The position numbers and the translations under genes are program-made. The notes below the pieces were generated by a model. The model did no database searches, was not told where the DNA came from, and saw only the letters and a list, made by a program, of their open reading frames with translations. Below are positions 1-64,000 of a stretch of 64,000 nucleotides of DNA, piece after piece. The stretch is from Streptomyces sp. NBC_00457 (GTDB lineage Bacteria; Actinomycetota; Actinomycetes; Streptomycetales; Streptomycetaceae): the NCBI RefSeq assembly GCF_036014015.1, contig NZ_CP107905.1, forward strand, positions 7,316,001 to 7,380,000, in the 5' to 3' direction. Each line of letters starts with the position of its first letter. Position 1 is the first letter of the stretch.

Positions 1-269
1 GGGCGGTCGGAGACGTACTGGCGACCGTCGTGACGCTGCTGAACCCCGGGGTTCTGATGATCGCCGGGGATCTGGCCGGAACTCCCTTCCTCACCGGCGT
101 ACGGGAGCTGCTGTACCAGCGGGCGCTGCCGCGTTCCACCGCTCATCTGGAGGTCGTGACCTCGCGGCTCGGTGAGCGGGCGGGGCTGGTGGGGGCGGGG
201 GCGTTGGTCGTCGAGTACCTGTATGCGCCGGAGCGGGTGGAGGAGCGGTTGCTGGCACTGGGTGTGTAA
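1..269 (+). CDS. ROK family regulator/sugar kinase, C-terminal end (partial)
   Basis: The gene begins before the window; the frame that starts at base 3 is open to a TAA stop. About 88 residues are visible. They include ALNP-like TVVTLLNPGVLMIAGDL, then TPFLTGVRELLYQRALP, then a Gly/Ala-rich LVGAGALVVEYLY segment. This is the usual C-terminus of the NagC/XylR-type ROK fold, just after its zinc and sugar-binding core. The N-terminus is missing, so a regulator (with HTH) cannot be told apart from a glucokinase-type enzyme. In Streptomyces most ROK proteins with this ending are transcriptional repressors of sugar use. Confidence 0.75.
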   Translation, partial: AVGDVLATVVTLLNPGVLMIAGDLAGTPFLTGVRELLYQRALPRSTAHLEVVTSRLGERAGLVGAGALVVEYLYAPERVEERLLALGV

Positions 270-685
270 GCAGCACGTTTCGGTCCGGATACCTGTCCGC
301 GGGTCGTCCGCATGGTGAAATTCCGTCGCGTGTGGCAGCGTGATTCTCGCCACCCTTGATAAGGGTTGTGCTCAGATGAGCGGATCTTGGGCGACTGCAC
401 TTCTCCAAGGGGTGGCACTGAGTGCCACCCCTTGATCGTTCATCGATCGAAATCAGACGTGCCGAGAGCCGCTCAGGTGAGCGATAATGGCGGCCTGCGG
501 GGCTGAGCCCGTTCAAGAAGTGAACACATGGCCGGGCTATTCCTTGCCAAGCTTTGACTTTCGATCCTGTGGCGGACGGCTGGTTACAGGCTCATGACGC
601 ACAAGTGGACGTACCCAGGCGCCTTCGAACTGGGTATGTTCCTCGCCGTCAGGGCAGCCACCGCGTCCTCGAGGAGTTGGGACCC
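270..685. other. Intergenic region between ROK gene and ppdK
   Basis: These 416 bases hold no supported gene. They contain a strong hairpin at 407-433 (listed separately) and the leader of ppdK. A TTG-started extension of the ppdK frame to 554 is open, but it has no good ribosome binding site and lies outside the conserved protein. Confidence 0.6.
407..433. terminator. Perfect hairpin, likely terminator
   Basis: Left arm AAGGGGTGGCACT and right arm AGTGCCACCCCTT are perfect complements with almost no loop. The hairpin lies 137 bases past the ROK stop and more than 250 bases before ppdK. It has no T-tract, as is common in Streptomyces. The inner GGCACT/AGTGCC could also be a protein-binding palindrome. 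Confidence 0.5.
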
Positions 686-3391
686 GTGTCGGAAAATCAA
701 AAGTTCGTTTACGACTTCACCGAGGGCAACAAGGAACTCAAGGACCTCCTCGGCGGAAAGGGTGCGAACCTCGCCGAGATGACCAATCTGGGCCTTCCGG
801 TCCCTCCGGGCTTCACCATCACCACCGAGGCCTGCAAGGTCTACCTCGACAGCGGCGAGGAGCCGGTGGCACTGCGTGACGAGGTGAGTGCGCACCTCGA
901 CGCCCTCGAAGCGACCATGGGCAAGAAGCTCGGACAGGCCGATAACCCCCTCCTCGTATCGGTACGTTCCGGGGCGAAGTTCTCGATGCCCGGCATGATG
1001 GACACGGTCCTCAACATCGGCCTCTCCGACAAGTCCGTGCAAGGCCTCGCCAAGCAGGCCGGCGACGACCGGTTCGCCTGGGACTCCTACCGCCGCCTCA
1101 TCCAGATGTTCGGCAAGACCGTCCTCGGCGTCGACGGCGACCTCTTCGAGGACGCGCTCGAGAAGGCCAAGGAGGCCAAGAAGGTCACGGTCGACACCGA
1201 GTTGGAGGCCGCCGACCTCAAGAAGCTGGTCACCCGCTTCAAGAAGATCGTCAAGACCGAGGCCGGCCGGGACTTCCCGCAGGACCCGCGCGAGCAGATG
1301 GACCTCGCCATCCACGCCGTCTTCGACTCCTGGAACACCGACCGGGCCAAGCTGTACCGCCGCCAGGAGCGCATCCCCGGCGACCTCGGCACCGCGGTCA
1401 ACATCTGCTCGATGGTCTTCGGCAACCTGGGCCCGGACTCGGGTACGGGCGTCGCCTTCACCCGTGACCCGGCCAGCGGCCACCAGGGCGTGTACGGCGA
1501 CTACCTGCAGAACGCGCAGGGCGAGGACGTGGTCGCCGGCATCCGCAACACGGTCCCGCTGGCGGAGCTGGAGTCGATCGACAAGAAGTCGTACGACCAG
1601 CTGATGCAGATCATGGAGACCCTGGAGAACCACTACAAGGATCTCTGCGACATCGAGTTCACCATCGAGCGCGGCCAGCTGTGGATGCTCCAGACGCGCG
1701 TCGGCAAGCGGACGGCGGGCGCGGCCTTCCGTATCGCGACCCAGCTGGTGGACCAGGGGCTGATCGACGAGGCCGAGGCGCTGCAGCGCGTCACCGGCGC
1801 CCAGTTGGCCCAGTTGATGTTCCCCCGCTTCGACGAGGACACGAAGGTCCAGACGGTCGGCCGGGGCATCGCGGCGTCGCCGGGTGCGGCGGTCGGCAAG
1901 GCGGTCTTCGACTCGTACACCGCCGTGAAGTGGTCGCGTTCGGGCGAGAAGGTGATCCTGGTCCGCCGGGAGACCAACCCCGACGACCTGGACGGCATGA
2001 TCGCGGCCGAGGGCATTCTGACCTCGCGCGGCGGCAAGACGTCCCACGCGGCCGTCGTGGCGCGCGGCATGGGCAAGACGTGTGTGTGCGGCGCGGAGGA
2101 GCTGGAGGTCGACACCAAGCGGCGCCGGATGACGGTGCCGGGTGGTCACGTGGTCGAGGAAGGCGACGTGATCTCGATCGACGGTTCGTCCGGCAAGGTC
2201 TACCTGGGCGAGGTGCCGGTGGTCCCGTCTCCCGTCGTCGAGTACTTCGAGGGCCGGATGCACGCCGGCGCCAACGACGCCGACGAACTGGTCGAGGCCG
2301 TACACCGGATCATGGCGTTCGCCGACCGCAAGCGCCGGCTGCGGGTGCGTGCCAACGCGGACAACGCGGAGGACGCGCTGCGGGCGCGGAGGTTCGGCGC
2401 GCAGGGCATCGGACTCTGCCGTACGGAGCACATGTTCCTGGGCGACCGCCGCGAACTGGTCGAGCGGCTGATCCTCGCGGACACGGAGACGGAGCGCGAG
2501 GAGTCCCTGAAGGCCCTTCTCCCGCTCCAGAAGCAGGACTTCGTGGAGCTGTTCTCGGCGATGGACGGCCTCCCGGTGACGATCCGGCTCCTCGACCCGC
2601 CGCTGCACGAGTTCCTCCCCGACATCACCGAGCTGTCGGTCCGCGTGGCGCTCGCCGAGTCCCGCCAGGAGCCGCACGAGAACGAACTGCGCCTGCTCCA
2701 GGCCGTCCACCGCCTGCACGAGCAGAACCCGATGCTGGGCCTGCGCGGTGTGCGCCTGGGCCTGGTGATCCCCGGCCTCTTCACCATGCAGGTACGGGCG
2801 ATCGCCGAGGCCGCCGCCGAGCGCAAGAACGCCAAGGGTGACCCGCGCGCCGAGATCATGATCCCGCTCGTCGGCACGGTCCAGGAGCTGGAGATCGTCC
2901 GCGAGGAGGCCGACCAGGTCGTCGCGGAGGTGCAGGCGGCGACGGGTACGGACCTCAAGCTGGCGATCGGCACGATGATCGAGCTGCCGCGCGCCGCACT
3001 GACGGCGGGGCAGATCGCGGAGGCGGCGGAGTTCTTCAGCTTCGGCACGAACGACCTGACCCAGACGGTGTGGGGCTTCAGCCGGGACGACGTGGAGGCC
3101 TCGTTCTTCACCGCGTACCTGGAGAAGGGCATCTTCGGAGTGTCGCCCTTCGAGACGATCGACAGGGACGGCGTGGGCTCGCTGGTGAAGCTGGCCGCCG
3201 AGGCGGGCCGTGCGACCCGCCCCGACCTCAAGCTCGGCGTCTGCGGCGAGCACGGCGGCGACCCGGAGTCCGTCCACTTCTTCCACGAGGTGGGCCTGGA
3301 CTACGTCTCCTGCTCCCCGTTCCGCATCCCGGTGGCGCGCTTGGAGGCGGGCCGGGCGGCGTCTCAGTCGCAGGGGAGCGATCACAGGTAG
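686..3391 (+). CDS. ppdK: Pyruvate, phosphate dikinase
   Basis: 901-residue enzyme that interconverts pyruvate + ATP + Pi and PEP + AMP + PPi; cytosolic, anaplerotic/gluconeogenic. An N-terminal ATP-grasp region starts with GGKGANLAEM. The phosphohistidine domain carries GGKTSHAAVVARGMG with the catalytic His at residue 454. The C-terminal PEP/pyruvate barrel contains GIGLCRTEHMF and ends with CGEHGGDP, catalytic Cys at 853. These positions and the length match bacterial PPDK (about 880-900 aa). The GTG start at 686 has GAGGAG nine bases upstream and gives the family N-terminus (SENQKFVYDF). An upstream TTG at 554 is rejected. It is a single gene followed by a repeat and a terminator. Confidence 0.96.
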   Translation: MSENQKFVYDFTEGNKELKDLLGGKGANLAEMTNLGLPVPPGFTITTEACKVYLDSGEEPVALRDEVSAHLDALEATMGKKLGQADNPLLVSVRSGAKFSMPGMMDTVLNIGLSDKSVQGLAKQAGDDRFAWDSYRRLIQMFGKTVLGVDGDLFEDALEKAKEAKKVTVDTELEAADLKKLVTRFKKIVKTEAGRDFPQDPREQMDLAIHAVFDSWNTDRAKLYRRQERIPGDLGTAVNICSMVFGNLGPDSGTGVAFTRDPASGHQGVYGDYLQNAQGEDVVAGIRNTVPLAELESIDKKSYDQLMQIMETLENHYKDLCDIEFTIERGQLWMLQTRVGKRTAGAAFRIATQLVDQGLIDEAEALQRVTGAQLAQLMFPRFDEDTKVQTVGRGIAASPGAAVGKAVFDSYTAVKWSRSGEKVILVRRETNPDDLDGMIAAEGILTSRGGKTSHAAVVARGMGKTCVCGAEELEVDTKRRRMTVPGGHVVEEGDVISIDGSSGKVYLGEVPVVPSPVVEYFEGRMHAGANDADELVEAVHRIMAFADRKRRLRVRANADNAEDALRARRFGAQGIGLCRTEHMFLGDRRELVERLILADTETEREESLKALLPLQKQDFVELFSAMDGLPVTIRLLDPPLHEFLPDITELSVRVALAESRQEPHENELRLLQAVHRLHEQNPMLGLRGVRLGLVIPGLFTMQVRAIAEAAAERKNAKGDPRAEIMIPLVGTVQELEIVREEADQVVAEVQAATGTDLKLAIGTMIELPRAALTAGQIAEAAEFFSFGTNDLTQTVWGFSRDDVEASFFTAYLEKGIFGVSPFETIDRDGVGSLVKLAAEAGRATRPDLKLGVCGEHGGDPESVHFFHEVGLDYVSCSPFRIPVARLEAGRAASQSQGSDHR

Positions 3392-3433
3392 GCGCCGCCC
3401 GCTGGATGCCGCGATGTGCCATTGGTCGTCTGC

Positions 3434-3510
3434 GGCGCCGTCGTGGCTGGTCGCGCCCACGCGGCGGAGCCGCATATCGACACAGCCCCGCGCCCCTTCG
3501 GGGCGCTGCC
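3434..3510 (+). repeat. Dispersed hairpin repeat, subfamily B, copy 1
   Basis: Reads GGCTGGTCGCGCCC, then GCGGCGGAGCCGC, then ACAGCCCCGCGCCCCTT and CGGGGCG. The closing CGCCCCTTCGGGGCG is a small hairpin. A close copy lies at 21992-22096 on the other strand. Four copies of a related form (subfamily A) occur elsewhere in the window. This copy sits in the convergent gap after ppdK. Confidence 0.8.
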
Positions 3511-3608
3511 GAACCGCAGCTGACTTAGCCCGACCCGCCTAGCCATTAGTCCCCGGAGCCGTCGTCCGTCCCCGACCCTCACCGATGGGCGGCGGCTCCG
3601 GCGCACGA

Positions 3609-3648
3609 CGAGAGGGCGGCACCCCGTGCGGGGGGTGCCGCCCTCTCG
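3609..3648. terminator. Strong bidirectional terminator hairpin
   Basis: A 17-bp perfect stem (CGAGAGGGCGGCACCCC against its complement) with a six-base loop. It lies between the convergent ppdK and the VOC gene whose stop is at 3655, so it probably ends both transcripts. Confidence 0.85.
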
Positions 3649-3654
3649 CCCTTC

Positions 3655-4065
3655 CTATTCGCCTTCGCCCAGCTCGGTGAAGAGGGTCAGCTGGAGCGCA
3701 CCGGGCGCCTCCAGCCGGGAGTTGAGCGAATTCCACGGCGTCCGCGTCGGCTCGGCGACCACCTCGGCACCGGCGGCGGCCAGCTTCGCCGTGACGGCGG
3801 CGGAGTCACCCACCTGGAACGCCACCCGGATATGCCCGGCCACCCGCCGCCCGACCTCCACGTCATCAATGAACGCCGCATGATGCGGATCGGTCAGCTC
3901 CAGCGTGGCCCGCCCGGCATCGAGGATCGTGACGCGCCCGCCGGGCGAGGAGAACGCGGCCTGTTCGGTCAGGCCCAGAACGTCGCGGTAGAAGTGCAGG
4001 GCGGCGTCGTAGTCGTCCGCTGTGACGACGAGACGGAGTTCACGGACGGCGGGTTCGTCGGACAT
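3655..4065 (-). CDS. VOC (glyoxalase/bleomycin-resistance fold) protein
   Basis: 136-residue single-domain vicinal-oxygen-chelate protein. It shows the usual order: RELRLVVTADDYDAALHFYRDVLGL at the start, a central GRATLEL strand, and a second half with HIRVAFQVGDSAA and LTLFTE near the end. The expected metal-site residues are only partly recognisable, so the reaction is unknown. The ATG at 4065 is preceded by AAGGAG at good spacing. The frame stays open far upstream, but that extension is Arg/Thr-rich shadow of the next gene. Convergent with ppdK. Confidence 0.8.
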   Translation of the reverse strand: MSDEPAVRELRLVVTADDYDAALHFYRDVLGLTEQAAFSSPGGRVTILDAGRATLELTDPHHAAFIDDVEVGRRVAGHIRVAFQVGDSAAVTAKLAAAGAEVVAEPTRTPWNSLNSRLEAPGALQLTLFTELGEGE

Positions 4066-4135
4066 GTCGGCCTGCTCCTTGAAGATCGCGGATACGTTCC
4101 CGTCAACTCGCCGACAGACCCGCCGATTCCGCGGC

Positions 4136-4537
4136 TCAGCGAACCTCGCGACGCCGACGCACCACAACCAGCAGCCCACCCCCGGCGAGCAGAACGGCGG
4201 CACCGCCACCCGCGATGTACGACGTGGCACTGTTGCCGCCGGTCTCCGCGAGGTCGGTGTCCTCCTGCCCCGCCGTGTCCTCGGCTCCGTCGGTGCCCTC
4301 GTCCTCGGCGGGGACGAAGCCGGCGGGCGGGTTGTCGCAGCCGATGCCGTCCTGGTCGCGGTCCAGGTGCTCCCCGTAGTGCTCGTCGCCCTCCTTGATA
4401 TTGGAGTACCCGTTCTCGTACGCCTCGGAGCAGTTCTCGAACGGGTGATTGCCGTCATGCGCCTCGGCAGTGACAGGCAGAGCGGCCAGTGCCAACGCGA
4501 CGACAGCCACGGCGGCCGGCTTGCGGAACGACTTCAC
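4136..4537 (-). CDS. Excalibur-domain surface protein with sortase-type tail
   Basis: 133 residues. A signal peptide (KSFRKPAAVAVVALALAAL..AEA) is followed by an Excalibur calcium-binding domain. The domain holds NCSEAYENGYSNI, then HLDRDQDGIGCD, with the DxDxDGxxCD-like loop and two Cys. An acidic linker (DEGTDGAEDTAGQEDTD) leads to LAETGG, a hydrophobic stretch and RRRRE. That ending is a cell-wall sorting signal of the LAxTG type used by Streptomyces class E sortases. The GTG start at 4537 has GAGGGGG upstream. It probably sits in the wall; its role is unknown. A second Excalibur protein is at 15655. Confidence 0.82.
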   Translation of the reverse strand: MKSFRKPAAVAVVALALAALPVTAEAHDGNHPFENCSEAYENGYSNIKEGDEHYGEHLDRDQDGIGCDNPPAGFVPAEDEGTDGAEDTAGQEDTDLAETGGNSATSYIAGGGAAVLLAGGGLLVVVRRRREVR

Positions 4538-4740
4538 GGGGAGCCCCCTCAATGTGCGCGGGTATCCATACGCCTGATCACACAGAGGCAATCGGCCGGA
4601 TATGAGGTGACGAAAGTATTGGGGGGCTGCTGATGGCGCGGCGAAACACCGGACACGTGATGCGAACGTGACGTGACTGGACGGTAGCTCTCCGCTCATG
4701 GCTTGGCGTTCTGTAAAGCCGGTGATGCTTCAGCTCTACC

Positions 4741-5166
4741 GTGGAATGCGTGAAGCTCTCACCGCTCGTCGCCCGGGAACGCTTTGCCGGATCACCTGTC
4801 GCACGGCTGGCGACCGCCGACGCCAATGGAGTGCCCCACGCCGTGCCGGTGACCTTCGCCGTCCTGGACGACGTCGTGTATTTCGCGGTGGACCACAAAC
4901 CCAAGAGCACATGGCAACTGCGGCGGCTCCGCAACATTCGGGAGAATCCCTCGGTGACGGTCCTGGTCGACCACTACGCCGAGGACTGGTCGACGTTGTG
5001 GTGGGCTCGTGCTGATGGCCGCGGGGAAGTACTGGAGGACGGGCAAGAGCGGCATCGCGCGGTGGAGTTGCTGCGCGACAAGTACGACCAGTACCGGGAC
5101 TCTCCTCCCCAGGGTCCCGTGGCCGCCATTCGGGTCGAGCGGTGGAGCGGCTGGGCGTTCGCATAA
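4741..5166 (+). CDS. PPOX-class F420-dependent oxidoreductase (TIGR03668 type)
   Basis: 141-residue split-barrel flavin/F420-binding protein. Typical landmarks are RFAGSPVARLATADANGVPHAVPVTFAVLDD at the N-terminus, YFAVDHKPKSTWQLRRLRNIRENPSVTVLVDHY in the middle, and RVERWSGWAFA at the end. The family reduces substrates with F420H2, abundant in actinomycetes; the substrate is unknown. The start is uncertain: GTG at 4741 and GTG at 4750 are both possible and neither has a clear Shine-Dalgarno sequence, so translation could be leaderless. Confidence 0.82.
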   Translation: MECVKLSPLVARERFAGSPVARLATADANGVPHAVPVTFAVLDDVVYFAVDHKPKSTWQLRRLRNIRENPSVTVLVDHYAEDWSTLWWARADGRGEVLEDGQERHRAVELLRDKYDQYRDSPPQGPVAAIRVERWSGWAFA

Positions 5167-5242
5167 CCTTGCCCGCTGCCAAGACCGGCCGCGCCGGCGG
5201 AGCAAGCAGTCGAGCACTCGGATCTTGTGGCAAGATCGCCGG

Positions 5243-5653
5243 ATGCTGCGACTAACCGACTTCATCATCGATTGCCCGGACACGATGAAGCTGGCAGCCT
5301 TCTACTCCGAGGTGATCGGGCTCCCGGTCAAGGAGGGCAGTAACGAGGACTGGGCCGGTATCAAGTGCGGCGAGATCGAACTGGCCTTCATTCGGGTGGA
5401 GGACTACCGCGCCCCGCAGTGGCCCGACAGCGAGCACCCCAAGCAGTTCCACCTCGACTTCGAAGTCGATGACGTCGAGGCCGAACAGCGCCGGGTCTTG
5501 GCCCTCGGCGCGACCCTGGAGCGGGACTGCGTCGGCCCCGACGGCTACGGCTTCCGCGTCTACACCGACCCCATCGGCCACCCCTTTTGCCTCTGCCGCA
5601 ACAAGGGTGTCATCTGGACCGATCAGGGCCTCATCTGGCCCAAGCGCGACTAG
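5243..5653 (+). CDS. VOC family protein
   Basis: 136-residue vicinal-oxygen-chelate protein. It opens with LRLTDFIIDCPDTMKLAAFYSEVIGL. The middle has APQWPDSEHPKQFHLDFEVDDVEAEQRRVLALGA, and it closes with DPIGHPFCLCRNKG. The WPD..HLDFEV and DP.GHPFCL segments are the standard second half of Streptomyces VOC proteins. The same segments are visible in the broken VOC gene at 6231. The ATG at 5243 follows a weak purine stretch (CAAGATCGCCGG). Substrate unknown. Confidence 0.85.
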   Translation: MLRLTDFIIDCPDTMKLAAFYSEVIGLPVKEGSNEDWAGIKCGEIELAFIRVEDYRAPQWPDSEHPKQFHLDFEVDDVEAEQRRVLALGATLERDCVGPDGYGFRVYTDPIGHPFCLCRNKGVIWTDQGLIWPKRD

Positions 5654-5670
5654 GTGTGCTGTCCGGCCGC

Positions 5671-6117
5671 TCACGCCGGCGGGTCCTTCCGCCAGGTCCA
5701 GTGCGCGTCGGGCGGCTCCTCGCCCAGTACCCGGAGCGAGTCGGTGGAGATCTGGGCAAGTCGGTCGACCTCGTCGAGGCCGAACCACATCTCGTGATTC
5801 TCCGAGCGCCCGCTGCGCGGCGGGTGGGCGTCCGGGTCGGACCAGCCGAGCGACAGCAGCCGCTGCTTCTGTGCCTCGGTCATTTTCCGGTACGCCAATG
5901 AGACGCATTCGGCGCCGAACCCGTCGTCCCACCTCATGAACTGCACGTAACGCCCCGTATCCTGCCGAGGTTTGGGGCGCCGCTGCCACCAGTGCCGGCC
6001 CGGAGCATCGGGCGCCGGCTCGGGGTCGGGCTCGGAGACCACCAGGGTGTCCCTCTCGCGCATACCGGCCACTTCCGCCCGCAGCCGGTCACGGAACTCG
6101 CTCCATGCCTCGTCCAT
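5671..6117 (-). CDS. Conserved hypothetical, TY-Chap/chaperone-like fold
   Basis: 148-residue cytosolic protein with no signal peptide or membrane span. The central and C-terminal part (RYVQFMRWDDGFGAECVS, then EAQKQRLLSLGWSDPD, then DRLAQISTDSLRVL) resembles the small T3SS-chaperone-like (TY-Chap/YbjN-like) domains common in Streptomyces. That assignment is from memory of the family pattern. The N-terminal third is a charged linker rich in Glu, Pro and Arg. The ATG at 6117 is the first conserved-looking start. Convergent with the VOC gene at 5243. Function unknown. Confidence 0.6.
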   Translation of the reverse strand: MDEAWSEFRDRLRAEVAGMRERDTLVVSEPDPEPAPDAPGRHWWQRRPKPRQDTGRYVQFMRWDDGFGAECVSLAYRKMTEAQKQRLLSLGWSDPDAHPPRSGRSENHEMWFGLDEVDRLAQISTDSLRVLGEEPPDAHWTWRKDPPA

Positions 6118-6230
6118 CGGGCCAACGTACCGGCACCGATCGGGGAGACACCCCACCAGGGCTTTTCGTTTGGATCAGCGCTGGGCCACGCCACCTGGCC
6201 CCGGAGCGTCGGCGTCCGCCCGATCCCGCT

Positions 6231-6465
6231 TCAGTGCTCGGCGTCGAGCAACTCCCCGTGCACATACGTCGTCTCGCGCGGCGCCAGGCAGAACAGGTGA
6301 CCGGCGGGGTCGGTGAACATCCGGAACTGGTCGGCGCCCGACTGGTGTTCGTGCATGGTCGCGCCGAGTTCGAGGAGGCGGCGTTCGATCGTGGGCATGT
6401 CCTCGTCGACGGCGAACTCCAGGTGATGGCGGCGCGGGGCGGCCGGGTCCGGCCAGTGGGGTGGT
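6231..6465 (-). pseudogene. VOC family gene remnant (C-terminal half)
   Basis: The minus strand encodes a clean VOC second half: PHWPDPAAPRRHHLEFAVDE, then LLELGATMHEHQSG, then FTDPAGHLFCLAP, ending DAEH and TGA. Upstream the frame runs into the left end of the TnpB element with no start codon. About 55-65 N-terminal residues are missing compared with the intact VOC gene at 5243. The gene was probably truncated when the element arrived or during later deletion. A possible remnant of its first codons is discussed for 8289-8319. Confidence 0.8.
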
Positions 6466-6659
6466 TGGGGGGTAATGAGCTGCTGTCGATCGACTGCGCA
6501 CGGGCGCGTTCTGGTGTGTATGAGTGAGTGTCCTGGCGGCGGGTGCGGGCGTCCGGGATGGGAACGAAGGTTCCTACATCGAATGCGTGACCCTTGCGGG
6601 CGGTGGGTCGTTGGGTGGGGCAGTGGGTTCTTCGGCTTGTGTAGTGCGGGGGGAACGGG

Positions 6660-8288
6660 GTGGGTGGGTTGCGGGAGGTGGCGGCGCCGTTCGTGGTGCC
6701 CGGTCCCTCAGGGGTCGCGGTCCGTACCCGGTTCAAGCACCTGAGCGCCGAGGACGAGAAGGTTCTTCGGCTGGTCGGTGATCTGCTCGGCACGCTCGCC
6801 TCCCGCGACCTCAAAGCGCGGTGTGCGGCCGGGACGGATCACGACGCCGAGCGATGGGCCGAGCGCAAGCGCACCCTCACCAAGCAGTCCTCCTCCCGCT
6901 GGGCCGGGGCGATCACGAAGGCCACCCACGATCAGTGGGCGCTCGCCCGCCGCGGCCAGCTCGCACACATCCACAGCCTTCAAGCCGGGATCGAGACGAT
7001 CACCCACCGGCTGTCGAGGCCCATCGGTGAGAAGGGCAGCAAGCGCGCTCCGGGCGGGTACCGCAGTCGGCAGGAGTGGTTCGCCAAGTCCCGCCGCCTG
7101 CACGTACTCGAAGACCGGCTCGACGCGGCGCGGGCCGACCGCGAGGCCGGAATCGTGCGCGTGGTGCGGGGCGGCAAGCGGCTGCTGAACACCCGGCACC
7201 ACCTTCAGGAAGCCCAGCTCACCGAGGCCGGATGGCGTGCCCGGTGGGAGGCGGGGCGGCGGTTCCTGCAGGCGGACGGCGAGTCCGGCAAGCGGTACGG
7301 CAACGAGACCATCCGCGTCACGCCCGACGGCGAGGTCTCCCTCAAGCTCCCGGCGCCGCTGGCGCACCTGGCGAACGCGCCGCACGGCCGCTACGCGCTC
7401 ACCGCCCGGGTGAGCTTCGCGCACCGGGGCGAGCAGTGGGCCGACCGGGTCGCCGCCAACCGGGCCGTCGCCTACCGCATCCACGAAGACACCGTGCGGG
7501 GCCGCTGGTACCTGACCGCGTCATGGACGAACCGGCCCGTGGCCCTCGTGCCGCTGGAGGCGGCCCGCGCGCACGGCCTGGTCGGCGTGGACACCAACGC
7601 CGACCACCTCGCCGCCTGGCGCCTGGACCACCACGGCAACCCCACCGGCGAACCGCTCCGGTTCGGCTACGACCTGTCCGGTACCGCCGGCCACCGCGAC
7701 GCGCAAGTCCGCCACGCACTGATCCGCCTACTGCACTGGGCCAAACGACGTGGTCTGTCCATCGCGGTCGAGGACCTCGACTTCACCGCGGAGAAGACCC
7801 GCGAGAAGCACGGCGGCCGCAAGCGGTTCCGCAAGCTCATCTCCGGCATGCCGGTCAGCAGGCTGCGGGCCCGGCTGGTGTCGATGGCTGCCGAACTCGG
7901 CGTCACCATCGTCGCCGTGGACCCGGCCTACACCTCTCGCTGGGGCGCCCAACACTGGCAAAAGCCCCTCACCAGCAAGACCCGTAAGACGACCCGCCAC
8001 GGCGCAGCGGCCGTGGCGATCGGAAGGCGCGCCCTGGGGCACCCGATCCGGCGACGGACGGCACCGCCCCCTGCTCACCGGAGTGATGAGCAGGGGCATC
8101 GGACCGTCCAGGCCCGACCGGGCACCCCGGGGCGTGAGGGAAACCGCCCCCGCATCCCCGGACCACGGACACGATCCGTGCGCGCCGGACGTGGAGCGAA
8201 CGCGGTCGACCAGAACGCCCAACACCGTACGGGGCGTTCGGCTGAGCATGAGTCCTGGCAACAGGACTCACTCCCGCTCAGTCTTTAG
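6660..8288 (+). CDS. TnpB-like RNA-guided nuclease family protein
   Basis: 542 residues. The C-terminal half has a RuvC-type core. Motif I is GLVGVDTNADHLAAW (Asp311) and motif II is LSIAVEDLDF (Glu371). The motif III region is KTTRHGAAAVAIGRRALG, where a Gly (448) stands where the family usually has Asp. The region before motif III (DPAYTSRWGAQHW) lacks the CxxC zinc ribbon of classic TnpB. The N-terminal half is basic and helical, as expected for RNA binding. TnpB proteins cut DNA guided by an RNA made from the 3-prime end of their own gene. GTG at 6660 is used, but GTG at 6678 or 6693 is possible. It may be catalytically weak or domesticated. Confidence 0.85.
   Translation: MGGLREVAAPFVVPGPSGVAVRTRFKHLSAEDEKVLRLVGDLLGTLASRDLKARCAAGTDHDAERWAERKRTLTKQSSSRWAGAITKATHDQWALARRGQLAHIHSLQAGIETITHRLSRPIGEKGSKRAPGGYRSRQEWFAKSRRLHVLEDRLDAARADREAGIVRVVRGGKRLLNTRHHLQEAQLTEAGWRARWEAGRRFLQADGESGKRYGNETIRVTPDGEVSLKLPAPLAHLANAPHGRYALTARVSFAHRGEQWADRVAANRAVAYRIHEDTVRGRWYLTASWTNRPVALVPLEAARAHGLVGVDTNADHLAAWRLDHHGNPTGEPLRFGYDLSGTAGHRDAQVRHALIRLLHWAKRRGLSIAVEDLDFTAEKTREKHGGRKRFRKLISGMPVSRLRARLVSMAAELGVTIVAVDPAYTSRWGAQHWQKPLTSKTRKTTRHGAAAVAIGRRALGHPIRRRTAPPPAHRSDEQGHRTVQARPGTPGREGNRPRIPGPRTRSVRAGRGANAVDQNAQHRTGRSAEHESWQQDSLPLSL
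8242..8281 (+). ncRNA. Stem-loop at 3-prime end of TnpB gene (possible omega-RNA part)
   Basis: Nested hairpin: CTGAGC pairs with GCTCAG, and inside it GAGTCCTG pairs with CAGGACTC across a GCAA tetraloop (GNRA class). It overlaps the last codons of the TnpB gene, where omega-RNA scaffolds are known to lie. The structure is visible; its role as guide RNA is inferred. Confidence 0.4.
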
Positions 8289-8383
8289 GAACGGTCACGG
8301 CGAAGAAGGTCACGGTCATGACGGAAGCCTAAGCAGGCCGTGGGGCGTCCCGCACGGCACGGACGCCCCCGCCGGACGGGCCG

Positions 8384-9544
8384 CTACAAGCGGAAGGGTC
8401 CCGTCACCTCGTATGTGATCCCACCGGACGAACTCCCGCTCGTCCCCCGCTGGCTGGAGAAGTACAGCCGGGTTCCGTCGGGGGAGAAGGCCGGGCCGGT
8501 GATCTCCGAGCCGGACTGGCCGTCGATGCGCAGGAACGGTGCGATGACGTCGTCCGGGGTGATGACGCAGATGTCCATGGAGCCGCCGTCCTCGGCGACG
8601 AAGAGGTCGCCGGAGGAGGAGCCGGTGATGTTGTCGACGCCGGTGAGGGGGGCCGTGCCCGAGGTCACCAGGGAGTCGTCGTACGCCAACTCGTAGGTGT
8701 TGTTGGTGAGGTTGAGCTGCCAGACGCGGTTGTCGCCCTTGGTGGTGAACCAGACCGTGTCGTCGGCGTAGTGGCAGCCCTCGCCGCCGTTGAAGGACTT
8801 CGAGCCGGAGACCTGCGTGCGGGTGGACGTCGGGGAGCCGTCCGGGTCCGGCACGTTCGCCCAGCTGAAGGAGCCGGACGTACCCGACCCGGCGACCATG
8901 ACCTGGAGGGTGCCGGAGGAGAGGTTGCCCCAAGTGGTCGGTACGAAGCGGTAGAAGCGGCCGTTCGACTCGTCCTCGGTCAGGTAGATGACCTTGCGCA
9001 CGGGGTCGGCGGCGGCGGCCTCGTGCTTGAAGCGGCCCATGGCGTCGCGGCGCACGGCGGCGTTCACGCCCCACGGGTCCGTCTCGTAGACGTAGCCGAG
9101 GGACACCTCCTCGCAGGACAGCCAGGTGTTCCACGGGGTCTTGCCGCCCGCGCAGTTCTGGCGGGTGCCGGACAGGATGCGGTACGCGCCCGTGATCGCG
9201 CCGGTCGACGAGAACTTCACCGCGCTCGCGCCGCCGGACGGGTTGATCTCCGAGTTGGAGACGTAGATCCAGCCGCTGCCGTCGGTGTAACAGGCGCCGC
9301 CGTCCGGGGCGTTGTGCCAGGTGTACGACGTGCCGGGGACCGTCTGGCCGGAGCGGGCTATCACTCGGCTGGTGAAGCCGCTGGGGAGTCTGATGCCGTT
9401 GGCGTTCGGCGAGCCGAGCGCTCCGTACGGGCCGGTGCCGGGCTGCGCGGGTGCGGCGTACGCGGCGCCGCGCCACAGGGTTCCGCCGAAGACGGCGGAG
9501 GACCCGCCGAGGACGGCCGCACGCAGGACAGTACGACGTTCCAC
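8384..9544 (-). CDS. PhoX/DUF839-like secreted protein, Tat-exported
   Basis: 386 residues with a twin-arginine signal (MERRTVLRAAVLGGSSAVFG..AYA). The mature part is a beta-propeller-like protein with repeated units such as GGACYTDGSGWIYVSNSE, then WNTWLSCEEV, then GEGCHYADDTVWFTTKGDNRVW, and finally TGPAFSPDGTRLYFSSQRGT. TWLSCEE is the hallmark of PhoX-type (DUF839) proteins, a family that includes calcium-dependent phosphatases. Whether this one is a phosphatase is not shown. The GTG start at 9544 has GGAG upstream. It lies downstream of the kinase/regulator pair on the same strand, but a hairpin separates them. Confidence 0.82.
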   Translation of the reverse strand: MERRTVLRAAVLGGSSAVFGGTLWRGAAYAAPAQPGTGPYGALGSPNANGIRLPSGFTSRVIARSGQTVPGTSYTWHNAPDGGACYTDGSGWIYVSNSEINPSGGASAVKFSSTGAITGAYRILSGTRQNCAGGKTPWNTWLSCEEVSLGYVYETDPWGVNAAVRRDAMGRFKHEAAAADPVRKVIYLTEDESNGRFYRFVPTTWGNLSSGTLQVMVAGSGTSGSFSWANVPDPDGSPTSTRTQVSGSKSFNGGEGCHYADDTVWFTTKGDNRVWQLNLTNNTYELAYDDSLVTSGTAPLTGVDNITGSSSGDLFVAEDGGSMDICVITPDDVIAPFLRIDGQSGSEITGPAFSPDGTRLYFSSQRGTSGSSSGGITYEVTGPFRL

Positions 9545-9563
9545 TCTCGCTCCAAGGGTGGCA

Positions 9564-9604
9564 TGACCGCCCCGTCACCGATCGGCGACGGGGTCGTGCG
9601 GTCA
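9564..9604. terminator. Nested hairpin after the two-component operon
   Basis: TGACCGC pairs with GCGGTCA, enclosing CCCGTC paired with GACGGG. It lies between the kinase stop (9751) and the PhoX-like start (9544), both on the minus strand. It should end the two-component transcript, and it also sits at the promoter of the PhoX-like gene. Confidence 0.55.
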
Positions 9605-9750
9605 CGGAACCTATGGGCGCGGGTTACCGCCCTCGGGGACCCTGGGTTGACGTGTCATGGACAGGTTGTGACGGGGCTGTGCGACGGCTGTGGCGGGCTT
9701 GGGTGCCGTTGCGGTCAGGCAGATCGGACCGCTCAGGTCAATCCGGCCAC

Positions 9751-11226
9751 TCATGCCGGAAGCGCCGGTGCCTCGCGGCGGCGTGGTGGGCCCGGTCTGG
9801 TGATGGGGTGGCCGCCGGCGGACGGGTCCGCGGAGGGCAGGCGGACCACCGCGTCGAGCCCTCCCGTCGCCGCGGCCTGCAGCCTCGCCTCGCCGCCGCT
9901 CGCGTGCGCGAGCCGTTGGACCAGCGAGAGCCCCAGGCCCGTACCGCCCTTCGGGGCGCCGGGCGCGCGCCAGAACCGGTCGAAGGCGCGGTGGCGCTGG
10001 TCCGCGGTCATGCCGGGGCCCTCGTCGGTGACGTGCAGGTCGACCCAGCAGGGGCGGCTGTCGCGCAGCGCCCGGCGGGCGGGGACGAGGAGCCGTAGCT
10101 CGATGGTCACCGTGCTGTCGGACGGGGAGGCCCGCAGGGCGTTGGACAGCAGGTTGTCCAGGATCTGCTCGACGGCCCCGGGCAGCGCGAGCACCGGGCC
10201 CACGCTGCCGGCGAACAGGACCAGCGCGACCCCCTGCTGCTCGAACAGCGCCCCCCAGGTCCGGTGCCGTTCCGCGCAGACCGCGCCCACGTCGACCGGC
10301 CCGGGAGTGACCGCGTCCTCCTCCAGCCGGGCCATCGCCAGCAGGCCCTCGACCATCCGGGACAGCCGGTCCGTCTCGGTGACGGCGGCGGCGAGGCTGC
10401 CCCGGCCGCGCGCGGAGACGTTCGGCTCCAGGTTCTCCAGCCGCAGCCGCAGTGCCGCGAGCGGCGTCTTGAGCTGGTGCGAGGCCTCGCCCGCGAAGGC
10501 ATGCTGGGAGTCGAGGAGATGGGCGAGCCGGGCCGCCGTACGGTTGAACGCGGCGGCCAGCCTGCGTACTTCGGGCGGGCCCTTGGTGATCGTCACCGGC
10601 TCGGCGCAGCCGCCGTCCGCCAACGCATGCGTGGCCCGCTCCAGTTCACGGATGGGGCGGCCGGTCCAGCGGGCGATGCCGAAGCCGACCAGGGTGACCG
10701 CGGCGAGAACCCCGAGCCCGCCGAGAGCGAGCAGCAGCCACACATCGTGGACGCGTTCATGCACGGTCCGCGTGGGCACCGTGAGCCATACGGCACCCCG
10801 CGCCCCCTCCCCGACGGGCGCGGCGACGGAGAGGTATTCCACCCCGCCGATGGTCGACGTACGGACATCCACCGTGGACGTGCCCCGGAGCGCCGCCGCG
10901 ATCCCCGGGCGGGTCGGCAGTGCGCGCACCGCCTGCCCGGTCAGCGGATGCGAGGTGGCGAGCAGGGTGCCCGAGGCGTCCACGATCACCACCTTCCCGC
11001 CGATGCGCGCGGCGCAGTGCGCCGCCCGGCCGGGCAGGTCCCGCTCGGCCCGGCCGGCCGCCAGGGACAGCGCGGCGTACGCGGACACCGACTCGGCCTC
11101 GTCCCTCGCCAGGCCCACCACCCGTTCCCGCTCGCCCCGCGAGTAGACGAAGCCCAGCGGGACCTCCAGGCAGAGCAGCACCAGGGCGGCCAGGCTGAGA
11201 TAGCTGAACAGCAGCCGACGTGTCAT
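9751..11226 (-). CDS. Sensor histidine kinase
   Basis: 491-residue membrane kinase. TM1 spans about residues 5-28, an extracytoplasmic sensor loop about 30-160, and TM2 about 163-185. A HAMP linker follows (GRPIRELERATHAL). The H-box is ASHQLKTPLAAL with phosphoacceptor His250, and the N-box is ILDNLLSNALRASP. The ATP lid regions include DEGPGM and GGTGLGLSLV. The start ATG at 11226 overlaps the regulator stop by four bases (ATGA), so the two are translationally coupled. The loop has a conserved-looking Cys at 71, but the signal is unknown. It adjoins a carbonic anhydrase/SulP pair on the opposite strand. Confidence 0.92.
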   Translation of the reverse strand: MTRRLLFSYLSLAALVLLCLEVPLGFVYSRGERERVVGLARDEAESVSAYAALSLAAGRAERDLPGRAAHCAARIGGKVVIVDASGTLLATSHPLTGQAVRALPTRPGIAAALRGTSTVDVRTSTIGGVEYLSVAAPVGEGARGAVWLTVPTRTVHERVHDVWLLLALGGLGVLAAVTLVGFGIARWTGRPIRELERATHALADGGCAEPVTITKGPPEVRRLAAAFNRTAARLAHLLDSQHAFAGEASHQLKTPLAALRLRLENLEPNVSARGRGSLAAAVTETDRLSRMVEGLLAMARLEEDAVTPGPVDVGAVCAERHRTWGALFEQQGVALVLFAGSVGPVLALPGAVEQILDNLLSNALRASPSDSTVTIELRLLVPARRALRDSRPCWVDLHVTDEGPGMTADQRHRAFDRFWRAPGAPKGGTGLGLSLVQRLAHASGGEARLQAAATGGLDAVVRLPSADPSAGGHPITRPGPPRRREAPALPA

Positions 11227-11921
11227 GTCGGCTCGTTCGGCCCGGTCTGCACCGCCAGCCGGAAGCCGATCCCGCGCAGGGTCTGGATCCACGCCGGATG
11301 GCCCAACTTCCGCCGCAGCGCTGCGACATGGACGTCCAGGGTCTTGGTCGGGCCCTCGTAGTGCGGGTCCCACACCCGGTCGAGGATCTGCTGCCGGGAG
11401 TAGACCGCCCCCGGGTCCTCGGTGAGCAGCGCCAGCAGCTCGAACTCCTTGGGAGTCAGGGGGATCTGCACCTCACCGACCCAGACCTGGCGGGTACGGC
11501 GGTCCACCACGAGCGGTCCGGGCTCGTACGCCGGTTCCGGCGCGGGCTCCACGGGCTCCTGCGTGCGCTGCGTCCGCCGGGTCACCGCCCGCACCCGCGC
11601 CACCAACTCCCGTACGCTGAACGGCTTCGCGAGATAGTCGTCGGCACCCAGCTCCAGGCCCAGCACGCGGTCGGCCTCCTCGCCGCGCGCGCTGAGGATG
11701 ACGATGGGGACGTCGGAGGTCTGCCGGATGCCCCGGCAGACGTCGATGCCGTCCATGTCCGGCAGCCCCAGATCGAGCAGGACCACATCGCCGTACGGAC
11801 CTCTCAGACCCTCGGTGCCGGTGGCGACGCGATCGACCGTCAGCCCGAAGTGCCCGAGCCCCTCGGCGAGCGGCTCGGCGATCGTCTCGTCGTCCTCGAT
11901 GAGCAACACGCGTAGGCCCAT
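11223..11921 (-). CDS. OmpR/PhoB-type response regulator
   Basis: 232 residues. The receiver domain has the acidic pair at 10-11, phosphoacceptor Asp50 (VVLLDLGLPDMDG), and Lys99 in YLAKPFS. The C-terminal winged helix has LTPKEFELLALL, then TKTLDVHVAALRRKLG, then IQTLRGIGFRL. It is the first gene of the operon and coupled to the kinase by ATGA. A tandem 21-bp repeat lies 28-70 bases upstream of its ATG, in the divergent promoter region shared with the carbonic anhydrase. Autoregulation through that repeat is likely (inference). Confidence 0.94.
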   Translation of the reverse strand: MGLRVLLIEDDETIAEPLAEGLGHFGLTVDRVATGTEGLRGPYGDVVLLDLGLPDMDGIDVCRGIRQTSDVPIVILSARGEEADRVLGLELGADDYLAKPFSVRELVARVRAVTRRTQRTQEPVEPAPEPAYEPGPLVVDRRTRQVWVGEVQIPLTPKEFELLALLTEDPGAVYSRQQILDRVWDPHYEGPTKTLDVHVAALRRKLGHPAWIQTLRGIGFRLAVQTGPNEPT

Positions 11922-12227
11922 AGGTCCCGTCTCTCCGTGAATCCGGACAACAACACGACAATGCGTATCAACAACACGACAATGTGTATGACGTGTCGTG
12001 GAGTTGACACGTTACGAGGGATGCCAACCGTGCGTCGAGCGAATGCGGCACAGTGTGACCAGCCGCTCAGAAAGCGTTTGTCCGCTGCTATTTCCGCGTG
12101 TGTGACCGGCCCCGGGACAAAGAATGTCCGGCTGCTGGCCGCGCTCTGGTGTTGGCTTAACCTTCCTCTGGCCATCGCCCCTCTACGGTGTCGTGCACTG
12201 ACCGAACTCCCAGTCGAGGAGGCACCG
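11922..12227. promoter_or_regulatory. Divergent intergenic region, regulator / carbonic anhydrase
   Basis: 306 bases between divergent genes. The regulator-proximal part is AT-richer and holds the 21-bp tandem repeat. An open frame from 11937 runs through into the carbonic anhydrase, but its N-terminal part is not conserved-looking and it lacks a ribosome site, so it is read as leader. No clear -10/-35 pair could be fixed. Confidence 0.5.
11950..11991. repeat. Two tandem 21-bp direct repeats, candidate regulator operator
   Basis: Copy 1 is 11950-11970 and copy 2 is 11971-11991; both begin ACAACACGACAATG and differ at only two positions. 21 bp is two helical turns, the spacing expected for tandem OmpR-type dimers. 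A partial inverted copy (TGTCGTG at 11994-12000) follows. Confidence 0.65.
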
Positions 12228-12833
12228 TTGAAGGCGTTGCTGGACCGCGCCCGCTCGTTCAAACGGCACGTGGATTTCGAGAGCGGCGAATACCGGAAAC
12301 TGGCCGAGGGGCAAAATCCCGAGGTCCTCTTCATTACCTGCTCGGACTCCCGGGTCATACCGGCGCTCATCACCGGAGCCCGCCCCGGAGAGATATTCGA
12401 GTTGCGCAACGCGGGAAATATCGTGCCGTCGTACGGGCAGCACGGCGCCGGTGGCGAGGCCGCCACCGTCGAATACGCGCTGGAGGTGCTCGGAGTTCAG
12501 GACATCGTGGTGTGCGGTCACTCACACTGCGGAGCCATGGGCGCGCTCATGTCCGGCGAGGACCTGACCGCACTGCCCGGGGTGGACGCCTGGCTCCGTA
12601 CGGCCCGCCCCGAGCTGGCATCGGTGCTGGCCGGCCCGTCCGACGATCCGTCGCTGCCGGAGGTGGTACAGCGCAACGTCGTCAACCAGCTGGCCGCGCT
12701 GCGGAGTTACCCGGTGGTGCGGCAGCGCCTCGACGCGGGCCGGCTGCGGCTGCACGGCTGGTACTACGAGGTCCACACCGGCCGGGTGGCCGAACTGGAC
12801 GACGACGGCCACTTCCGGGTGCACGCCGTATGA
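12228..12833 (+). CDS. Beta-class carbonic anhydrase
   Basis: 201-residue zinc enzyme converting CO2 and bicarbonate. The zinc site is Cys38 in FITCSDSRV (with Asp40/Arg42 dyad) and His98/Cys101 in VCGHSHCGAMGAL. ELRNAGNIVPSYG and VEYALEVLGVQDIVVCGHS are typical. The start is TTG at 12228 with a strong GAGGAGG seven bases upstream. The in-frame ATG at 11937 is not credible. Its TGA overlaps the next ATG (ATGA), coupling it to the SulP transporter. The pair suggests bicarbonate uptake or interconversion. Divergent from a two-component system that may control it. Confidence 0.92.
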   Translation: MKALLDRARSFKRHVDFESGEYRKLAEGQNPEVLFITCSDSRVIPALITGARPGEIFELRNAGNIVPSYGQHGAGGEAATVEYALEVLGVQDIVVCGHSHCGAMGALMSGEDLTALPGVDAWLRTARPELASVLAGPSDDPSLPEVVQRNVVNQLAALRSYPVVRQRLDAGRLRLHGWYYEVHTGRVAELDDDGHFRVHAV

Positions 12834-14596
12834 GCGGGGCACATGCGCGGGGCCGGACACCCCGGCGGACGGTGAGCGCGAAGGGCCCCCGGTCCGACGG
12901 TTCGGCAGCGCCCCAAAGGGGCGCGGGGAACTGCGCGACCAGCCACGACGGCGCCGCAGTCGAACGACGGCACATCACGTCACATCCAGCGGAGCGCTTG
13001 GGCACCGAGATCACCGCATCCCTGGTCGTCTTCCTGGTCGCGCTACCGCTCTGCATCGGCGTCGCCGTCGCATCCGGCGTCCCGCCCGAGCTGGGCATCA
13101 TCTCCGGCGTCATCGGAGGCCTCGTGGTGGGCGCGTTCCGGGGCAGTACGCTCCAGGTCAGCGGGCCCGCCGCAGGCCTCGCCGCACTGGTCGCGGAGAC
13201 CGTGGCGGAGCACGGCGTGGTCATGCTCGGTGTGATCGTCCTGTGCTCGGGGCTGCTGCAGATCATCCTGGGCCTGATACGCCTCGGCCGGTTGTTCCAG
13301 GCGATCTCCCTCGCCGTCATCCAGGGCATGCTGGCCGGCATCGGACTGCCGCTGATGTTCAGCCAGGCCTATCCGATGGCCGACGCCAAGGCCCCAGGCA
13401 CCCCGATCGAGAACATGGCCGGCATCCCGGCGCTGCTCGGCGACATCCTGACGGACCGGCAGGCGATGATCGCCGCCCTGCTCGGGGTCGTCACCATCGT
13501 GCTCAGCTTCGTGTGGAAGAAGGTGCCGGGGCCGCTGCGGAAGATCCCGGCCGCTCTGATCGCCGTAGGCATCGGCATCGCGGTCGCCGCACTGCCCGGC
13601 GTGGACGTGAAGACCCTTCAGGTCGGCAGTCTGCTGGACTCCATACAGCCGCCGGGCGCCGAGCAGTTCGCGGGCCTCGCCGACGCGGCGATCATCACCT
13701 CCGTCCTCACCTTCACGGTCATCGCCTCCGCGGAGAGCCTGTTCACCGCGGCGGCCGTGGACCGGATGCACAGCGGCCCGCGCACCCGCTACAACACCGA
13801 GCTCCTGGCGCAGGGCGCGGGCAACACCCTCGCCGGTCTCCTGGGCGCGCTCCCGATCACCGCGGTCGTCGCCCGCAGCTCGGCGAACGTCCAGGCCGGC
13901 GCGAAGACCCGGCTCTCCCGCACGCTGCACGGGCTGTGGCTGCTCGCGTTCGCGCTGCTGCTGCCGCAGGTCCTCGCCCTGATCCCGGTCTCGGTGCTCG
14001 CGGGGGTCCTCGTGCACAGCGGCTGGAAGCTGTTCGCGCCCGAGGAGTTCCCGAAGATGTGGCGGCAGGACCGGGGCGAGTTCGTGGTGATGACGGTGAC
14101 CACGCTGGTGATCGTGGCGACCGCGCTGCTCGAAGGCGTGATCGTCGGACTCGGCGCCGGGATCGTGCTGGCCGCGCTGCGTATGTCGCAGACGGTGATC
14201 CGGCAGCACACCGAGGAGGACACCGCCAAGGTCGTCATGGCCGGCAACGCCACCTTCCTGCGGCTGCCGCAGGTCATCGAGGCGCTGGAGGCCGCCGCCG
14301 CGTCGGGCAAGCCGAGGATCCGCCTCGATCTGACCGGCGTGACCCATCTGGACCACGCCTGCCGCAACCAGATCGAGGAGTTCACGGCCCAGCAGCGGGG
14401 GACGGGCACACGGGTGGAACTGCTGATGCCGGGCCCGGTGAGAGGAGCAGACCCCGCTCCCACCCCCTCCGAACCCGCCCCCGCCGACGCCGACACGGCC
14501 GCGCTGCCCGCCCCGGGCCCCGGAGCCGAATGGTTCTACCTGGACACGCGCCCCCTTCCGGCCGATTACGCCGACCGCCCACCGCTCGTACGCTGA
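12830..14596 (+). CDS. SulP-family anion transporter with C-terminal STAS domain
   Basis: Up to 588 residues. About 11 membrane segments start at TEITASLVVFLVALPLCIGVAVASG. The family signature is seen in VGAFRGSTLQVSGPAAGLAALV and FTVIASAESLFTAAAVDRM. The STAS-like tail is KPRIRLDLTGVTHLDHACRNQIEEF, followed by a Pro/Ala linker. SulP proteins carry bicarbonate or sulfate; the adjacent carbonic anhydrase points to bicarbonate. The ATG at 12830 overlaps the upstream stop, but its first ~55 codons lie in a copy of the dispersed repeat. A start near the TTG at 12998 would remove that part. The true start is unresolved. Confidence 0.88.
   Translation: MSGAHARGRTPRRTVSAKGPRSDGSAAPQRGAGNCATSHDGAAVERRHITSHPAERLGTEITASLVVFLVALPLCIGVAVASGVPPELGIISGVIGGLVVGAFRGSTLQVSGPAAGLAALVAETVAEHGVVMLGVIVLCSGLLQIILGLIRLGRLFQAISLAVIQGMLAGIGLPLMFSQAYPMADAKAPGTPIENMAGIPALLGDILTDRQAMIAALLGVVTIVLSFVWKKVPGPLRKIPAALIAVGIGIAVAALPGVDVKTLQVGSLLDSIQPPGAEQFAGLADAAIITSVLTFTVIASAESLFTAAAVDRMHSGPRTRYNTELLAQGAGNTLAGLLGALPITAVVARSSANVQAGAKTRLSRTLHGLWLLAFALLLPQVLALIPVSVLAGVLVHSGWKLFAPEEFPKMWRQDRGEFVVMTVTTLVIVATALLEGVIVGLGAGIVLAALRMSQTVIRQHTEEDTAKVVMAGNATFLRLPQVIEALEAAAASGKPRIRLDLTGVTHLDHACRNQIEEFTAQQRGTGTRVELLMPGPVRGADPAPTPSEPAPADADTAALPAPGPGAEWFYLDTRPLPADYADRPPLVR
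12908..12998 (-). repeat. Dispersed hairpin repeat, subfamily A, copy 1
   Basis: Contains GCGCCCCAAAGGGGCGCG then GGAACTGCGCGACCAGCCACG, ending CCAGCGGAGCGCTT. The same 14-base end also closes the subfamily B copy at 21992-22096. This copy lies inside the reading frame of the SulP gene, at its N-terminus. Confidence 0.8.
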
Positions 14597-14625
14597 ATCC
14601 AGCCGTCAGCGGAGGGAGCTCGGCC

Positions 14626-15552
14626 ATGGCCGGCTGGAACACGATGGAGATTCCCGATCAGCACGGCCGCGTCGCCGTCGTCACCGGCGCCAACAGCGGC
14701 CTCGGATACGTCACCGCGCGGGAGCTGGCCCGCAAGGGCGCCCGCGTGGTGCTCGCCTGCCGCAGCGAGGCCCGCGGCACCGAGGCCGGTGACCGGCTGG
14801 TCACCGAAGCGCCGGGCACGGACGTGGAGTGCGGCCGGCTGGACCTGGCGGACCTGGGGTCCGTACGGGATTTCGCGGCCTGGTACCCGTACGACCGTCT
14901 CGATCTGCTGATCAACAACGCCGGGGTGATGGCGCTGCCGTACGGGACGACGGCGGACGGCTTCGAGACGCAGTTCGGGGTCAATCACCTGGGCCACTTC
15001 GCGCTCACGGGACGGCTGCTGCCGGTGCTGCTCGCCACGCCCGGGGCGCGAGTGGTGACCGTCTCCAGCACGATGCACGCCCTGTCCAACATCGACATCG
15101 ACGACCTCAACAGCGAGCGCCGCTACAGCCGTTGGATCGCCTACGCCCGCTCCAAGACGGCCAACCTGCTCTTCACACACGAGCTGGCCCGCAAGGCGGC
15201 GGCCGCCGGCGCGGACCTCCTCGCCGCCGCCGCGCACCCCGGTTACGCCGCCACCAACCTCCAGACCGCCGGCCCCCGAATGACGGGCAGCAAGTTCAGC
15301 GAACGGTTCATGCTCCTCGGCAACCGCGTCTTCGCCCAGCCCGCCACCACCGGCGCCCTGCCCACCCTCTACGCCGCCACCGCCCCCGACGTGACCCCCG
15401 ACTCCTTCACCGGCCCGTCGCTCGCGGGCTGGCGAGGCGCACCGGGCCGGGCCTGGCGCGCACCCTGGACGCTCAACGACCGGGCGGGGGAACGCCTTTG
15501 GGAGGCGTCGGAGCGGTTGACCGGGGTGGCGTACGAAGGGTTGAAGGCCTGA
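14626..15552 (+). CDS. Short-chain dehydrogenase/reductase (retinol-dehydrogenase-like)
   Basis: 308 residues. The Rossmann motif is VAVVTGANSGLG near the N-terminus, then LLINNAGVM, then the active-site Ser in VTVSSTMHAL. The catalytic YARSK (Y..K) and the family's AAAHPGYAATNLQ follow. The length and the ~100-residue C-terminal extension fit the group often annotated as oxidoreductase/retinol dehydrogenase. The ATG at 14626 has GGAGGG 10-15 bases upstream. It lies 29 bases after the SulP stop on the same strand, so it may be co-transcribed, though no shared function is evident. Confidence 0.88.
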   Translation: MAGWNTMEIPDQHGRVAVVTGANSGLGYVTARELARKGARVVLACRSEARGTEAGDRLVTEAPGTDVECGRLDLADLGSVRDFAAWYPYDRLDLLINNAGVMALPYGTTADGFETQFGVNHLGHFALTGRLLPVLLATPGARVVTVSSTMHALSNIDIDDLNSERRYSRWIAYARSKTANLLFTHELARKAAAAGADLLAAAAHPGYAATNLQTAGPRMTGSKFSERFMLLGNRVFAQPATTGALPTLYAATAPDVTPDSFTGPSLAGWRGAPGRAWRAPWTLNDRAGERLWEASERLTGVAYEGLKA

Positions 15553-15654
15553 GCGGTCGACCACTGATGCATCACAAGATGGTCACTTAACCTTCACAAC
15601 AGTGAGCGCGGCAATACGGTCATCCCCTCACGTAACACCTTCGGGGGGATGAGC

Positions 15655-16131
15655 ATGAGCAACGCGTACACCACACCGCCCTGGCCGCCGCAGCCGCCGG
15701 CCTCCAGGCCCACGCCCAAGTGGGCCAGGAAGCGGTACGTCCTGCCGGTGCTCGCCGTGGCGCTGTTCATCGGCGTCGGGATAGGCAACAGCGGCCAGGG
15801 CACGACGACGGACCAGGCGCAGCCCAAGTCAGCCAAGCCACAGCCGACCGTCACCGTCACGGCGACGGCGACCGCGACCGCGACGGCGGAGCCCGAAGCG
15901 GCGCCCACCGTGACCGCGACGAAAACCGTCGAGGTCACTGAGACCGTCACCGTCACGGCCCGGCCCGCCGCCGACGAGGACGCCGGATCCGGTGACGGCG
16001 GCGGCTCCGGCAGCGTCTACTACGACAACTGCGACGCGGCCCGCGCCGCCGGTGCCGCGCCCGTGCGGGTCGGCGATCCCGGCTACGGGCGCCACCTCGA
16101 CCGGGACGGCGACGGAGTCGGCTGCGAGTGA
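15655..16131 (+). CDS. Membrane-anchored Excalibur calcium-binding protein
   Basis: 158 residues. A Pro-rich cytosolic N-terminus (PPWPPQPPASRPTPKWARKR) precedes one membrane helix (YVLPVLAVALFIGVGIG). A low-complexity Thr/Val/Ala linker (TVTVTATATATATAEPE, TVTVTARPA) leads to a C-terminal Excalibur domain (YYDNCDAARAAGAAP, then HLDRDGDGVGCE). The ATG at 15655 has GGGGGG six bases upstream; an ATG at 15649 would overlap it. Many such proteins in actinomycetes are of unknown role; some are fused to nucleases or esterases, this one is not. Convergent with nirD. Confidence 0.8.
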   Translation: MSNAYTTPPWPPQPPASRPTPKWARKRYVLPVLAVALFIGVGIGNSGQGTTTDQAQPKSAKPQPTVTVTATATATATAEPEAAPTVTATKTVEVTETVTVTARPAADEDAGSGDGGGSGSVYYDNCDAARAAGAAPVRVGDPGYGRHLDRDGDGVGCE

Positions 16132-16167
16132 GACGGGGAAGGCCGGCCGGTGCGGTCGGCTTTCGTC

Positions 16168-16545
16168 TCAGCCGTCGGTCGTAGGGGCGCCGACGTCAGC
16201 GGTACGCACCTCGTACGCGGTGATCCGTACCGTGTCGTCGTCCAGGCACTGCCCGGTCTCCAGGTCGAAGCGCTGCTTCAGCAGGGGGGAGGCGACGAAG
16301 GGGCGGCCCTGGTGGGAGCCGATCAGGCCACGGGAGAGGACGGCCGCGCCGCCGAACGGGTCGCGGTTGTCGACGGCGTAGAGGTTGCCCGCCCGGTCGC
16401 GGAAGAGGGCTGCCTGCCGGCCGTCCGGCAGCAGGGCCGCCACGCCGCGGCCCGGCAGCAGGACGTTCAGGTCGCAGACGGTGAACCAGCTGTCGTCGAG
16501 GCGGAGTTGGACCAACAGATCGGTCGTCTCGGGGGCCAGGGTCAT
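16168..16545 (-). CDS. nirD: Nitrite reductase small subunit
   Basis: 125 residues with the Rieske-like NirD fold: SWFTVCDLNVLLPGRGVAALL, then YAVDNRDPFGGAAVLSRGLIG, then FVASPLLKQRFDLETGQCL. As in other NirD proteins the Cys/His ligands of a true Rieske cluster are absent. It pairs with NirB for NADH-dependent nitrite reduction to ammonium. The ATG overlaps the nirB stop (ATGA at 16542-16545), so it is translationally coupled as the last gene of the operon. Confidence 0.94.
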   Translation of the reverse strand: MTLAPETTDLLVQLRLDDSWFTVCDLNVLLPGRGVAALLPDGRQAALFRDRAGNLYAVDNRDPFGGAAVLSRGLIGSHQGRPFVASPLLKQRFDLETGQCLDDDTVRITAYEVRTADVGAPTTDG

Positions 16546-19148
16546 CGCTGGGCGCTTCCTTCCAGGACGTCATCGGCGGGGCGCAGGCCGATGGACAGCA
16601 GCGGCAGGTCGGGCTTGATCTGGTCGCGCTCGGGGACGAAGCCGACCACCGGGTCGGGGGTGTCCGGCGCGTTCACGAAGGACACGAACCGGGCGAGCTT
16701 CTCCGGGTCGTTGATGGTGTCGGACCACTCGTCGCGGTAGTTGGCCACGTGCGCGGCCATCAGCGTCTCCAGCTCCTCGCAGATACCGAGGGAGTCCTCG
16801 ACGACCACATCGCGTACGTGGTCCAGGCCGCCCGGGATCCGCTCCAGCCACGTCGACGTGCGCTCCAGGCGGTCGGCGGTGCGGATGTAGAACATCAGGA
16901 AGCGGTCGATCAGCTTGATCAGCTCGGCGTCGGTCAGGTCCTGCGCGAGCAGGTCCGCGTGGCGCGGGGTCGCGCCGCCGTTGCCGGCGACGTACAGGTT
17001 CCAGCCGTTGGACGTGGCGATCACGCCGAAGTCCTTCGACTGGGCCTCCGCGCACTCGCGGGCGCACCCGGAGACCGCGGACTTCAGCTTGTGCGGGGAC
17101 CTGAGCCCCCGGTAGCGCAGCTCCAGGTCGATCGCCATGCGGACGGAGTCCTGGACGCCGTAGCGGCACCAGGTCTGGCCGACGCAGGACTTCACCGTGC
17201 GCAGGGACTTGCCGTAGGCGTGGCCGGACTCGAAGCCGGCGTCCACCAACCTCGTCCAGATCAGCGGGAGTTGCTCGACCCGCGCGCCGAACATGTCGAT
17301 GCGCTGGCCGCCGGTGATCTTCGTGTAGAGGCCGAAGTCGCGGGCGATCTCGCCGATGACGATCAGGCCCTCGGGGGTGATCTCACCGCCGGGGATACGG
17401 GGGACGACCGAGTACGAGCCGTTCTTCTGGAGGTTGGCGAGGAAGTGGTCGTTGCTGTCCTGGAGGGCCGCCTGCTCGCCGTCGAGGACGTAGCCGCTCG
17501 CGCCGATCGTGGGGGCGAGGGAGGCGATGATCGACGCCACCGCCGGCTTGCAGATCTCGCAGCCGTCGCCGCCCCGGGCGTCCTCGCGGCCGTAGCGGTC
17601 CAGCAGATCCTGGTAGGTGTTGATGCGCAGGGCGAGGACGATCTCGTACAGCTCCTCGCGGGTCTGCGAGAAGCAGCCGCACAGGCCCTTGTCGACCTCG
17701 ACACCGCTGGCCTCCAGCTCCGCGGTGACCAGCTGGCCGAGCACCTTGACGCAACTGCCGCAGCCCGTACCGGCCTTGGTGCACTTCTTCACCTCGGGCA
17801 CGGTCGTGCACTGGTGGTCGGTGACCGCGCCGCGGATCGTGCCCTTGTTGACGTTGTGGCAGGAGCAGATGACCGCGTCGTCCGGCAGCGCGGACGGGCC
17901 GAGCTGGGCGCCGCCACTCGCGCCGGCCGGCAGGACCAGCGACTCGGGTGCGATCGGCGGGACCGAGCCGGTCAGCGCGCGCAGGGTGCCGTACGCGTCC
18001 GCGTCGCCGACCAGGATGCCGCCGAGCAGCGTGCCGTCGCGGCCGATGACCAGCTTCTTGTACAGGCCCGCGCGGGAGTCGGAGTAGACGACGTCGAGGC
18101 AGTCCTCGGTGGAGCCGTGCGCGTCACCGAAGGACGCCACGTCCACGCCGAGCAGCTTCAGCTTGGTGGAGAGGTCGGCGCCGGTGAACTCCGCCTCGTC
18201 CCGCGCGATGGTCGCGGCGGCCGTCTCCGCCTGCTCGTAGCCCGGCGCCACCAGGCCGTACACCCGGCCGTCCGACGCCAGCGCGCACTCGCCGATCGCG
18301 AACACATGCGGGTCGGAGACCGTACGGCACTGCTCGTCGACCGTGATGCCGCCGCGCTCGCCGACCGTCAGACCGCAGTCGCGGGCCAGCTGGTCGCGGG
18401 GGCGGACACCGGCGCTGAACACGACCAGGTCGGTGGCGAGTTCGGAGCCGTCGGACAGCTTCATGCCGGTCACGGCGCCGTCCGCGTCGACCACGATCTC
18501 CTGCGTGCCGACGCCCGTGTGGACGCTCAGGCCCATGTCCTCGATCGTGCGCAGCAGCGCCGCGCCGCCGCCGTCGTCCACCTGGACGGGCATCAGCCGG
18601 GGCGCGAACTCCACGATGTGGGAGGTGAGTCCGAGACCCTGCAGCGCGCCCGCCGCCTCCAGGCCGAGCAGACCGCCGCCGACGACCGCGCCGGTCGTGG
18701 CCGTCTTCGCGTACTCCTCGATCGCGAGCAGATCCTCGATCGTGCGGTAGACGAAGCAGCCGGTGGCGTCCTTGTTGGGGACGGGCGGCACGAAGGGGAA
18801 GGAGCCGGTGGCGAGGACGAGGGTGTCGTACTCGAAGACCTCACCGGACCGGGCCGTGACCTTCTTCGCCTCGCGGTCCACGGAGACGGCCGGGTCGCCG
18901 ACGCGCAGCTCCATCGAGTGCTTCTCGATGAACTCCATGTCGGTCATCGACAGATCCTCGGGCGTCTTCCCCGAGAAGTACGAGGTGAGGCCGACGCGGT
19001 CGTACGCGGGGCGCGGCTCCTCGCACAGCACGACCACGCGGTGCGTGGCGGTCAGGCCGCGCTCGGCCAGCGCTTCGAGGAAGCGCTGGCCGACCATGCC
19101 ATGGCCGACGAGCACGATCGTGGGGGTGGCCCCCAGGGTGGCGGTCAT
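16542..19148 (-). CDS. nirB: Nitrite reductase (NADH) large subunit
   Basis: 868 residues. The N-terminal FAD/NAD(P)H reductase part has IVLVGHGMVGQRF, then GAVVGGGLLGLEAAGAL, then VFAIGECAL. A BFD-like [2Fe-2S] domain carries ICSCHNVNKGTIRGAV and CTKAGTGCGSCVKVL. The sulfite/nitrite reductase core has siroheme/[4Fe-4S] ligands in CVGQTWCRYG and SGCARECAEA. It reduces nitrite to ammonium in six electrons in the cytosol. Its start overlaps the upstream stop by one base (TGATG). The operon is oxidoreductase-nirB-nirD. Siroheme could come from the CbiX chelatase at 41801. Confidence 0.97.
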   Translation of the reverse strand: MTATLGATPTIVLVGHGMVGQRFLEALAERGLTATHRVVVLCEEPRPAYDRVGLTSYFSGKTPEDLSMTDMEFIEKHSMELRVGDPAVSVDREAKKVTARSGEVFEYDTLVLATGSFPFVPPVPNKDATGCFVYRTIEDLLAIEEYAKTATTGAVVGGGLLGLEAAGALQGLGLTSHIVEFAPRLMPVQVDDGGGAALLRTIEDMGLSVHTGVGTQEIVVDADGAVTGMKLSDGSELATDLVVFSAGVRPRDQLARDCGLTVGERGGITVDEQCRTVSDPHVFAIGECALASDGRVYGLVAPGYEQAETAAATIARDEAEFTGADLSTKLKLLGVDVASFGDAHGSTEDCLDVVYSDSRAGLYKKLVIGRDGTLLGGILVGDADAYGTLRALTGSVPPIAPESLVLPAGASGGAQLGPSALPDDAVICSCHNVNKGTIRGAVTDHQCTTVPEVKKCTKAGTGCGSCVKVLGQLVTAELEASGVEVDKGLCGCFSQTREELYEIVLALRINTYQDLLDRYGREDARGGDGCEICKPAVASIIASLAPTIGASGYVLDGEQAALQDSNDHFLANLQKNGSYSVVPRIPGGEITPEGLIVIGEIARDFGLYTKITGGQRIDMFGARVEQLPLIWTRLVDAGFESGHAYGKSLRTVKSCVGQTWCRYGVQDSVRMAIDLELRYRGLRSPHKLKSAVSGCARECAEAQSKDFGVIATSNGWNLYVAGNGGATPRHADLLAQDLTDAELIKLIDRFLMFYIRTADRLERTSTWLERIPGGLDHVRDVVVEDSLGICEELETLMAAHVANYRDEWSDTINDPEKLARFVSFVNAPDTPDPVVGFVPERDQIKPDLPLLSIGLRPADDVLEGSAQR

Positions 19149-20362
19149 CAGGAGCCTCCATCGTTGGTGAGCAGGTGGAGCAGGGGGGCGCCGTCGGCGG
19201 GAAGCGGCTCTGCTCCCTCCCAGGCGCGGGCGAGGGCGCCCACGGTGCCGAGTTCGCCGACCAGTACGCCGCCGACCACGCGGTCGTCGCGGACGACGAC
19301 CTTGCGGTAGGTGCCGCGGGTGGCGTCGGCGAGCTGGACGACGTCGTCGCCCGGCAGCGGCACGGTCTCGCCGAACGCGGCGAGGTCGAACGCGTCCGTC
19401 CCGCTCAGGGTGAGCCGGGTCAGCGAACGGGTGCCGGTGTAGCGGGAGCCCGCGTTCCCCGCCAGCATCTCGGCCAGTACGTCGGCCTGTTCGAGAGCCG
19501 GAGTGGCGAGCCCGTACAGGACGCCGTCGTGCTGGGCGCAGTCGCCGATCGCCCGGATGTGCGGATCGGACGTCCGCAGTTCGTCGTCGACGATGACGCC
19601 CTTGCGCACGGCGAGTCCGGCGATCTGGGCGAGGCCCACACGCGGGTGGACCCCGCAGGCCAGGACGACGAGGTCGGCGTCGAGGGCGTATCCGTCGGCC
19701 ATCTCCACCGAGCGGACCGCGCCGCCGACACAGCGCACGTCACGCACCCGGCACTCGGTGTGGACCTCGACACCGAGGTCCTTCAGGTGCCGCAGCACCA
19801 GCTTCGAGGCGTTCGGGTCGAGCTGGCGCTCCATGAGCCGCTCGGACTGCTGGGCGAGCATGACCTGGGCGCCGCGCATGGCGAGCGCGCGGGCCGCGGA
19901 GACCCCGAGGAGCCCGCCGCCGATGACGACCGCGCGTACACCCGGCCGAACCGCCTTGGACAGCCCGAGGCAGTCGTCCATGGTCCGGAACGCGTGCACG
20001 CCCTCGGGCAGCACATGATCGGGCGTGAACAGGCCGCGCAGCGGTGGGAGCACGGGGTTGGAGCCGGTGGCCAGGACCAGCGTGTCGTAGGGGATCTTCG
20101 AGCCGTCCTCGCACTCCACCTGCCGCCCGGCGCGGTCGACCCCGGTGACCCGGGCGCGAACAAGACCGGCGGGGGAGGGCAGCGCGATCACCTCGGGGGC
20201 GTACCGGCCGGCCAGCACCTCGGCGAGCAGCACCCGGTTGTACGGCCGGTGCTCCTCCTCGCCGATCAGCGTCACGGGCGTGCCGAGCTCACCGAGCCGC
20301 CGGGCGAGACGTACGCCCGCGAGGCCGGCGCCGATCACCACCACACGCGTATTCGAGGTCAT
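19148..20362 (-). CDS. FAD-dependent NAD(P)H oxidoreductase of the nitrite operon
   Basis: 404 residues of the nitrite-reductase/rubredoxin-reductase flavoprotein type. FAD motif: VVVIGAGLAGVRLARRLGELG. NAD(P) motif: AVVIGGGLLGVSAARALAMRG. Second FAD motif: IRAIGDCAQ. It resembles the N-terminal third of NirB but lacks any cluster or siroheme domain. Position as first gene, one base from nirB, suggests it passes electrons to nitrate or nitrite reduction (NasB/NasC-like role); that is inference. The ATG at 20362 is preceded by a GlnR-like box. Confidence 0.88.
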   Translation of the reverse strand: MTSNTRVVVIGAGLAGVRLARRLGELGTPVTLIGEEEHRPYNRVLLAEVLAGRYAPEVIALPSPAGLVRARVTGVDRAGRQVECEDGSKIPYDTLVLATGSNPVLPPLRGLFTPDHVLPEGVHAFRTMDDCLGLSKAVRPGVRAVVIGGGLLGVSAARALAMRGAQVMLAQQSERLMERQLDPNASKLVLRHLKDLGVEVHTECRVRDVRCVGGAVRSVEMADGYALDADLVVLACGVHPRVGLAQIAGLAVRKGVIVDDELRTSDPHIRAIGDCAQHDGVLYGLATPALEQADVLAEMLAGNAGSRYTGTRSLTRLTLSGTDAFDLAAFGETVPLPGDDVVQLADATRGTYRKVVVRDDRVVGGVLVGELGTVGALARAWEGAEPLPADGAPLLHLLTNDGGS

Positions 20363-20385
20363 GCCCTTGAGCGTGCGGTGCCGGT

Positions 20386-20423
20386 GTTACCCGGCCGCAT
20401 CACGTCTGTTTCCCGTGAGGAAC
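20386..20423. promoter_or_regulatory. GlnR-like operator of the nitrite reductase operon
   Basis: Plus strand reads GTTAC-n6-GCATC-n6-GTTTC-n6-GGAAC. Read toward the operon it is GTTCC-n6-GAAAC-n6-GATGC-n6-GTAAC. The 11-base periodicity and the GTnAC/GAAAC elements fit the actinomycete GlnR box. It lies 24-61 bases upstream of the first gene. GlnR is known to activate nir and nas genes in Streptomyces. Confidence 0.6.
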
Positions 20424-20659
20424 GCTGCCCTCAGCGGAGGCCGGGGGTGTGTGTGAGGGTTCGGACGGTGCGCGGGTCGCGGACTGTGAGGCGGGGGCGG
20501 TACGGGTGCCCGAACCACACCGGTTTCCGTGTTGCCGCCATCGTCTACGAAGCGGGGGTGTGCCGGGCTGGAGGGGTGGGCTTTCAGCAGCTCACGCCTG
20601 GGGAGGCGGGCGATGGACAGCGCCTTGCCCGCGTCGCAGGCGTTCCTCGGGGGTTGCCG

Positions 20660-21850
20660 TCACACGCCGGCCCGTTGCCGGACCGTCTCGTGGAGCCGGT
20701 CGATGAGGTGGCCCTTGCGCTCGATCGTCACATCGAAGTACGCCGCACTGCGTGTCGAACGGCACACGCGATGCACGGCCTCCTTCGCGGATCGCTTCAA
20801 CTCGACGGCCTCGGCGGAGAGTTCGAGGAGGCTCTGCTGAAGCCCCGGATGACCGAGGACGAACGCCTTGAGCTGCTCACCCTGCGCGGGCGGCCGAGTC
20901 CGAGTCCGAGTTCGAGTCCGACTGGAATCGATCAGCTCCAGGAAGACCCGGTTGCTCAGGCCGTCGAAGTCCTCGTGCGTGTTGGCGCCGCCGAGCTCCG
21001 GCACGACGTCGGTGAGGTCGTTGAACAGCTGGCTCGCCAGCCCGAGCCGGCGCATCGCGTCGTCCAGCGTGCGCCGCTCGTCCTCGCCCACACCGAGCCC
21101 GGCGACCGCCGCGTCCAGCGGCATCCGGAACAGCGTCCCGGTCTTCAGCGCCGCCACCGACTCCCAGAACCGCACGCGCTCCCCGTGCGGCGCGGCGAGC
21201 AGCTCGGCGCGGGTGTCGGCGGCCCGTGTCGACATGTCGCCCGCCTGGCCGGTGAAGCCGTTGCCCACCGCGCGGACGAGGCCTGCCACCACCGCCGGAT
21301 CGTCCGCGTGCCGCAACGCCGCCATGATCAGCCACGAAGCGGTGTTGAGAGCGAGCGGCACGCCATGGGTGACGTGCAGTGCGGGCTCGCCGTACCGTAC
21401 GTCGCTGCCGTCCTGGATGTCGTCGAGCACGACTGCGGCTTTGAGGAGGATGCGTATGGCTACGGCGGTGCGGCGGATGAGGGCGAGGTCGGGGGCGTCG
21501 TCGCTGGTCGCGCGCTGGAAGCCGCGGTAATTGCGGTAGGCCCAGTAGACGATCGAGGGCCGTAAAGGGGGTCCGCTGTGACCGGATGCCTGCGGAGCCG
21601 GAGGCAGGGCGGCCTGCCCCACCTTGGATCCGAGGGCATCGGCGACCGGTGCGTAGAGGGAACGGTTCAGGGCCGCGCCGTACAGGTCCCCGTCGGCGGG
21701 AAGCGACCCCGTCTCGGTGGGAAGCGACCCGATGAACTCGCGCAGGTCGTCCTCCAGCAGCGCGGCGTCCTGCCGCACCACCGCCTCGACTCCGGCCGTG
21801 CCCGTGGCCGTGCCTGTGGTCGTCGTCGCCGTACGTGCCGTGGCAGCCAT
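20660..21850 (-). CDS. Polyprenyl (trans-isoprenyl) diphosphate synthetase
   Basis: 396 residues. First Asp-rich motif is VVLDDIQDGSD (Asp143-147); second is QLFNDLTDVV. Other family pieces are PLRPSIVYWAYRNY, HVTHGVPLALNTASWL and ALKTGTLFRMPLD. It makes linear isoprenyl diphosphates from IPP. The N-terminal ~60 residues are a Thr/Ala-rich, probably disordered tail. A hexanucleotide run (GAGTCC units, 20895-20923) encodes SRTRTRTRTR. The ATG at 21850 has GGAGG upstream. Tailed polyprenyl transferases are cargo of family 2 encapsulins in some Streptomyces, but no shell gene is here. Confidence 0.88.
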   Translation of the reverse strand: MAATARTATTTTGTATGTAGVEAVVRQDAALLEDDLREFIGSLPTETGSLPADGDLYGAALNRSLYAPVADALGSKVGQAALPPAPQASGHSGPPLRPSIVYWAYRNYRGFQRATSDDAPDLALIRRTAVAIRILLKAAVVLDDIQDGSDVRYGEPALHVTHGVPLALNTASWLIMAALRHADDPAVVAGLVRAVGNGFTGQAGDMSTRAADTRAELLAAPHGERVRFWESVAALKTGTLFRMPLDAAVAGLGVGEDERRTLDDAMRRLGLASQLFNDLTDVVPELGGANTHEDFDGLSNRVFLELIDSSRTRTRTRTRPPAQGEQLKAFVLGHPGLQQSLLELSAEAVELKRSAKEAVHRVCRSTRSAAYFDVTIERKGHLIDRLHETVRQRAGV

Positions 21851-21991
21851 GTCCACCTCCCCGCCCTGCTGGCCACGGTCCGCCGAGCTCACGCTTCTGG
21901 TCAAGATCTCCTTTTCGTCATATCTGTGTGGGTTTGCAGGGGCGTGTGGGGTCCATGTGAGGGAAGGCGGGCTTTTGCTCTGCGCGATAGA

Positions 21992-22096
21992 TCACGCCCC
22001 GAAGGGGCGCGGGGCTGTGACATCAGCGGCTCCGCCGCGGGGCGCGACCAGCCCCCACCGGCCCGCGGGTGCATCACCGCGCTTCCAGCGGAGCGC
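21992..22096 (-). repeat. Dispersed hairpin repeat, subfamily B, copy 2
   Basis: ACGCCCCGAAGGGGCGCGG, then GCGGCTCCGCCGCGGGGCGCG, then ACCAGCCCCC, ending CCAGCGGAGCGCTT. It is the inverted counterpart of the 3434-3510 copy and shares its terminal 14 bases with the copy at 12908-12998. It lies immediately after the sortase stop. Confidence 0.8.
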
Positions 22097-22097
22097 T

Positions 22098-22748
22098 TCA
22101 GCGGCTGCCCGTCAGATGCGCGAAGACGACCACGTTCCCCTGATAACCGGTCGCCCGTGAGTAGCCCCCGCCGCAGGTGATCACCCGCAGCTCGGGCCGG
22201 TCCGCCGCCCCGTACACCTTCTCGTCGGGGAAGTCCTTCGCGTCGTACACCTCGACGGCGTCCACGGTGAACACGGCGACCCCGCCGTCGCGCCGGTCCA
22301 CCTCCACCGTGCTGCCCCGCTTCAGGGCGCCGAGGCCGTAGAAGACGGCGGGTCCGTCGGCGTTGTCGACGTGGCCGGCGACGATGGCGGTGCCCGTCTC
22401 GCCCGGGGTGGTGCCGGCCTCGTACCAGCCGGCGAGGTTCCGCTGCCCGGCCGGCGGGACGTCGAGACTGCCGGTCTTGGTCAGCCCGAGGCCCATCAGG
22501 GGGGCGTCCACGCGGAGCGAGGGGATGCGGATGCGGTCGGGCGGGGAGGGGGGCAGCGCGGGCGCGGCGGACTGCCGTACGGCCGCTTCGGCGTGTGCAT
22601 CCGCGTGTGCTTGGCGGGCGGAGGGCTGCGGAGGGGTGTTGTGCGGCTGGGCGCCGCTGCTGAGCAGCCAGGCGCCGGTGCACAAGGCGGTGAGGGTCAC
22701 GGTCGCTATCGCGGCGTTGGCTATGACGGCTTTGCCCGACCTGCGCAT
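22098..22748 (-). CDS. Class F sortase
   Basis: 216 residues. One N-terminal membrane anchor (VIANAAIATVTLTALCTGAWLL) is followed by a Pro/Ala/His-rich linker. The sortase barrel is DRIRIPSLRVDAPLMGLGL, with catalytic His in TAIVAGHVDN, Cys in LRVITCGGGY and Arg in YSRATGYQGN. Class F is the actinobacterial housekeeping-like class. The ATG at 22748 has AGGAGG upstream, and that Shine-Dalgarno sequence sits at the edge of a tandem repeat array. The companion at 22935 on the same strand is a likely partner or substrate. Confidence 0.92.
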   Translation of the reverse strand: MRRSGKAVIANAAIATVTLTALCTGAWLLSSGAQPHNTPPQPSARQAHADAHAEAAVRQSAAPALPPSPPDRIRIPSLRVDAPLMGLGLTKTGSLDVPPAGQRNLAGWYEAGTTPGETGTAIVAGHVDNADGPAVFYGLGALKRGSTVEVDRRDGGVAVFTVDAVEVYDAKDFPDEKVYGAADRPELRVITCGGGYSRATGYQGNVVVFAHLTGSR

Positions 22749-22757
22749 ACGACCTCC

Positions 22758-22838
22758 TGAAGCGACCCCGTAAAAGCACCCCTGAAGCGACCCCGTAAAG
22801 CGCCCCCCGAAGCGACCCCGTAAAGCGACCCTTGAAGC
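22758..22838. repeat. Tandem ~25-bp repeats in the sortase leader
   Basis: Three near-identical units plus a partial fourth. Each starts GAAGCGACCCCGTAAA on the plus strand and differs in a short C-rich end. Units are about 22758-22782, 22783-22808 and 22809-22832. On the coding strand each unit ends in a purine-rich block, and the block nearest the gene is the sortase ribosome binding site. Confidence 0.8.
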
Positions 22839-22934
22839 CGGCCCGCCCCGATCCCCCTCCGGGCCGCGAGGGGCGTCGGACCCGGAGGGGGAGGGGACGT
22901 GCGGTACCGGCGGACGGACAGCGGAGGGTGTCCG

Positions 22935-23456
22935 TCAGATCCCGTCGCCTCTCGCCCGGCGATGCAGGAGCCAGGTACCGCCCGCGGCGGCGACGGCAAG
23001 AGCCGCGATGCCGGCCGCGGTCTGCACGGGATCGGGGCCCAGGGCGCCACCGACCCCCGTCTTCACGCTTCCTCTGGGGTACACCTGCTCACGGGGCGCC
23101 GTCAGCGTCACCACCAGGTCGCCGGTCACCCGCTTCCCGTCCTCGGCGCAGGTCGCGACGATCTCGTACGTCCCCGGCTGCGCGCTCGGCGGCACCTTGA
23201 ACTGCCCGATGGCGTTGTCCTTGTGGGTGCTCGGCGCGAGCGTGAACGAACCGGCGCCGACCGCACTGGCGTCGCCCGCCGCCGTGCCCGTGTCGCCGCA
23301 TGCCGTCGTATTCACCGAGACCTGGCCGCCCGGCACGACGGAGGACGGAAACACCTCCAGACTCCCGGCGTCCGCGGCGTACGCCGGCACACTGCCGAGG
23401 CCTGCGGCGGCCACGGCGAGTACGGCACCGGACAGCAGGCGGGCGGTACGTCGCAT
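22935..23456 (-). CDS. Secreted/surface protein linked to class F sortase
   Basis: 173 residues. A signal peptide (RRTARLLSGAVLAVAAAGLGSVPAYA) is followed by a ~110-residue beta-rich domain with two Cys (NTTACGDTG and VATCAEDGK). A linker (GSVKTGVGGALGPDP), a hydrophobic helix (AAGIAALAVAAAGGTWLL) and HRRARGD follow. No canonical LPxTG is present, but KTGVGG before the helix could serve a class F sortase. The ATG at 23456 has GAGGGAG upstream. About 186 bases separate it from the sortase downstream. I have seen this pairing in Streptomyces; the function is not known to me. Confidence 0.75.
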   Translation of the reverse strand: MRRTARLLSGAVLAVAAAGLGSVPAYAADAGSLEVFPSSVVPGGQVSVNTTACGDTGTAAGDASAVGAGSFTLAPSTHKDNAIGQFKVPPSAQPGTYEIVATCAEDGKRVTGDLVVTLTAPREQVYPRGSVKTGVGGALGPDPVQTAAGIAALAVAAAGGTWLLHRRARGDGI

Positions 23457-23730
23457 TCGGTGCTCCCTCGAGATCAGCGGTGGTTCCCCTTCCGAGGAAA
23501 AAGGCAGGACGCCGAGCGCGCTTCCTGAGCGGGCGGGGGGAGGGGGGTGAATGGGTGTGGGGACGGGCGTCCGGGGGCGTCCTGGGCCGACATTTCGGCA
23601 GGTCACCGGCGTGTGGGAGGCGGCCTTCGGTAAAGAACCCGAAGGAGGTGGGGCGGGGCTGTGAACGGGTGACACGGAAGATGACGGGAGAGGACGAGAG
23701 CCGACGGGAGACAACGGCCCCGGTCCTTGA

Positions 23731-23748
23731 CCTCAAGTTAGGTTGAGA
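23731..23748 (+). promoter_or_regulatory. SoxR box
   Basis: CCTCAAGTTAGGTTGAGA closely matches the SoxR box of the enterobacterial soxS promoter (CCTCAAGTTAACTTGAGG), with inverted CTCAA/TTGAG arms. It is preceded by TTGACC (23727-23732), a possible -35. It ends 16 bases before the FMN reductase ATG. Confidence 0.75.
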
Positions 23749-23764
23749 TACGAGGGTGGGCGGC

Positions 23765-24382
23765 ATGCAGACGAAAACCACTCCTGATCCCGCTCTCGAG
23801 TCCGGTGAGGACACTCCCCTGAACCTGACCCTCGTCATCGGCAGCAACCGCCACGGCCGCTTCGGCCCCGTCGTCGCCGACTGGCTGCTCGCCCGCCTCC
23901 GGGACCGGGACGACCTGATCCCCCAGGTCGTGGACGTAGCCGAGATCTCCCTCCCGACATCCCTCGCCCCGACCCCGCAGGCCACCGCCGAACTGTCCAC
24001 GGTGACGCCGAAACTGGCGGCCGCCGACGCGTTCGTAGTCCTGACCCCCGAGTACAACCACTCCTACCCGGCCGGCCTCAAGAACCTCATCGACTGGCAC
24101 TACACGGAATGGCGCGCCAAGCCGGTGGCCCTTGTCTCGTACGGCGGCCTGGCAGGCGGCCTGCGCGCGGTGGAACACCTCCGCCAGGTCTTCGCCGAAC
24201 TCCACGCCGTGACCATCCGGGACACAGTGTCCTTCCACAACGCGGGTGCGTCCTTCGACGACAACGGCCGCCTGAAGGACCCGTCCGCGGCGGACGCGGC
24301 GGCGAAGGCGATGCTGGATCAGTTGGTGTGGTGGGGGAGGGCGTTGCGGGAGGCCAAGGGGCGGTGGCCGTACCCGGGGTAG
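23765..24382 (+). CDS. NADPH-dependent FMN reductase (SoxR-regulated type)
   Basis: 205 residues, flavodoxin-like. LNLTLVIGSNRHGRFGPVVADWL opens the fold. LTPEYNHSYPAGLKNLIDWHYTEW is the classic FMN-binding motif (TPEYN.S.P..LKN.IDW), and ALVSYGGLAGGLRAVEHLRQVF follows. The likely substrate is FMN or a quinone/redox-cycling compound. SoxR of Streptomyces coelicolor is known to induce a reductase of this kind in response to redox-active antibiotics. The ATG at 23765 is preferred; GTG at 23756 is an alternative. The 308-base divergent gap to 23456 holds the SoxR box and otherwise nothing I can assign. Confidence 0.88.
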   Translation: MQTKTTPDPALESGEDTPLNLTLVIGSNRHGRFGPVVADWLLARLRDRDDLIPQVVDVAEISLPTSLAPTPQATAELSTVTPKLAAADAFVVLTPEYNHSYPAGLKNLIDWHYTEWRAKPVALVSYGGLAGGLRAVEHLRQVFAELHAVTIRDTVSFHNAGASFDDNGRLKDPSAADAAAKAMLDQLVWWGRALREAKGRWPYPG

Positions 24383-24384
24383 GT

Positions 24385-25370
24385 GCCGTCGGGCAGTACG
24401 ACCGTCGCCACGGCCCCACTCCCCTCCGCATTGGGCAACAGCACCTCCGCCCCGATCACCTGCGCCTGCTCCACCTCATTGGTCAGCCTCAGCCCTGTCG
24501 CCTCTCTCTGCTCGGCCGCCCCGTGAGAAACCGCATCGGCCCCTCCCGCAGCAACCGTTCCGGAATCCTGCCGCCGTGATCGCCTGCCATCACGCGGCGC
24601 TCCTTGACCCCCACCTCCACCGGCCCGTTCCCGTGCCGCCCCGCGTTCACGACGAGGTTCGTCGGCATCCGCTCCAAGCGTCGTGCATCGGTCCGCACGA
24701 GCGTGGCGTCGTTGCCCCAGTCGAACTCCACTGGATGACCGACCCGTTGGACGATCCCGGCGACCAGCTCCCCCAATAGTCGTACTTCCAGGCCCGGTTG
24801 TTTCACCTCTGCGTCCGGCCGTGCGACCACCAACAGGTCCTCGGTCAGCGTCCGCAGGGCTTACACCCGGCCCTGAATCAGCTCGGCCGGGCGCCCCGGC
24901 GGGAGGAGTCGGCCCCGGTGTGCAATCTGGTGGGCGGGGTTTGCAGTTCATGCGTCACGTCGGCGGTGAAGGGCTCTCCGCCTTGTCCCTTGTTGTAGCG
25001 AGGCCGCATTGTGTCGACGGCGGCGAGTTCGGCGAACTCCTCCTTCGTTTGGGGCGGTCGCCGATGGTCGATACGGGTGTCCGGTTCTCCCCGGGCTCAT
25101 CCGCCGCGCGGTCGCTGCAGCAGTACGCAGCTCACGGCTGAGCCGGCTCGCCAGCAGAGCCCTGCCGAACGCGGCCAGTGCCACGACCACGACCCCTGAC
25201 ACGAGCAGCTGCCGGTCGAACTCGGCTATCTCGTCGGCCTCTTTGCCGAGCGGCTGCCGCACGGACAGCGCATGATCGCTGACCAGCCCGCCGCCCACAC
25301 ACTCGGCCGCGCGGACGACAGGTCCAGGTACGACTCGTTGATGAAAACGACCCTTGACAGCCTGCTCCTG
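24385..25370 (-). pseudogene. Decayed sensor histidine kinase
   Basis: Kinase pieces appear in order on the minus strand but in different frames. The pieces are: GKEADEIAEFDRQLLVSGVVVVALAAFG with a membrane helix and RLSRELRTAAATARR (HAMP-like); the H-box FTADVTHELQTP; LTEDLLVVARPDAEV; an N-box-like LERMPTNLVVNAGRHG; a lid-like GDHGGRIPERLL; and finally QAQVIGAEVLLPNAEGSGAVATVVLPD. At least three frameshifts and in-frame stops interrupt it. No intact response regulator is nearby. Its 3-prime end runs up to the end of the FMN reductase. Too degraded to be functional. Confidence 0.8.
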
Positions 25371-25552
25371 AAACCGAGTCAGCTCGATGCGTGATGATCG
25401 ACCCGGCATCGAAGGCTCGGCGTGCAGAGTAGGGAGCCCTTGTCAAGCAAGCGCTTTCGGCCTAAGTGCTCGAACGGCCTAGCGAATCCTGTGGTCGGAC
25501 TGATTGAGTACTCCCGGCAACATCAACACAACTCAACGTAAGGGGAAATGTC

Positions 25553-26110
25553 ATGCGCACAGCACGTACCAGGAATGTCGTCGCGACCATGTTGGCTGGA
25601 GTGCTGCTGGCTCTATCCAGTCCAGTAATCGCTCACGCCCAGTCGCCGCAGAGCAGTGACCCTACGCAGTCCAGTCAGATCGCCGCCACTAGTCGGCTCA
25701 AGAACCGCAAATCCGGAAAGTATCTGCAGCCGGTAAGTACTGCCAACGGCGCCCGGGTTGTCCAGCAGTCCAGGGATGCCGAGAACCACCTTCAGTTGTG
25801 GTCCACCGTTATATACGACGGCTTCTACACCTTCGAGAACTTCGAAGCAGGGAGAAACCTCGGCATTGACGGTGCCAGCACCGCGTCCGGCGCGGCTGCC
25901 ATCATTGCGAATGGGTCCAGCGACCTCAACCAGGACTGGCATAGGGATTTCGGCTTCTTCGACGGGGACACCAACTCCTTCGCACTGATCAATCGCAAGA
26001 GTGGCAAGTGTCTGGGTATTTCGGGAGCCAGTACCGCTAACGGCGCACAGGCCGCACAGTTCCAGTGCGACAGACAGGCCGAAAACCAGGCCTGGATAAC
26101 GGCTGATTAA
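25553..26110 (+). CDS. Secreted ricin-type (beta-trefoil) lectin
   Basis: 185 residues. A signal peptide (RNVVATMLAGVLLALSSPVIAHA) is followed by one RICIN-type beta-trefoil. Repeats are visible as RLKNRKSGKYLQPVSTANGARVVQ, then the degenerate AGRNLGIDGASTASGAAAI, then ALINRKSGKCLGISGASTANGAQAAQ, closing with ENQAWI. The QxW positions are partly kept (LQLW, QAW). It would bind carbohydrate outside the cell; no catalytic domain is attached. The ATG follows AAGGGGA. Codon use is more AT-rich than the neighbours, consistent with acquisition. It is flanked by a pseudogene and an acyltransferase. Confidence 0.85.
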   Translation: MRTARTRNVVATMLAGVLLALSSPVIAHAQSPQSSDPTQSSQIAATSRLKNRKSGKYLQPVSTANGARVVQQSRDAENHLQLWSTVIYDGFYTFENFEAGRNLGIDGASTASGAAAIIANGSSDLNQDWHRDFGFFDGDTNSFALINRKSGKCLGISGASTANGAQAAQFQCDRQAENQAWITAD

Positions 26111-26489
26111 TGCACGATTGAACCGTCGAGGGCTCGTTCCTGCCCCCTGGCCGGGCGCGATGCCGGCTCGTTTCAACAGGCGCTCGGCGCTCTCTCCGCC
26201 GTCCGGGCTGCACCAGCAGATCAGTTCGTCTAGGAGTTCGGCACACCCACCAAAAGCATGCTGCCCAGTAGGTGCTTTCGGTCTGTGCTCGCAAACGGAC
26301 GGCGAGAACAGTGGCGACGCTGGAACACAAGACATCCGAGAATCCGGACCGCACGCGATAGGGGGCGCGGGTCACTGGACTGAAAAATTCCCCCGTCAGA
26401 ATCTGCCGTCAGGACGCCGCGGACCTCATCGGTCCGGGGCGTCCTGTGCTCCGTGCAGGGATTCGGCACGCTTGGGGCAAGGATCCTTG
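26111..26489. other. Convergent gap after the lectin gene
   Basis: 379 bases between the convergent lectin and acyltransferase genes. It contains the terminator at 26412-26444. A short minus-strand stretch with a protein-like look (ELLDELICWCSPDGGESAER) near 26190-26260 may be a gene scrap, but I could not assign it. Confidence 0.4.
26412..26444. terminator. Bidirectional terminator hairpin
   Basis: GGACGCC then CGGACC pair with GGTCCG then GGCGTCC across a five-base loop, with one unpaired G on each arm. It lies between convergent genes and is 46 bases past the acyltransferase stop. Confidence 0.75.
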
Positions 26490-27755
26490 TCACGGCGGCT
26501 GAACGCGGCGTGCCAGCTTCCGGCCCCATGCCTGGCCCGGCGCTTCGATGTAACGGTAGGTCAGCATGCACAGGGGCAGCAGCACGGCATAGAACGCCAT
26601 TTCGAGAATGGGATTGTCCTGCCGCCACCGGCCAATTGTGCCGTCAGTCACTGCCAGCAGTACCGGATGCACCAGGTAGACCGAGTAGCTGATCGTTCCG
26701 AGCCTGGTCAGCCAGCGCGGTATCCGCCGTCGGCGCAATGCCAGTCCGACACCGAAGGTGAGCGTGGCCAGAAGGAACGCCACGATCCAGCTGCGCCGTG
26801 TGAAGTGGGACCCGTCACCGTATCGATACGCGCTCCCCACAGCGCAAGCCACCACAACGACGGCGGTGCAGGCCGCGTACCGCCAAGTGCTCTGACCGCT
26901 CTCGGCCCGGTAGACGGCGGTGCCGAGGAACATCACGGCAAGGATAACCAGACCCTCCCACATGGGGACAGTGCCGTTGCACGTGACGAGTACGAGCGCC
27001 AGTACCCCGCCCAACACTGCTCCGAACACACGGAGTGCGGGTGATCCGGTGCTCGCACAGCAGATGGCGACCACCATGGCGATCGCGGCGACGGCTACCA
27101 ACGGGCCCGTGCCGACCGTGCCAGAAAGGGCGGAAACGGGCAGTGCACTCCCTACCGTCACGCTTGCAGTGGCGAGCACCGCCAGGGTGACGGCGACGGT
27201 TGCTGACCGCTGGTGAAGCTGGACCGAGAAAAGAGCAACGACCAGCAGGTAGAAGGCCATCTCATAGGAGAGCGTCCATAAGACAAGAAGGAGATTGGGC
27301 GTCCCCAGCAGCTCTTGGAGCAAGGTGACATGGGCGACGGCCGCCGTAGCAACGCTCTGCCCACCGAAGTCGCGAATCTCCGCAAAGCCCAACAAGTTGG
27401 CGGCAAGGACTGCGGTGACGACAGCCACCCACAGCGGGTAGATGCGGGATATGCGTCCGATCCAGAAAGCCCGGATGCATCCTCGCCGCTCAAGCGAGGC
27501 TGGGATGATGTAGCCGCTCACAAGGAAGAACACCATGATGCCGTACCGGCTGGTGTTGAATTCCGGCATCAGCTCCCGCCGGAACTCCGCCATGAAGGCG
27601 TACGACGAGTGATCGAACACTACGACAAGCGCCGCGATGCCGCGCAACGCGTCCAACCAGCCCAACCGCGATGGACCGGATGCGGGTGATCTCGGCAGCA
27701 CGGAGGGTGATCGCTCTAGTGGCGGAGAGGCCGGGGTTTGGGGTTCCATACTCAT
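26490..27755 (-). CDS. Acyltransferase 3 family membrane protein
   Basis: 421 residues, about ten membrane segments. Family landmarks are LGWLDALRGIAALVVVFDHS (with the catalytic-type His), YGIMVFFLVSGYIIPASLERRG, IGRISRIYPLWVAV, LWTLSYEMAFYLLV and ISYSVYLVHPVLLAV. These enzymes move acyl groups (often O-acetyl) onto sugars, lipids or antibiotics; the acceptor here is unknown. The ATG at 27755 is chosen; ATG 27749 and GTG 27761 are alternatives, none with a strong ribosome site. The frame is open to 27917, but that part overlaps the leader of the next gene. Confidence 0.85.
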   Translation of the reverse strand: MSMEPQTPASPPLERSPSVLPRSPASGPSRLGWLDALRGIAALVVVFDHSSYAFMAEFRRELMPEFNTSRYGIMVFFLVSGYIIPASLERRGCIRAFWIGRISRIYPLWVAVVTAVLAANLLGFAEIRDFGGQSVATAAVAHVTLLQELLGTPNLLLVLWTLSYEMAFYLLVVALFSVQLHQRSATVAVTLAVLATASVTVGSALPVSALSGTVGTGPLVAVAAIAMVVAICCASTGSPALRVFGAVLGGVLALVLVTCNGTVPMWEGLVILAVMFLGTAVYRAESGQSTWRYAACTAVVVVACAVGSAYRYGDGSHFTRRSWIVAFLLATLTFGVGLALRRRRIPRWLTRLGTISYSVYLVHPVLLAVTDGTIGRWRQDNPILEMAFYAVLLPLCMLTYRYIEAPGQAWGRKLARRVQPP

Positions 27756-27874
27756 CTTCACGTCCAGTGCTTCGCTGCTGTTCAACTTTCGCGTCACGCT
27801 GCAACGAGCTACGCCTGCTCTTGGTGTAGGGCTTGCGATCCGCTTCTCGCCAAAGTGCGGTTGCGTCGATTCTG

Positions 27875-28060
27875 CTATAGCTTCCCCTCGAGAAGGGCCG
27901 TTTGAAAGAACGCCCAAGTGGGTGGCCGGAGTTGGAGCGATATGTCATCAGGGTTCTTGGAGTCGCGTATCGCGATAGTGGTGGGGACGTTGGTGGCTAT
28001 TTCGACGCACTCGGCCGCCTGGTCGCTGTAGCTGGACTTGCGGTAATCGAAGTCAGGCAC
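27875..28060 (-). CDS. DUF397 small protein
   Basis: 61 residues: DYRKSSYSDQAAECVEIA, then TIAIRDSKNPDD, then LRPPTWAFFQTALL. This is the full DUF397 pattern (W/Y.KSSYS....CVEVA....I.VRDSK.P). The GTG start at 28060 follows AGGAACC and lies three bases after the XRE regulator stop, so they form an operon. DUF397 proteins partner with XRE regulators of the WhiJ/BldB-associated type and can relieve their repression (known of the family). Confidence 0.92.
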   Translation of the reverse strand: MPDFDYRKSSYSDQAAECVEIATNVPTTIAIRDSKNPDDISLQLRPPTWAFFQTALLEGKL

Positions 28061-28063
28061 GGC

Positions 28064-28951
28064 TCACGGTTCCTTGAGTAGCTTGTGGAGGAACGAGACC
28101 GACTCCCGCTCGCTGAGAGAGCGTTCGGCGATCTTCTCGAACAACTCATCGTAGGCGGCTGCGGCCTCTCCGCCTTCCACCCAGCGTTGGACGAAGGGGG
28201 CCTCAACGTAGACGACGTCCATGGCCCCAGGCGCTGCGAACGAGATGATGTTGAAAGAGCCGTTCAGGCCGGGGTGCGTACCGCCTCCGAGGGGAAAGAT
28301 CTGGAGGGTGACGCTCGGCAGTTCTGCCATTCGTACAAGGTGTTCGAGTTGCCCTCTGGCTGTCGCCGCCCCGTCGGGGAAGTTTCGGAGGACTGCTTCG
28401 TAGATCACGACATGCAGTGAGAGGGGTGGGTCTTCGGAGAGGCGCCGCTGCCGCGTGAGCCGTGCCGTGATGAACTCCTCGTCAGGATCCGCGCTCTTGG
28501 CTACCTCTGCTGTAGGTCCCTGCCTCAACTCCCTTACGTACTCGGGCGTTTGAAGCAACCCGGGGACGAATGCCGGCTGCCAGACCTTGATGGTTGTCGC
28601 CGCGCTCTCCAGTGAGACGTACTCCTGCATGACGCCATGGATGGTGTAGTCGTCCCACCATCCCTTGGCCTTACGACGCTCACGGTCGACCTTGGCCAGT
28701 TCGAGAAGTCCGCCGACCGTTCCCGGGTCGTGGACGCCGTACAGGTCGCACAAGGCCCGGATGTCCGGATCGCGCATGGGAACCCAGCCGCCTTCCATCT
28801 TTGCGACCTTGGTCGTGGACGCGGTCAGCGCTTTGCCTGCTTGCGTCTGATTGAGACCGGCAGCTGTGCGCAGCTTGGTGAGTTCGCCGCCCAATCGGCG
28901 CCCCAAGACGGTGGATGTGCTGTAGCCCTGTGTCGACTTGCCTGCGGTCAC
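28064..28951 (-). CDS. XRE-family regulator with DUF5753 domain (WhiJ-like)
   Basis: 295 residues. The N-terminal helix-turn-helix is LGGELTKLRTAAGLNQTQAGKALTASTTKVAKMEGG. The DUF5753 region follows, with the landmark WQPAFVPGLLQTPEYVRELR, then LTRQRRLSEDPPLSLHVVIYEAVLR, and QIFPLGGGTHPGLNGSFNIISF. The GTG start has GGAGGAG upstream. It heads an operon with DUF397 and is divergent from an ATPase gene; together they make the recurring Streptomyces XRE/DUF397/ATPase module. A 16-bp perfect palindrome in the divergent gap is its probable operator. Confidence 0.93.
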   Translation of the reverse strand: MTAGKSTQGYSTSTVLGRRLGGELTKLRTAAGLNQTQAGKALTASTTKVAKMEGGWVPMRDPDIRALCDLYGVHDPGTVGGLLELAKVDRERRKAKGWWDDYTIHGVMQEYVSLESAATTIKVWQPAFVPGLLQTPEYVRELRQGPTAEVAKSADPDEEFITARLTRQRRLSEDPPLSLHVVIYEAVLRNFPDGAATARGQLEHLVRMAELPSVTLQIFPLGGGTHPGLNGSFNIISFAAPGAMDVVYVEAPFVQRWVEGGEAAAAYDELFEKIAERSLSERESVSFLHKLLKEP

Positions 28952-29020
28952 GTTGGCGCTCCTCCGGACGTTGTTGCGCGGTCAGTCTGGCGTGCTGGCC
29001 CGGACCTTGCAATCACGCTT

Positions 29021-29036
29021 CGGAGTAATTACTCCG
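29021..29036. promoter_or_regulatory. Perfect 16-bp palindrome, candidate XRE operator
   Basis: CGGAGTAATTACTCCG is perfectly symmetrical, AT-rich at its centre, and lies between the divergent XRE and ATPase genes. A further GGGAGTA half-site follows at about 29036-29042. Confidence 0.65.
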
Positions 29037-29147
29037 GGAGTAGCTTGCGCTTCATCGTCACCCACGCTTACCTTCGGTGACGAACTGCTCGCAGAGTGGC
29101 GCCAGTTGTCCTGTGGCGCTGCTTGCCCCTGCCCGGAGGTGATTGGC

Positions 29148-29879
29148 ATGGCCGTCTCCAAAGAGCCTCAACAAGCCGAAGGCGCCCTCCACTACGACCG
29201 CCTCGACTACACCCCGTTCCCCAGAAGCGTCACCCTCGCCCGCCGCCGAGCCCACCGCCTCCTCACCGAATGGGGCCACCCCGAACTCGCCGCCGACGCC
29301 GCCCTCTTGGTCTCCGAACTCGGCGGCAACGCAGTCCTCCATGGATGCCTGCGCGACCGCCTCTTCCGAGTCGAACTCGCCCTCACCGAGCGCGCCCTAC
29401 GCATTGTCGTCTCCGACCCCAAGGGTGAGTTACTCCCAACCCCGCGCCACGCCTCGGACGACGACATGTTCGGGCGAGGCCTGCTCATCGTGCGGGAGGT
29501 CGCCGACCGGTGGGGCGTGTGCGAAAGGGCCGTCGGCAAATCGGTGTGGTGCGAGCTGGACGTCGTACGGGAAGCAGCCTCGGCGGATTACCGTGAGCCC
29601 AGCGAACTACGGTCTCCAAGGAAGGCGACGATGTCCGAACCGCTCGCGACCTTCGTCAATGGCGTAGAGGTCGAGGTCCCCAGCAGACTCCCGGACATCC
29701 GCGCGGCCCTCCCGGAGGAGCGGCGCGAGGAGTTCGACCGAGCCATCAACGAGGCCGGCGTGCATGACATCCACGCCGTGATGCGGCACTGGATGCTGCA
29801 GGCCGTACCCGCCCCCGAAGCTGACGTGATCCTGGCGCGGCCGGCGGCGGACGAGGCCGAACGGCGGGGCGCGGCTTGA
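29148..29879 (+). CDS. HATPase (RsbW-like) protein fused to a small C-terminal domain
   Basis: 243 residues. Residues ~15-145 form an anti-sigma-type HATPase: FPRSVTLARRRAHRLLTEWG, then ALLVSELGGNAVLHG (N-box), then RIVVSDPKGE and GRGLLIVREVADRWGV. The frame then continues without a stop into SEPLATFVNGVEVEVPSRL, PDIRAALPEERREEFDRA and HAVMRHWML, which looks like a separate small antitoxin-like (DUF6247-type) protein. The ATG at 29631 starting that part has its own AAGGAAGG site, so a short product may also be made. The ATG at 29148 has GGAGGTGA upstream. Confidence 0.82.
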   Translation: MAVSKEPQQAEGALHYDRLDYTPFPRSVTLARRRAHRLLTEWGHPELAADAALLVSELGGNAVLHGCLRDRLFRVELALTERALRIVVSDPKGELLPTPRHASDDDMFGRGLLIVREVADRWGVCERAVGKSVWCELDVVREAASADYREPSELRSPRKATMSEPLATFVNGVEVEVPSRLPDIRAALPEERREEFDRAINEAGVHDIHAVMRHWMLQAVPAPEADVILARPAADEAERRGAA

Positions 29880-30105
29880 GCTGGCGCAATCACGGACGCA
29901 CGGTCTGCCGACGACACCTCGCCAAGATGTGCAACGCCGAGGCCTTCCGGGACGCGATGCACGGACCATCGGGCAAGGATCCGTACGGGCAGAATCCGAG
30001 CCCGACGGCGTACCCGAGCAGCGGTGACGTTGGGGCTGGGGTTACTGACGGGCCGCTGAGAGTCGGCCCCGCCACGCCGGCATGATCCGCCGGAGAGGCC
30101 CGGAC

Positions 30106-30744
30106 CTAGCCCGGTCCAACCTCCGTATGCGCCGCCGCTGTCGACTGCCCGGCCTCCGGGTCTCCGTAGAGCAGCGCATGGATGGAGGCGGTGAGGTCCA
30201 CGGTGAAGCGTTCCGCGCTCATCTCCGCCAGGGCGCCGGCTCGGATGACGTACCGGCTGAAGGTGACTCCGACGAGCAGGGCGGCGAGGAACGGCACCCG
30301 GTGCTCCAGCGCGTGCTCGCCCAGGAGTCGGCGGTACGTCGCATTGGTCCGTTCCTGCATGGCCATGTACAGCTCGCCGGCGGCGCGTTTGTCCTCCGCG
30401 GCACCGCGTACGAGCGCGACGAACGTGTCGGTGCCCTCGGGTGCCTCCAGGCGGCGCACGTACTCCTGGGCGATGCGCGCGGGCAGGGGCTCGGGGGAGT
30501 CCTCGGTGAGCTTGTCGATGGACCGGGTGCCGGGAACCGCGGCGAGGAACAGTTTCTCCTTGCTGCCGAAGTGGCGCAGCACCAGCCCGTGTGTCACCCC
30601 CGCACGGCGGGCGATCTCCCGCACGGTGGCCCGGCTGTAGCCGCGCTCGGCGAAGGCGCGGGCCGCCGCGTCGAGGATGGCCCGGCGGTGCAGCTCCGGG
30701 TTGCGGACACGGCGCGGCCGATCGGGAGTGTCGGCGGTGGGCAT
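30106..30744 (-). CDS. TetR-family repressor
   Basis: 212 residues. The N-terminal HTH is RAILDAAARAFAERGYSRATVREIARRAGVTHGLVLRHFGSKEKLF, the standard TetR DNA-binding unit. The C-terminal ligand domain is helical (FVALVRGAAEDKRAAGELY, VPFLAALLVGVTFSRYV). It is divergent from the flavin monooxygenase at 30901. A 19-bp near-perfect palindrome lies between them, 50 bases upstream of the monooxygenase ATG. It most likely represses both genes until a substrate-like ligand binds. Confidence 0.93.
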   Translation of the reverse strand: MPTADTPDRPRRVRNPELHRRAILDAAARAFAERGYSRATVREIARRAGVTHGLVLRHFGSKEKLFLAAVPGTRSIDKLTEDSPEPLPARIAQEYVRRLEAPEGTDTFVALVRGAAEDKRAAGELYMAMQERTNATYRRLLGEHALEHRVPFLAALLVGVTFSRYVIRAGALAEMSAERFTVDLTASIHALLYGDPEAGQSTAAAHTEVGPG

Positions 30745-30832
30745 GCGCTGACCCTAGCCGTTCCGGCCATGTGCCCACCGGCGAGCCGCTTGATCACGGG
30801 ACATGCCGCTCGTTCGACGGCCGGGACATGCA

Positions 30833-30851
30833 TAATGACCAATGGTCATTA
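30833..30851. promoter_or_regulatory. 19-bp palindromic TetR operator
   Basis: TAATGACCAATGGTCATTA is symmetrical except at its central base. Size, symmetry and position between the divergent TetR and monooxygenase genes fit a TetR operator. Confidence 0.8.
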
Positions 30852-30900
30852 GTGGTTGTGATGAACCCTCGTGAATCTCTCCACCAGGAGTTGAACCGTC

Positions 30901-32418
30901 ATGTCATTAACGCGTCAGGCACCACCCGAGAGGTCCTCGGACCACCAGGTCGTGATCGCGGGAGCCGGCCCGGTCGGTCTCTGGCTGGCCCACGAACTCG
31001 CCCTCGCGGGCGTCTCCGTCCTCGTGCTGGAGAGGGAGGAGGGCCGCAGTCCGCACTCCAAGGCCCTCGGCATTCAGCCACGCACCATCGAGGTGCTGGC
31101 CATGCGGAACCGGCACCACGACGCCCTCGCCGCCGGCCGGCCCCTCCCGAACTGGCACTTCGGCATGCTGGAGTCCCGTGTCGACTTCAGTTCGCTGCCG
31201 ACCCCCTTCCCTTTCCTGCTTGCCCAGCCGCAGACCGTCACTGAGGAACTGCTGGAGCGCTACGCCACCGGACTGGGCGCGGTCGTCCGGCGCGGACACG
31301 AGGTCACGTCACTGGTCCAGGACGACTCGTCGGTCACCGTCCGGGTGAGCGGTCCCGATGGCGCCTACGAGGTGAGCGCACCGTACGTCGTCGGCGCGGA
31401 CGGCGCCCGCAGCACCGTGCGCCGGGAAGCCGGCATCGACTTCCCCGGTTCCGAGACCTCGGCCTACGGCTTCCTCGGCGAGGTGGTTCTCGACAACCCG
31501 CCGCAGACCCCCGGCTTCGCAGCCCTCTCCGAGGCCGGCCGCCTCCTGGTCGTCCCCTTGCCGGGCGGCAGATTCCGCGTCACCGGATACGACCCGGCCA
31601 ACCAGCAGCGCGACGTCCCCATGACGCTGGACGAACTGCGCGACGCCTCGCTGCGGATCGCAGGCACCGATTTCGGCATGCGCGATCCCTCCTGGCTGTC
31701 CCGGTTCGGCAACGCGACCCGGCTGGCCGCCGCTTACCGGAAGGGCTCGGTGCTGCTGGCCGGGGACGCGGCCCACATCCACTGGCCGGCCGGCGGCGTC
31801 GGACTCAACATCGGGCTGCAGGACGCCATGAACCTCGGCTGGAAACTGGCCGCCGTGGTCCAGGGGCGGGCCGACGCGGAGCTGTTGGACACCTACCACA
31901 CCGAACGCCACCTGGTCGGTGTTGAGCTGGCCGAGCACACCAAGGCCCAGGGTGCCCTGATCAGCGGGCTGACCCCGGACGTCACCGCACTGCGCGGCCT
32001 GCTGAACGAGGCCATCGCCTCCGAGCCCGCGTTCGCACGGATGCTGGCCGGAAAGCTTTCCGGGCTCGACACCGTCTACCGGCCCGCCGACCCGGACGCG
32101 CACCCCCTGACCGGCGGCCGCGCCCATGACCCTGAGGGCGAGGGGGTGTTTCCGCTGCTGTACGACGGCCGCGCGGTGCTCCTGACCATGGGCACCGAAC
32201 CGGTGGACAGCGAGGTGGCCGAACGGGCGGCGGCGGCCGGCATCTCCGTACACCCCAGCCGGTTGTCCGAGACCGGCGGACCCGCGTGGTCCGGCGTCAC
32301 GGCGGCACTGATCCGTCCCGACGGGCGCGTCTGGTGGGCGACTGAACAGCCTTGGAACGGGGCGGAGTTCGCAGCCGAGGTGAGCAAGGAGCTCGACGGG
32401 CTGCCGGCGGTCTTCTGA
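30901..32418 (+). CDS. FAD-dependent aromatic monooxygenase (PHBH/PgaE type)
   Basis: 505 residues. FAD motif: VVIAGAGPVGLWLAHELALAG. DG motif: VVGADGARSTVRREAG. GD motif: VLLAGDAAHIHWPAGGVGLNIGLQDAMNLGWKLA. The C-terminal ~120 residues form the thioredoxin-like tail of two-component-independent hydroxylases (VLLTMG, SWSGVTAALIRPDGRVWWA-like pattern). RPLPNWHFGMLESRVDFSSLP resembles rifampicin monooxygenase and polyketide hydroxylases. It probably hydroxylates an aromatic compound, either a xenobiotic or antibiotic detoxification. The divergent TetR gene and operator support inducible detoxification. Confidence 0.88.
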   Translation: MSLTRQAPPERSSDHQVVIAGAGPVGLWLAHELALAGVSVLVLEREEGRSPHSKALGIQPRTIEVLAMRNRHHDALAAGRPLPNWHFGMLESRVDFSSLPTPFPFLLAQPQTVTEELLERYATGLGAVVRRGHEVTSLVQDDSSVTVRVSGPDGAYEVSAPYVVGADGARSTVRREAGIDFPGSETSAYGFLGEVVLDNPPQTPGFAALSEAGRLLVVPLPGGRFRVTGYDPANQQRDVPMTLDELRDASLRIAGTDFGMRDPSWLSRFGNATRLAAAYRKGSVLLAGDAAHIHWPAGGVGLNIGLQDAMNLGWKLAAVVQGRADAELLDTYHTERHLVGVELAEHTKAQGALISGLTPDVTALRGLLNEAIASEPAFARMLAGKLSGLDTVYRPADPDAHPLTGGRAHDPEGEGVFPLLYDGRAVLLTMGTEPVDSEVAERAAAAGISVHPSRLSETGGPAWSGVTAALIRPDGRVWWATEQPWNGAEFAAEVSKELDGLPAVF

Positions 32419-32521
32419 CGTCCTTTCATGAAGTGGACGGGCTGCTACGGGAGGTGCCCGCAGCCGGAGATGATCGGCGCCACCGGCTGCGGGGCCGTAC
32501 GCCAGAAGCGTGCGTCACAAC

Positions 32522-34198
32522 TCAGCCCACATTCACCGCACTCCAAGCCGCCCCCACCGCGTCGTACTCCGAACTCCCATCCCCATAAAGATCAGCAGCC
32601 GCCCGCAACGTAGCCCCCCGAGCCCCCGCATAATCCGTCGACGACGTCATATACACCGTCAGCGCCCGGTACCAGATCGCCCCCAGCTTCTCCCGCCCGA
32701 TCCCGGTGACCGAAGTCCCGTCACACGTAGGCGAGTTATGAGCAACCCCGCCGATCGTCTTGGCCCCGCTCCCCTCCGCCAGCAGATACGCGAAGTGGTT
32801 GCCGACGCCCGACGAGTAGTGGACGTCGAGCTTTCCGGTCCCTGCGCTCCAGCAGTCCACCGAGTTGCCGTCCTTGGACGGCCGGTCCATGTACCTCAGT
32901 GCGTCCCGCCCCAGCCCCGAGCGGACGATCTTCTCGCCGATCAGCCAGTCACCGGGGTCCTTGGCGTTCCCCGCGTAGAACTCCACGAGCGTCCCGAAGA
33001 TGTCCGACGTCGCCTCGTTCAGCCCGCCCGACTCGCCCGAGTACGTCAGCGCCGCCGTCGCCGATGTCACCCCGTGCGACATCTCGTGCCCGGCCACATC
33101 CAAGGACACCAACGGACCGAGCTGCGTCCCGTCGCCGTCCCCGTACGTCATGCAGAAGCAACTGTCGTCCCAGAAGGCGTTGTTGTACCGCGTCCCGTAG
33201 TGCACGCGGTTGTACGAGCCCACGCCGTCGCCGCGGATGCCGGAACGCCCGTGCATGTTCTCGTAGTAATCCCAGGTGACGTCGGTGCCGTACTGCGCGT
33301 CCACCGCCGCCGACGCGCGGTCGGTCGTCGTGCCCGTGCCCCAGTGGTTGTCGGTGTCCGTGAACACCGTGGAGGGGGCGCGGCTGAGGCAGATCGTCGT
33401 CAGCAGGCACAGGTCGGTCTTGTTCGCCGCGTCGCCGGTGTACGTGCTTCCGCGCGTCGGGTCCTTGAGCGCGTACGTCGATCCGGACGCCGTCGTCTCC
33501 AGCGGCACCGTCCCCGAATACAGCGACTCCCCGTCTCCCGTCGCCGTCTCCAAGACATCCCACGCGTCGATCTGCTCACCCGTGACGGCATCGGTCAGCA
33601 CCGTGCGGGCGACCGGGTTGCCGAGCGAGTCCTGAGCCGTCGCGTCCGTCCGCCAGGCCAGTTTCGGGGCGCCGTGCAGGGCGTCGACGACCAGCTGCGG
33701 CCTCGACGTCAACTTGCGAAGCGTCTCGCCCAAGTTGGCCGCCCGCAGCGCGTTCGCCGCCAGGTCCGCGGCCCGGGGGCCCGACAACTTGGGTGTCACA
33801 CTCGGCAGGGCCACCGCCTGCCGGGTCGCGCGCGAGACACTCCGATACGTGCCGTCCGGGGCTAGGTGGACGACGAAGTCGCCGCCCAGCACCGGGAGAT
33901 GACGGTACGTCCGGTCGTAGCGGACGTGCTGCGTGCCGTCCGAATCGACGATCACGTCCCGCACCTTCGTGTCCGTCGCCGACGTGACACCCAGCGACGT
34001 CGCGTGCTCGGCGAGCGCCGCTGCCGCGTTCTCGACAGCGGTTGCACGGGTCGGCCTGTCGGTGGCGTCCGCCGTGGGGGAGAGGACGGCGGCCAGCAGA
34101 GCGGCTGCGGTGGCCGCCGTGCCGGCCGCGGCGAGACGGGGACCTCGGATGGTCCGGGTCCGGGTTCCGGTCCGTGTCCGTATGCGTATACGGCTCAT
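32522..34198 (-). CDS. Secreted M4 (thermolysin-type) metalloprotease
   Basis: 558 residues. A long Arg/Thr-rich signal (IRIRTRTGTRTRTIRG then AAGTAATAAALLAAVLS) is followed by FTP/PepSY-type propeptide (residues ~45-215) and the M4 catalytic domain. The zinc motif is AGHEMSHGVT (His371, Glu372, His375) with the third ligand Glu395 in GGLNEATSD. The second His appears in DVHYSSGVGNHFAYLLA. The ATG at 34198 has GAGGAG upstream. It is a degradative exoenzyme and is transcribed alone. Confidence 0.95.
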   Translation of the reverse strand: MSRIRIRTRTGTRTRTIRGPRLAAAGTAATAAALLAAVLSPTADATDRPTRATAVENAAAALAEHATSLGVTSATDTKVRDVIVDSDGTQHVRYDRTYRHLPVLGGDFVVHLAPDGTYRSVSRATRQAVALPSVTPKLSGPRAADLAANALRAANLGETLRKLTSRPQLVVDALHGAPKLAWRTDATAQDSLGNPVARTVLTDAVTGEQIDAWDVLETATGDGESLYSGTVPLETTASGSTYALKDPTRGSTYTGDAANKTDLCLLTTICLSRAPSTVFTDTDNHWGTGTTTDRASAAVDAQYGTDVTWDYYENMHGRSGIRGDGVGSYNRVHYGTRYNNAFWDDSCFCMTYGDGDGTQLGPLVSLDVAGHEMSHGVTSATAALTYSGESGGLNEATSDIFGTLVEFYAGNAKDPGDWLIGEKIVRSGLGRDALRYMDRPSKDGNSVDCWSAGTGKLDVHYSSGVGNHFAYLLAEGSGAKTIGGVAHNSPTCDGTSVTGIGREKLGAIWYRALTVYMTSSTDYAGARGATLRAAADLYGDGSSEYDAVGAAWSAVNVG

Positions 34199-34345
34199 GG
34201 GTCTCCTCAGGGAGGCGCAGGCGCCTGGGGCGGGCGCGTGGGGACGGGGGCGTGATCGTTTCTGCGGTCCTGCGATTCAAGGGCCGCTGACCTGCCATGT
34301 CCATGGCGCTGATGAGGAGATGTGTGAGGAGAGAGAATCGTTTCT

Positions 34346-34774
34346 GTGAGATCCGCGAGACTTCCGTTCTTCGTCTACGGCACCCTCCGCCCCGGCGAGC
34401 CCAACCACGACCTCTTCCTGCGCGGCCGCACCGAGGCCGAGGAGCCGGCACGGCTCACGGGCGCGCTGCTCTACGCCGGGCCCGGATATCCGTACGCCGT
34501 GGAGGACGCGGGAGCCGGTGTCGTGTGCGGGGAACTCGTCACCGCCCTCCCGGACCGGTACGGCGAACTCCTCGCCGCCCTCGACCAGTTGGAGGAGTAC
34601 ACCCCCGGCGACCCGCGCAACCTCTACGAGCGCGTCGCGCGTGACGTCACGCGGGAGGCGGACGGGACGGCCGTACGCGCCTGGGTGTACGTCGCGGCGC
34701 CCGCAGTCGCCGTACGACTGCGGGCGCGGGGGAAGCTCATCGAGGGCGGGGACTGGCGGGCCGCCCGGCGCTGA
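34346..34774 (+). CDS. Gamma-glutamylcyclotransferase-family protein
   Basis: 142 residues. FFVYGTLRPGEPNHDLF is the family's YGTLR/PG loop; TGALLYAGPGYPYAVEDAG and GELVTALPDRYGELLAALDQLEEY contain the conserved acidic Glu; RAWVYVA closes the barrel. Such proteins cleave gamma-glutamyl amines to 5-oxoproline. The GTG start at 34346 has GAGGAG some 12-20 bases upstream. It ends nine bases before the convergent nitrate reductase stop. Confidence 0.87.
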   Translation: MRSARLPFFVYGTLRPGEPNHDLFLRGRTEAEEPARLTGALLYAGPGYPYAVEDAGAGVVCGELVTALPDRYGELLAALDQLEEYTPGDPRNLYERVARDVTREADGTAVRAWVYVAAPAVAVRLRARGKLIEGGDWRAARR

Positions 34775-34783
34775 ACCGGGCTA

Positions 34784-36889
34784 CTACGGCTTCACCGTCT
34801 CCAGACGAACTGCACACGCCTTGAACTCCGGCATCCGCGACGTCGGGTCCAGCGCCGGGTTCGTCAGCGTGTTGGCGCGGCCCTCGCCCGGCCAGTGGAA
34901 GGGCATGAAGACCGTGTCCGGGCGGATCGTGGTCGTGATGCGCGCGGGGGCCACCGCCCTGCCCCGCCGGGACACGACCGCCAACCGGTCGCCCTCTTTC
35001 GCTCCGAGCCGCTCGGCCAGCCGCGGATGCAGCTCCACGAACGGCCCCGGCGCCGCGGCGTTCAGCTCGTCCACGCGCCGCGTCTGGGCGCCGGACTGGT
35101 ACTGGGCCACGACCCGGCCGGTCGTCAGAAGCACCGGGTACTCGTCGTCCGGCTCCTCCGCGATCGCCCGGTGCGAGACGGGGACGAAGCGGGCGCGGCC
35201 GTCGTCAGTGGCGAAGCGGTCGAGGAAGAGGCGGGGGGTGCCGGGATGGTCGCCGGCGTCAGAACTTTCCGCCGGGGTCGGGCACGGCCAGAACACCCCG
35301 TTCTCCTCGATCAGCCTGCGGTAGGTGATGCCGGAGTAGTCCGCGGGGCCGCCCGCGCTCGCCCGGCGCAGCTCCTCGAAGACCTCCTCGGGGTCGGTCG
35401 GGAAGCCCTTCTCCACGCCGAGCCGGTCGGCCAGTTCGTGCATGACGTCGAGGTCGCTGCGGATGCCGTCGGGCGGGGTGATCGCCTGCCGGCGCAACAA
35501 CACCCTGCCCTCGAGGTTGGTGGTCGTGCCCGTCTCCTCCGCCCACTGGGTGACGGGGAGGACTACGTCCGCGAGGGCCGCCGTCTCCGACAGCACGACA
35601 TCGCACACGGCCAGGAAATCAAGGGACTTGATCCGCTCCTCGATGTGCGCGGCCCGCGGCGCCGACACCACCGGGTTGGAGGCCATCAGCAGCAACGCCC
35701 GGATATCCGTGCCCAGCGCGTCCAGCAGCTCGTACGCGCTCCGCCCCGGACCCGGCAGCGAGTCCGGGTCCACGCCCCACACCTCCGCCACGTGCTGCCG
35801 CGCCGCCGGGTCGGTCAGCTTGCGGTAGCCGGGCAACTGGTCGGCCTTCTGGCCGTGTTCGCGCCCGCCCTGTCCGTTGCCCTGCCCGGTCAGACAGCCG
35901 TAGCCGGAGAGCGGGCGGCCCGCCCGGCCGGTCGCCAGGCACAGGTTGATCCACGCGCCCACCGTGTCGGTGCCCTTGGACTGCTGCTCGGGCCCGCGCG
36001 CGGTCAGCACCATCGCGGCCTCGGGCTCGCAGAACATCCTTACGGCCTCGCGGAGTTGGGGTACATCGACGCCGGTGATCCGCTCCACGTACTCCGGCCA
36101 GTGCGCCATCGCGGCAGCCCGCGCCTCCTCCCAGCCGACGGTGCGCTCACGCACGTACTCCTCGTCCACCCGGCCCTCGGCGACGACCAGGTGCAGCAGG
36201 CCCAGGGCGAGCGCGAGGTCGGTGCCGGGGCGGGGCGCCAGGTGCAGGTCCGCCTGCTCGGCGGTCTTCGTGCGGCGCGGGTCGATGACGATCAGCGTGC
36301 CGCCGTTCTCGCGCAGCTCGCTGAAGAACCGCAGCGCCGGCGGCATCGTCTCCGCGAGGTTCGAGCCGACGAGGATCACGCAGCCCGTCTTCGGGATGTC
36401 CTCCAGCGGGAAGGGGAGGCCGCGGTCGAGGCCGAACGCCTTCATCCCGGCTGCCGCCGCCGAGGACATGCAGAAGCGCCCGTTGTAGTCGATCTGCGAG
36501 GTGCCCAGCACCACCCGCGCGAACTTGCCGAGCGTGTACGCCTTCTCGTTCGTCAGTCCGCCGCCGCCGAAGACCCCGCACGCGTCCGGGCCATGCTCCG
36601 TGCGCGTGCGGGACAGCCCCTCGGCGATCCGGTCCAGTGCCTCGTCCCAGGAGGCGGGCACGAGCTTGCCCTCGGAGCGCACCAACGGGGAGGTCAGACG
36701 CACCCGGGACGAGAGCACCGCCGGCGCCGTACGGCCCTTGCCGCACAGCGCACCCCGGTTCACCGGGAAGTCCGCGCGCTCGGTCACCTCGACGGTCCCG
36801 TCAGGGGCCGGCGTCAGATTCATGCCGCACTGCAGGGCGCAGTACGGGCAGTGCGTGGGCGTCGCGGAGTTCTGCATGTCATTCAGCAT
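34784..36889 (-). CDS. nasA: Assimilatory nitrate reductase, catalytic subunit
   Basis: 701-residue molybdopterin enzyme. N-terminal [4Fe-4S] ligands are Cys14, 17, 21 and 49 (HCPYCALQCGMN and GALCGKG). Molybdopterin regions include CVILVGSNLAETMPP, ALLLMASNPVVSAP, TGQGNGQGGREHGQKADQLPG and the C-terminal GEGRANTLTNPALDP. It lacks the extra [2Fe-2S] BFD-like C-terminal domain of some NasA proteins. It reduces nitrate to nitrite in the cytosol, feeding NirBD at 16542. The ATG at 36889 follows AAGGA; ATG 36877 is possible. No transporter gene is adjacent. Confidence 0.95.
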   Translation of the reverse strand: MLNDMQNSATPTHCPYCALQCGMNLTPAPDGTVEVTERADFPVNRGALCGKGRTAPAVLSSRVRLTSPLVRSEGKLVPASWDEALDRIAEGLSRTRTEHGPDACGVFGGGGLTNEKAYTLGKFARVVLGTSQIDYNGRFCMSSAAAAGMKAFGLDRGLPFPLEDIPKTGCVILVGSNLAETMPPALRFFSELRENGGTLIVIDPRRTKTAEQADLHLAPRPGTDLALALGLLHLVVAEGRVDEEYVRERTVGWEEARAAAMAHWPEYVERITGVDVPQLREAVRMFCEPEAAMVLTARGPEQQSKGTDTVGAWINLCLATGRAGRPLSGYGCLTGQGNGQGGREHGQKADQLPGYRKLTDPAARQHVAEVWGVDPDSLPGPGRSAYELLDALGTDIRALLLMASNPVVSAPRAAHIEERIKSLDFLAVCDVVLSETAALADVVLPVTQWAEETGTTTNLEGRVLLRRQAITPPDGIRSDLDVMHELADRLGVEKGFPTDPEEVFEELRRASAGGPADYSGITYRRLIEENGVFWPCPTPAESSDAGDHPGTPRLFLDRFATDDGRARFVPVSHRAIAEEPDDEYPVLLTTGRVVAQYQSGAQTRRVDELNAAAPGPFVELHPRLAERLGAKEGDRLAVVSRRGRAVAPARITTTIRPDTVFMPFHWPGEGRANTLTNPALDPTSRMPEFKACAVRLETVKP

Positions 36890-37242
36890 GCTTCGTCCTT
36901 GTTACGGGTCGGGTCGGCTCTTTGTTACACGGCCGGGACGGCGACCTCCCCGCCGCCGCCGGACCGACGTGAGGCGCACGGCAGCCCGCCTCTGAGACGC
37001 CGCCGGGCGGTGCGCAAGGTGCCCTTGGTGTGAAAGGCGCCACATGTGGCTCGTTCCGTACTGTAGTTGGCCGGTCGCAGGTTGTTGAGTGTTGGAGTAA
37101 AGGCCCCTACAGTCGGGCCTTCGCGCGACTCCGCACGGCGTTCGACATACCGGGCATGCCCGCCGCTCATCCCGGATCCGGCAAGGCAGTAACCGCCATC
37201 GAAACAGCCCGTCAAGCGAAACAGCCAGGAGGTCTCCGAGTC
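36890..37242. promoter_or_regulatory. Divergent region nasA / adenylation operon
   Basis: 353 bases without a supported gene. It contains two TGTTAC direct repeats 23 bases apart (36900-36905 and 36923-36928), a weak candidate for GlnR control of nasA. It also has a perfect palindrome GCCACATGTGGC (37039-37050) and a hairpin AAGGCCC/GGGCCTT (37100-37121) in the leader of the plus-strand operon. The adenylation frame is open upstream to 37030 but the extra part is not domain-like. Confidence 0.5.
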
Positions 37243-38757
37243 ATGCCCCTGCGCCATTTGACCCCTCGTGACCAGCACCTTTTCCGGCAATACGGTCGTG
37301 GTCCCACAGTTCCCGTCCCGGACCCCCTCGTCCACCGCGCCGTCGAACGGCATGCCGCGGCCACCCCGCACGCCGTCGCCGCCGAACATCAGGGCGCGCT
37401 GATCACCTACGGCGAGCTGGACCGCCAGGCCGACGCGCTCGCCGCCCGCCTGGCCCGCGAGGGCGTACGGCCCGGCGACCGCGTCGGCCTCTTCGTACGC
37501 CGCTCCCTCCCGATGCTCGTCGGCCTGCTCGGCATCCTGAAGGCGGGCGCCGCCTACGTCCCCCAGGACATCGCTCTCGCGCCCCCCGCCCAGCTCGCCC
37601 ACGTCGTCCGCACCGCCAGCACCCGCGTCGTCCTCACCGTCGCGGAACACGCGGCCCGCATTCCGCGGGGCCCGCGCGTGATCGCCCTGGACACACCCCT
37701 GCCCCCTGCGGCCTTCCCCCGCCCGCACACCAGCCCCGACGACGGCTGCTACGTCCTGTTCACCTCCGGTACCACCGGCCGCCCCAACGGCGTGAAGGTC
37801 ACCCACCGCAACGTCGCCAACATCCTCCTCACCGCCCCCGGCGACCTGGGCATCCGCCCCGGCGACCGGGTAGCCCAACTCCTCAACATCGCCTTCGACA
37901 TGGCCGCCTGGGAGATCCTCGGCTGCCTCGCCCACGGCGGCACCCTCGTGATCCGCGGCAAGGACATCGCGGCGGCGGCCCGTACGGCCGACGTCCTGAT
38001 CGCCACGCCGACCGTCCTGTCCGGCATCGACCCGGCAGCCTGCCCTCGCGTCCGCACGGTCGCGGTGGCGGGCGAACCCTGCCCGCGTCCGCTCGCCGAC
38101 GCCTGGGCCGCCCGCGCCGCCTTCCACAACTGCTGCGGCCCCACCGAGACGACCATCGTCAACACGATGCGCCGCCACGACCCGGCCGACCCACTCCTCA
38201 CCATCGGCCGGCCCACCCCCAACAACACGGTCTACGTCCTCGACGCCGCCCGCCGTCCGCTGCCCATCGGCGAGATCGGCGAGATGTGGGCGGGCGGTGA
38301 CTGCGTCTCAGCGGGATACCTCGGCGACGACCGGCTCAACGCCGAGAGATACGCCCCCGACCCCTTCCTCGGCGGTGGTCGCCGTATGTTCCGCACCCGC
38401 GACCTCGGCCGCTGGACCTCGGACGGCGAACTGGAACACCTCGGCCGCACCGACGACCAGGTCAAGGTGCGCGGCTTCCGCGTCGAGCTCGACTCGGTGT
38501 CCTCGGTGCTGGAGTCGGTGCCGGGCTGCCGGCGCGCGGTGACCCTGAAGCGGGACGCCCGCACGCTGGTCTCCTTCGTCTGCCCCGCCGACGTCGACCC
38601 GGGCACCGCCCGCGGCGCTGTCGCCGACGCCCTGCCGTACTACTGCGTGCCTGACGAGGTCCTGCCCCTGCCCGTCCTCCCCGAGACCGACCGCGGCAAG
38701 ATCGACAAAACGGCGCTGCTGCGGATGGCCGAAGAGCGGATGGCGGTGGCCCGATGA
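37243..38757 (+). CDS. Stand-alone NRPS-type adenylation enzyme
   Basis: 504 residues, a single A domain with no carrier or condensation domain. Core motifs: ITYGELDRQADALAARL (A1), LKAGAAYVPQD (A2), VLFTSGTTGRPNGV (A3, 171-184), NIAFDMAAWEIL (A4, with Asp219 at the amino-acid-binding position), CCGPTETT (A5), GEMWAGGDCVSAGYL (A6), RTRDLGRW (A7), GRTDDQVKVRGFRVEL (A8) and ETDRGKIDK (A10 Lys486). Asp219 suggests an amino-acid or amine-bearing substrate. The ATG has GGAGGT upstream. Its stop overlaps the next ATG (ATGA), so it is coupled to the membrane reductase. Confidence 0.9.
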   Translation: MPLRHLTPRDQHLFRQYGRGPTVPVPDPLVHRAVERHAAATPHAVAAEHQGALITYGELDRQADALAARLAREGVRPGDRVGLFVRRSLPMLVGLLGILKAGAAYVPQDIALAPPAQLAHVVRTASTRVVLTVAEHAARIPRGPRVIALDTPLPPAAFPRPHTSPDDGCYVLFTSGTTGRPNGVKVTHRNVANILLTAPGDLGIRPGDRVAQLLNIAFDMAAWEILGCLAHGGTLVIRGKDIAAAARTADVLIATPTVLSGIDPAACPRVRTVAVAGEPCPRPLADAWAARAAFHNCCGPTETTIVNTMRRHDPADPLLTIGRPTPNNTVYVLDAARRPLPIGEIGEMWAGGDCVSAGYLGDDRLNAERYAPDPFLGGGRRMFRTRDLGRWTSDGELEHLGRTDDQVKVRGFRVELDSVSSVLESVPGCRRAVTLKRDARTLVSFVCPADVDPGTARGAVADALPYYCVPDEVLPLPVLPETDRGKIDKTALLRMAEERMAVAR

Positions 38758-40022
38758 CCACCTCACCTCCGCGGACCCGGCAGGACACCACCGAGCTGCC
38801 CCCGCTTCTGTCGGGCCCTCGCCGCCTGCTCAAGCACCCACGCCTGATGCACTACAACAGGCTCGCGGCCCTGGTGATCCTGGCCAACCTCGTCTTCCTG
38901 TACGCCCGTTGGCCCCTGTCGAGCGAGACTTTCGGCCACGCGGCCCTCGCCAACCTCGCGCTCGCCGTCGTCGTACGACAGCAGTACGTCATCAACCTCT
39001 TCTTCCGGCTGGCGACCTGGGCGCCGACGCACTGGCCACTGAAGATCCGCTGGACGCTGGGGAAGGTGTACCACTTCGGCGGACTGCACGCGGGCGGGGC
39101 GCTGGCGGGGACCGGCTGGTTCCTGGCGCTCACGATCAGCACGACCCAGGGGCCGGCCAGTACGCCGCTCAGGACCGTGAGCTGGACCCTGATCGCCCTC
39201 CTCACGGTCATCGTCGCCGCCGCCCTGCCGCCCTTCCGCTCCCGCCATCACGACCACTTCGAGAAGATCCACCGCTTCGGCGGATGGACGGCCCTGGCCC
39301 TCTTCTGGACGCACACGCTCATGTCCACGCCGGGGCCGATACCCGTCACCGTCCTCACGGTCGTCACCTTCAGCGTCGCCCTGCCCTGGCTACGGCTCCG
39401 CAAGGTCGCCGTCCGTCTCGAACGCCCCTCCCGCCACGTCGTACTGGCCCGCTTCGACCACGGCGAGACCCCCTTCGCGGGCTCCTCGACCGCGATCAGC
39501 CGCAGCCCGCTACGGGAATGGCACTCCTTCGCCAACGTCCCGGCCCCCGGTGAGCCCGGCTTCCGGCTCACCATCTCGCGGGCCGGCGACTGGACGGGCT
39601 CGTTCATCGACGACCTGCCGCCCAAGGTGTGGGTGAAGGGCATCACCACGGCCGGGGTCGCCAACATCGAGGTCCTGTTCAAGAAGGTGATCTACGTCGC
39701 GACCGGCAGCGGCATCGGCCCCTGCCTGCCCCATCTCCTCGCCGCCGAGGTGCCCTCCCGCCTGGTCTGGGCGACCCGCGACCCCCGCACGACCTACGGC
39801 GACGCGCTCGCCGACGAGATCCTCGCCGTCCAGCCCGAGGCCGTCATCTGGGACACCTCCCGGCACGGCAAGCCCGACATGGTGCGCCTCGCGTACGCCG
39901 CGTACCGCGACTTCGGCGCCGAGGCGGTGATCTGCATCTCCAACAAGAAGCTCACCTGGCAGGTCGTACACGGGCTTGAGCGGCGCGGGATTCCGGCGTA
40001 CGGCGCGATCTGGGACTCGTAA
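38754..40022 (+). CDS. Six-helix membrane oxidoreductase (TmpA/TmpL and ferric-reductase-like)
   Basis: 422 residues. About six membrane helices fill residues 36-215. His107/112 (VYHFGGLH) and His173/187 (HRFGGWTALALFWTH) are placed like the haem-ligand pairs of ferric-reductase/NOX proteins. The soluble C-terminal half (220-422) looks like a ferredoxin-reductase module: REWHSFANVP is an FAD-binding-like motif and VIYVATGSGIGPCLPHLL is a nucleotide-binding motif. CISNKKLTWQVVHGLERRGIPAYG closes it. Fungal TmpA/TmpL proteins have this layout, and TmpL also carries an AMP-binding domain, here encoded by the coupled upstream gene. The substrate is unknown. Confidence 0.75.
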   Translation: MTTSPPRTRQDTTELPPLLSGPRRLLKHPRLMHYNRLAALVILANLVFLYARWPLSSETFGHAALANLALAVVVRQQYVINLFFRLATWAPTHWPLKIRWTLGKVYHFGGLHAGGALAGTGWFLALTISTTQGPASTPLRTVSWTLIALLTVIVAAALPPFRSRHHDHFEKIHRFGGWTALALFWTHTLMSTPGPIPVTVLTVVTFSVALPWLRLRKVAVRLERPSRHVVLARFDHGETPFAGSSTAISRSPLREWHSFANVPAPGEPGFRLTISRAGDWTGSFIDDLPPKVWVKGITTAGVANIEVLFKKVIYVATGSGIGPCLPHLLAAEVPSRLVWATRDPRTTYGDALADEILAVQPEAVIWDTSRHGKPDMVRLAYAAYRDFGAEAVICISNKKLTWQVVHGLERRGIPAYGAIWDS

Positions 40023-40040
40023 CCGTCGAAGGGATTCCGC

Positions 40041-40808
40041 ATGAGAAACCTGAAAGTCGAACGGCACGGCCGAGTGGTGACCGTCCGACTGCACCGGCCG
40101 CGCGTGCTCAACGCACTGAACACCGAGCTGCTGACCGAACTCCTCGACACCCTGCGCCCCTTGGACGCGGACCCCGAGGTCGGCTGCTTCGTGGTCACCG
40201 GCTCGGAGAGCGTGTTCGCCGCCGGCGCCGACATCAAGGAGATGGCGGGGAAGTCGGCCGCGGAGATGGCGGCGGAGGACTACTTCGCGGCGTGGGAGGA
40301 GTTCGCCGACCTCCGTACGCCGAAGATCGCCGCCGTCAACGGGCATGCCCTGGGCGGTGGTTGTGAGCTGGCGATGATGTGCGACGTCGTCATCGCGGGC
40401 GAGTCGGCGGTGTTCGGCCAGCCGGAGATCAAGCTCGGGGTGATCCCGGGCATCGGCGGCACCCAGCGGCTGACCCGGCTGGTCGGCAAGGCCACGGCGA
40501 TGGACCTGATCCTCACCGGTCGCACCATGGACGCACGGGAGGCTGGACGCTGCGGTCTCGTCTCCCGCGTCGTTTCCGACGACCAGGTCCTGCCGGAGGC
40601 CCTCGAAGCGGCAGCGGCCATCGCCTCGTACGGCCGCGCGGCGGTCACCGCGGCCCGCGAATGCGTGAACCAGGCCATGGAAACCGGCCTGCGCGACGGC
40701 ATCCGCTTCGAACGCCGGGTGTTCCACGCCCTGTTCGCGACCGTGGACCAGAAGGAGGGCATGAGCGCGTTCCTGGAGAAACGCGCCCCGCACTTCACCG
40801 GGCGCTAG
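40041..40808 (+). CDS. Enoyl-CoA hydratase/isomerase (crotonase)
   Basis: 255 residues. LNALNTELLTELLDTL, then FAAGADIKEMAG (oxyanion-hole loop), then AVNGHALGGGCELAMMCDVVIA and FGQPEIKLGVIPGIGGTQRL. Both catalytic Glu positions of true hydratases are present (GGGCE and GQPEI). The ATG lies 18 bases after the membrane oxidoreductase stop with GAAGGGA upstream, so it is the third gene of the operon. Its last 14 bases overlap the convergent SanA/YdcF gene. Together with the adenylating enzyme it may act on an acyl-CoA or acyl-adenylate (inference). Confidence 0.92.
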   Translation: MRNLKVERHGRVVTVRLHRPRVLNALNTELLTELLDTLRPLDADPEVGCFVVTGSESVFAAGADIKEMAGKSAAEMAAEDYFAAWEEFADLRTPKIAAVNGHALGGGCELAMMCDVVIAGESAVFGQPEIKLGVIPGIGGTQRLTRLVGKATAMDLILTGRTMDAREAGRCGLVSRVVSDDQVLPEALEAAAAIASYGRAAVTAARECVNQAMETGLRDGIRFERRVFHALFATVDQKEGMSAFLEKRAPHFTGR

Positions 40809-41592
40809 CGAGCGCCCGAGCCACCCCCGGTTCCCGCGGTCCGAGGAACCGGGGGTCCGGCTCGAACACGGCGTCCACGGCGGCCTTCCCCGCGGCGATC
40901 AGCTCCCGGACGCCGCCGTAGTACCAGGTCGCGTCGTGCACGTCGTCCACCCCGACGCCGTACGACGACACCCCCGCCTCATCGCACAGCGCGACCGCGC
41001 GCCGGATATGGAAGCCCTGACTGATCAGCACGGCCCGGTCCACCCCGAAGATCTTCTTCGCGCGGACACAGGAGTCCCAGGTGTCGAACCCCGCGTAGTC
41101 ACTCACTATGCGCGCGTCCGGCACGCCCCGCCGGGTCAGATAGGTGCGCATCGCGTCGGGCTCGTCATAGTCCTCGCGGCTGTTGTCGCCGGTGACGAGG
41201 ACGACCTCGATACGGCCCTCGCGGTACAGCTCGGCCGCCGCGTCGAGCCGGTGCGCGAGATACGGCGACGGCTCGCCGTCCCACAGACCCGCGCCGAACA
41301 CGACCGCGACCTCGGTGCGGGGCACGTCCGCCGTGGTCCGCAGCCGGTCGCCGGCCACCACGTACATCCACGTCGCGGGAAGCAGCGCCAGCACACACCC
41401 GAGCATCACGGCCTGCACCAGCCGCCGCTGCCCGGTACGAGTGAGCCGAAGGGGCGCGCCGGTGTCGAGAGGGCGAACGCGCGGAGGCCCGAAGGGCTGA
41501 GCACGATCGCCCTCTCGACACCGGCTGGAGCGCCCCGTAGGCGAACGCCAAAAAATGGGGCTACGCGGCAGACGGGGTCTGCGCACCTTCAC
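40795..41592 (-). CDS. SanA/YdcF-like membrane protein (DUF218)
   Basis: 265 residues. A basic N-terminus precedes one membrane helix (LVQAVMLGCVLALLPATWMYVV). The DUF218 domain follows: VPRTEVAVVFGAGLWDGEPSPYLAHRLDAAAELY, then VVLVTGDNSREDYDEPDAM, then DYAGFDTWDSCVRAKKIFG, then LISQGFHIRRAVALC. This is the SanA arrangement (SanA affects envelope permeability in enterobacteria; function here unknown). The GTG at 41592 follows AGGGAGGG. It overlaps the crotonase tail by 14 bases. Confidence 0.85.
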   Translation of the reverse strand: MKVRRPRLPRSPIFWRSPTGRSSRCREGDRAQPFGPPRVRPLDTGAPLRLTRTGQRRLVQAVMLGCVLALLPATWMYVVAGDRLRTTADVPRTEVAVVFGAGLWDGEPSPYLAHRLDAAAELYREGRIEVVLVTGDNSREDYDEPDAMRTYLTRRGVPDARIVSDYAGFDTWDSCVRAKKIFGVDRAVLISQGFHIRRAVALCDEAGVSSYGVGVDDVHDATWYYGGVRELIAAGKAAVDAVFEPDPRFLGPREPGVARALASAR

Positions 41593-41800
41593 GGTCCCTC
41601 CCTGGTGGGTTCTCGACAGTCACAGACGTCCCGAACGGCCGCTCCGGTTCGGTCCCGGCCATGTGACCACCTTCACTCCCCGCATCGAAACCGCAGGTCA
41701 CGCCACCTCACACACCCCATGCCCCCCACCGTGAACCCCGCGAAAAGACCCGTGACGCCCATGCAACGGGGCGGCAACCTCCTGCCGCCACCATCGGTTC

Positions 41801-42916
41801 ATGACGGCGTCGAAACCACTGCACGACGAGTCCACGACCCTCCCGCACGGGGCCCACCTCGACAGTACGGCGCACATCATGAACCGGATCACCAGCCAGC
41901 TCGCCGACCAGCTCAGCCTCGTCTCCCGCGACGGCAGGCGACGCCCCGAGCCGCCCGCACCTGGGCCGGTGCCGGAGGTGGCGCCTGCCGGGCGACGCCT
42001 GGCACGCTCCCCCAGCCTCCGGCCGGGGGGACCCCCACTCGCCGCACCAGGCGAAAGCCCAAGTACATCCAGTACGAGAGCTTCCGCCTGGCACGCCGAG
42101 AGCACGCACCAGACGCCGCCCGGCCCGCCCTCCGGGCGGACGACGCCACCTCCGGCACCGGCCCTGGTCCTCGTGGCCCACGGCAGCCGCGACCCGCGCA
42201 CCCTGCGCACGGTCACCGCCCTCGTCGACCGCGTCCGCGAACTGCGCCCCGGCCTGCCCGTCCGTCTCGGCCACATCGAGCTGAACGAGCCCCTGCTCCC
42301 GGACACCCTCGCCGCCCTCGGCACCTCCGATGCCGTCCTCGTACCGCTCCTCCTCAGCCGCGGCTACCACGTCAAGCGCGACATCCCCGACATGGCCGCC
42401 GCAGCCCCGGCCCGCACCCGCGTCGCCACCGCCCTCGGCCCCCACCCCCTCCTCGTGGACGCCCTCCACGACCGCCTGACCGAGGCGGGCTGGCGGCGCA
42501 AGGGCGCGGAAAAGACCGGAGTCGTCCTGGCCGCAGCAGGTTCCCGCGACCCCGACGCGGCAACAGACACGGGCGTTACGGCACAGCTGCTGGCCGACCG
42601 CCTGGGCGTACCGGTGGTCCCCGCGTACGCGTCGGCAGCGAAGCCGACGGTGGAGGAAGCCGTACAGACGCTTACGGCCCGAGGCTGCCGCAGGGTGGCT
42701 GTAGCGAGCTACTTCACGGCCCCCGGCCACTTCGCGACCCAGTGCGCGGAGGCAGCCCCATGGATAGCGTCGGCCCCCCTGGGCACCCACCCGGCAATGG
42801 CCCGTTTGGTCCTGCACCGCTACGACGAGTCACTGAAAACGCAGGCTGACTGGACGTACGCAAGGGGCGCGGGGAACTGCGCGACCAGCCACCCACAACC
42901 CGCACTCGCAAGCTAA
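41801..42916 (+). CDS. Sirohydrochlorin chelatase, CbiX type
   Basis: 371 residues. Two CbiX half-domains: [21 protein letters not shown] with the metal-site His, then [17 protein letters not shown] and [16 protein letters not shown]; and a second [14 protein letters not shown] with [15 protein letters not shown]. It inserts Co or Fe into sirohydrochlorin and is a plausible siroheme source for NirB. The first ~115 residues are a Pro/Ser/Arg-rich, low-complexity leader, unusual for the family. The last ~15 residues ([14 protein letters not shown]) come from a copy of the dispersed repeat. The ATG at 41801 is the earliest; a start nearer the domain is possible. Confidence 0.85.
42862..42895 (-). 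repeat. Dispersed hairpin repeat, subfamily A, copy 2 (in cbiX tail)
   Basis: AAGGGGCGCGGGGAACTGCG then CGACCAGCCACCCA matches the copy at 12908 but lacks the left CGCCCC arm and the far end. The cbiX reading frame runs through it to stop at 42916. Confidence 0.75.
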
Positions 42917-42977
42917 CCGCACTCGGCAGACGCAAAGGCGCACACCGTTCGCCACCACCGGCGATTACTGTCGAGTC

Positions 42978-44228
42978 ATGCCGTACGACCTGCAGTCAAC
43001 CGAACGCTGGGCCCTCGAACCGGACAAGCGCCCCGGCCGAACGGCCTTCCAGCGCGACCGTGCCCGCATCCTGCACTCCGCCGCGCTCAGAAGGCTCGCG
43101 GGAAAAACCCAGGTCGTCACGCCAGGAAGCTCCTCGGTCTGGGACGCCAGTCCCCGCACCCGCCTCACCCACTCCCTGGAATGCGCCCAGGTCGGCCGAG
43201 AACTGGGCGCAGCCCTCGGCTGCGACCCCGACCTGGTCGAAGCCGCCTGCCTCTCCCACGACCTCGGCCACCCCCCGTTCGGCCACAACGGCGAACAGGC
43301 CCTCAACGAATTCGCGGAAGACTGCGGCGGCTTCGAGGGCAACGCCCAGTCCCTGAGGCTCCTCACCCGCATCGAGCCCAAACGGTTCACCCCCGAAGGC
43401 TCCGTCGGCCTCAACCTCACCCGAGCAGCCCTCGACGCGGCCACCAAGTACCCCTGGCCCCGCGGCGCCCACCCCGCCGACCCCAAGTCCCGGAAGTTCG
43501 GCGTCTACGACGACGACCGCCCCGTCTTCGACTGGGTCCGCAAGGACGCCCCCGGCACCCGCACCTGCTTCGAGGCCCAGGTCATGGACTGGTCCGACGA
43601 CGTGGCCTACTCCGTGCACGACGTCGAGGACGGCCTGCACGCCGGCCACATCGACCCCAACTGCCTGCACGCCGAACCGGAACGGCAGGCGGTCTTCGCG
43701 GTCGCCATCGGCCGCTACGTCCCCTCGGACACCGACCCCGCCGAACTCGCCGAGGCCCTCGACCGTCTCCTGGACGAGGACTGGTGGCCGCACGGCTACG
43801 ACGGCACGGCCGTGGCCCAGGCCCGCCTCAAGGACGCCACCAGCCAGCTCATCGGCCGTTTCTGCCTGGGCGCCGAGGCCGCCACGCGCGCGGCGTACGG
43901 CACCGGCCGCCTGACGAGATACGCCGCCGAACTCGTCGTACCGCGCGAGGTCCGCCTCGAATGTGCCGTCCTGAAGGCCGTCGCCGACCGGTACGTCATG
44001 CAGCGCGCCGAACAGGAACGTCTCCGCGCCGACCAGCGCATCGTCGTCGCGGAACTCGCCGACGCGCTCACCACCCGCGCGCCCGACGGACTCGACCCCC
44101 AGTTCCGCGCACTGTTCGACCGGGCGCCCGACGACCGCGCCCGCAAACGTGTGATCGTCGACCAGATCGCGTCGCTCACGGACGCGTCGGCGCGGTCGTT
44201 GCACCAGAGGCTCACGGGACGGCAGTGA
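42978..44228 (+). CDS. dgt: Deoxyguanosinetriphosphate triphosphohydrolase-like HD protein
   Basis: 416 residues. HD-domain residues: [18 protein letters not shown] (His65), [18 protein letters not shown] (His94-Asp95) and [17 protein letters not shown] (later Asp). It splits dNTPs to nucleoside and triphosphate, helping control dNTP pools; cytosolic. The ATG at 42978 is the first plausible start after the cbiX stop. It lies upstream of the oxidoreductase, dnaG and sigma genes on the same strand, matching the usual Streptomyces order. Confidence 0.93.
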
Positions 44229-44338
44229 GGTGAATCAAGCCCGAATGTGACCCTCCGTGGCCTGATCGGGCCACTCCCTCTTCCCCCATCACGCTGCGTG
44301 CGGGACGCTCGCATGTGGCGGCACCGTGCAGTGTTCAA

Positions 44339-44355
44339 CTGGGGGAAACCCCCAG
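44339..44355 (+). promoter_or_regulatory. Leader hairpin next to a ribosome binding site
   Basis: CTGGGGG-AAA-CCCCCAG is a perfect 7-bp stem ending six bases before the GAGGAGG site (44361) of the oxidoreductase gene. It could influence translation or mark an RNA processing site. Confidence 0.4.
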
Positions 44356-44374
44356 ACCCCCGAGGAGGCATCAA

Positions 44375-45640
44375 GTGGTCGACGCGGATCAGACATTCGT
44401 CATCGTCGGAGGCGGTCTCGCCGGCGCGAAGGCGGCCGAGACACTCCGAGCGGAGGGCTTCACCGGCCGCGTGATACTGATCTGCGACGAACGCGATCAC
44501 CCGTACGAGCGCCCGCCCCTCTCCAAGGGCTATCTGCTCGGCAAGGAGGAGCGCGACAGCGTCTTCGTGCACGAGCCCGCCTGGTACGCCCGTAACGACA
44601 TCGAGCTGCACCTCGGCCAGACCGTCGACGCCATCGACCGTACGGCCAAGACGGTCCGCTTCGGCGAGGACGGCACCGTTGTCCGCTACGACAAGCTGCT
44701 CCTCGCGACCGGCGCCGAGCCCCGCCGCCTGGACGTTCCCGGCACGGACCTCGCGGGCGTCCACCATCTGCGCCGCCTCGCCCACGCCGAACGCCTCAAG
44801 GGCGTCCTGGCCTCCCTGGGCCGCGACAACGGCCACCTCGTCATCGCCGGCGCCGGCTGGATCGGCCTGGAGGTCGCGGCGGCGGCCCGGGAGTACGGCG
44901 CGGAGGTCACGGTCGTCGAGCCGGAGCCGACCCCGCTGCACGGCGTCCTCGGGCCCGAACTCGGCAACGTCTTCGCCGAGCTGCATCGCGAGCACGGTGT
45001 CCGCTTCCACTTCGGCGTGCGGCTGACGGAGATCATCGGCCAGGACGGCATGGTCCTCGCCGCCCGCACCGACGACGGCGAGGAACACCCCGCGCACGAC
45101 GTCCTCGCGGCGATCGGCGCGGCCCCGCGCATCGCCCTCGCGGAGTCGGCCGGGCTGGACATCGCCGAGCGCGCGTACGGCGGCGGCGTGCTGGTCGACG
45201 AACAGCTGCGCACCTCCGACCCCGACATCTACGCGGCCGGCGACGTCGCCGCGTTCCCGCACGCCCTGTTCGGCACCCGCGTACGCGTCGAGCACTGGGC
45301 CAACGCCCTCAACGGCGGCCCGGCGGCGGCCCGCGCGATGCTCGGCCGGGACGGCACCTACGACCGCGTGCCCTATTTCTTCTCCGACCAGTACGACCTC
45401 GGGATGGAGTACTCCGGCTGGGCGCCCCCGGGCACGTACGACGAAGTGGTGATCCGGGGGGACGCCGGAAAGCGTGAGTTCATCGCCTTCTGGGTGAAGG
45501 AGAACCGCGTGCTGGCCGGGATGAACGTGAATGTGTGGGACGTCACAGACCCGATCCAGCAGCTGATTCGTTCCGCGGCACGCGTGGACACAGAGGCGCT
45601 CGCGGACCCGCACGTACCACTCGACAGCCTCATCCCGTAG
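44375..45640 (+). CDS. Ferredoxin-reductase-like FAD oxidoreductase
   Basis: 421 residues. FAD motif: TFVIVGGGLAGAKAAETLRAEG; then HPYERPPLSKGYLLGKEE, typical of rhodocoxin/putidaredoxin reductases. NAD(P) motif: LVIAGAGWIGLEVAAAAREYG. Second FAD motif: IYAAGDVAAFPH. The C-terminal dimer domain includes HWANALNGGPAAARAML and FFSDQYDLGMEYSGWAP. It transfers electrons from NAD(P)H to a small Fe-S protein; the partner is not in the window. The GTG start at 44375 follows GAGGAGG. It lies 48 bases before dnaG and may be co-transcribed with it. Confidence 0.92.
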   Translation: MVDADQTFVIVGGGLAGAKAAETLRAEGFTGRVILICDERDHPYERPPLSKGYLLGKEERDSVFVHEPAWYARNDIELHLGQTVDAIDRTAKTVRFGEDGTVVRYDKLLLATGAEPRRLDVPGTDLAGVHHLRRLAHAERLKGVLASLGRDNGHLVIAGAGWIGLEVAAAAREYGAEVTVVEPEPTPLHGVLGPELGNVFAELHREHGVRFHFGVRLTEIIGQDGMVLAARTDDGEEHPAHDVLAAIGAAPRIALAESAGLDIAERAYGGGVLVDEQLRTSDPDIYAAGDVAAFPHALFGTRVRVEHWANALNGGPAAARAMLGRDGTYDRVPYFFSDQYDLGMEYSGWAPPGTYDEVVIRGDAGKREFIAFWVKENRVLAGMNVNVWDVTDPIQQLIRSAARVDTEALADPHVPLDSLIP

Positions 45641-45688
45641 CCGACGGCAGCAGTCAGGAATGTCGGTCCGCCCCCGTAGAATCACCGC

Positions 45689-47587
45689 GTGGCAGGACGG
45701 ATCAACGACGAGGACGTGAAGGCGGTTCGGGACGCGGTCCCGATCGACGCCGTCGTGTCCGAGTACCTCCAGCTGCGCCCCGCGGGCGGCGGCAACATGA
45801 AGGGTCTCTGCCCGTTCCACGACGAGAAGTCACCGTCCTTCCAGGTCAGCCCGAGCAAGGGGTTCTTCCACTGCTTCGGCTGCCAGGAGGGCGGCGACAC
45901 CATCACGTTCGTGATGAAGGTCGACCACCTCTCCTTCTCCGAGGCGGTCGAGCGTCTGGCCGGCCAGGCCGGCATCACCCTGCGGTACGAGGAGGGCGGG
46001 TACAACCCCTCCCACCAGCGCGGCGAACGCATCCGCCTGGTCGAGGCCCACAAGATCGCCGCGCAGTGGTATGCGGAGCAGCTGGCCACCAGCCCGGAGG
46101 CGGACACCGGCCGCAAGTTCCTCGCCGAGCGCGGCTTCGACCAGTCCGCCGCCGAGCACTTCTCCGTCGGCTACAGCCCCCAGGGCTGGGACCACCTCAC
46201 CCGCTACCTCCGCGGCAAGGGCTTCTCCGACAAGGAGCTGCTCCTGTCCGGCCTCGCCCAGGAGGGCCGCCGCGGCCCCATCGACCGCTTCCGCGGCCGG
46301 CTGATGTGGCCGATCCGCGACATCGCCGGCGACGTGGTCGGCTTCGGCGCCCGCAAGCTGTACGAGTCCGACAACGGCCCCAAGTACCTCAACACCCCCG
46401 ACACGGCGATCTACAAGAAGTCCCAGGTCCTGTACGGCGTCGACCTCGCGAAGCAGCACATCGCCAAGGCCAGCCGCGCGGTCGTCGTCGAGGGCTACAC
46501 CGACGTCATGGCCTGCCACCTCGCCGGCGTCACCACCGCCATCGCCACCTGCGGTACGGCCTTCGGCGGCGACCACATCAAGATCCTCCGCCGCCTCCTC
46601 ATGGACAACGGCTCGGCCCGCGTGATCTTCACCTTCGACGGCGACGCGGCCGGCCAGAAGGCGGCCCTGCGGGCCTTCGAGGACGACCAGAAGTTCGCCG
46701 CCGAGACGTACATCGCGATCGCGCCCGACGGCATGGACCCCTGCGAGCTGCGCCTGGCCAAGGGCGACGAGGCGGTGGCCGACCTGGTCGAACCCCGCAC
46801 GCCCCTCTTCGAGTTCGCGCTCCGCCAGATCGTCAGCCGCTACGACCTCGACACCCCCGCGGGCCGCGCCTCGGCGCTGGACGAGTCGGCGCCGATCGTC
46901 GCCCGCATCAAGAACACCGGCGCCCAGCACGAGGTCGCCGTCCAGCTCGCGGGCATGCTCGGCATCCTCGACACCCAGTTCGTGGTCAAGCGGGTCGCCC
47001 AGCTGGCGCGCTGGGCCAGGGACCGCGGCGGCAAGGGCCCGGCCCCCGCCCAGCAGCGCCACACGCAGCAGTACGACACGGTCCGCGCCCCCTCCGGCCC
47101 GGCCCTGAACCTCCGCAACCCGGTGTACGCCACCGAACGCGAGCTACTGAAACTCGCCCTCCAGCGCCCCGAGTTGGTCTCCCCGGCCTTCGACGCATAC
47201 GGCATCGACGAGTTCACCGCCCCGCCCTACGCCGCCGTACGCCAGGCCGTCATGGACGCGGGCGGCGCGGAGTACGGCATCCAGGACCCGCAGGAATACC
47301 TGGTCCGCGTCCGCGAGGCCGCCCCCGACGACCAGGTCCGCGCGATGGTGACGGAGCTGGCGGTGGAGGCGATCATGCGCCGCACCGTCGACGAGATCTA
47401 CGCCGGCGATCAGCTCGTCATGGTCCGCCGCCGCGCCGTGGACCGCCGCATCCAGGAGATCCAGGGCACCCTCACCCGCCTCACCAACGGCGGCGACCCG
47501 GCCCAACTGGCCGCCGTACAGAACGAGTTGTGGGTGCTCCAGCAGTACGGCCAGGCGCTGCGGGAGCGGGGAGTGGCGGCGCTCTAG
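45689..47587 (+). CDS. dnaG: DNA primase
   Basis: 632 residues. The CHC2 zinc finger uses Cys41, His44, Cys62 and Cys65 (LCPFHDEKSPSF and FFHCFGCQEGGD). The TOPRIM centre is AVVVEGYTDVMACHLAG with the later VIFTFDGDAAGQKAAL. The C-terminal helicase-binding part is present (ERELLKLALQRPEL and onward). It makes RNA primers for replication. The GTG start gives the usual AGRINDEDVKAVRDAVPIDAVV N-terminus, of which the first Val is read as Met. A terminator hairpin follows. Confidence 0.97.
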   Translation: MAGRINDEDVKAVRDAVPIDAVVSEYLQLRPAGGGNMKGLCPFHDEKSPSFQVSPSKGFFHCFGCQEGGDTITFVMKVDHLSFSEAVERLAGQAGITLRYEEGGYNPSHQRGERIRLVEAHKIAAQWYAEQLATSPEADTGRKFLAERGFDQSAAEHFSVGYSPQGWDHLTRYLRGKGFSDKELLLSGLAQEGRRGPIDRFRGRLMWPIRDIAGDVVGFGARKLYESDNGPKYLNTPDTAIYKKSQVLYGVDLAKQHIAKASRAVVVEGYTDVMACHLAGVTTAIATCGTAFGGDHIKILRRLLMDNGSARVIFTFDGDAAGQKAALRAFEDDQKFAAETYIAIAPDGMDPCELRLAKGDEAVADLVEPRTPLFEFALRQIVSRYDLDTPAGRASALDESAPIVARIKNTGAQHEVAVQLAGMLGILDTQFVVKRVAQLARWARDRGGKGPAPAQQRHTQQYDTVRAPSGPALNLRNPVYATERELLKLALQRPELVSPAFDAYGIDEFTAPPYAAVRQAVMDAGGAEYGIQDPQEYLVRVREAAPDDQVRAMVTELAVEAIMRRTVDEIYAGDQLVMVRRRAVDRRIQEIQGTLTRLTNGGDPAQLAAVQNELWVLQQYGQALRERGVAAL

Positions 47588-47914
47588 TCCGCTTCCGGTT
47601 CCTCTTGCCCCCTGGCTGGTTCCCCGGCATATGACGGGGAACCCGGAAAGAGAGGTTTTTCGCAGGGGTAACCACGCGGTCACGGACCGGACTCAAAAAG
47701 TCACCGCACGCCCCTCGTGGCGGCGATGTGTCGTACTCCACACTGGGTTCCGGTGCCTGAGTCCTCGGAGCGCGGCCGATCCGTCCCCAACGGATCCCAC
47801 ACCCCCGCGGTTCCGCTCATCGCGTACGGGACGGACAGCGGCGTGGCCGCCGACTCCGCTCCCGAAGCAGCGCTGCCGCACACCTCAGCAGCGATCATCC
47901 TGGAGGTCGCCCCC
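47588..47914. promoter_or_regulatory. dnaG-sigma gene spacer with terminator
   Basis: 327 bases. Hairpin GGTTCCCC/GGGGAACC at 47618-47643, followed by a T5 run at 47656, ends dnaG. The downstream half is the leader of the sigma gene. The sigma frame itself is open back to 47717, so part of this stretch could be coding if an earlier GTG is used. Confidence 0.55.
47618..47643 (+). terminator. Terminator after dnaG
   Basis: 8-bp perfect stem GGTTCCCC/GGGGAACC with a ten-base loop, 30 bases past the dnaG stop, with a short T-run about 12 bases downstream. Confidence 0.6.
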
Positions 47915-49027
47915 GTGCAGACCCAGACCCTGACCCAGACCGACATCACGGAGCCGGAAGCGGAGACCGACGTGCTCGTCGCTGTTCCGCCGCAGGGCCG
48001 TGTCGTGCACCACCCCGAGGCGGAGCCGGAGGCCCCGCAGGAGGCGGCGGAACCGCCCGTCGAAGAGGCGGAACCCGAGCCGGTGGAGCCTCCGCGCGGC
48101 CGCCCCGACACCAGCGGCCCGTCCTCGGACCTGTTCCGCCAGTACCTCCGCGAGATCGGCCGCATCCCCCTGCTCACCGCGGCCGAGGAAGTCGAACTCG
48201 CCCGCCGTGTCGAGGCCGGCCTGTTCGCCGAGGAGAAACTCGCCGGCGCCTGTGACCTGGACAGCCAGCTCGCCCTCGACCTCGACAAACTCGTCGTCAT
48301 GGGCCGGATGGCCAAGCGCCGCCTCATCGAGGCGAACCTGCGGCTCGTCGTGTCCGTCGCGAAACGGTACGTCGGCCGCGGGCTGACCATGCTCGACCTC
48401 GTCCAGGAGGGCAACCTCGGACTCATCCGCGCGGTGGAGAAGTTCGACTACGCCCGCGGCTACAAGTTCTCCACGTACGCCACCTGGTGGATCCGCCAGG
48501 CCATGTCCCGAGCCCTCGCCGACCAGGCCCGCACTATCCGAGTCCCGGTCCACGTGGTCGAGTTGATCAACCGGGTCGTCCGCGTCCAGCGCCGCATGCT
48601 CCAGGAACGCGGCTACGAACCCACCCCCGAAGAGGTCGCCGCCCACCTCGACCTCGCACCCGAGCGCGTCAGCGAGGTCCTGCGCCTGGCCCAGGAACCG
48701 GTGTCCTTGCACGCCCCCGTGGGCGAGGAGGACGACGTGGCCCTCGGCGACCTCATAGAGGACGGCGACGCCGCAAGCCCGGTGGAATCAGCAGCGTTCC
48801 TCCTCCTCCGAGAGCACCTCGAGGCCGTCCTCTCCACCCTCGGCGAACGCGAACGCAAGGTCGTCCAACTCCGCTACGGCCTGGCAGACGGCCGCCCCCG
48901 CACGCTGGAGGAGATCGGCCGCATCTTCGGCGTGACGCGGGAACGAATCCGCCAGATCGAGTCGAAGACATTGAACAAACTGCGCGACCACGCGTTCGCG
49001 GACCAGCTGAGGGGCTATCTGGACTGA
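47915..49027 (+). CDS. RNA polymerase principal-type sigma factor (HrdA/HrdB-like)
   Basis: 370 residues from the GTG at 47915. The acidic Pro/Glu-rich N-terminus precedes region 1.2 ([30 protein letters not shown]). Region 2 is [55 protein letters not shown]; region 3 follows; region 4 is [15 protein letters not shown] then [28 protein letters not shown]. This is group 1/2 sigma70; position next to dnaG suggests HrdA rather than HrdB (inference). GGAGG eight bases before 47915 decides the start, though GTGs at 47717 and 47753 would add up to 66 residues. Confidence 0.9.
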
Positions 49028-49040
49028 TGCCGACTGCGGG

Positions 49041-49082
49041 CCGGTGGGGGCCGGTCGCGCAGTTCCCCGCGCCCCTGGGGCG
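49041..49082 (+). repeat. Dispersed hairpin repeat, subfamily A, copy 3
   Basis: CCGGTCGCGCAGTTCCCCGC then GCCCCTGGGGCG, the plus-strand version of the copies at 12908 and 42862. It sits 14 bases after the sigma stop, in the convergent gap before the ABC transporter. The remainder of that 180-base gap holds nothing else I recognise. Confidence 0.8.
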
Positions 49083-49208
49083 TTGCAGGGGCGTCGCACC
49101 TCGCGTAGCTGCGGGCATTCGTGCCGCCTAGGGCGGCACGGGTGGGCGCAGGCGGCACCCCGTCGCGCCGGGCTGCGCCACGCCCCCGCCCCCACGCCGC
49201 GCACCCGC

Positions 49209-51137
49209 TCAGTCCACCTCAGCCACCGCCTGCGCGAACTGCGCCTTGTACAGCCGCGCATAAGCCCCGTCGGCCGCCAGCAACTCCCCGTGCGCCCCCT
49301 GTTCCACGATCGCCCCGTTCTCCATCACCAGAATCGTGTCGGCATCCCGAATCGTCGACAGCCGATGCGCGATGACGAACGACGTACGCCCGTGCGCCAG
49401 CTTCGCCATCGCCTTCTGGATCAGCACCTCGGTCCGCGTGTCCACAGAACTCGTCGCCTCGTCCAGCACCAGGATCACCGGATCGGACAGAAACGCCCGC
49501 GCGATGGTGATCAGCTGCTTCTCACCCGCGCTGACCCCGGTCCCCTCGTCGTCGATCACGGTGTCGTACCCGTCCGGCAGCGTCCGGACGAACCGGTCCG
49601 CGTGCGCAGCCCGCGCCGCCTCCTCGATCTCGCCCCGGGTGACGTCCCTGGACGCCCCGTACGCGATGTTCTCGGCGATGGTCCCGCCGAACAACCAGGT
49701 GTCCTGGAGCACCATGCCGATCCCGGCGCGCAGTTCGTCCCGGGACATCCGGACGATGTCGACGCCGTCGAGGGTGATCCGCCCGCCGGAGACCTCGTAG
49801 AACCGCATGAGCAGATTGACGAGGGTGGTCTTGCCGGCACCCGTGGGGCCCACGATCGCGACCGTGTGCCCGGGCTCGACCTTCAGCGACAGGTCCTCGA
49901 TGAGCGGCTTCTCGGGGTCGTACCGGAAGGACACATGCTCCAGCGCCACCCGCCCGCGCAGCTCCTCCGGCCGCTCGCCCGGCATCGGATCGGCCTCCTG
50001 CTCCTCGGCGTCGAGGACTTCGAAGATCCGCTCGGACGAGGCGACCCCGGACTGCACGAGGTTCGCCATCGACGCGACCTGCGTGAGCGGCATGGAGAAC
50101 TGCCGGGAGTACTGGATGAAGGCCTGCACATCACCGATGGACAGCGAGCCGGACGCGACCCGCAGGCCACCGACCACCGCGACCAGCACGTAGTTGATGT
50201 TCGACACGAACATCATCAGCGGCTGCATGATCCCGCTGTTGAACTGCGCCTTGAACCCGGCCTCGTACAACGCGTCGTTCTGCTCGGCGAACTGCCGCGC
50301 CGACTCGTCCTGCCGCCCGAACACCTTCACCAGCGCGTGCCCGGTGTACATCTCCTCGACGTGCGCGTTGAGCTTCCCGGTGGAGCGCCACTGCTGCACG
50401 AAGTGCGGCTGCGACCGCTTCCCGACCCGGGTGGCGACGACGAACGACAGCGGCACGGTCACCAGCGCCACCAGCGCCAGGATCCAGGACACCCAGAACA
50501 TCATCGCGAGCACACCGATGATGGTGAGCACGGAGTTGATGAGCTGCCCCATCGACTGCTGCAACGTCTGCCCGATGTTGTCGATGTCGTTGGTGGCACG
50601 GGACAGCACCTCACCGCGCTGCCGCTTGTCGAAGTACGACAGCGGCAGCCGCGACAGCTTCGTCTGTACGTCCTCCCGCATCCGGTACATCGTCCGGTTC
50701 ACGGAACGGTTCACCAGCCGCGTCGCCACCAGCATCAGCAGCCCCGCCACCACGAACACGCCCAGCGCGAGCAGCAGTACGGAGCCGACCGCATCGAAGT
50801 CGACGCCCTGACCCGGCGTGAAGTCCGTGCTGCGGAGCATGTCGGCGACCGAGCCGTCACCCCGCTCCCGCATGGCATGGAGCACCTGCTCCTTGGTGGA
50901 CCCGGCCTCGAACTGGCGCCCGACGATGCCCGCGAAGACCAGGTCGGTCGCGTGGCCGAGGATCTTCGGCCCGACCACCGACAGGCCCACGCTCACCACC
51001 ACGCACAGCAGCAGCGCGCAGATCGTGAGCCGTTCGGGTCTGAACTGGGCGACGAGCCGTTTGCCCGACCCCTTGAAGTCCATCGAGCGGTGCTCGGGCC
51101 CCGTCCCGGCCATCATCCGCCCTGCAGGCCCGGCCAT
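49209..51137 (-). CDS. ABC transporter, TMD-NBD fusion (second half of exporter pair)
   Basis: 642 residues. The N-terminal type IV exporter domain has six helices (LTICALLLCVVVSVGLSVVG onward, residues ~35-360). The NBD has Walker A VGPTGAGKTTL, Q-loop VLQDTWLF, a signature VSAGEKQLI in place of LSGGQ (common in this subfamily), Walker B VILVLDEATSSVDT and the H-loop AHRLST. Its ATG overlaps the upstream stop by one base (TGATG), so it forms a heterodimer with the 51137-52870 protein. Such pairs export lipids, peptides or drugs; substrate unknown. Confidence 0.94.
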   Translation of the reverse strand: MAGPAGRMMAGTGPEHRSMDFKGSGKRLVAQFRPERLTICALLLCVVVSVGLSVVGPKILGHATDLVFAGIVGRQFEAGSTKEQVLHAMRERGDGSVADMLRSTDFTPGQGVDFDAVGSVLLLALGVFVVAGLLMLVATRLVNRSVNRTMYRMREDVQTKLSRLPLSYFDKRQRGEVLSRATNDIDNIGQTLQQSMGQLINSVLTIIGVLAMMFWVSWILALVALVTVPLSFVVATRVGKRSQPHFVQQWRSTGKLNAHVEEMYTGHALVKVFGRQDESARQFAEQNDALYEAGFKAQFNSGIMQPLMMFVSNINYVLVAVVGGLRVASGSLSIGDVQAFIQYSRQFSMPLTQVASMANLVQSGVASSERIFEVLDAEEQEADPMPGERPEELRGRVALEHVSFRYDPEKPLIEDLSLKVEPGHTVAIVGPTGAGKTTLVNLLMRFYEVSGGRITLDGVDIVRMSRDELRAGIGMVLQDTWLFGGTIAENIAYGASRDVTRGEIEEAARAAHADRFVRTLPDGYDTVIDDEGTGVSAGEKQLITIARAFLSDPVILVLDEATSSVDTRTEVLIQKAMAKLAHGRTSFVIAHRLSTIRDADTILVMENGAIVEQGAHGELLAADGAYARLYKAQFAQAVAEVD

Positions 51138-52870
51138 CAGGCAGCCTCCGCTTCCGTCAGCTGGGAGAGCACGATCTCCCGATAGGTCTCGTTGTCCGCC
51201 ATCAGCTCGTGGTGCCGGCCCGTCCCGACCACCCGCCCTTCGTCGAGTACGACGATCCGGTCTGCATCCCGGATGGTCGCCACCCGCTGGGCGACGATCA
51301 CGACGGTCGCTTCGGCGGTCTCCTGGGCGAGCGCGGCACGCAACGCCGCGTCGGTCGCGTAGTCGAGCGCGGAGAAGGAGTCGTCGAAGAGATAGATCTC
51401 CGGCCGCTGGACCAGCGTGCGGGCGATCGCGAGCCGCTGCCGCTGACCACCGGAGACGTTCGTGCCGCCCTGCGCGATCGGCGAGTCGAGCCCGCCTTCG
51501 AGCCGCTCCACGAACTCCTTGGCCTGCGCCACCTCCAGCGCGTGCCACAGCTCCTCGTCCGTCGCGTCCGGATTGCCGTACCGCAGATTGGTCGCCACGG
51601 TGCCCGCGAAGAGATACGGCTTCTGCGGGACGAGCCCGACCGTCTTCGCCAGCAGCTTCGGTTCGAGGGAGGCCACCGCGACGCCGTCGACGAGCACCTC
51701 CCCGTCGGTCGCGTCGAACAGCCGCGGCACCAGCCCCAGCAGCGTGGACTTGCCGCTGCCGGTCGAGCCGATCACGGCGGTCGTCTCACCGGGCTGGGCC
51801 ACCAGGTCGACGGCCTTCAGCACCGGCTCCTCGGCACCCGGGTAGCGGAACCCGGCCCCGCGCATCTCCAGATGCCCGTGCCGAAGCAGCTTGACCACGG
51901 GCGCGGTCGGCGGAACCACCGACGAGGACGTGTCCAGCACCTCCTGGATGCGCTCGGCGCAGACCTCCGCGCGCGGCACCATCATGAACATGAAGGTGGC
52001 CATCATCACGGACATCACGATCTGCATCAGATAGGCGAGGAACGCCGTCAGATCGCCGATCTCCATCCCACCGCTGTCGATGCGGTGCGCGCCGAACCAC
52101 ACCACCGCGATCGACGACAGGTTCACCACCGTCATCACCATCGGGAACATCAGCGCCAGCAGCTTGCCGGTGGCCAGGGACATCTCGGTGAGCTCGGCGT
52201 TGGCGTGCCGGAAGCGCTGCTGCTCGTACTCGTCGCGGACGAAGGCGCGGATCACCCGGTTGCCGGTGATCTGCTCGCGCAGCACCCGGTTCACGGTGTC
52301 CAGCCGTTCCTGCATCGTCCGGAACAGCGGCCGCAGCCGCCGCACGATCAACGTCACGCAGATGCCAAGCACCGGCACCACCGCGACCAGCACCCCGGAC
52401 AGCGGCACATCGAGCCCGAGCGCCAGCACGATGCCGCCGACGCACATGATCGGCGCCGACACGAGCAGCGTGAAGGTCATCAGCGCCAGCATCTGCACCT
52501 GCTGGACGTCATTGGTCGTCCGCGTGATCAGCGTGGGCGCCCCGAAATGACCGACCTCACGGGCGGAGAAGGACTGCACCCGGTCGAAGACGGCACCCCG
52601 GACGTCACGCCCGAGCGCCGCCGCCGTACGGGCGCCGTAGTACACGGCACCGATGTTGCAGACGACCTGCACCAGCGAGATGCCGATCATCAGGGCGCCG
52701 TAGGAAAGGATGTAGCCGGTGTCTCCGTTCACGACACCGTTGTCGATGATGTCGGCGTTCAGCGTGGGCAGGTAGAGGGTGGCGCAGGTCTGCAGGAACT
52801 GCAGCAGCACCAGCACGGCGATGGGTTTTCTGTAGGGCCTGAGATAGGTCCGCAGAAGTCGTATGAGCAC
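51137..52870 (-). CDS. ABC transporter, TMD-NBD fusion (first half of exporter pair)
   Basis: 577 residues. Membrane domain starts LIRLLRTYLRPYRKPIAVLVLLQFLQT; TRTTNDVQQVQ is a typical coupling-helix region. NBD: Walker A IGSTGSGKSTL, VPQKPYLFAGTVATNLRYG, signature NVSGGQRQRL, Walker B IYLFDDSFSALD (Asp-Ser after the Asp, where the catalytic Glu is usually found, so this site may be degenerate), H-loop-like VAQRVAT with Gln in place of His. One canonical and one degenerate site is usual in heterodimeric exporters. The GTG at 52870 has GAGAGA upstream. Confidence 0.94.
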   Translation of the reverse strand: MLIRLLRTYLRPYRKPIAVLVLLQFLQTCATLYLPTLNADIIDNGVVNGDTGYILSYGALMIGISLVQVVCNIGAVYYGARTAAALGRDVRGAVFDRVQSFSAREVGHFGAPTLITRTTNDVQQVQMLALMTFTLLVSAPIMCVGGIVLALGLDVPLSGVLVAVVPVLGICVTLIVRRLRPLFRTMQERLDTVNRVLREQITGNRVIRAFVRDEYEQQRFRHANAELTEMSLATGKLLALMFPMVMTVVNLSSIAVVWFGAHRIDSGGMEIGDLTAFLAYLMQIVMSVMMATFMFMMVPRAEVCAERIQEVLDTSSSVVPPTAPVVKLLRHGHLEMRGAGFRYPGAEEPVLKAVDLVAQPGETTAVIGSTGSGKSTLLGLVPRLFDATDGEVLVDGVAVASLEPKLLAKTVGLVPQKPYLFAGTVATNLRYGNPDATDEELWHALEVAQAKEFVERLEGGLDSPIAQGGTNVSGGQRQRLAIARTLVQRPEIYLFDDSFSALDYATDAALRAALAQETAEATVVIVAQRVATIRDADRIVVLDEGRVVGTGRHHELMADNETYREIVLSQLTEAEAA

Positions 52871-53053
52871 GCTACGTCTCTCGGAGTCGGCGGTGGGGGC
52901 GGTGGTTGCCCTTGGCCCCTATCGTCGAACACTCCACCCGTGTTACCTCAACCGATTAAGCCGTCAGCAGTGCTTCGTACGGCCTTATGGGTACGGAATG
53001 GCTACGGACAGCGCCCGACTCCTACCGGTCTCTTACGTTCCGCAAGGCCGGAC

Positions 53054-54508
53054 TCACATCCGGAACGCCCCGGGATGGGTCTGCTCCCGCACCGACACGA
53101 ACTGCTGCCGCACCGCCTGTCCCACCGCCAGCTCCTCGCCGGGCTCCAGGATCTGCGCGGCCGGCCCCTGCCAGGCCGGCGGGGTGCGCGGGTCGAGGGT
53201 GCCCTGCGACGTACCGAGCGCCCACGCCGCCTGCCGGGCCGCACCGATGGCCCCGTAGTCCGCGGGCTGCGGTACGACGACCTGCGCCCCGAACAGCGCG
53301 GGCGCCGCGGCCTGTACGGCGGGCAGTTCGGCGGCGGCCCCGAGCAGGAACACCCGCCGCACCTCCACACCCCGCCCCCGCAGCACGTCCAGCGCGTCCG
53401 CCAGCCCGCACAGCATCCCCTCGAACGCCGCCCGCGCCAGATGCTCCGCCTTCATCGACTCCCGCCTGAGCCCCGCGAGCGTCCCCGCGGTGTGCGGGAG
53501 ACTCGGCGTCCGCTCACCCTCCAAATAGGGGAGGAGTACGAGTCCATGGGCGCCCGGTGTCGACTTCATCGCCAGGTCGGACAGGCTCTCCAGGTCGGGC
53601 AGCCCGAGCAGCTCGGCGGTGCCGCGCAGGGTCCGTACGGCGTTCAGAGTGGTGACGACCGGCAAGTGCATGCCGGTCGCGTCGGCCAGCGAGGTGATCA
53701 TCCCGGTCTGGTCGACGAGCGCCTCGGGGTGCACGGCCATCACCGACCCGGACGCGCCCAGCGACACGACCGCGTCGCCGAGTCCGATCCCGAGCCCGAA
53801 GGCGGCGGCCATCGTCTCGCCGGTCCCGGCGGAGATCAGCAGCCCCTCCGGCGTCGTACCGCCCGCGTCCGACGGCCCGATCACCTCGGGCAGCATCGCC
53901 TGATGCCCGAGCGCCAGCTCGACGAGATCACCCCGGTAGGCGCCGGTGGCGGCGGACCAGTACCCGGTCCCGGAAGCCCCACCGCGATCCGTGGTCCTGC
54001 GCACCGGCCGCCCCAGCAACTGCCACACCAGCCAGTCGTGCGCCTGCATCAGCACAGCGGTTCGTACGGCGTTCTCCGGCTCGGTCTTCGCCAGCCACCG
54101 CAGCTTGGTCACGGGCTGAGCGGCCTGCGGCACACACCCCACCGCCTGCGCCCACGCCTCACGCCCGCCGAGCGCGTCGATCAGATCGGCCGCCGCGACC
54201 TGCGCCCGCTTGTCACCGCCGACCATCGCAGGCCGCACGGTGTTGCCCTGCGGGTCCAGCGGCACCAGCGCGTTCTGCTGCGCGGACACGCCGATGGCCT
54301 GCACGCCTTCGAGGAGACCGCCCCCCGCCGCCTCACCGAGGGACAGCAGCCAGGCCTGCGGATCGACATCGGACGGCCGCGATCCGCCTTCGGCACCTTC
54401 GATCGGATGCGGGGCATACCCCTGCCGGAGCACGGCTCCGGTGTCCGCGTCGCAGACGACGATGCGAGTGAAATCGGGCGCACTGTCCAGCCCGGCGACT
54501 ATCCCCAT
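53054..54508 (-). CDS. FGGY-family carbohydrate kinase (xylulokinase-like)
   Basis: 484 residues. IVAGLDSAPDFTRIVVCDADTG is the N-terminal phosphate-binding site; IGVSAQQNALVPLD and GGASGTGYWSAATG follow. The second ATP-binding part has VVSLGASGSVMAVHPEALVD and LLPYLEGERTPSLPHTAG, and VRRVFLLGAAAELPAVQ with ADYGAIGAARQAAWALG. Landmarks fit xylulokinase (D-xylulose to xylulose-5-phosphate), but no xylose isomerase or transporter is adjacent, so the sugar is uncertain. Transcribed alone; the 183-base gap to the ABC pair holds their promoter. Confidence 0.85.
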   Translation of the reverse strand: MGIVAGLDSAPDFTRIVVCDADTGAVLRQGYAPHPIEGAEGGSRPSDVDPQAWLLSLGEAAGGGLLEGVQAIGVSAQQNALVPLDPQGNTVRPAMVGGDKRAQVAAADLIDALGGREAWAQAVGCVPQAAQPVTKLRWLAKTEPENAVRTAVLMQAHDWLVWQLLGRPVRRTTDRGGASGTGYWSAATGAYRGDLVELALGHQAMLPEVIGPSDAGGTTPEGLLISAGTGETMAAAFGLGIGLGDAVVSLGASGSVMAVHPEALVDQTGMITSLADATGMHLPVVTTLNAVRTLRGTAELLGLPDLESLSDLAMKSTPGAHGLVLLPYLEGERTPSLPHTAGTLAGLRRESMKAEHLARAAFEGMLCGLADALDVLRGRGVEVRRVFLLGAAAELPAVQAAAPALFGAQVVVPQPADYGAIGAARQAAWALGTSQGTLDPRTPPAWQGPAAQILEPGEELAVGQAVRQQFVSVREQTHPGAFRM

Positions 54509-54584
54509 GACACAAAATTCTGCCGCACGCGCCGCTGTGGTTGGGCCGGGGAGACCGTAGGGGTGCGTGTGGTCTGTTAGGTGC

Positions 54585-54629
54585 GGGTGCGTTGTGGCTG
54601 GTCGCGCAGTTCCCCGCGCCCCTTGGGAC
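54585..54629 (+). repeat. Dispersed hairpin repeat, subfamily A, copy 4
   Basis: GCGTTGTGGCTGGTCGCGCA then GTTCCCCGCGCCCCTTGGGAC. It lies 31 bases beyond the stop of the YtxH-like gene (which is on the minus strand), the same downstream position as most other copies. Confidence 0.8.
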
Positions 54630-54659
54630 GTCGGCGCGCCCGGGATTGAAGAGGCACTG

Positions 54660-54959
54660 TTACGTGTTGCTCGTGCCCCAGTCGTCCTCTACTACGCCGT
54701 TGGTGTTGCGGTCGCGGAGGGCGCGGACCCGTTCGGCTACCGAGTCGGGGACGTGGACCTTCTCGGTGACCGTGTGGTAGGCCTTGCCGGCGAACTGGCG
54801 GCCCTGTTGGGCGGCCGATTCGGCGGTGTTGCGGACGGCGGGGTTCTGGGAGATCTGCTGGGCGGACTTCTTCAGCTGCTCGTAGCGCTCGCGCCCGGCC
54901 CGCGTGCCCAGCACGTAACCAAGAGCGAGTCCGGCGACGAACGTGAGCCGGTAGCGCAT
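54660..54959 (-). CDS. Small YtxH-like membrane-anchored protein
   Basis: 99 residues. One glycine-rich membrane segment (YRLTFVAGLALGYVLGTRAGRERYEQLKKSAQQI) is followed by a charged coiled region (ESAAQQGRQFAGKAYHTVTEKV) and an acidic tail. The membrane segment plus TRAGRERYEQL is the common Streptomyces YtxH-type pattern. The ATG at 54959 has AAGGAAGGG upstream; the frame is open further but that part is not protein-like. Function unknown. Confidence 0.8.
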   Translation of the reverse strand: MRYRLTFVAGLALGYVLGTRAGRERYEQLKKSAQQISQNPAVRNTAESAAQQGRQFAGKAYHTVTEKVHVPDSVAERVRALRDRNTNGVVEDDWGTSNT

Positions 54960-55115
54960 GGTGGCCACCCTTCCTTGACGAGTCCCTGGTGTCGGCGTCG
55001 GGCCGGGGGGAACCGATTGGCGGAGCACCCCCCTGCTTGCGCTAATGTATGTGTCGCAGCGAGCGCGCGCCCCCTGGCGAATACCCAGGGAGGTACGTTC
55101 GATGCAACGAGGCGA

Positions 55116-55188
55116 TCCTCCGTAGCTCAATTGGCAGAGCAGCCGGCTGTTAACCGGCAGGTTACTGGTTCGAGTCCAGTCGGGGGAG
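55116..55188 (+). tRNA. tRNA-Asn (GTT), copy 1
   Basis: 73 bases. Acceptor TCCTCCG pairs with CGGGGGA; D-arm GCTCAATTGGCAGAGC; anticodon stem GCCGG/CCGGC around CTGTTAA with anticodon GTT at 55149-55151; T-arm ACTGG-TTCGAGT-CCAGT. Discriminator G. The CCA end is not encoded. Confidence 0.97.
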
Positions 55189-55194
55189 CTTCGA

Positions 55195-55267
55195 TCTTCC
55201 GTAGCTCAATTGGCAGAGCAGCCGGCTGTTAACCGGCAGGTTACTGGTTCGAGTCCAGTCGGGAGAG
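55195..55267 (+). tRNA. tRNA-Asn (GTT), copy 2
   Basis: 73 bases, a tandem copy 79 bases downstream of the first. It differs only in the acceptor stem (TCTTCCG/CGGGAGA). Anticodon GTT. CCA is not encoded. A rho-independent terminator follows ten bases later. Confidence 0.97.
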
Positions 55268-55276
55268 CCCCTGAAG

Positions 55277-55299
55277 AGGACCCCGTTGGGGTCCTTTTT
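55277..55299 (+). terminator. Rho-independent terminator of the tRNA-Asn pair
   Basis: AGGACCCC-GTT-GGGGTCCT followed by a T5 run: a perfect 8-bp stem with tri-loop and U-tract. Confidence 0.93.
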
Positions 55300-55404
55300 C
55301 ATGTCCGGTGGAACCGCCCAGGCCAGGCCTAAGTCCTCATGGGCGTGCGAAGTCGACCATCCGAGGCAGGAGATCGTATGAGCGGCTATGCTGCGGCAGA
55401 CGGC

Positions 55405-55420
55405 GCGCACAAATGTGCGC
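55405..55420. promoter_or_regulatory. Short perfect hairpin/palindrome before the third tRNA
   Basis: GCGCAC-AAAT-GTGCGC, 14 bases before the CAT-anticodon tRNA. It may be an RNA processing hairpin in the leader of that tRNA, or an operator. Confidence 0.35.
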
Positions 55421-55433
55421 GACACGCCGCTAT

Positions 55434-55510
55434 GGGGCGGTAGCTCAGCCGGTTAGAGCAGCGGACTCATAATCCGTCGGCCGTGGGTTCGAGTCCCACC
55501 CGCCCCACCA
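55434..55510 (+). tRNA. tRNA with CAT anticodon (elongator Met; Ile2 possible)
   Basis: 77 bases including an encoded CCA. Acceptor GGGGCGG/CCGCCCC, anticodon loop CTCATAA, T-arm GTGGG-TTCGAGT-CCCAC, discriminator A. It lacks the C1-A72 mismatch of initiator tRNA. Elongator Met and lysidine-modified Ile2 cannot be told apart here. Confidence 0.9.
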
Positions 55511-55844
55511 GTAACGTGCCCTGACCTGCGGAAACGTCTCTTCAGCGCCTCTGAGTCACCTACTCGGTCCCCACGGAGAGAATCCGCTGCTCACAAGTAC
55601 TGTCTGAGGTGTCACGGCGGGCGTCCGGGCACCCTTGTCAAGGCTCTGACCTGCGGCGATTCGAAACAAGCTTGGCTGCTGGGGGTTACGCGGTGCAGTC
55701 CAAAAGCAAGATCCAGGGGACGCGCAGGGGACGCGAGGAAATGGAGCGGGCACGAGGAAGCCGGGCGGCCTGACCGCCGGCGCCGTCGCTGTCCACCTCG
55801 CCCCCGCCTGCCGGGCACCGCTCTCCGGCCGCTGTTCGGCTTGA
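55511..55844. other. Gap between tRNA and toxin-antitoxin remnant
   Basis: 334 bases without a supported gene. It contains GGGGACGCGCAGGGGACGCG near 55718-55737, a short tandem repeat, in a position (3-prime side of a tRNA gene) where integrative elements often insert. No integrase gene or clear duplicate of the tRNA 3-prime end is visible. Confidence 0.4.
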
Positions 55845-56051
55845 GAGCTGGACAGCGCGGAACGCGGCGAAACCATCGTGATCACCCGCGGGGGCAAACG
55901 CCTGGCCGTGCTTGGCCCGGCGCCCAAAGCCACCGGCCGGGCGGTGAAGGATGCTCTCCTGCCCTACGTCGACACCCTCGACGACGCCTTCGAGGGTGAT
56001 GTGATGGCCGCCCGTGATCTGCTGACCCTGGACGATCCGTGGAACGACTGA
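55845..56051 (+). pseudogene. Phd/YefM-type antitoxin, 5-prime damaged
   Basis: The frame reads ELDSAERGETIVITRGGKRLAVLGPAP and continues to DPWND. The first part is the standard Phd/VapB-type core (..AEAGE.V.ITR.GKPVA.L.P). A TGA stop lies directly before Glu (55842-55844), and no start codon with a ribosome site gives the N-terminal DNA-binding strand. The gene therefore looks 5-prime truncated or frameshifted. Its stop overlaps the VapC start by 13 bases, the usual antitoxin-toxin layout. Confidence 0.7.
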
Positions 56052-56437
56052 TCCTGGACACCGGAGTATTGATCGCGGTCGAGCGCCGGAAAGTCCTTCT
56101 CGACCATGTGCTCGCGGACGATGACGACCCGGTGATCGCCGCCATCACGGCGGCGGAGTTGCTCCAGGGCGTCGAACTGGCGGACGACACTAACCGGCTT
56201 GCCCGCCAGTCATTCGTTGACGCCATCCTCGCCACGATTCCGGTCGAGGAGCACACCGTGGACATAGCGCGGGCTCATGCGCGGCTGCTCGCCCACGTAC
56301 GCAGGGCCGGCCAGCCCAGGGGAGCCCACGATCTGATCATCGCGGCAACCGCCCTGACCACCGCACGCACAGTGGTCACCTACGACAAGCGAGCGCGCTT
56401 CGACGACCTTCCCGGTGTTCGTGTACGTCGGTTGTGA
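56039..56437 (+). CDS. VapC-type PIN-domain toxin
   Basis: 132 residues. Acidic PIN positions: LILDTGVLIAVE (Asp6-7 region), AITAAELLQGVELA (Glu), GAHDLIIAATAL (Asp) and VVTYDKRARFDDLPGV (Asp). VapC toxins are Mg-dependent RNases, often cutting initiator tRNA or rRNA. The GTG start at 56039 overlaps the antitoxin stop. With the antitoxin apparently broken the toxin may be silent, or an internal start may still give a short antitoxin. Confidence 0.88.
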   Translation: MERLILDTGVLIAVERRKVLLDHVLADDDDPVIAAITAAELLQGVELADDTNRLARQSFVDAILATIPVEEHTVDIARAHARLLAHVRRAGQPRGAHDLIIAATALTTARTVVTYDKRARFDDLPGVRVRRL

Positions 56438-56562
56438 CGGGCACGGGCGATTGGCAGTTGGTAAGTGCGCCTGTCTCGGCCGCTGGCTGCCCACGGCGCT
56501 CACCTGTGTACTGCTGGCGGGGGCGCTCGAGCCCTCCCAGACCTACGTACCAGGACTGAGGC

Positions 56563-57422
56563 ATGTCGATCGCCATTACCGGAGCGACCGGGCAGCTTGG
56601 CCGGCTGGTTGTGGAGGAGTTGCTGCGGCGCGGAGTGGCGTCGCAGGACATCGTCGCCACCGGGCGGAACACCGGCCGGCTGGCAGATCTGGCCGAGCGG
56701 GGCGTTCGCGTGCGGCGGGCCGACTTCGCCGATTCCGGGAGTCTCGTCCAGGCCTTCCAAGGGGTGCGGAAGGTGCTGATCGTGTCGACGACGACTGTCG
56801 GTGAGCGGTACGACAACCATGTGCGGGCCATCGACGCCGCCAAGGACGCCGATGCCGAGCTCATCGTCTACACGAGCACGCTCAATGCCCGCACCGCCGG
56901 CATGATGCTCGCCGACGCTCATGCGAAGACCGAACAGTATCTGCGCGAGAGCGGCGTTCCCTTCCTCGTCCTGCGCAACGGCTGGTACCTGGAGTGCTAC
57001 GCCTCACAGTTCCCGCTCTACCTGGAGACCGGCGTAGTGCCGGGCAGCGCCGGCGACGGCCGGGTCAGCGCCGCCTCCCGGCGTGACTACGCGGCGGCCG
57101 CGGCGGCCGCTCTCGTCGGCGAGGGGCATGCCGGGTCCGTGTACGAACTGGGCGGGGAAAACGCCTTCACGCTTGCCGAGTTGGCCTCCGCGCTGTCCGA
57201 CGCCTCAGGTAGGCATGTCGTCTACAGTGACCTTCCCGCCGAGCAGTACCGTGCCGCGCTCTCGACGCCAGGCTGCCCGCCGAACTCGCCGAAGTCCTCG
57301 CCGACTCCGACCTCGGGCTCAAGCGCGGCGAGTTGTTCACCAACAGCGGGGATCTGCGTCGGTTGATCGGTCGCCCCGCGACCGGTCTCGCCGATGTGCT
57401 CACCGGCGCACTCGAATCCTGA
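56563..57422 (+). pseudogene. NmrA/QOR2-type NAD(P)H-binding oxidoreductase with frameshift
   Basis: Frame 1 from ATG 56563 gives a typical NmrA-like N-terminal domain: MSIAITGATGQLGRLVVEELL, then VRRADFADSGSLVQAFQGVRKVL, then LRNGWYLECYASQFPLYLETG, then FTLAELASALSDASG. At about 57254-57266 the coding similarity moves to another frame, continuing LPAELAEVLADSDLGLKRGELFTNSGD..LIGRPATGLADVL to TGA at 57420. One missing base explains it; the joined product would be about 286 residues. It is either a true mutation or a sequencing error. Confidence 0.82.
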
Positions 57423-57429
57423 CCCGGCG

Positions 57430-58584
57430 TCAGCCCGGGTCCGGCAGGTAGTGCTCCCCGAGCAGGCGGGCCACCAGCTGGCCGCGACTGCGGACACCGA
57501 CCTTGGAGAAGATCGACTTCAGGTGGTCCTGAACAGTGTTGACGGAGATGTGCAGTTGGGTGGCGATGGCAGTCGACGGCGTTCCGGCGATCACCCGCTG
57601 GAGCACCTGCCGCTCGCGTCGGGTCAGCGCGTGAGCGAGCATCAGGACCTCGGCGATGTCGGACGTGGGGGCGGCCTCGATGACGACGGCGGTGCCCTCG
57701 TCCGGCGTGAGGGCGCCGTCGACCCGTGAGCCGTGCACCGTCAGCCACCGCCCGGACCGGGTCCGTATCCGGGCGTACGCCTCCGGAATCCGGGGGACGG
57801 GCGGGCCGGTCGGGTCGGTGCTGTCTGGGCCGGTGTGGTGCGGGTCTGTTTGGTTCGGTTCGACGCCGCGGTCCTGGGCTCTCGCCGCCACCTGGTGGAT
57901 GACGTACGGCAGTTCGCCACCGTGCCGGGGCGGGGTGGGCGTCAGCTCGTCCAGCCACCGGCGGGCGGTGTCATTGATGGTCAGGGTCTCGTTGCGCGGC
58001 CCGAGGATCAGGACGCCCGGCCCCGACCTGTCGGCCGTGATGCCGACACCGGCGCCCGGGCGGTAGGCCGTTCGTCGCAGTCCCGCGGCCAGTGGTCCGG
58101 ACACCGCGCTCAGCAGGGCTGCCTCGGCGGACGAGAAGTCGGGCTGGTCGCCGTTGCGGAACAGTGCGATCGCGCCCCAGCACTGCCCGTCGGCGACGCA
58201 GGCCGCGCGGACTTCGTGACGGGCGTCGAACGCCGGCAGAACGGTTCGCAGACGGGAACTGGCCTGCCGTTTCTCGTGCGGCGCCCGGCCCAGGATACCT
58301 ACGCCCGCCCCGGACCTGGCCAGAGTCACGAACTTGTGCACGTCGTCGACCAGGTACTCGTTGTGCGCGGCGAGTGCGTAGACGTGCGGCGGGACGCCGT
58401 AGGAGACGTCGTCGGTGATGAGCAGCGTCCACGGGTCGATCGTGCCGAAACAGGCCGCGTCCCAGTACACGAGGCGCGAGAGCCGAGCGGCGACCCGGCC
58501 GCGCAGCCGACGCGAATCGGCCTCCTGCGCGCAGATCGTCTCGACATCGCGGACCGCTTCGCGCTGGGCGGTGGACAGCCTCAT
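57430..58584 (-). CDS. LuxR-family transcriptional regulator
   Basis: 384 residues. The C-terminal HTH is LTRRERQVLQRVIAGTPSTAIATQLHISVNTVQDHLKSIFSKVGVRSRGQL, a full LuxR/GerE domain. The N-terminal ~200 residues look like a GAF-type sensor (AACFGTIDPWTLLITDDVSYGVP, then ACVADGQCWGAIALFRNGDQPDFSSAEAALLSAVSGPLAAGL). A Pro/Thr/Asp-rich stretch (PNQTDPHHTGPDSTDPTGPP) joins them. The ATG at 58584 has GGGGAG upstream. It is divergent from an O-methyltransferase and convergent, by eight bases, with the frameshifted NmrA gene. Confidence 0.9.
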   Translation of the reverse strand: MRLSTAQREAVRDVETICAQEADSRRLRGRVAARLSRLVYWDAACFGTIDPWTLLITDDVSYGVPPHVYALAAHNEYLVDDVHKFVTLARSGAGVGILGRAPHEKRQASSRLRTVLPAFDARHEVRAACVADGQCWGAIALFRNGDQPDFSSAEAALLSAVSGPLAAGLRRTAYRPGAGVGITADRSGPGVLILGPRNETLTINDTARRWLDELTPTPPRHGGELPYVIHQVAARAQDRGVEPNQTDPHHTGPDSTDPTGPPVPRIPEAYARIRTRSGRWLTVHGSRVDGALTPDEGTAVVIEAAPTSDIAEVLMLAHALTRRERQVLQRVIAGTPSTAIATQLHISVNTVQDHLKSIFSKVGVRSRGQLVARLLGEHYLPDPG

Positions 58585-58717
58585 CCGGCAGCTCCCCTTC
58601 CTCGGCACTCCGGCCCGGCGATGCTACCGGGCGGTGAAGATCCCAGAAATTGGGGATACACGCGAGCGCTTTCCCCTCCGTAGCGTTCTCGCGGCCCGCG
58701 CCGGGTGCTCCAGGAAT

Positions 58718-58741
58718 TCACGTACTCACGTATTCACGTGG
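58718..58741 (+). repeat. Three tandem octamers upstream of the methyltransferase
   Basis: TCACGTAC, TCACGTAT, TCACGTGG in direct succession, ending 15 bases before the ATG and just upstream of AAGGA. Each holds the CACGT core. They could be operator sites for the divergent LuxR regulator or merely slippage in the leader. Confidence 0.55.
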
Positions 58742-58756
58742 AAGGAACACATCCTC

Positions 58757-59764
58757 ATGACCACCGAAGAAGTGCCGAAGCCCGTGCAGATGCTCCAGTT
58801 GCTCGTGGGCTTCCAGATATCGCAGGCGCTGTACGTCGTGGCCAAACAGGGGTTGTCCACCGCCCTCGCGGACGGCCCGCTCACGGTCGAGCAGCTCGCT
58901 GCCGCGACGGGCACGAACGCCGATGTGCTCCGGCGTATCGTCCGTGCGCTCGCGCCGCTCGGGGTTTTCCGGACCGATGACGGTCTGGTGGAGGTCACCG
59001 ATCTCGGCAAGACCCTCGCCGACGGACAGCCCGACTCGGTCCGTGACCTGGCGCTGTTCTGGATGGAGACCCACTACGCACCCTTCGGCGCACTCCTGCA
59101 CACGGCCGTGACCGGTGAGAACGCCGCGAGCCACTACTACGGTGAGCCGTTCTTCGACTGGATCTCCAGGTTCCCCGCCCAGGTCGAGACGCAGAACCGG
59201 GCCATGGCCGGTGTCACCAAGGGCCTGCGGGCCGGGATGTTCGACGGCTACTCGCTGCCGGAGGGAGGTGTCGTCGCCGATGTCGGAGGGGCTGACGGGG
59301 CCATGATCTGCCAGTTCCTGGCCGGTGAGCCGGACCGGCGGGGTATCGTATTCGACCGGCCCGAGGTGGTGCCCGCGGCGCGGAAGGTGCTGGCCGAACA
59401 CGGGCTCGCGGACAGGGTGGACGTCGTCGCCGGGGACTTCTTCGAGTCCGTGCCCGAGGCGGACGTATACGTGCTTTCGTACATCCTCCACGACTGGGAC
59501 GACGAGTCCTGTCTGCGGATCCTGCGGATGGTCAGGGCGGCGGCCGGTCGTGGTGCCCGCGTCGTGCTCGTCGAGTCCGTGATCCCGCCCGGCGACGCTC
59601 CGCACCCCGCCAAGTTCGTCGACCTGACCATGCTGGCCATGCTGACCGGACGGGAGCGCACCGCCGAGGAGTACGAGGCGCTGCTGGACGCGGCCGGATT
59701 CACCCTGGACCGAATCGTCGCCACCCCCACGCCGTTCTCGTTCATCGAGGCGACCCTGCGCTGA
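58757..59764 (+). CDS. SAM-dependent O-methyltransferase (acetylserotonin/hydroxyneurosporene type)
   Basis: 335 residues. The N-terminal winged-helix dimerisation part is QISQALYVVAKQGLSTALADGPLTVEQLAAATG. AdoMet motif: GVVADVGGADGAMICQFL; then IVFDRPEVVPAARKVL; the catalytic-type LHDWDDESCLRILRMVRAA; and VVLVESVIPPG. Such enzymes methylate phenolic hydroxyls of polyketides or flavonoids; the acceptor is unknown. It is not within a biosynthetic cluster here. The ATG follows AAGGA. Divergent LuxR gene upstream and a very strong terminator downstream. Confidence 0.92.
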   Translation: MTTEEVPKPVQMLQLLVGFQISQALYVVAKQGLSTALADGPLTVEQLAAATGTNADVLRRIVRALAPLGVFRTDDGLVEVTDLGKTLADGQPDSVRDLALFWMETHYAPFGALLHTAVTGENAASHYYGEPFFDWISRFPAQVETQNRAMAGVTKGLRAGMFDGYSLPEGGVVADVGGADGAMICQFLAGEPDRRGIVFDRPEVVPAARKVLAEHGLADRVDVVAGDFFESVPEADVYVLSYILHDWDDESCLRILRMVRAAAGRGARVVLVESVIPPGDAPHPAKFVDLTMLAMLTGRERTAEEYEALLDAAGFTLDRIVATPTPFSFIEATLR

Positions 59765-59799
59765 ATCCCGGTCCACCCCTTTTCACACGCATTTCCCTG

Positions 59800-59856
59800 G
59801 GGCTGTGTCTGCCCGACGTGTTCGTCGAACACGTCGGGCAGACACAGCCCTTTTTT
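59800..59856 (+). terminator. Very strong rho-independent terminator
   Basis: A 24-bp perfect stem (starting GGGCTGTGTCTGCCCGACGT) with a tri-loop, followed by T6. It lies 35 bases after the methyltransferase stop. Confidence 0.96.
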
Positions 59857-60007
59857 GCCGTTCACGGTCCCCGCAACAACTGTCCGTCCCGCAGCAACTT
59901 TTGATGACCGCCGAGCATCACTGCTGGCTAGGTTTGACCGCGTTCACGCAAGGAGCGTTCGAGAAAGGACACGGGCATGCCCCGTGGTAAAGGAAGGGAA
60001 TTCCCGT

Positions 60008-61213
60008 ATGGTGCCGCTTGATTCACCGGTGTTCTCCCGCCGCAGGGCGCTCACCTCGCTGGCCGGTGCCGCCGTGGCCGGCGCCGCGCTTGCCGCGGGC
60101 GCGCGTCCGGCCCTGGCCGCGGACGAGGAGGGCCTGGCCCTGCCGGAGGAGCGTGCCGGCGGCCTGCCGCTGGTCATCCACAACAACAGCGGTGAGTTCG
60201 CCAACCGCAACGTCCACCTGTACATAGTCGGCAGCCGGGGCGACCGTCAGGTCCGGGTCACAGCCCGCGGCACGGTCGAGCCGGTCAAGGTCTCCGACAA
60301 CAAGGACAACGGCTTCACCGACTACGCCATCCCGCTCGACGCCCGCGGCACCACACGGATCCGGCTGCCGCACATGTCCGGCCGGATCTATGTCTCCCTG
60401 GGCGGCAAGCTCAAGCTGAAGGCCGTCCGGGACGGGGCCGGGCGGCCCGCGCTCCAGCACCCGGCGGGCTGGGTGGAGTCCGACCCCAACTTCCCCGTGC
60501 TGCACGACTTCGTGGAGTTCACCCACAACGCGTCCGGCATGTTCTGCAACACCACCATGGTCGACATGTTCAGCGTGCCGCTGATGATCCGGCTGTCCGG
60601 GAACCGGGACCAGACCACCGGCAGGATGCGGCAGGGCGGCCGGGCCCGGATCTTCCGCGCCATGGAGAACACCCCCGGCTTCGGCAGGCTGGTCGTCGGC
60701 GAACGGCGGGTCATCGCGCCGAGTCACGGACTCGACGCGGGCCGGTTCGGCAAGCACTACTTCGACCCGTACATCGACAAGGTCTGGCAGGCCTACCGGC
60801 AGCAGCCGCTCCATGTCCGCACCGTCGCGGGCGCGTTCACCGGCCGGGTCGACAACGGCAGGCTCACCTTCCACGGCCCGGCGACAGTCTCCTTCGCCAA
60901 GCCCTCCACCCGCGACGTGCTGTTCTGCGACGGCGCGCTCGCCGCCCCGAACGACGGGGTCACCGGTCCCGTAGCCGCGATCCTGGGCGCCGGCTTCAAC
61001 CGCTCCACGCTGCTCAGCCATCCGAAGCAGCCCACCACCCGCGCGGCGGCCTTCTACAAGCCGGAGATCACCAACCACTACGCGCGGGCCATCCACGCCC
61101 AGATGGGCAACGGCAAGGCGTATGGCTTCGCCTTCGACGACGTCGCCGAGTGGGCGTCGTACATCCAGGACACCCAGCCGAAGGCCATGCACCTGACGCT
61201 GACGCCGTTCTGA
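60008..61213 (+). CDS. Secreted GH64 beta-1,3-glucanase-like protein
   Basis: 401 residues with a Tat signal (SRRRALTSLAGAAVAGAALAAGARPALA). The mature part has the GH64/thaumatin-like layout: LPLVIHNNSGEFANRNVHLYIVG, then YVSLGGKLKLK, then FPVLHDFVEFTHNASGMFCNTTMVDMFSVPLMIRL with the acidic residues in DFVEFTHN and MVDMFS, and later AAFYKPEITNHYARAIH. GH64 enzymes release laminaripentaose from beta-1,3-glucan, a fungal wall polymer. The ATG at 60008 has AGGAAGGG upstream. First gene of a secreted-enzyme run. Confidence 0.85.
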   Translation: MVPLDSPVFSRRRALTSLAGAAVAGAALAAGARPALAADEEGLALPEERAGGLPLVIHNNSGEFANRNVHLYIVGSRGDRQVRVTARGTVEPVKVSDNKDNGFTDYAIPLDARGTTRIRLPHMSGRIYVSLGGKLKLKAVRDGAGRPALQHPAGWVESDPNFPVLHDFVEFTHNASGMFCNTTMVDMFSVPLMIRLSGNRDQTTGRMRQGGRARIFRAMENTPGFGRLVVGERRVIAPSHGLDAGRFGKHYFDPYIDKVWQAYRQQPLHVRTVAGAFTGRVDNGRLTFHGPATVSFAKPSTRDVLFCDGALAAPNDGVTGPVAAILGAGFNRSTLLSHPKQPTTRAAAFYKPEITNHYARAIHAQMGNGKAYGFAFDDVAEWASYIQDTQPKAMHLTLTPF

Positions 61214-61277
61214 CGGGCCGGTACGGCCGCTCTCCTCTTCCGATCTCTTCCGATCCTCCGACGAAAGGCGATCAGTC

Positions 61278-61694
61278 ATGCCCGTTTCCCGTCGTACGCA
61301 GTCGGTCCTTGCCGTGACCATGGCGGCGGCCGTTCTCGGAGTCGCCCAGGCGTCGCCCGCCTCCGCCGTCCCCATCGGCAAGATCCGTCAGGGCAAGGCG
61401 ACTTACTACAACGACGTCGGCACCGGCGCCTGCGGAAAGCCGCTCGACGCCTCGACCCAGATGCTCGTGGCGGTCTCACCGAAGTACTGGAAGGCCGCCA
61501 ACCCCAACAACGACCCGCTGTGCAAGGTCAAGGTCCGGCTGACCTTCCGCGGCAAGACCATCACCGTCCCGGTCAGGGACAAGTGCATGGAATGCGGTCC
61601 CAAGCACATCGACCTCAGCCAGCCGGCATTCGCGAAGCTGGCCGATCCCTCCAAGGGCGTCATTCACAAGGTCAAGTGGAAGTTCGTCCGTTGA
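61278..61694 (+). CDS. Secreted RlpA/expansin-like double-psi beta-barrel protein
   Basis: 138 residues. A signal peptide (RRTQSVLAVTMAAAVLGVAQASPASA) is followed by a single DPBB domain: GKATYYNDVGTGACGKPLDAS, then MLVAVSPKYW, then VRLTFRGKTITVPVRDKCMECGPKHIDLSQPAFAKLAD. Four Cys probably form two disulfides. The Asp in HIDLS and the YYND region match expansin/RlpA active-site surroundings. It likely binds or loosens polysaccharide. 64 bases after the glucanase; same strand. Confidence 0.87.
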   Translation: MPVSRRTQSVLAVTMAAAVLGVAQASPASAVPIGKIRQGKATYYNDVGTGACGKPLDASTQMLVAVSPKYWKAANPNNDPLCKVKVRLTFRGKTITVPVRDKCMECGPKHIDLSQPAFAKLADPSKGVIHKVKWKFVR

Positions 61695-61729
61695 CCAGCC
61701 CGTTCCTTCGTAATCAAGGAGTTTCCACC

Positions 61730-62473
61730 ATGCCGAAGATGCGTACCGCTCATGCCCTTCTGACCGCCGTGCTGCTGGCGACGACCGGGGCCGGCCTCAC
61801 CGCGGCGACCGCTTCCGCCGCGCCCGCCGAAGTTGCCGCGCCCGCCGCCCAGAGTGACTTCGTCGTCAGCAAGGCGGAGTACAACCGGATGTTCCCCAAC
61901 CACAAGCCCTTCTACAACTACGAAGCCCTGGTCAAGGCGATGAAGAAGTACCCGGCCTTCGCGGACAAGGGCAACGCCAAGACCAAGAAGCGTGAGGCGG
62001 CGGCCTTCCTCGCCAACGTCCACCACGAGACCGGCGGCGGGCGCTACATCGTCGAGCAGAACCAGGCCAACTGGCCGTCGTACTGCGACACCACGCAGCC
62101 GTACGGCTGCCCGGCGGGGCAGTCCGCGTACCACGGTCGCGGGCCGATCCAGCTCAGCTGGAACTTCAACTACAAGGCCGCCGGTGACGCGCTCGGCATC
62201 GACCTGCTCCACAAGCCGGGGCTGGTGCAGAAGAACCCCGTCGTGGCGTGGAAGACGGGCCTGTGGTTCTGGATGACCCAGTCCGGCGCGGGCACCATGA
62301 CCCCGCACAACGCCATGGTCAAGGGCAAGGGCTTCGGCCAGACGATCCGCAGCATCAACGGCGCCATCGAGTGCAACGGCGGCAACCCGGCCCAGGTGCA
62401 GAGCCGGGTGGACACGTACAAGAAGTTCACCAAGATCCTCGACGTCAAGCCGGGCAAGAACCTCAGCTGCTGA
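61730..62473 (+). CDS. Secreted GH19 chitinase
   Basis: 247 residues. Signal peptide (ALLTAVLLATTGAGLTAATASA), then the GH19 catalytic domain: AAFLANVHHETGGGRYIVEQ with the general acid Glu100, then YHGRGPIQLSWNFNYKAAGDALG, then AWKTGLWFWMTQ and GFGQTIRSINGAIECNGGNPAQVQSRV. No chitin-binding module is attached. GH19 enzymes of Streptomyces are antifungal. The ATG follows AAGGAG, 35 bases after the RlpA-like stop, so the genes are probably co-transcribed. Confidence 0.95.
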   Translation: MPKMRTAHALLTAVLLATTGAGLTAATASAAPAEVAAPAAQSDFVVSKAEYNRMFPNHKPFYNYEALVKAMKKYPAFADKGNAKTKKREAAAFLANVHHETGGGRYIVEQNQANWPSYCDTTQPYGCPAGQSAYHGRGPIQLSWNFNYKAAGDALGIDLLHKPGLVQKNPVVAWKTGLWFWMTQSGAGTMTPHNAMVKGKGFGQTIRSINGAIECNGGNPAQVQSRVDTYKKFTKILDVKPGKNLSC

Positions 62474-62569
62474 GCCGGTGCCGGACGCCCGTGAACTCCC
62501 GGGCGTCCGGCACCCCAATGCCACACCCCTGCCGTAGCACCGCCCCCCACCCTCTTCGGAGCCGAATCC

Positions 62570-63592
62570 ATGAGACGTACCGCGCTGCTCGTCAGCGTCC
62601 TCAGCCTCGCCGCCCTGGGTGCCACCGTCGGGCCGGCGCAGGCGGGGCCCGCACCCGCCGGCAGCGAGACCCGCGCCACCGCCTTCTCCGACCAGGAGCA
62701 GGACACCGCCCTGAAGTTCTGGACCGACGCCCGGCTGAACGCCGCCAAGGAGGTGGCCGCGCCCGCCGCCTCGGAGGCACCGGCCGTCACCTCGTCCGTC
62801 ACCGATGACCGCGGGCCTCGGCTGTCCGTCCCGCCGGTGGTCTTCCCGGACGCGGAGACCACCACGTCCGCCGCCGACGAGGCGCCGGTGTCCACGCTCG
62901 CTTCCAAGCCGAAGGCCTGGAAGCGGGGCGGGCTGATTAGCAGGACCGCGGGCAAGGTGTTCTTCGAGAACGCCGCCGGCGGTCTGTTCTCCTGCTCGGC
63001 GACCGTCGCCAACAGCGAGAACAAGTCGGTCGTCCTCACCGCCGGGCACTGTGTGGTAGACGCCCGCACCGGCGAGGTCTTCCGCAAGTGGATCTTCATC
63101 CCGGGCTACCACAAGGGCGAGCGCCCACACGGCACCTTCACCGCCAAGGAGCTCTTCCACCTGAAGTCGTACGTGTCCAGCCAGGGCAATGCCAACTGGG
63201 ATGTCGCCTTCGCCACCCTGCGCAAGCGTGACGGCCGTCCGTTGGCCAGGGTCGTGGGTGGTGCGCAGGGCATCAAGTTCAATGGCCCGAAGGGGCGTTA
63301 CGTCCATTCCTTCGGCTACGGCGGTTCGCGCGCCGAGGGCAACGGCGAGCGGCTGAACCACTGCCAGGGCAAGGAACACCGCGACCTCGGGCGCCCCGGC
63401 TCCACCATGTGGGGCATCGACTGCGTGCAGACCGGCGGATCCAGCGGCGGTGCCTTCCTCGCCGAGTTCAAGGCCGACAAGGGTGTCGGCGTGCTGGTCG
63501 GCAACATCGCCGTCGGCACGGACGTCAGCGAGTACCACCCGCCTCTCGGCGACCGCGCCCGCAAGCTCTACAAGGCCGCGAGCAGGGCCTGA
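62570..63592 (+). CDS. Secreted trypsin-like serine protease (S1)
   Basis: 340 residues. Signal peptide (RRTALLVSVLSLAALGATVGPAQA), a ~90-residue pro-region, then a chymotrypsin-fold domain. The triad is His160 (VVLTAGHCVV), Asp211 (NANWDVAFATL) and Ser292 (TGGSSGGAFLAEF). Cys142/Cys161 and Cys265/Cys285 probably pair. The ATG follows a weak site (CGGAGCC). It belongs to the secreted-enzyme run and is followed by a terminator. Confidence 0.93.
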   Translation: MRRTALLVSVLSLAALGATVGPAQAGPAPAGSETRATAFSDQEQDTALKFWTDARLNAAKEVAAPAASEAPAVTSSVTDDRGPRLSVPPVVFPDAETTTSAADEAPVSTLASKPKAWKRGGLISRTAGKVFFENAAGGLFSCSATVANSENKSVVLTAGHCVVDARTGEVFRKWIFIPGYHKGERPHGTFTAKELFHLKSYVSSQGNANWDVAFATLRKRDGRPLARVVGGAQGIKFNGPKGRYVHSFGYGGSRAEGNGERLNHCQGKEHRDLGRPGSTMWGIDCVQTGGSSGGAFLAEFKADKGVGVLVGNIAVGTDVSEYHPPLGDRARKLYKAASRA

Positions 63593-63654
63593 TCCCTGCC
63601 TGATCCCCGCCCGGGGGTGGCGTTCCCCTCGCTTCCCTGCCTCTGGGCTCCCCT

Positions 63655-63706
63655 GAACACCGGGCGCCGTCACGGGTTTTCGTGCCGGCGCCCGGTGTTC
63701 GCCTTT
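63655..63706 (+). terminator. Rho-independent terminator after the protease
   Basis: 14-bp perfect stem (GAACACCGGGCGCC and complement) extended by TCACG/CGTG-type pairs and followed by CCTTTT. It closes the secreted-enzyme run. Confidence 0.85.
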
Positions 63707-63823
63707 TGCCTGCCGGATCAATGGGCCGCCGATCCGGAATAAATCCCGGATAAATTCCCGGAATAAATCCCCCAGCACTTACGGGTGTTGACCGGCCCGG
63801 AATCCGGCTGCCACGCTTTCCAT

Positions 63824-64000
63824 ATGATTCGTACTCGTCAATTGCTGGCCCTGATAGTCGGCGGAGCGGCACTGGCTCTGGCGGCCCCGAGCGCAATGGG
63901 CGGGACAATGAACAGTCCCGCCGTCACCACACAGCCAATCGCGGCCGAGGCCGCGGCGGATAAGCCGAACATTGTCTACGTCCTCACCGACGACATGTCC
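63824..64000 (+). CDS. Sulfatase family protein, N-terminal part (partial)
   Basis: 59 codons before the window ends. A signal peptide (RTRQLLALIVGGAALALAAPSA) is followed by ADKPNIVYVLTDDMS, the first conserved block of arylsulfatases (PNIV.I..DD, metal-binding Asp pair). The catalytic CxPSR lies beyond the window. The region just upstream has repeated AATAAATCCCGGA-like units (63737-63770). It is a secreted or lipoprotein sulfatase by inference. Confidence 0.8.
   Translation, partial: MIRTRQLLALIVGGAALALAAPSAMGGTMNSPAVTTQPIAAEAAADKPNIVYVLTDDMS

Follow-up and report, generated by a model that had tools for sequence, protein, structure and literature searches.

A conserved three-gene unit in Streptomyces, with an adenylation enzyme, a NOX-fold membrane oxidoreductase and a crotonase, looks like a split counterpart of fungal TmpB/TmpL

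What would bring a stand-alone adenylation enzyme, a membrane oxidoreductase and a crotonase together on one stretch of DNA? The question is raised by three consecutive genes, here called A, M and C, in a 64,000-nucleotide stretch of the genome of Streptomyces sp. NBC_00457 (the window). A first-pass annotation had read them as an operon and a split bacterial counterpart of the fungal protein TmpL, and had put them forward as a candidate for an undescribed system. The three open reading frames lie where it had placed them (Table 1), the ATGA it pointed to does combine the stop of A with the start of M, and C starts 18 bases past the M stop. We take A to begin at the ATG at 37243; the open reading frame list chose an upstream GTG (37030), yet most relatives align from the first residue of the ATG form. 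Upstream, on the opposite strand, lies a molybdopterin oxidoreductase gene, and downstream a DUF218 gene convergent with C. The host genome measures 10.8 Mb in a single contig, and the closest named match, Streptomyces sp. GESEQ-4, is 99% over M.

Table 1. Positions of the three genes and of selected motifs and codons, numbered from the first base of the window.
Feature	Position	Strand	Remark
AGGAGG before A, resembling a ribosome-binding site	37227..37232	+	Direct reading; ends 10 bases before the A ATG
A, amino acid adenylation enzyme of NRPS type, 504 aa, standing alone and without a carrier protein domain	37243..38757	+	
M, membrane oxidoreductase, 422 aa, predicted NADPH-oxidase/ferric-reductase fold, inner haem His pair only	38754..40022	+	
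M His112 codon, helix 3, putative inner-haem ligand	39087..39089	+	Invariant, 35/35
M His173 codon, helix 5, putative inner-haem ligand	39270..39272	+	Invariant, 35/35
GSGIGP codons, M residues 318-323	39705..39722	+	NAD(P) motif named for TmpL
C, crotonase of EchA8 type, 255 aa, from the enoyl-CoA hydratase family	40041..40808	+	

A, M and C form a real three-gene unit. Relatives of M were collected with one genome per species, and gene order was counted in the best 80 of 243, so that the counts hold for the closest relatives. Within this set, which includes a near copy of the window (L009), A lies directly upstream of M in 77 of 80 loci, the remaining three starting at a contig end, and C directly downstream of M in 79 of 80. 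This is more than chance, and rather than being scattered and rarely adjacent, as the first-pass annotation had said would speak against its reading, the genes recur in one order. Loci from Microbispora, Streptosporangium and Catenulispora are among the 80, their three proteins being 66-72% identical, and outside the trio no gene family (open reading frames of at least 120 aa) is common to more than three of 14 loci picked for diversity. Of 87 loci supplied, 83 were counted: 77 have an in-frame M start sharing 4 bases with the A stop, and the other six share 1 base, the script picking whichever M start comes nearest to an overlap of 4. Across 84 of the 87 loci, M and C lie a median of 16.5 bases apart, and no more than 60 in 77 of the 84; the distance is understated, being measured from the earliest possible C start.

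Genome scans at the level of the class, the family and another order of the class give a less biased sample than the best 80 of 243. M is present in 9/394 genomes of the class, 14/249 of the family and 11/249 of the other order, and in 3/296 across the phylum. The class, family and order scans yield 26 distinct M-bearing genomes, 19 of which have A adjacent, while five carry M without A and C; the remaining two are ambiguous, as one (G1005) meets a contig end upstream and shows no C over some 1.8 kb downstream, and for the other (G954) the check covered the C side, where C is adjacent. Genome G309 is probably the Microbispora contig of locus L083. Some of these data argue against the reading that we prefer below. 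The crotonase of G841, one of the 19 genomes with A adjacent, is only 43% identical, and locus L079 has a flavin-monooxygenase-like gene in place of the crotonase. In a tree of 35 M proteins, moreover, the cyanobacterial ones are set apart and the operon copies do not form one clade: the 24 operon copies need three label changes, at least two of them forced by well-supported branches, so that a single origin of the trio is not settled by the tree.

The structural model of M has the NOX fold over residues 29-422. This match to the ferric-reductase/NOX fold bears out the proposed build of six helices followed by an FAD/NAD(P) half, and the lack of a structural match, the other outcome that the first-pass annotation had named as refuting, did not occur; the proposed haem pair, H173/H187, did not stand. 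M has both histidines, yet only 14/35 relatives keep H187. H112 in helix 3 and H173 in helix 5 are kept in 35/35, as is H166, including the cyanobacterial relatives at 31-33% identity. The second helix-3 histidine is missing, position 126 being His in 1/35, and the spacing between H112 and H173 is 61 residues, against 60 for the inner pair H69/H129 of SpNOX. The conserved putative haem pair is on this pattern H112/H173, a single inner site, and the outer pair is missing. A profile of M aligns with three proteins of the host genome that carry a ferric-reductase domain, at E 8.8e-5, with a probability of only 60%, over residues 148-415; in that alignment H173 and H187 fall on two helix-5 histidines. 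Helix 3 lies outside it, and the assignment of H112 therefore draws on the fold match, the spacing and the invariance.

This layout sets M apart from its structural kin. NADPH oxidases have been defined by four haem-ligand histidines in two His-X12/14-His patterns, in passages of PMC5676040, and SpNOX and the eukaryotic enzymes share with M the six-helix and dehydrogenase-domain fold, although M is without the outer haem pair. YedZ and STEAP belong to the same superfamily by fold and also have one likely haem site; however, they keep the surface-proximal pair, as passages of a ferric-reductase survey describe (PMC3591440), whereas M retains the pair proximal to the cytosol and brings an FAD/NAD(P) domain of its own. 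Inner site kept and outer site missing, M fits neither class set out in those passages. The window carries the motifs WHSFA and GSGIGP; among the 35 relatives S319 is kept in 32 and G322 in 27, and the cyanobacterial relatives read GAGIAP.

The best PDB match of C is EchA8 (310 bits), with a similar active-site stretch, which makes hydration of a CoA ester the natural guess. In 85/85 operon matches the active site has Asp where the mitochondrial-type chain 9qwv has Glu. Of 248 Streptomycetaceae genomes, 13 have a crotonase at least 70% identical to C, and all 13 are among the 14/249 carriers of M; of the other 235 genomes, 80 have an EchA8-type enzyme at 52-62%, and the next-best crotonases reach at most 62%. 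Within the family the operon C thus forms its own group at 70% identity or more, distinct from EchA8, and its nearest paralogue in its own genome is 46% identical. By these identities C is a dedicated copy belonging to the operon. A housekeeping hydratase, which we also considered, is ruled out, since C tracks M across Streptomycetaceae genomes.

A is an adenylation domain without a carrier protein domain, as the first-pass annotation had it. It scores 351.9 bits against the amino acid adenylation model TIGR01733 (cut-off 317.4) and 231.9 bits against PF00501, and the adenylation domains of LgrA and GrsA are among its PDB relatives. The core motifs are readable by eye, being what we take to be A3, A4, A5, A8 and A10, and the amino-group-binding Asp and the catalytic Lys are present. 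Its pocket residues are D219, W223, C297, G299, I305 and K486, and the motif-anchored pocket reads D-M-W-I-A-A-C-I-V-K, with positions 278, 299 and 301 presumably anchored correctly. The pocket survey covered 92 rows. In ten the script could read no A, the locus being a solo one or cut by a contig end, or the frame short or unmatched. All 82 readable copies keep D, M, W and the I-V at 330-331; their C position, counted by hand, reads C (55 copies), S (14), A (8) or G (5). The substrate of A is likely a hydrophobic or aromatic amino acid, judging from this pocket. An NRPS module needs a carrier (T) domain in the protein or nearby, and the operon is without one: a carrier-protein motif was found in 0 of 81 regions around it, some of them short, by a pattern that recovered 7 of 8 NRPS control loci.

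How far, then, does the likeness to the fungal protein reach? Passages of PMC2766074 describe TmpL as a flavoprotein with an AMP-binding domain, six helices and an FAD/NAD(P) domain containing GSGIGP and RLHFD, and state its orthologues to be confined to filamentous fungi. TmpB has the same build and acts in a conidiation pathway. The fungal counterpart is known from spore formation and virulence. TmpB, TmpL and ChNPS12 (from A. nidulans, A. brassicicola, A. fumigatus and C. heterostrophus) share with the operon an NRPS-type adenylation domain without a T or C domain, and with M the six helices, the ferric-reductase-type FAD/NAD(P) half and GSGIGP. The TmpB pocket is listed in a passage of PMC4804170 as D238, W242, C307, G309, I315 and K495, for the PheA positions D235, W239, A322, G324, I330 and K517; the window's A carries all six letters, and across its relatives the C recurs in the majority of copies counted above. 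The parallel extends, beyond what the first-pass annotation had said, to the third gene: a putative enoyl-CoA hydratase gene lies beside A. nidulans tmpB and is conserved in several Aspergilli, again according to passages of PMC4804170. The likeness to TmpL and TmpB is thus supported in domain set, GSGIGP and pocket residues.

The differences are also clear. The fungal proteins are one chain, whereas A and M are two overlapping genes, and the absence of bacterial A-M fusions among 83 loci counts against our reading. One candidate fusion, a 940-residue open frame around M in G023, was rejected because A and M lie in different frames. Near the likely place of the TmpL motif RLHFD, M reads ARFD (residues 232-235), which may or may not correspond to it. 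The spacing from the pocket D to position 322 is 78 residues in A, 69 in TmpB and 87 in PheA; these values are not close, which likewise speaks against the likeness. Since the one-chain build is missing, we do not file the operon as TmpL, although it probably works like it. Taken by its parts list and by the published descriptions, the operon looks like a split bacterial counterpart of the fungal protein.

We therefore put at about one in two the chance that the trio is a single biochemical unit, the split counterpart of the fungal TmpB/TmpL/NPS12 enzyme together with its neighbouring hydratase. Our observations concern the conservation of the unit, the families of its proteins and, for M, a predicted fold and a histidine pattern; every chemical step that follows we infer. 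A would convert a hydrophobic amino acid into its aminoacyl-AMP and, as no carrier is available, may pass the aminoacyl group to CoA. M would face the cytosol with its FAD/NAD(P) half and shuttle electrons among NAD(P)H, FAD and a single haem close to the inner side of the membrane, in a redox step on the activated amino acid or CoA ester that would most likely be an alpha,beta-desaturation, the direction being unsure. From its family, C could then add water across the double bond, giving a beta-hydroxy amino acid as building block or signal. With no carrier motif nearby and a crotonase of the CoA type, the simplest line would be from aminoacyl-AMP to CoA ester, redox by M and hydration by C. 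Activation, oxidation and hydration would mirror, on an amino acid, the opening three steps of beta-oxidation. Two pieces of general knowledge speak against this scheme: NRPS-type adenylation domains normally load a carrier and not CoA, and NOX-fold proteins usually accept electrons from NADPH, which sits poorly with a dehydrogenase role for M.

The NRPS character of A suggests another course, in which A feeds the carrier protein of an NRPS encoded elsewhere while M and C modify the amino acid on that carrier. The genome does contain a 7392-residue open frame with several adenylation domains, and passages of PMC2823734 describe stand-alone adenylation enzymes loading carriers in trans. We nonetheless consider such a trans-acting partner unlikely. 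Across several families the trio recurs while its flanking genes change, with no carrier motif in the surrounding regions, so the partner would have to exist in every host, and C resembles enzymes acting on CoA esters. That the three genes are merely co-inherited neighbours with loosely related roles, for example in the breakdown of an unusual amino acid, seems to us barely credible: C is indeed close to the generic hydratase EchA8, but A and M overlap in 83 of 83 loci and the order is strict over several families.

Two further alternatives concern M itself. M could keep the fold but bind no haem, and serve as a membrane-anchored flavin reductase donating electrons to another enzyme; its solo relatives occur in varied contexts, as would suit a general electron donor, but the invariance of H112, H166 and H173, down to the distant cyanobacterial relatives, makes this quite unlikely. 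Quite unlikely too, in our estimate, is that M works as a conventional NADPH oxidase or ferric reductase, producing extracellular superoxide or reducing extracellular iron, with A and C serving a separate step. It would account for the NOX fold, for a weak ferric-reductase Pfam match in a cyanobacterial relative (E 0.0019, below the cut-off) and for the disturbed ROS balance on loss of TmpL described in passages of PMC2766074. Against it, the outer haem pair that would carry electrons across the membrane is missing, and the A. nidulans tmpB deletion was not sensitive to oxidative stress (passages of PMC4804170).

If the trio is instead the single unit that we favour, a broader and more tentative idea follows. 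It would be a three-part enzyme system shared by two kingdoms, as a fusion in fungi and as separate proteins in filamentous actinomycetes. Its NOX-fold protein, lacking the outer haem, would have switched from passing electrons across the membrane to oxidising or reducing an amino acid, present as adenylate or CoA ester, at the inner face, and a dedicated crotonase would finish the product; a signal derived from an amino acid and tied to mycelial growth could conceivably be made in this way in both kingdoms. Having A, M and a dedicated crotonase as separate proteins in an easily grown Streptomyces would make substrate and product directly testable. The system is in part foreshadowed in print. 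Bushley and Turgeon (2010) placed stand-alone bacterial adenylation domains of Hahella and Salinispora inside the ChNPS12 clade (PMC2823734); like A, these are single bacterial domains; they group with fungal proteins that join an adenylation domain to a ferric reductase, and the passages concerned mention no partner genes. The adenylation part thus has a precedent. The M partner and the operon were not met in print: among the open-licence PMC papers listed for TmpL, TmpA, TmpB or NPS12, or for combinations of adenylation domain, crotonase and membrane protein, none concerned a bacterial operon of this kind.

Beyond the operon, M belongs to a broader family that exists either alone or linked to A, a division reminiscent of TmpA and TmpB in fungi. 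TmpA of A. nidulans is, by its description, like solo M a membrane oxidoreductase without a fused adenylation domain; the adenylate-forming gene afeA lies next door, but AfeA is coumarate-ligase-like and not NRPS-type (passages of PMC4804170). A search for viral copies gave one pattern match and no relative. Plasmid copies of M are found in Pantoea piersonii (two records, 47%, with gene context from one) and in cyanobacteria (three records, 30-33%), and the two plasmid loci searched, L092 and L093, have no relative of A or C near M. As M occurs without A and C on these plasmids and in the five genomes above, it can work without them, which also weighs against the scheme that we favour. Next to the cyanobacterial M lies a gene of HlyD type, by Pfam in L093 and alike by eye in the other two records.

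His166, at the start of helix 5 of M, the membrane NOX-fold oxidoreductase of the operon, is kept in all 35 M proteins of the alignment. The NOX haem scheme contains no equivalent of this third histidine.

Among the 10 top-ranking candidates scored in each genome, no further EchA8-type hydratase reached E <= 1e-70 in any of the 13 Streptomycetaceae genomes that carry the operon crotonase, whereas one did so in 80 of the remaining 235. Common ancestry may account for this pattern.

Streptomyces lasiicapitis retains the adenylation enzyme gene and M, with a flavin-binding monooxygenase-like gene in the crotonase's place. In Catenulispora a second AMP-binding enzyme gene lies directly 3' of the operon crotonase. 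One actinobacterial genome carries two solo M genes, divergently oriented and separated by ~2 kb. M also occurs on plasmids: in Pantoea piersonii its neighbours include genes for a hydantoinase/oxoprolinase, an FAD oxidoreductase and an MFS transporter, and aerobactin genes follow farther along; in three cyanobacterial plasmids (L093-L095) the next gene after M encodes an HlyD-type membrane-fusion protein.

Coordinates of features in the window and at loci (L-numbers) bearing M relatives
Feature	Position	Organism
Codon of M His166	window 39249-39251	
Flavin-binding monooxygenase-like gene	L079, 9377-10867	Streptomyces lasiicapitis
Second AMP-binding enzyme gene	L087, 10118-12004	Catenulispora
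Two divergent solo M genes	L127, 6775-8073 and 10321-11445	Actinobacterial genome
Plasmid M neighbourhood	L092, 3133-13245	Pantoea piersonii
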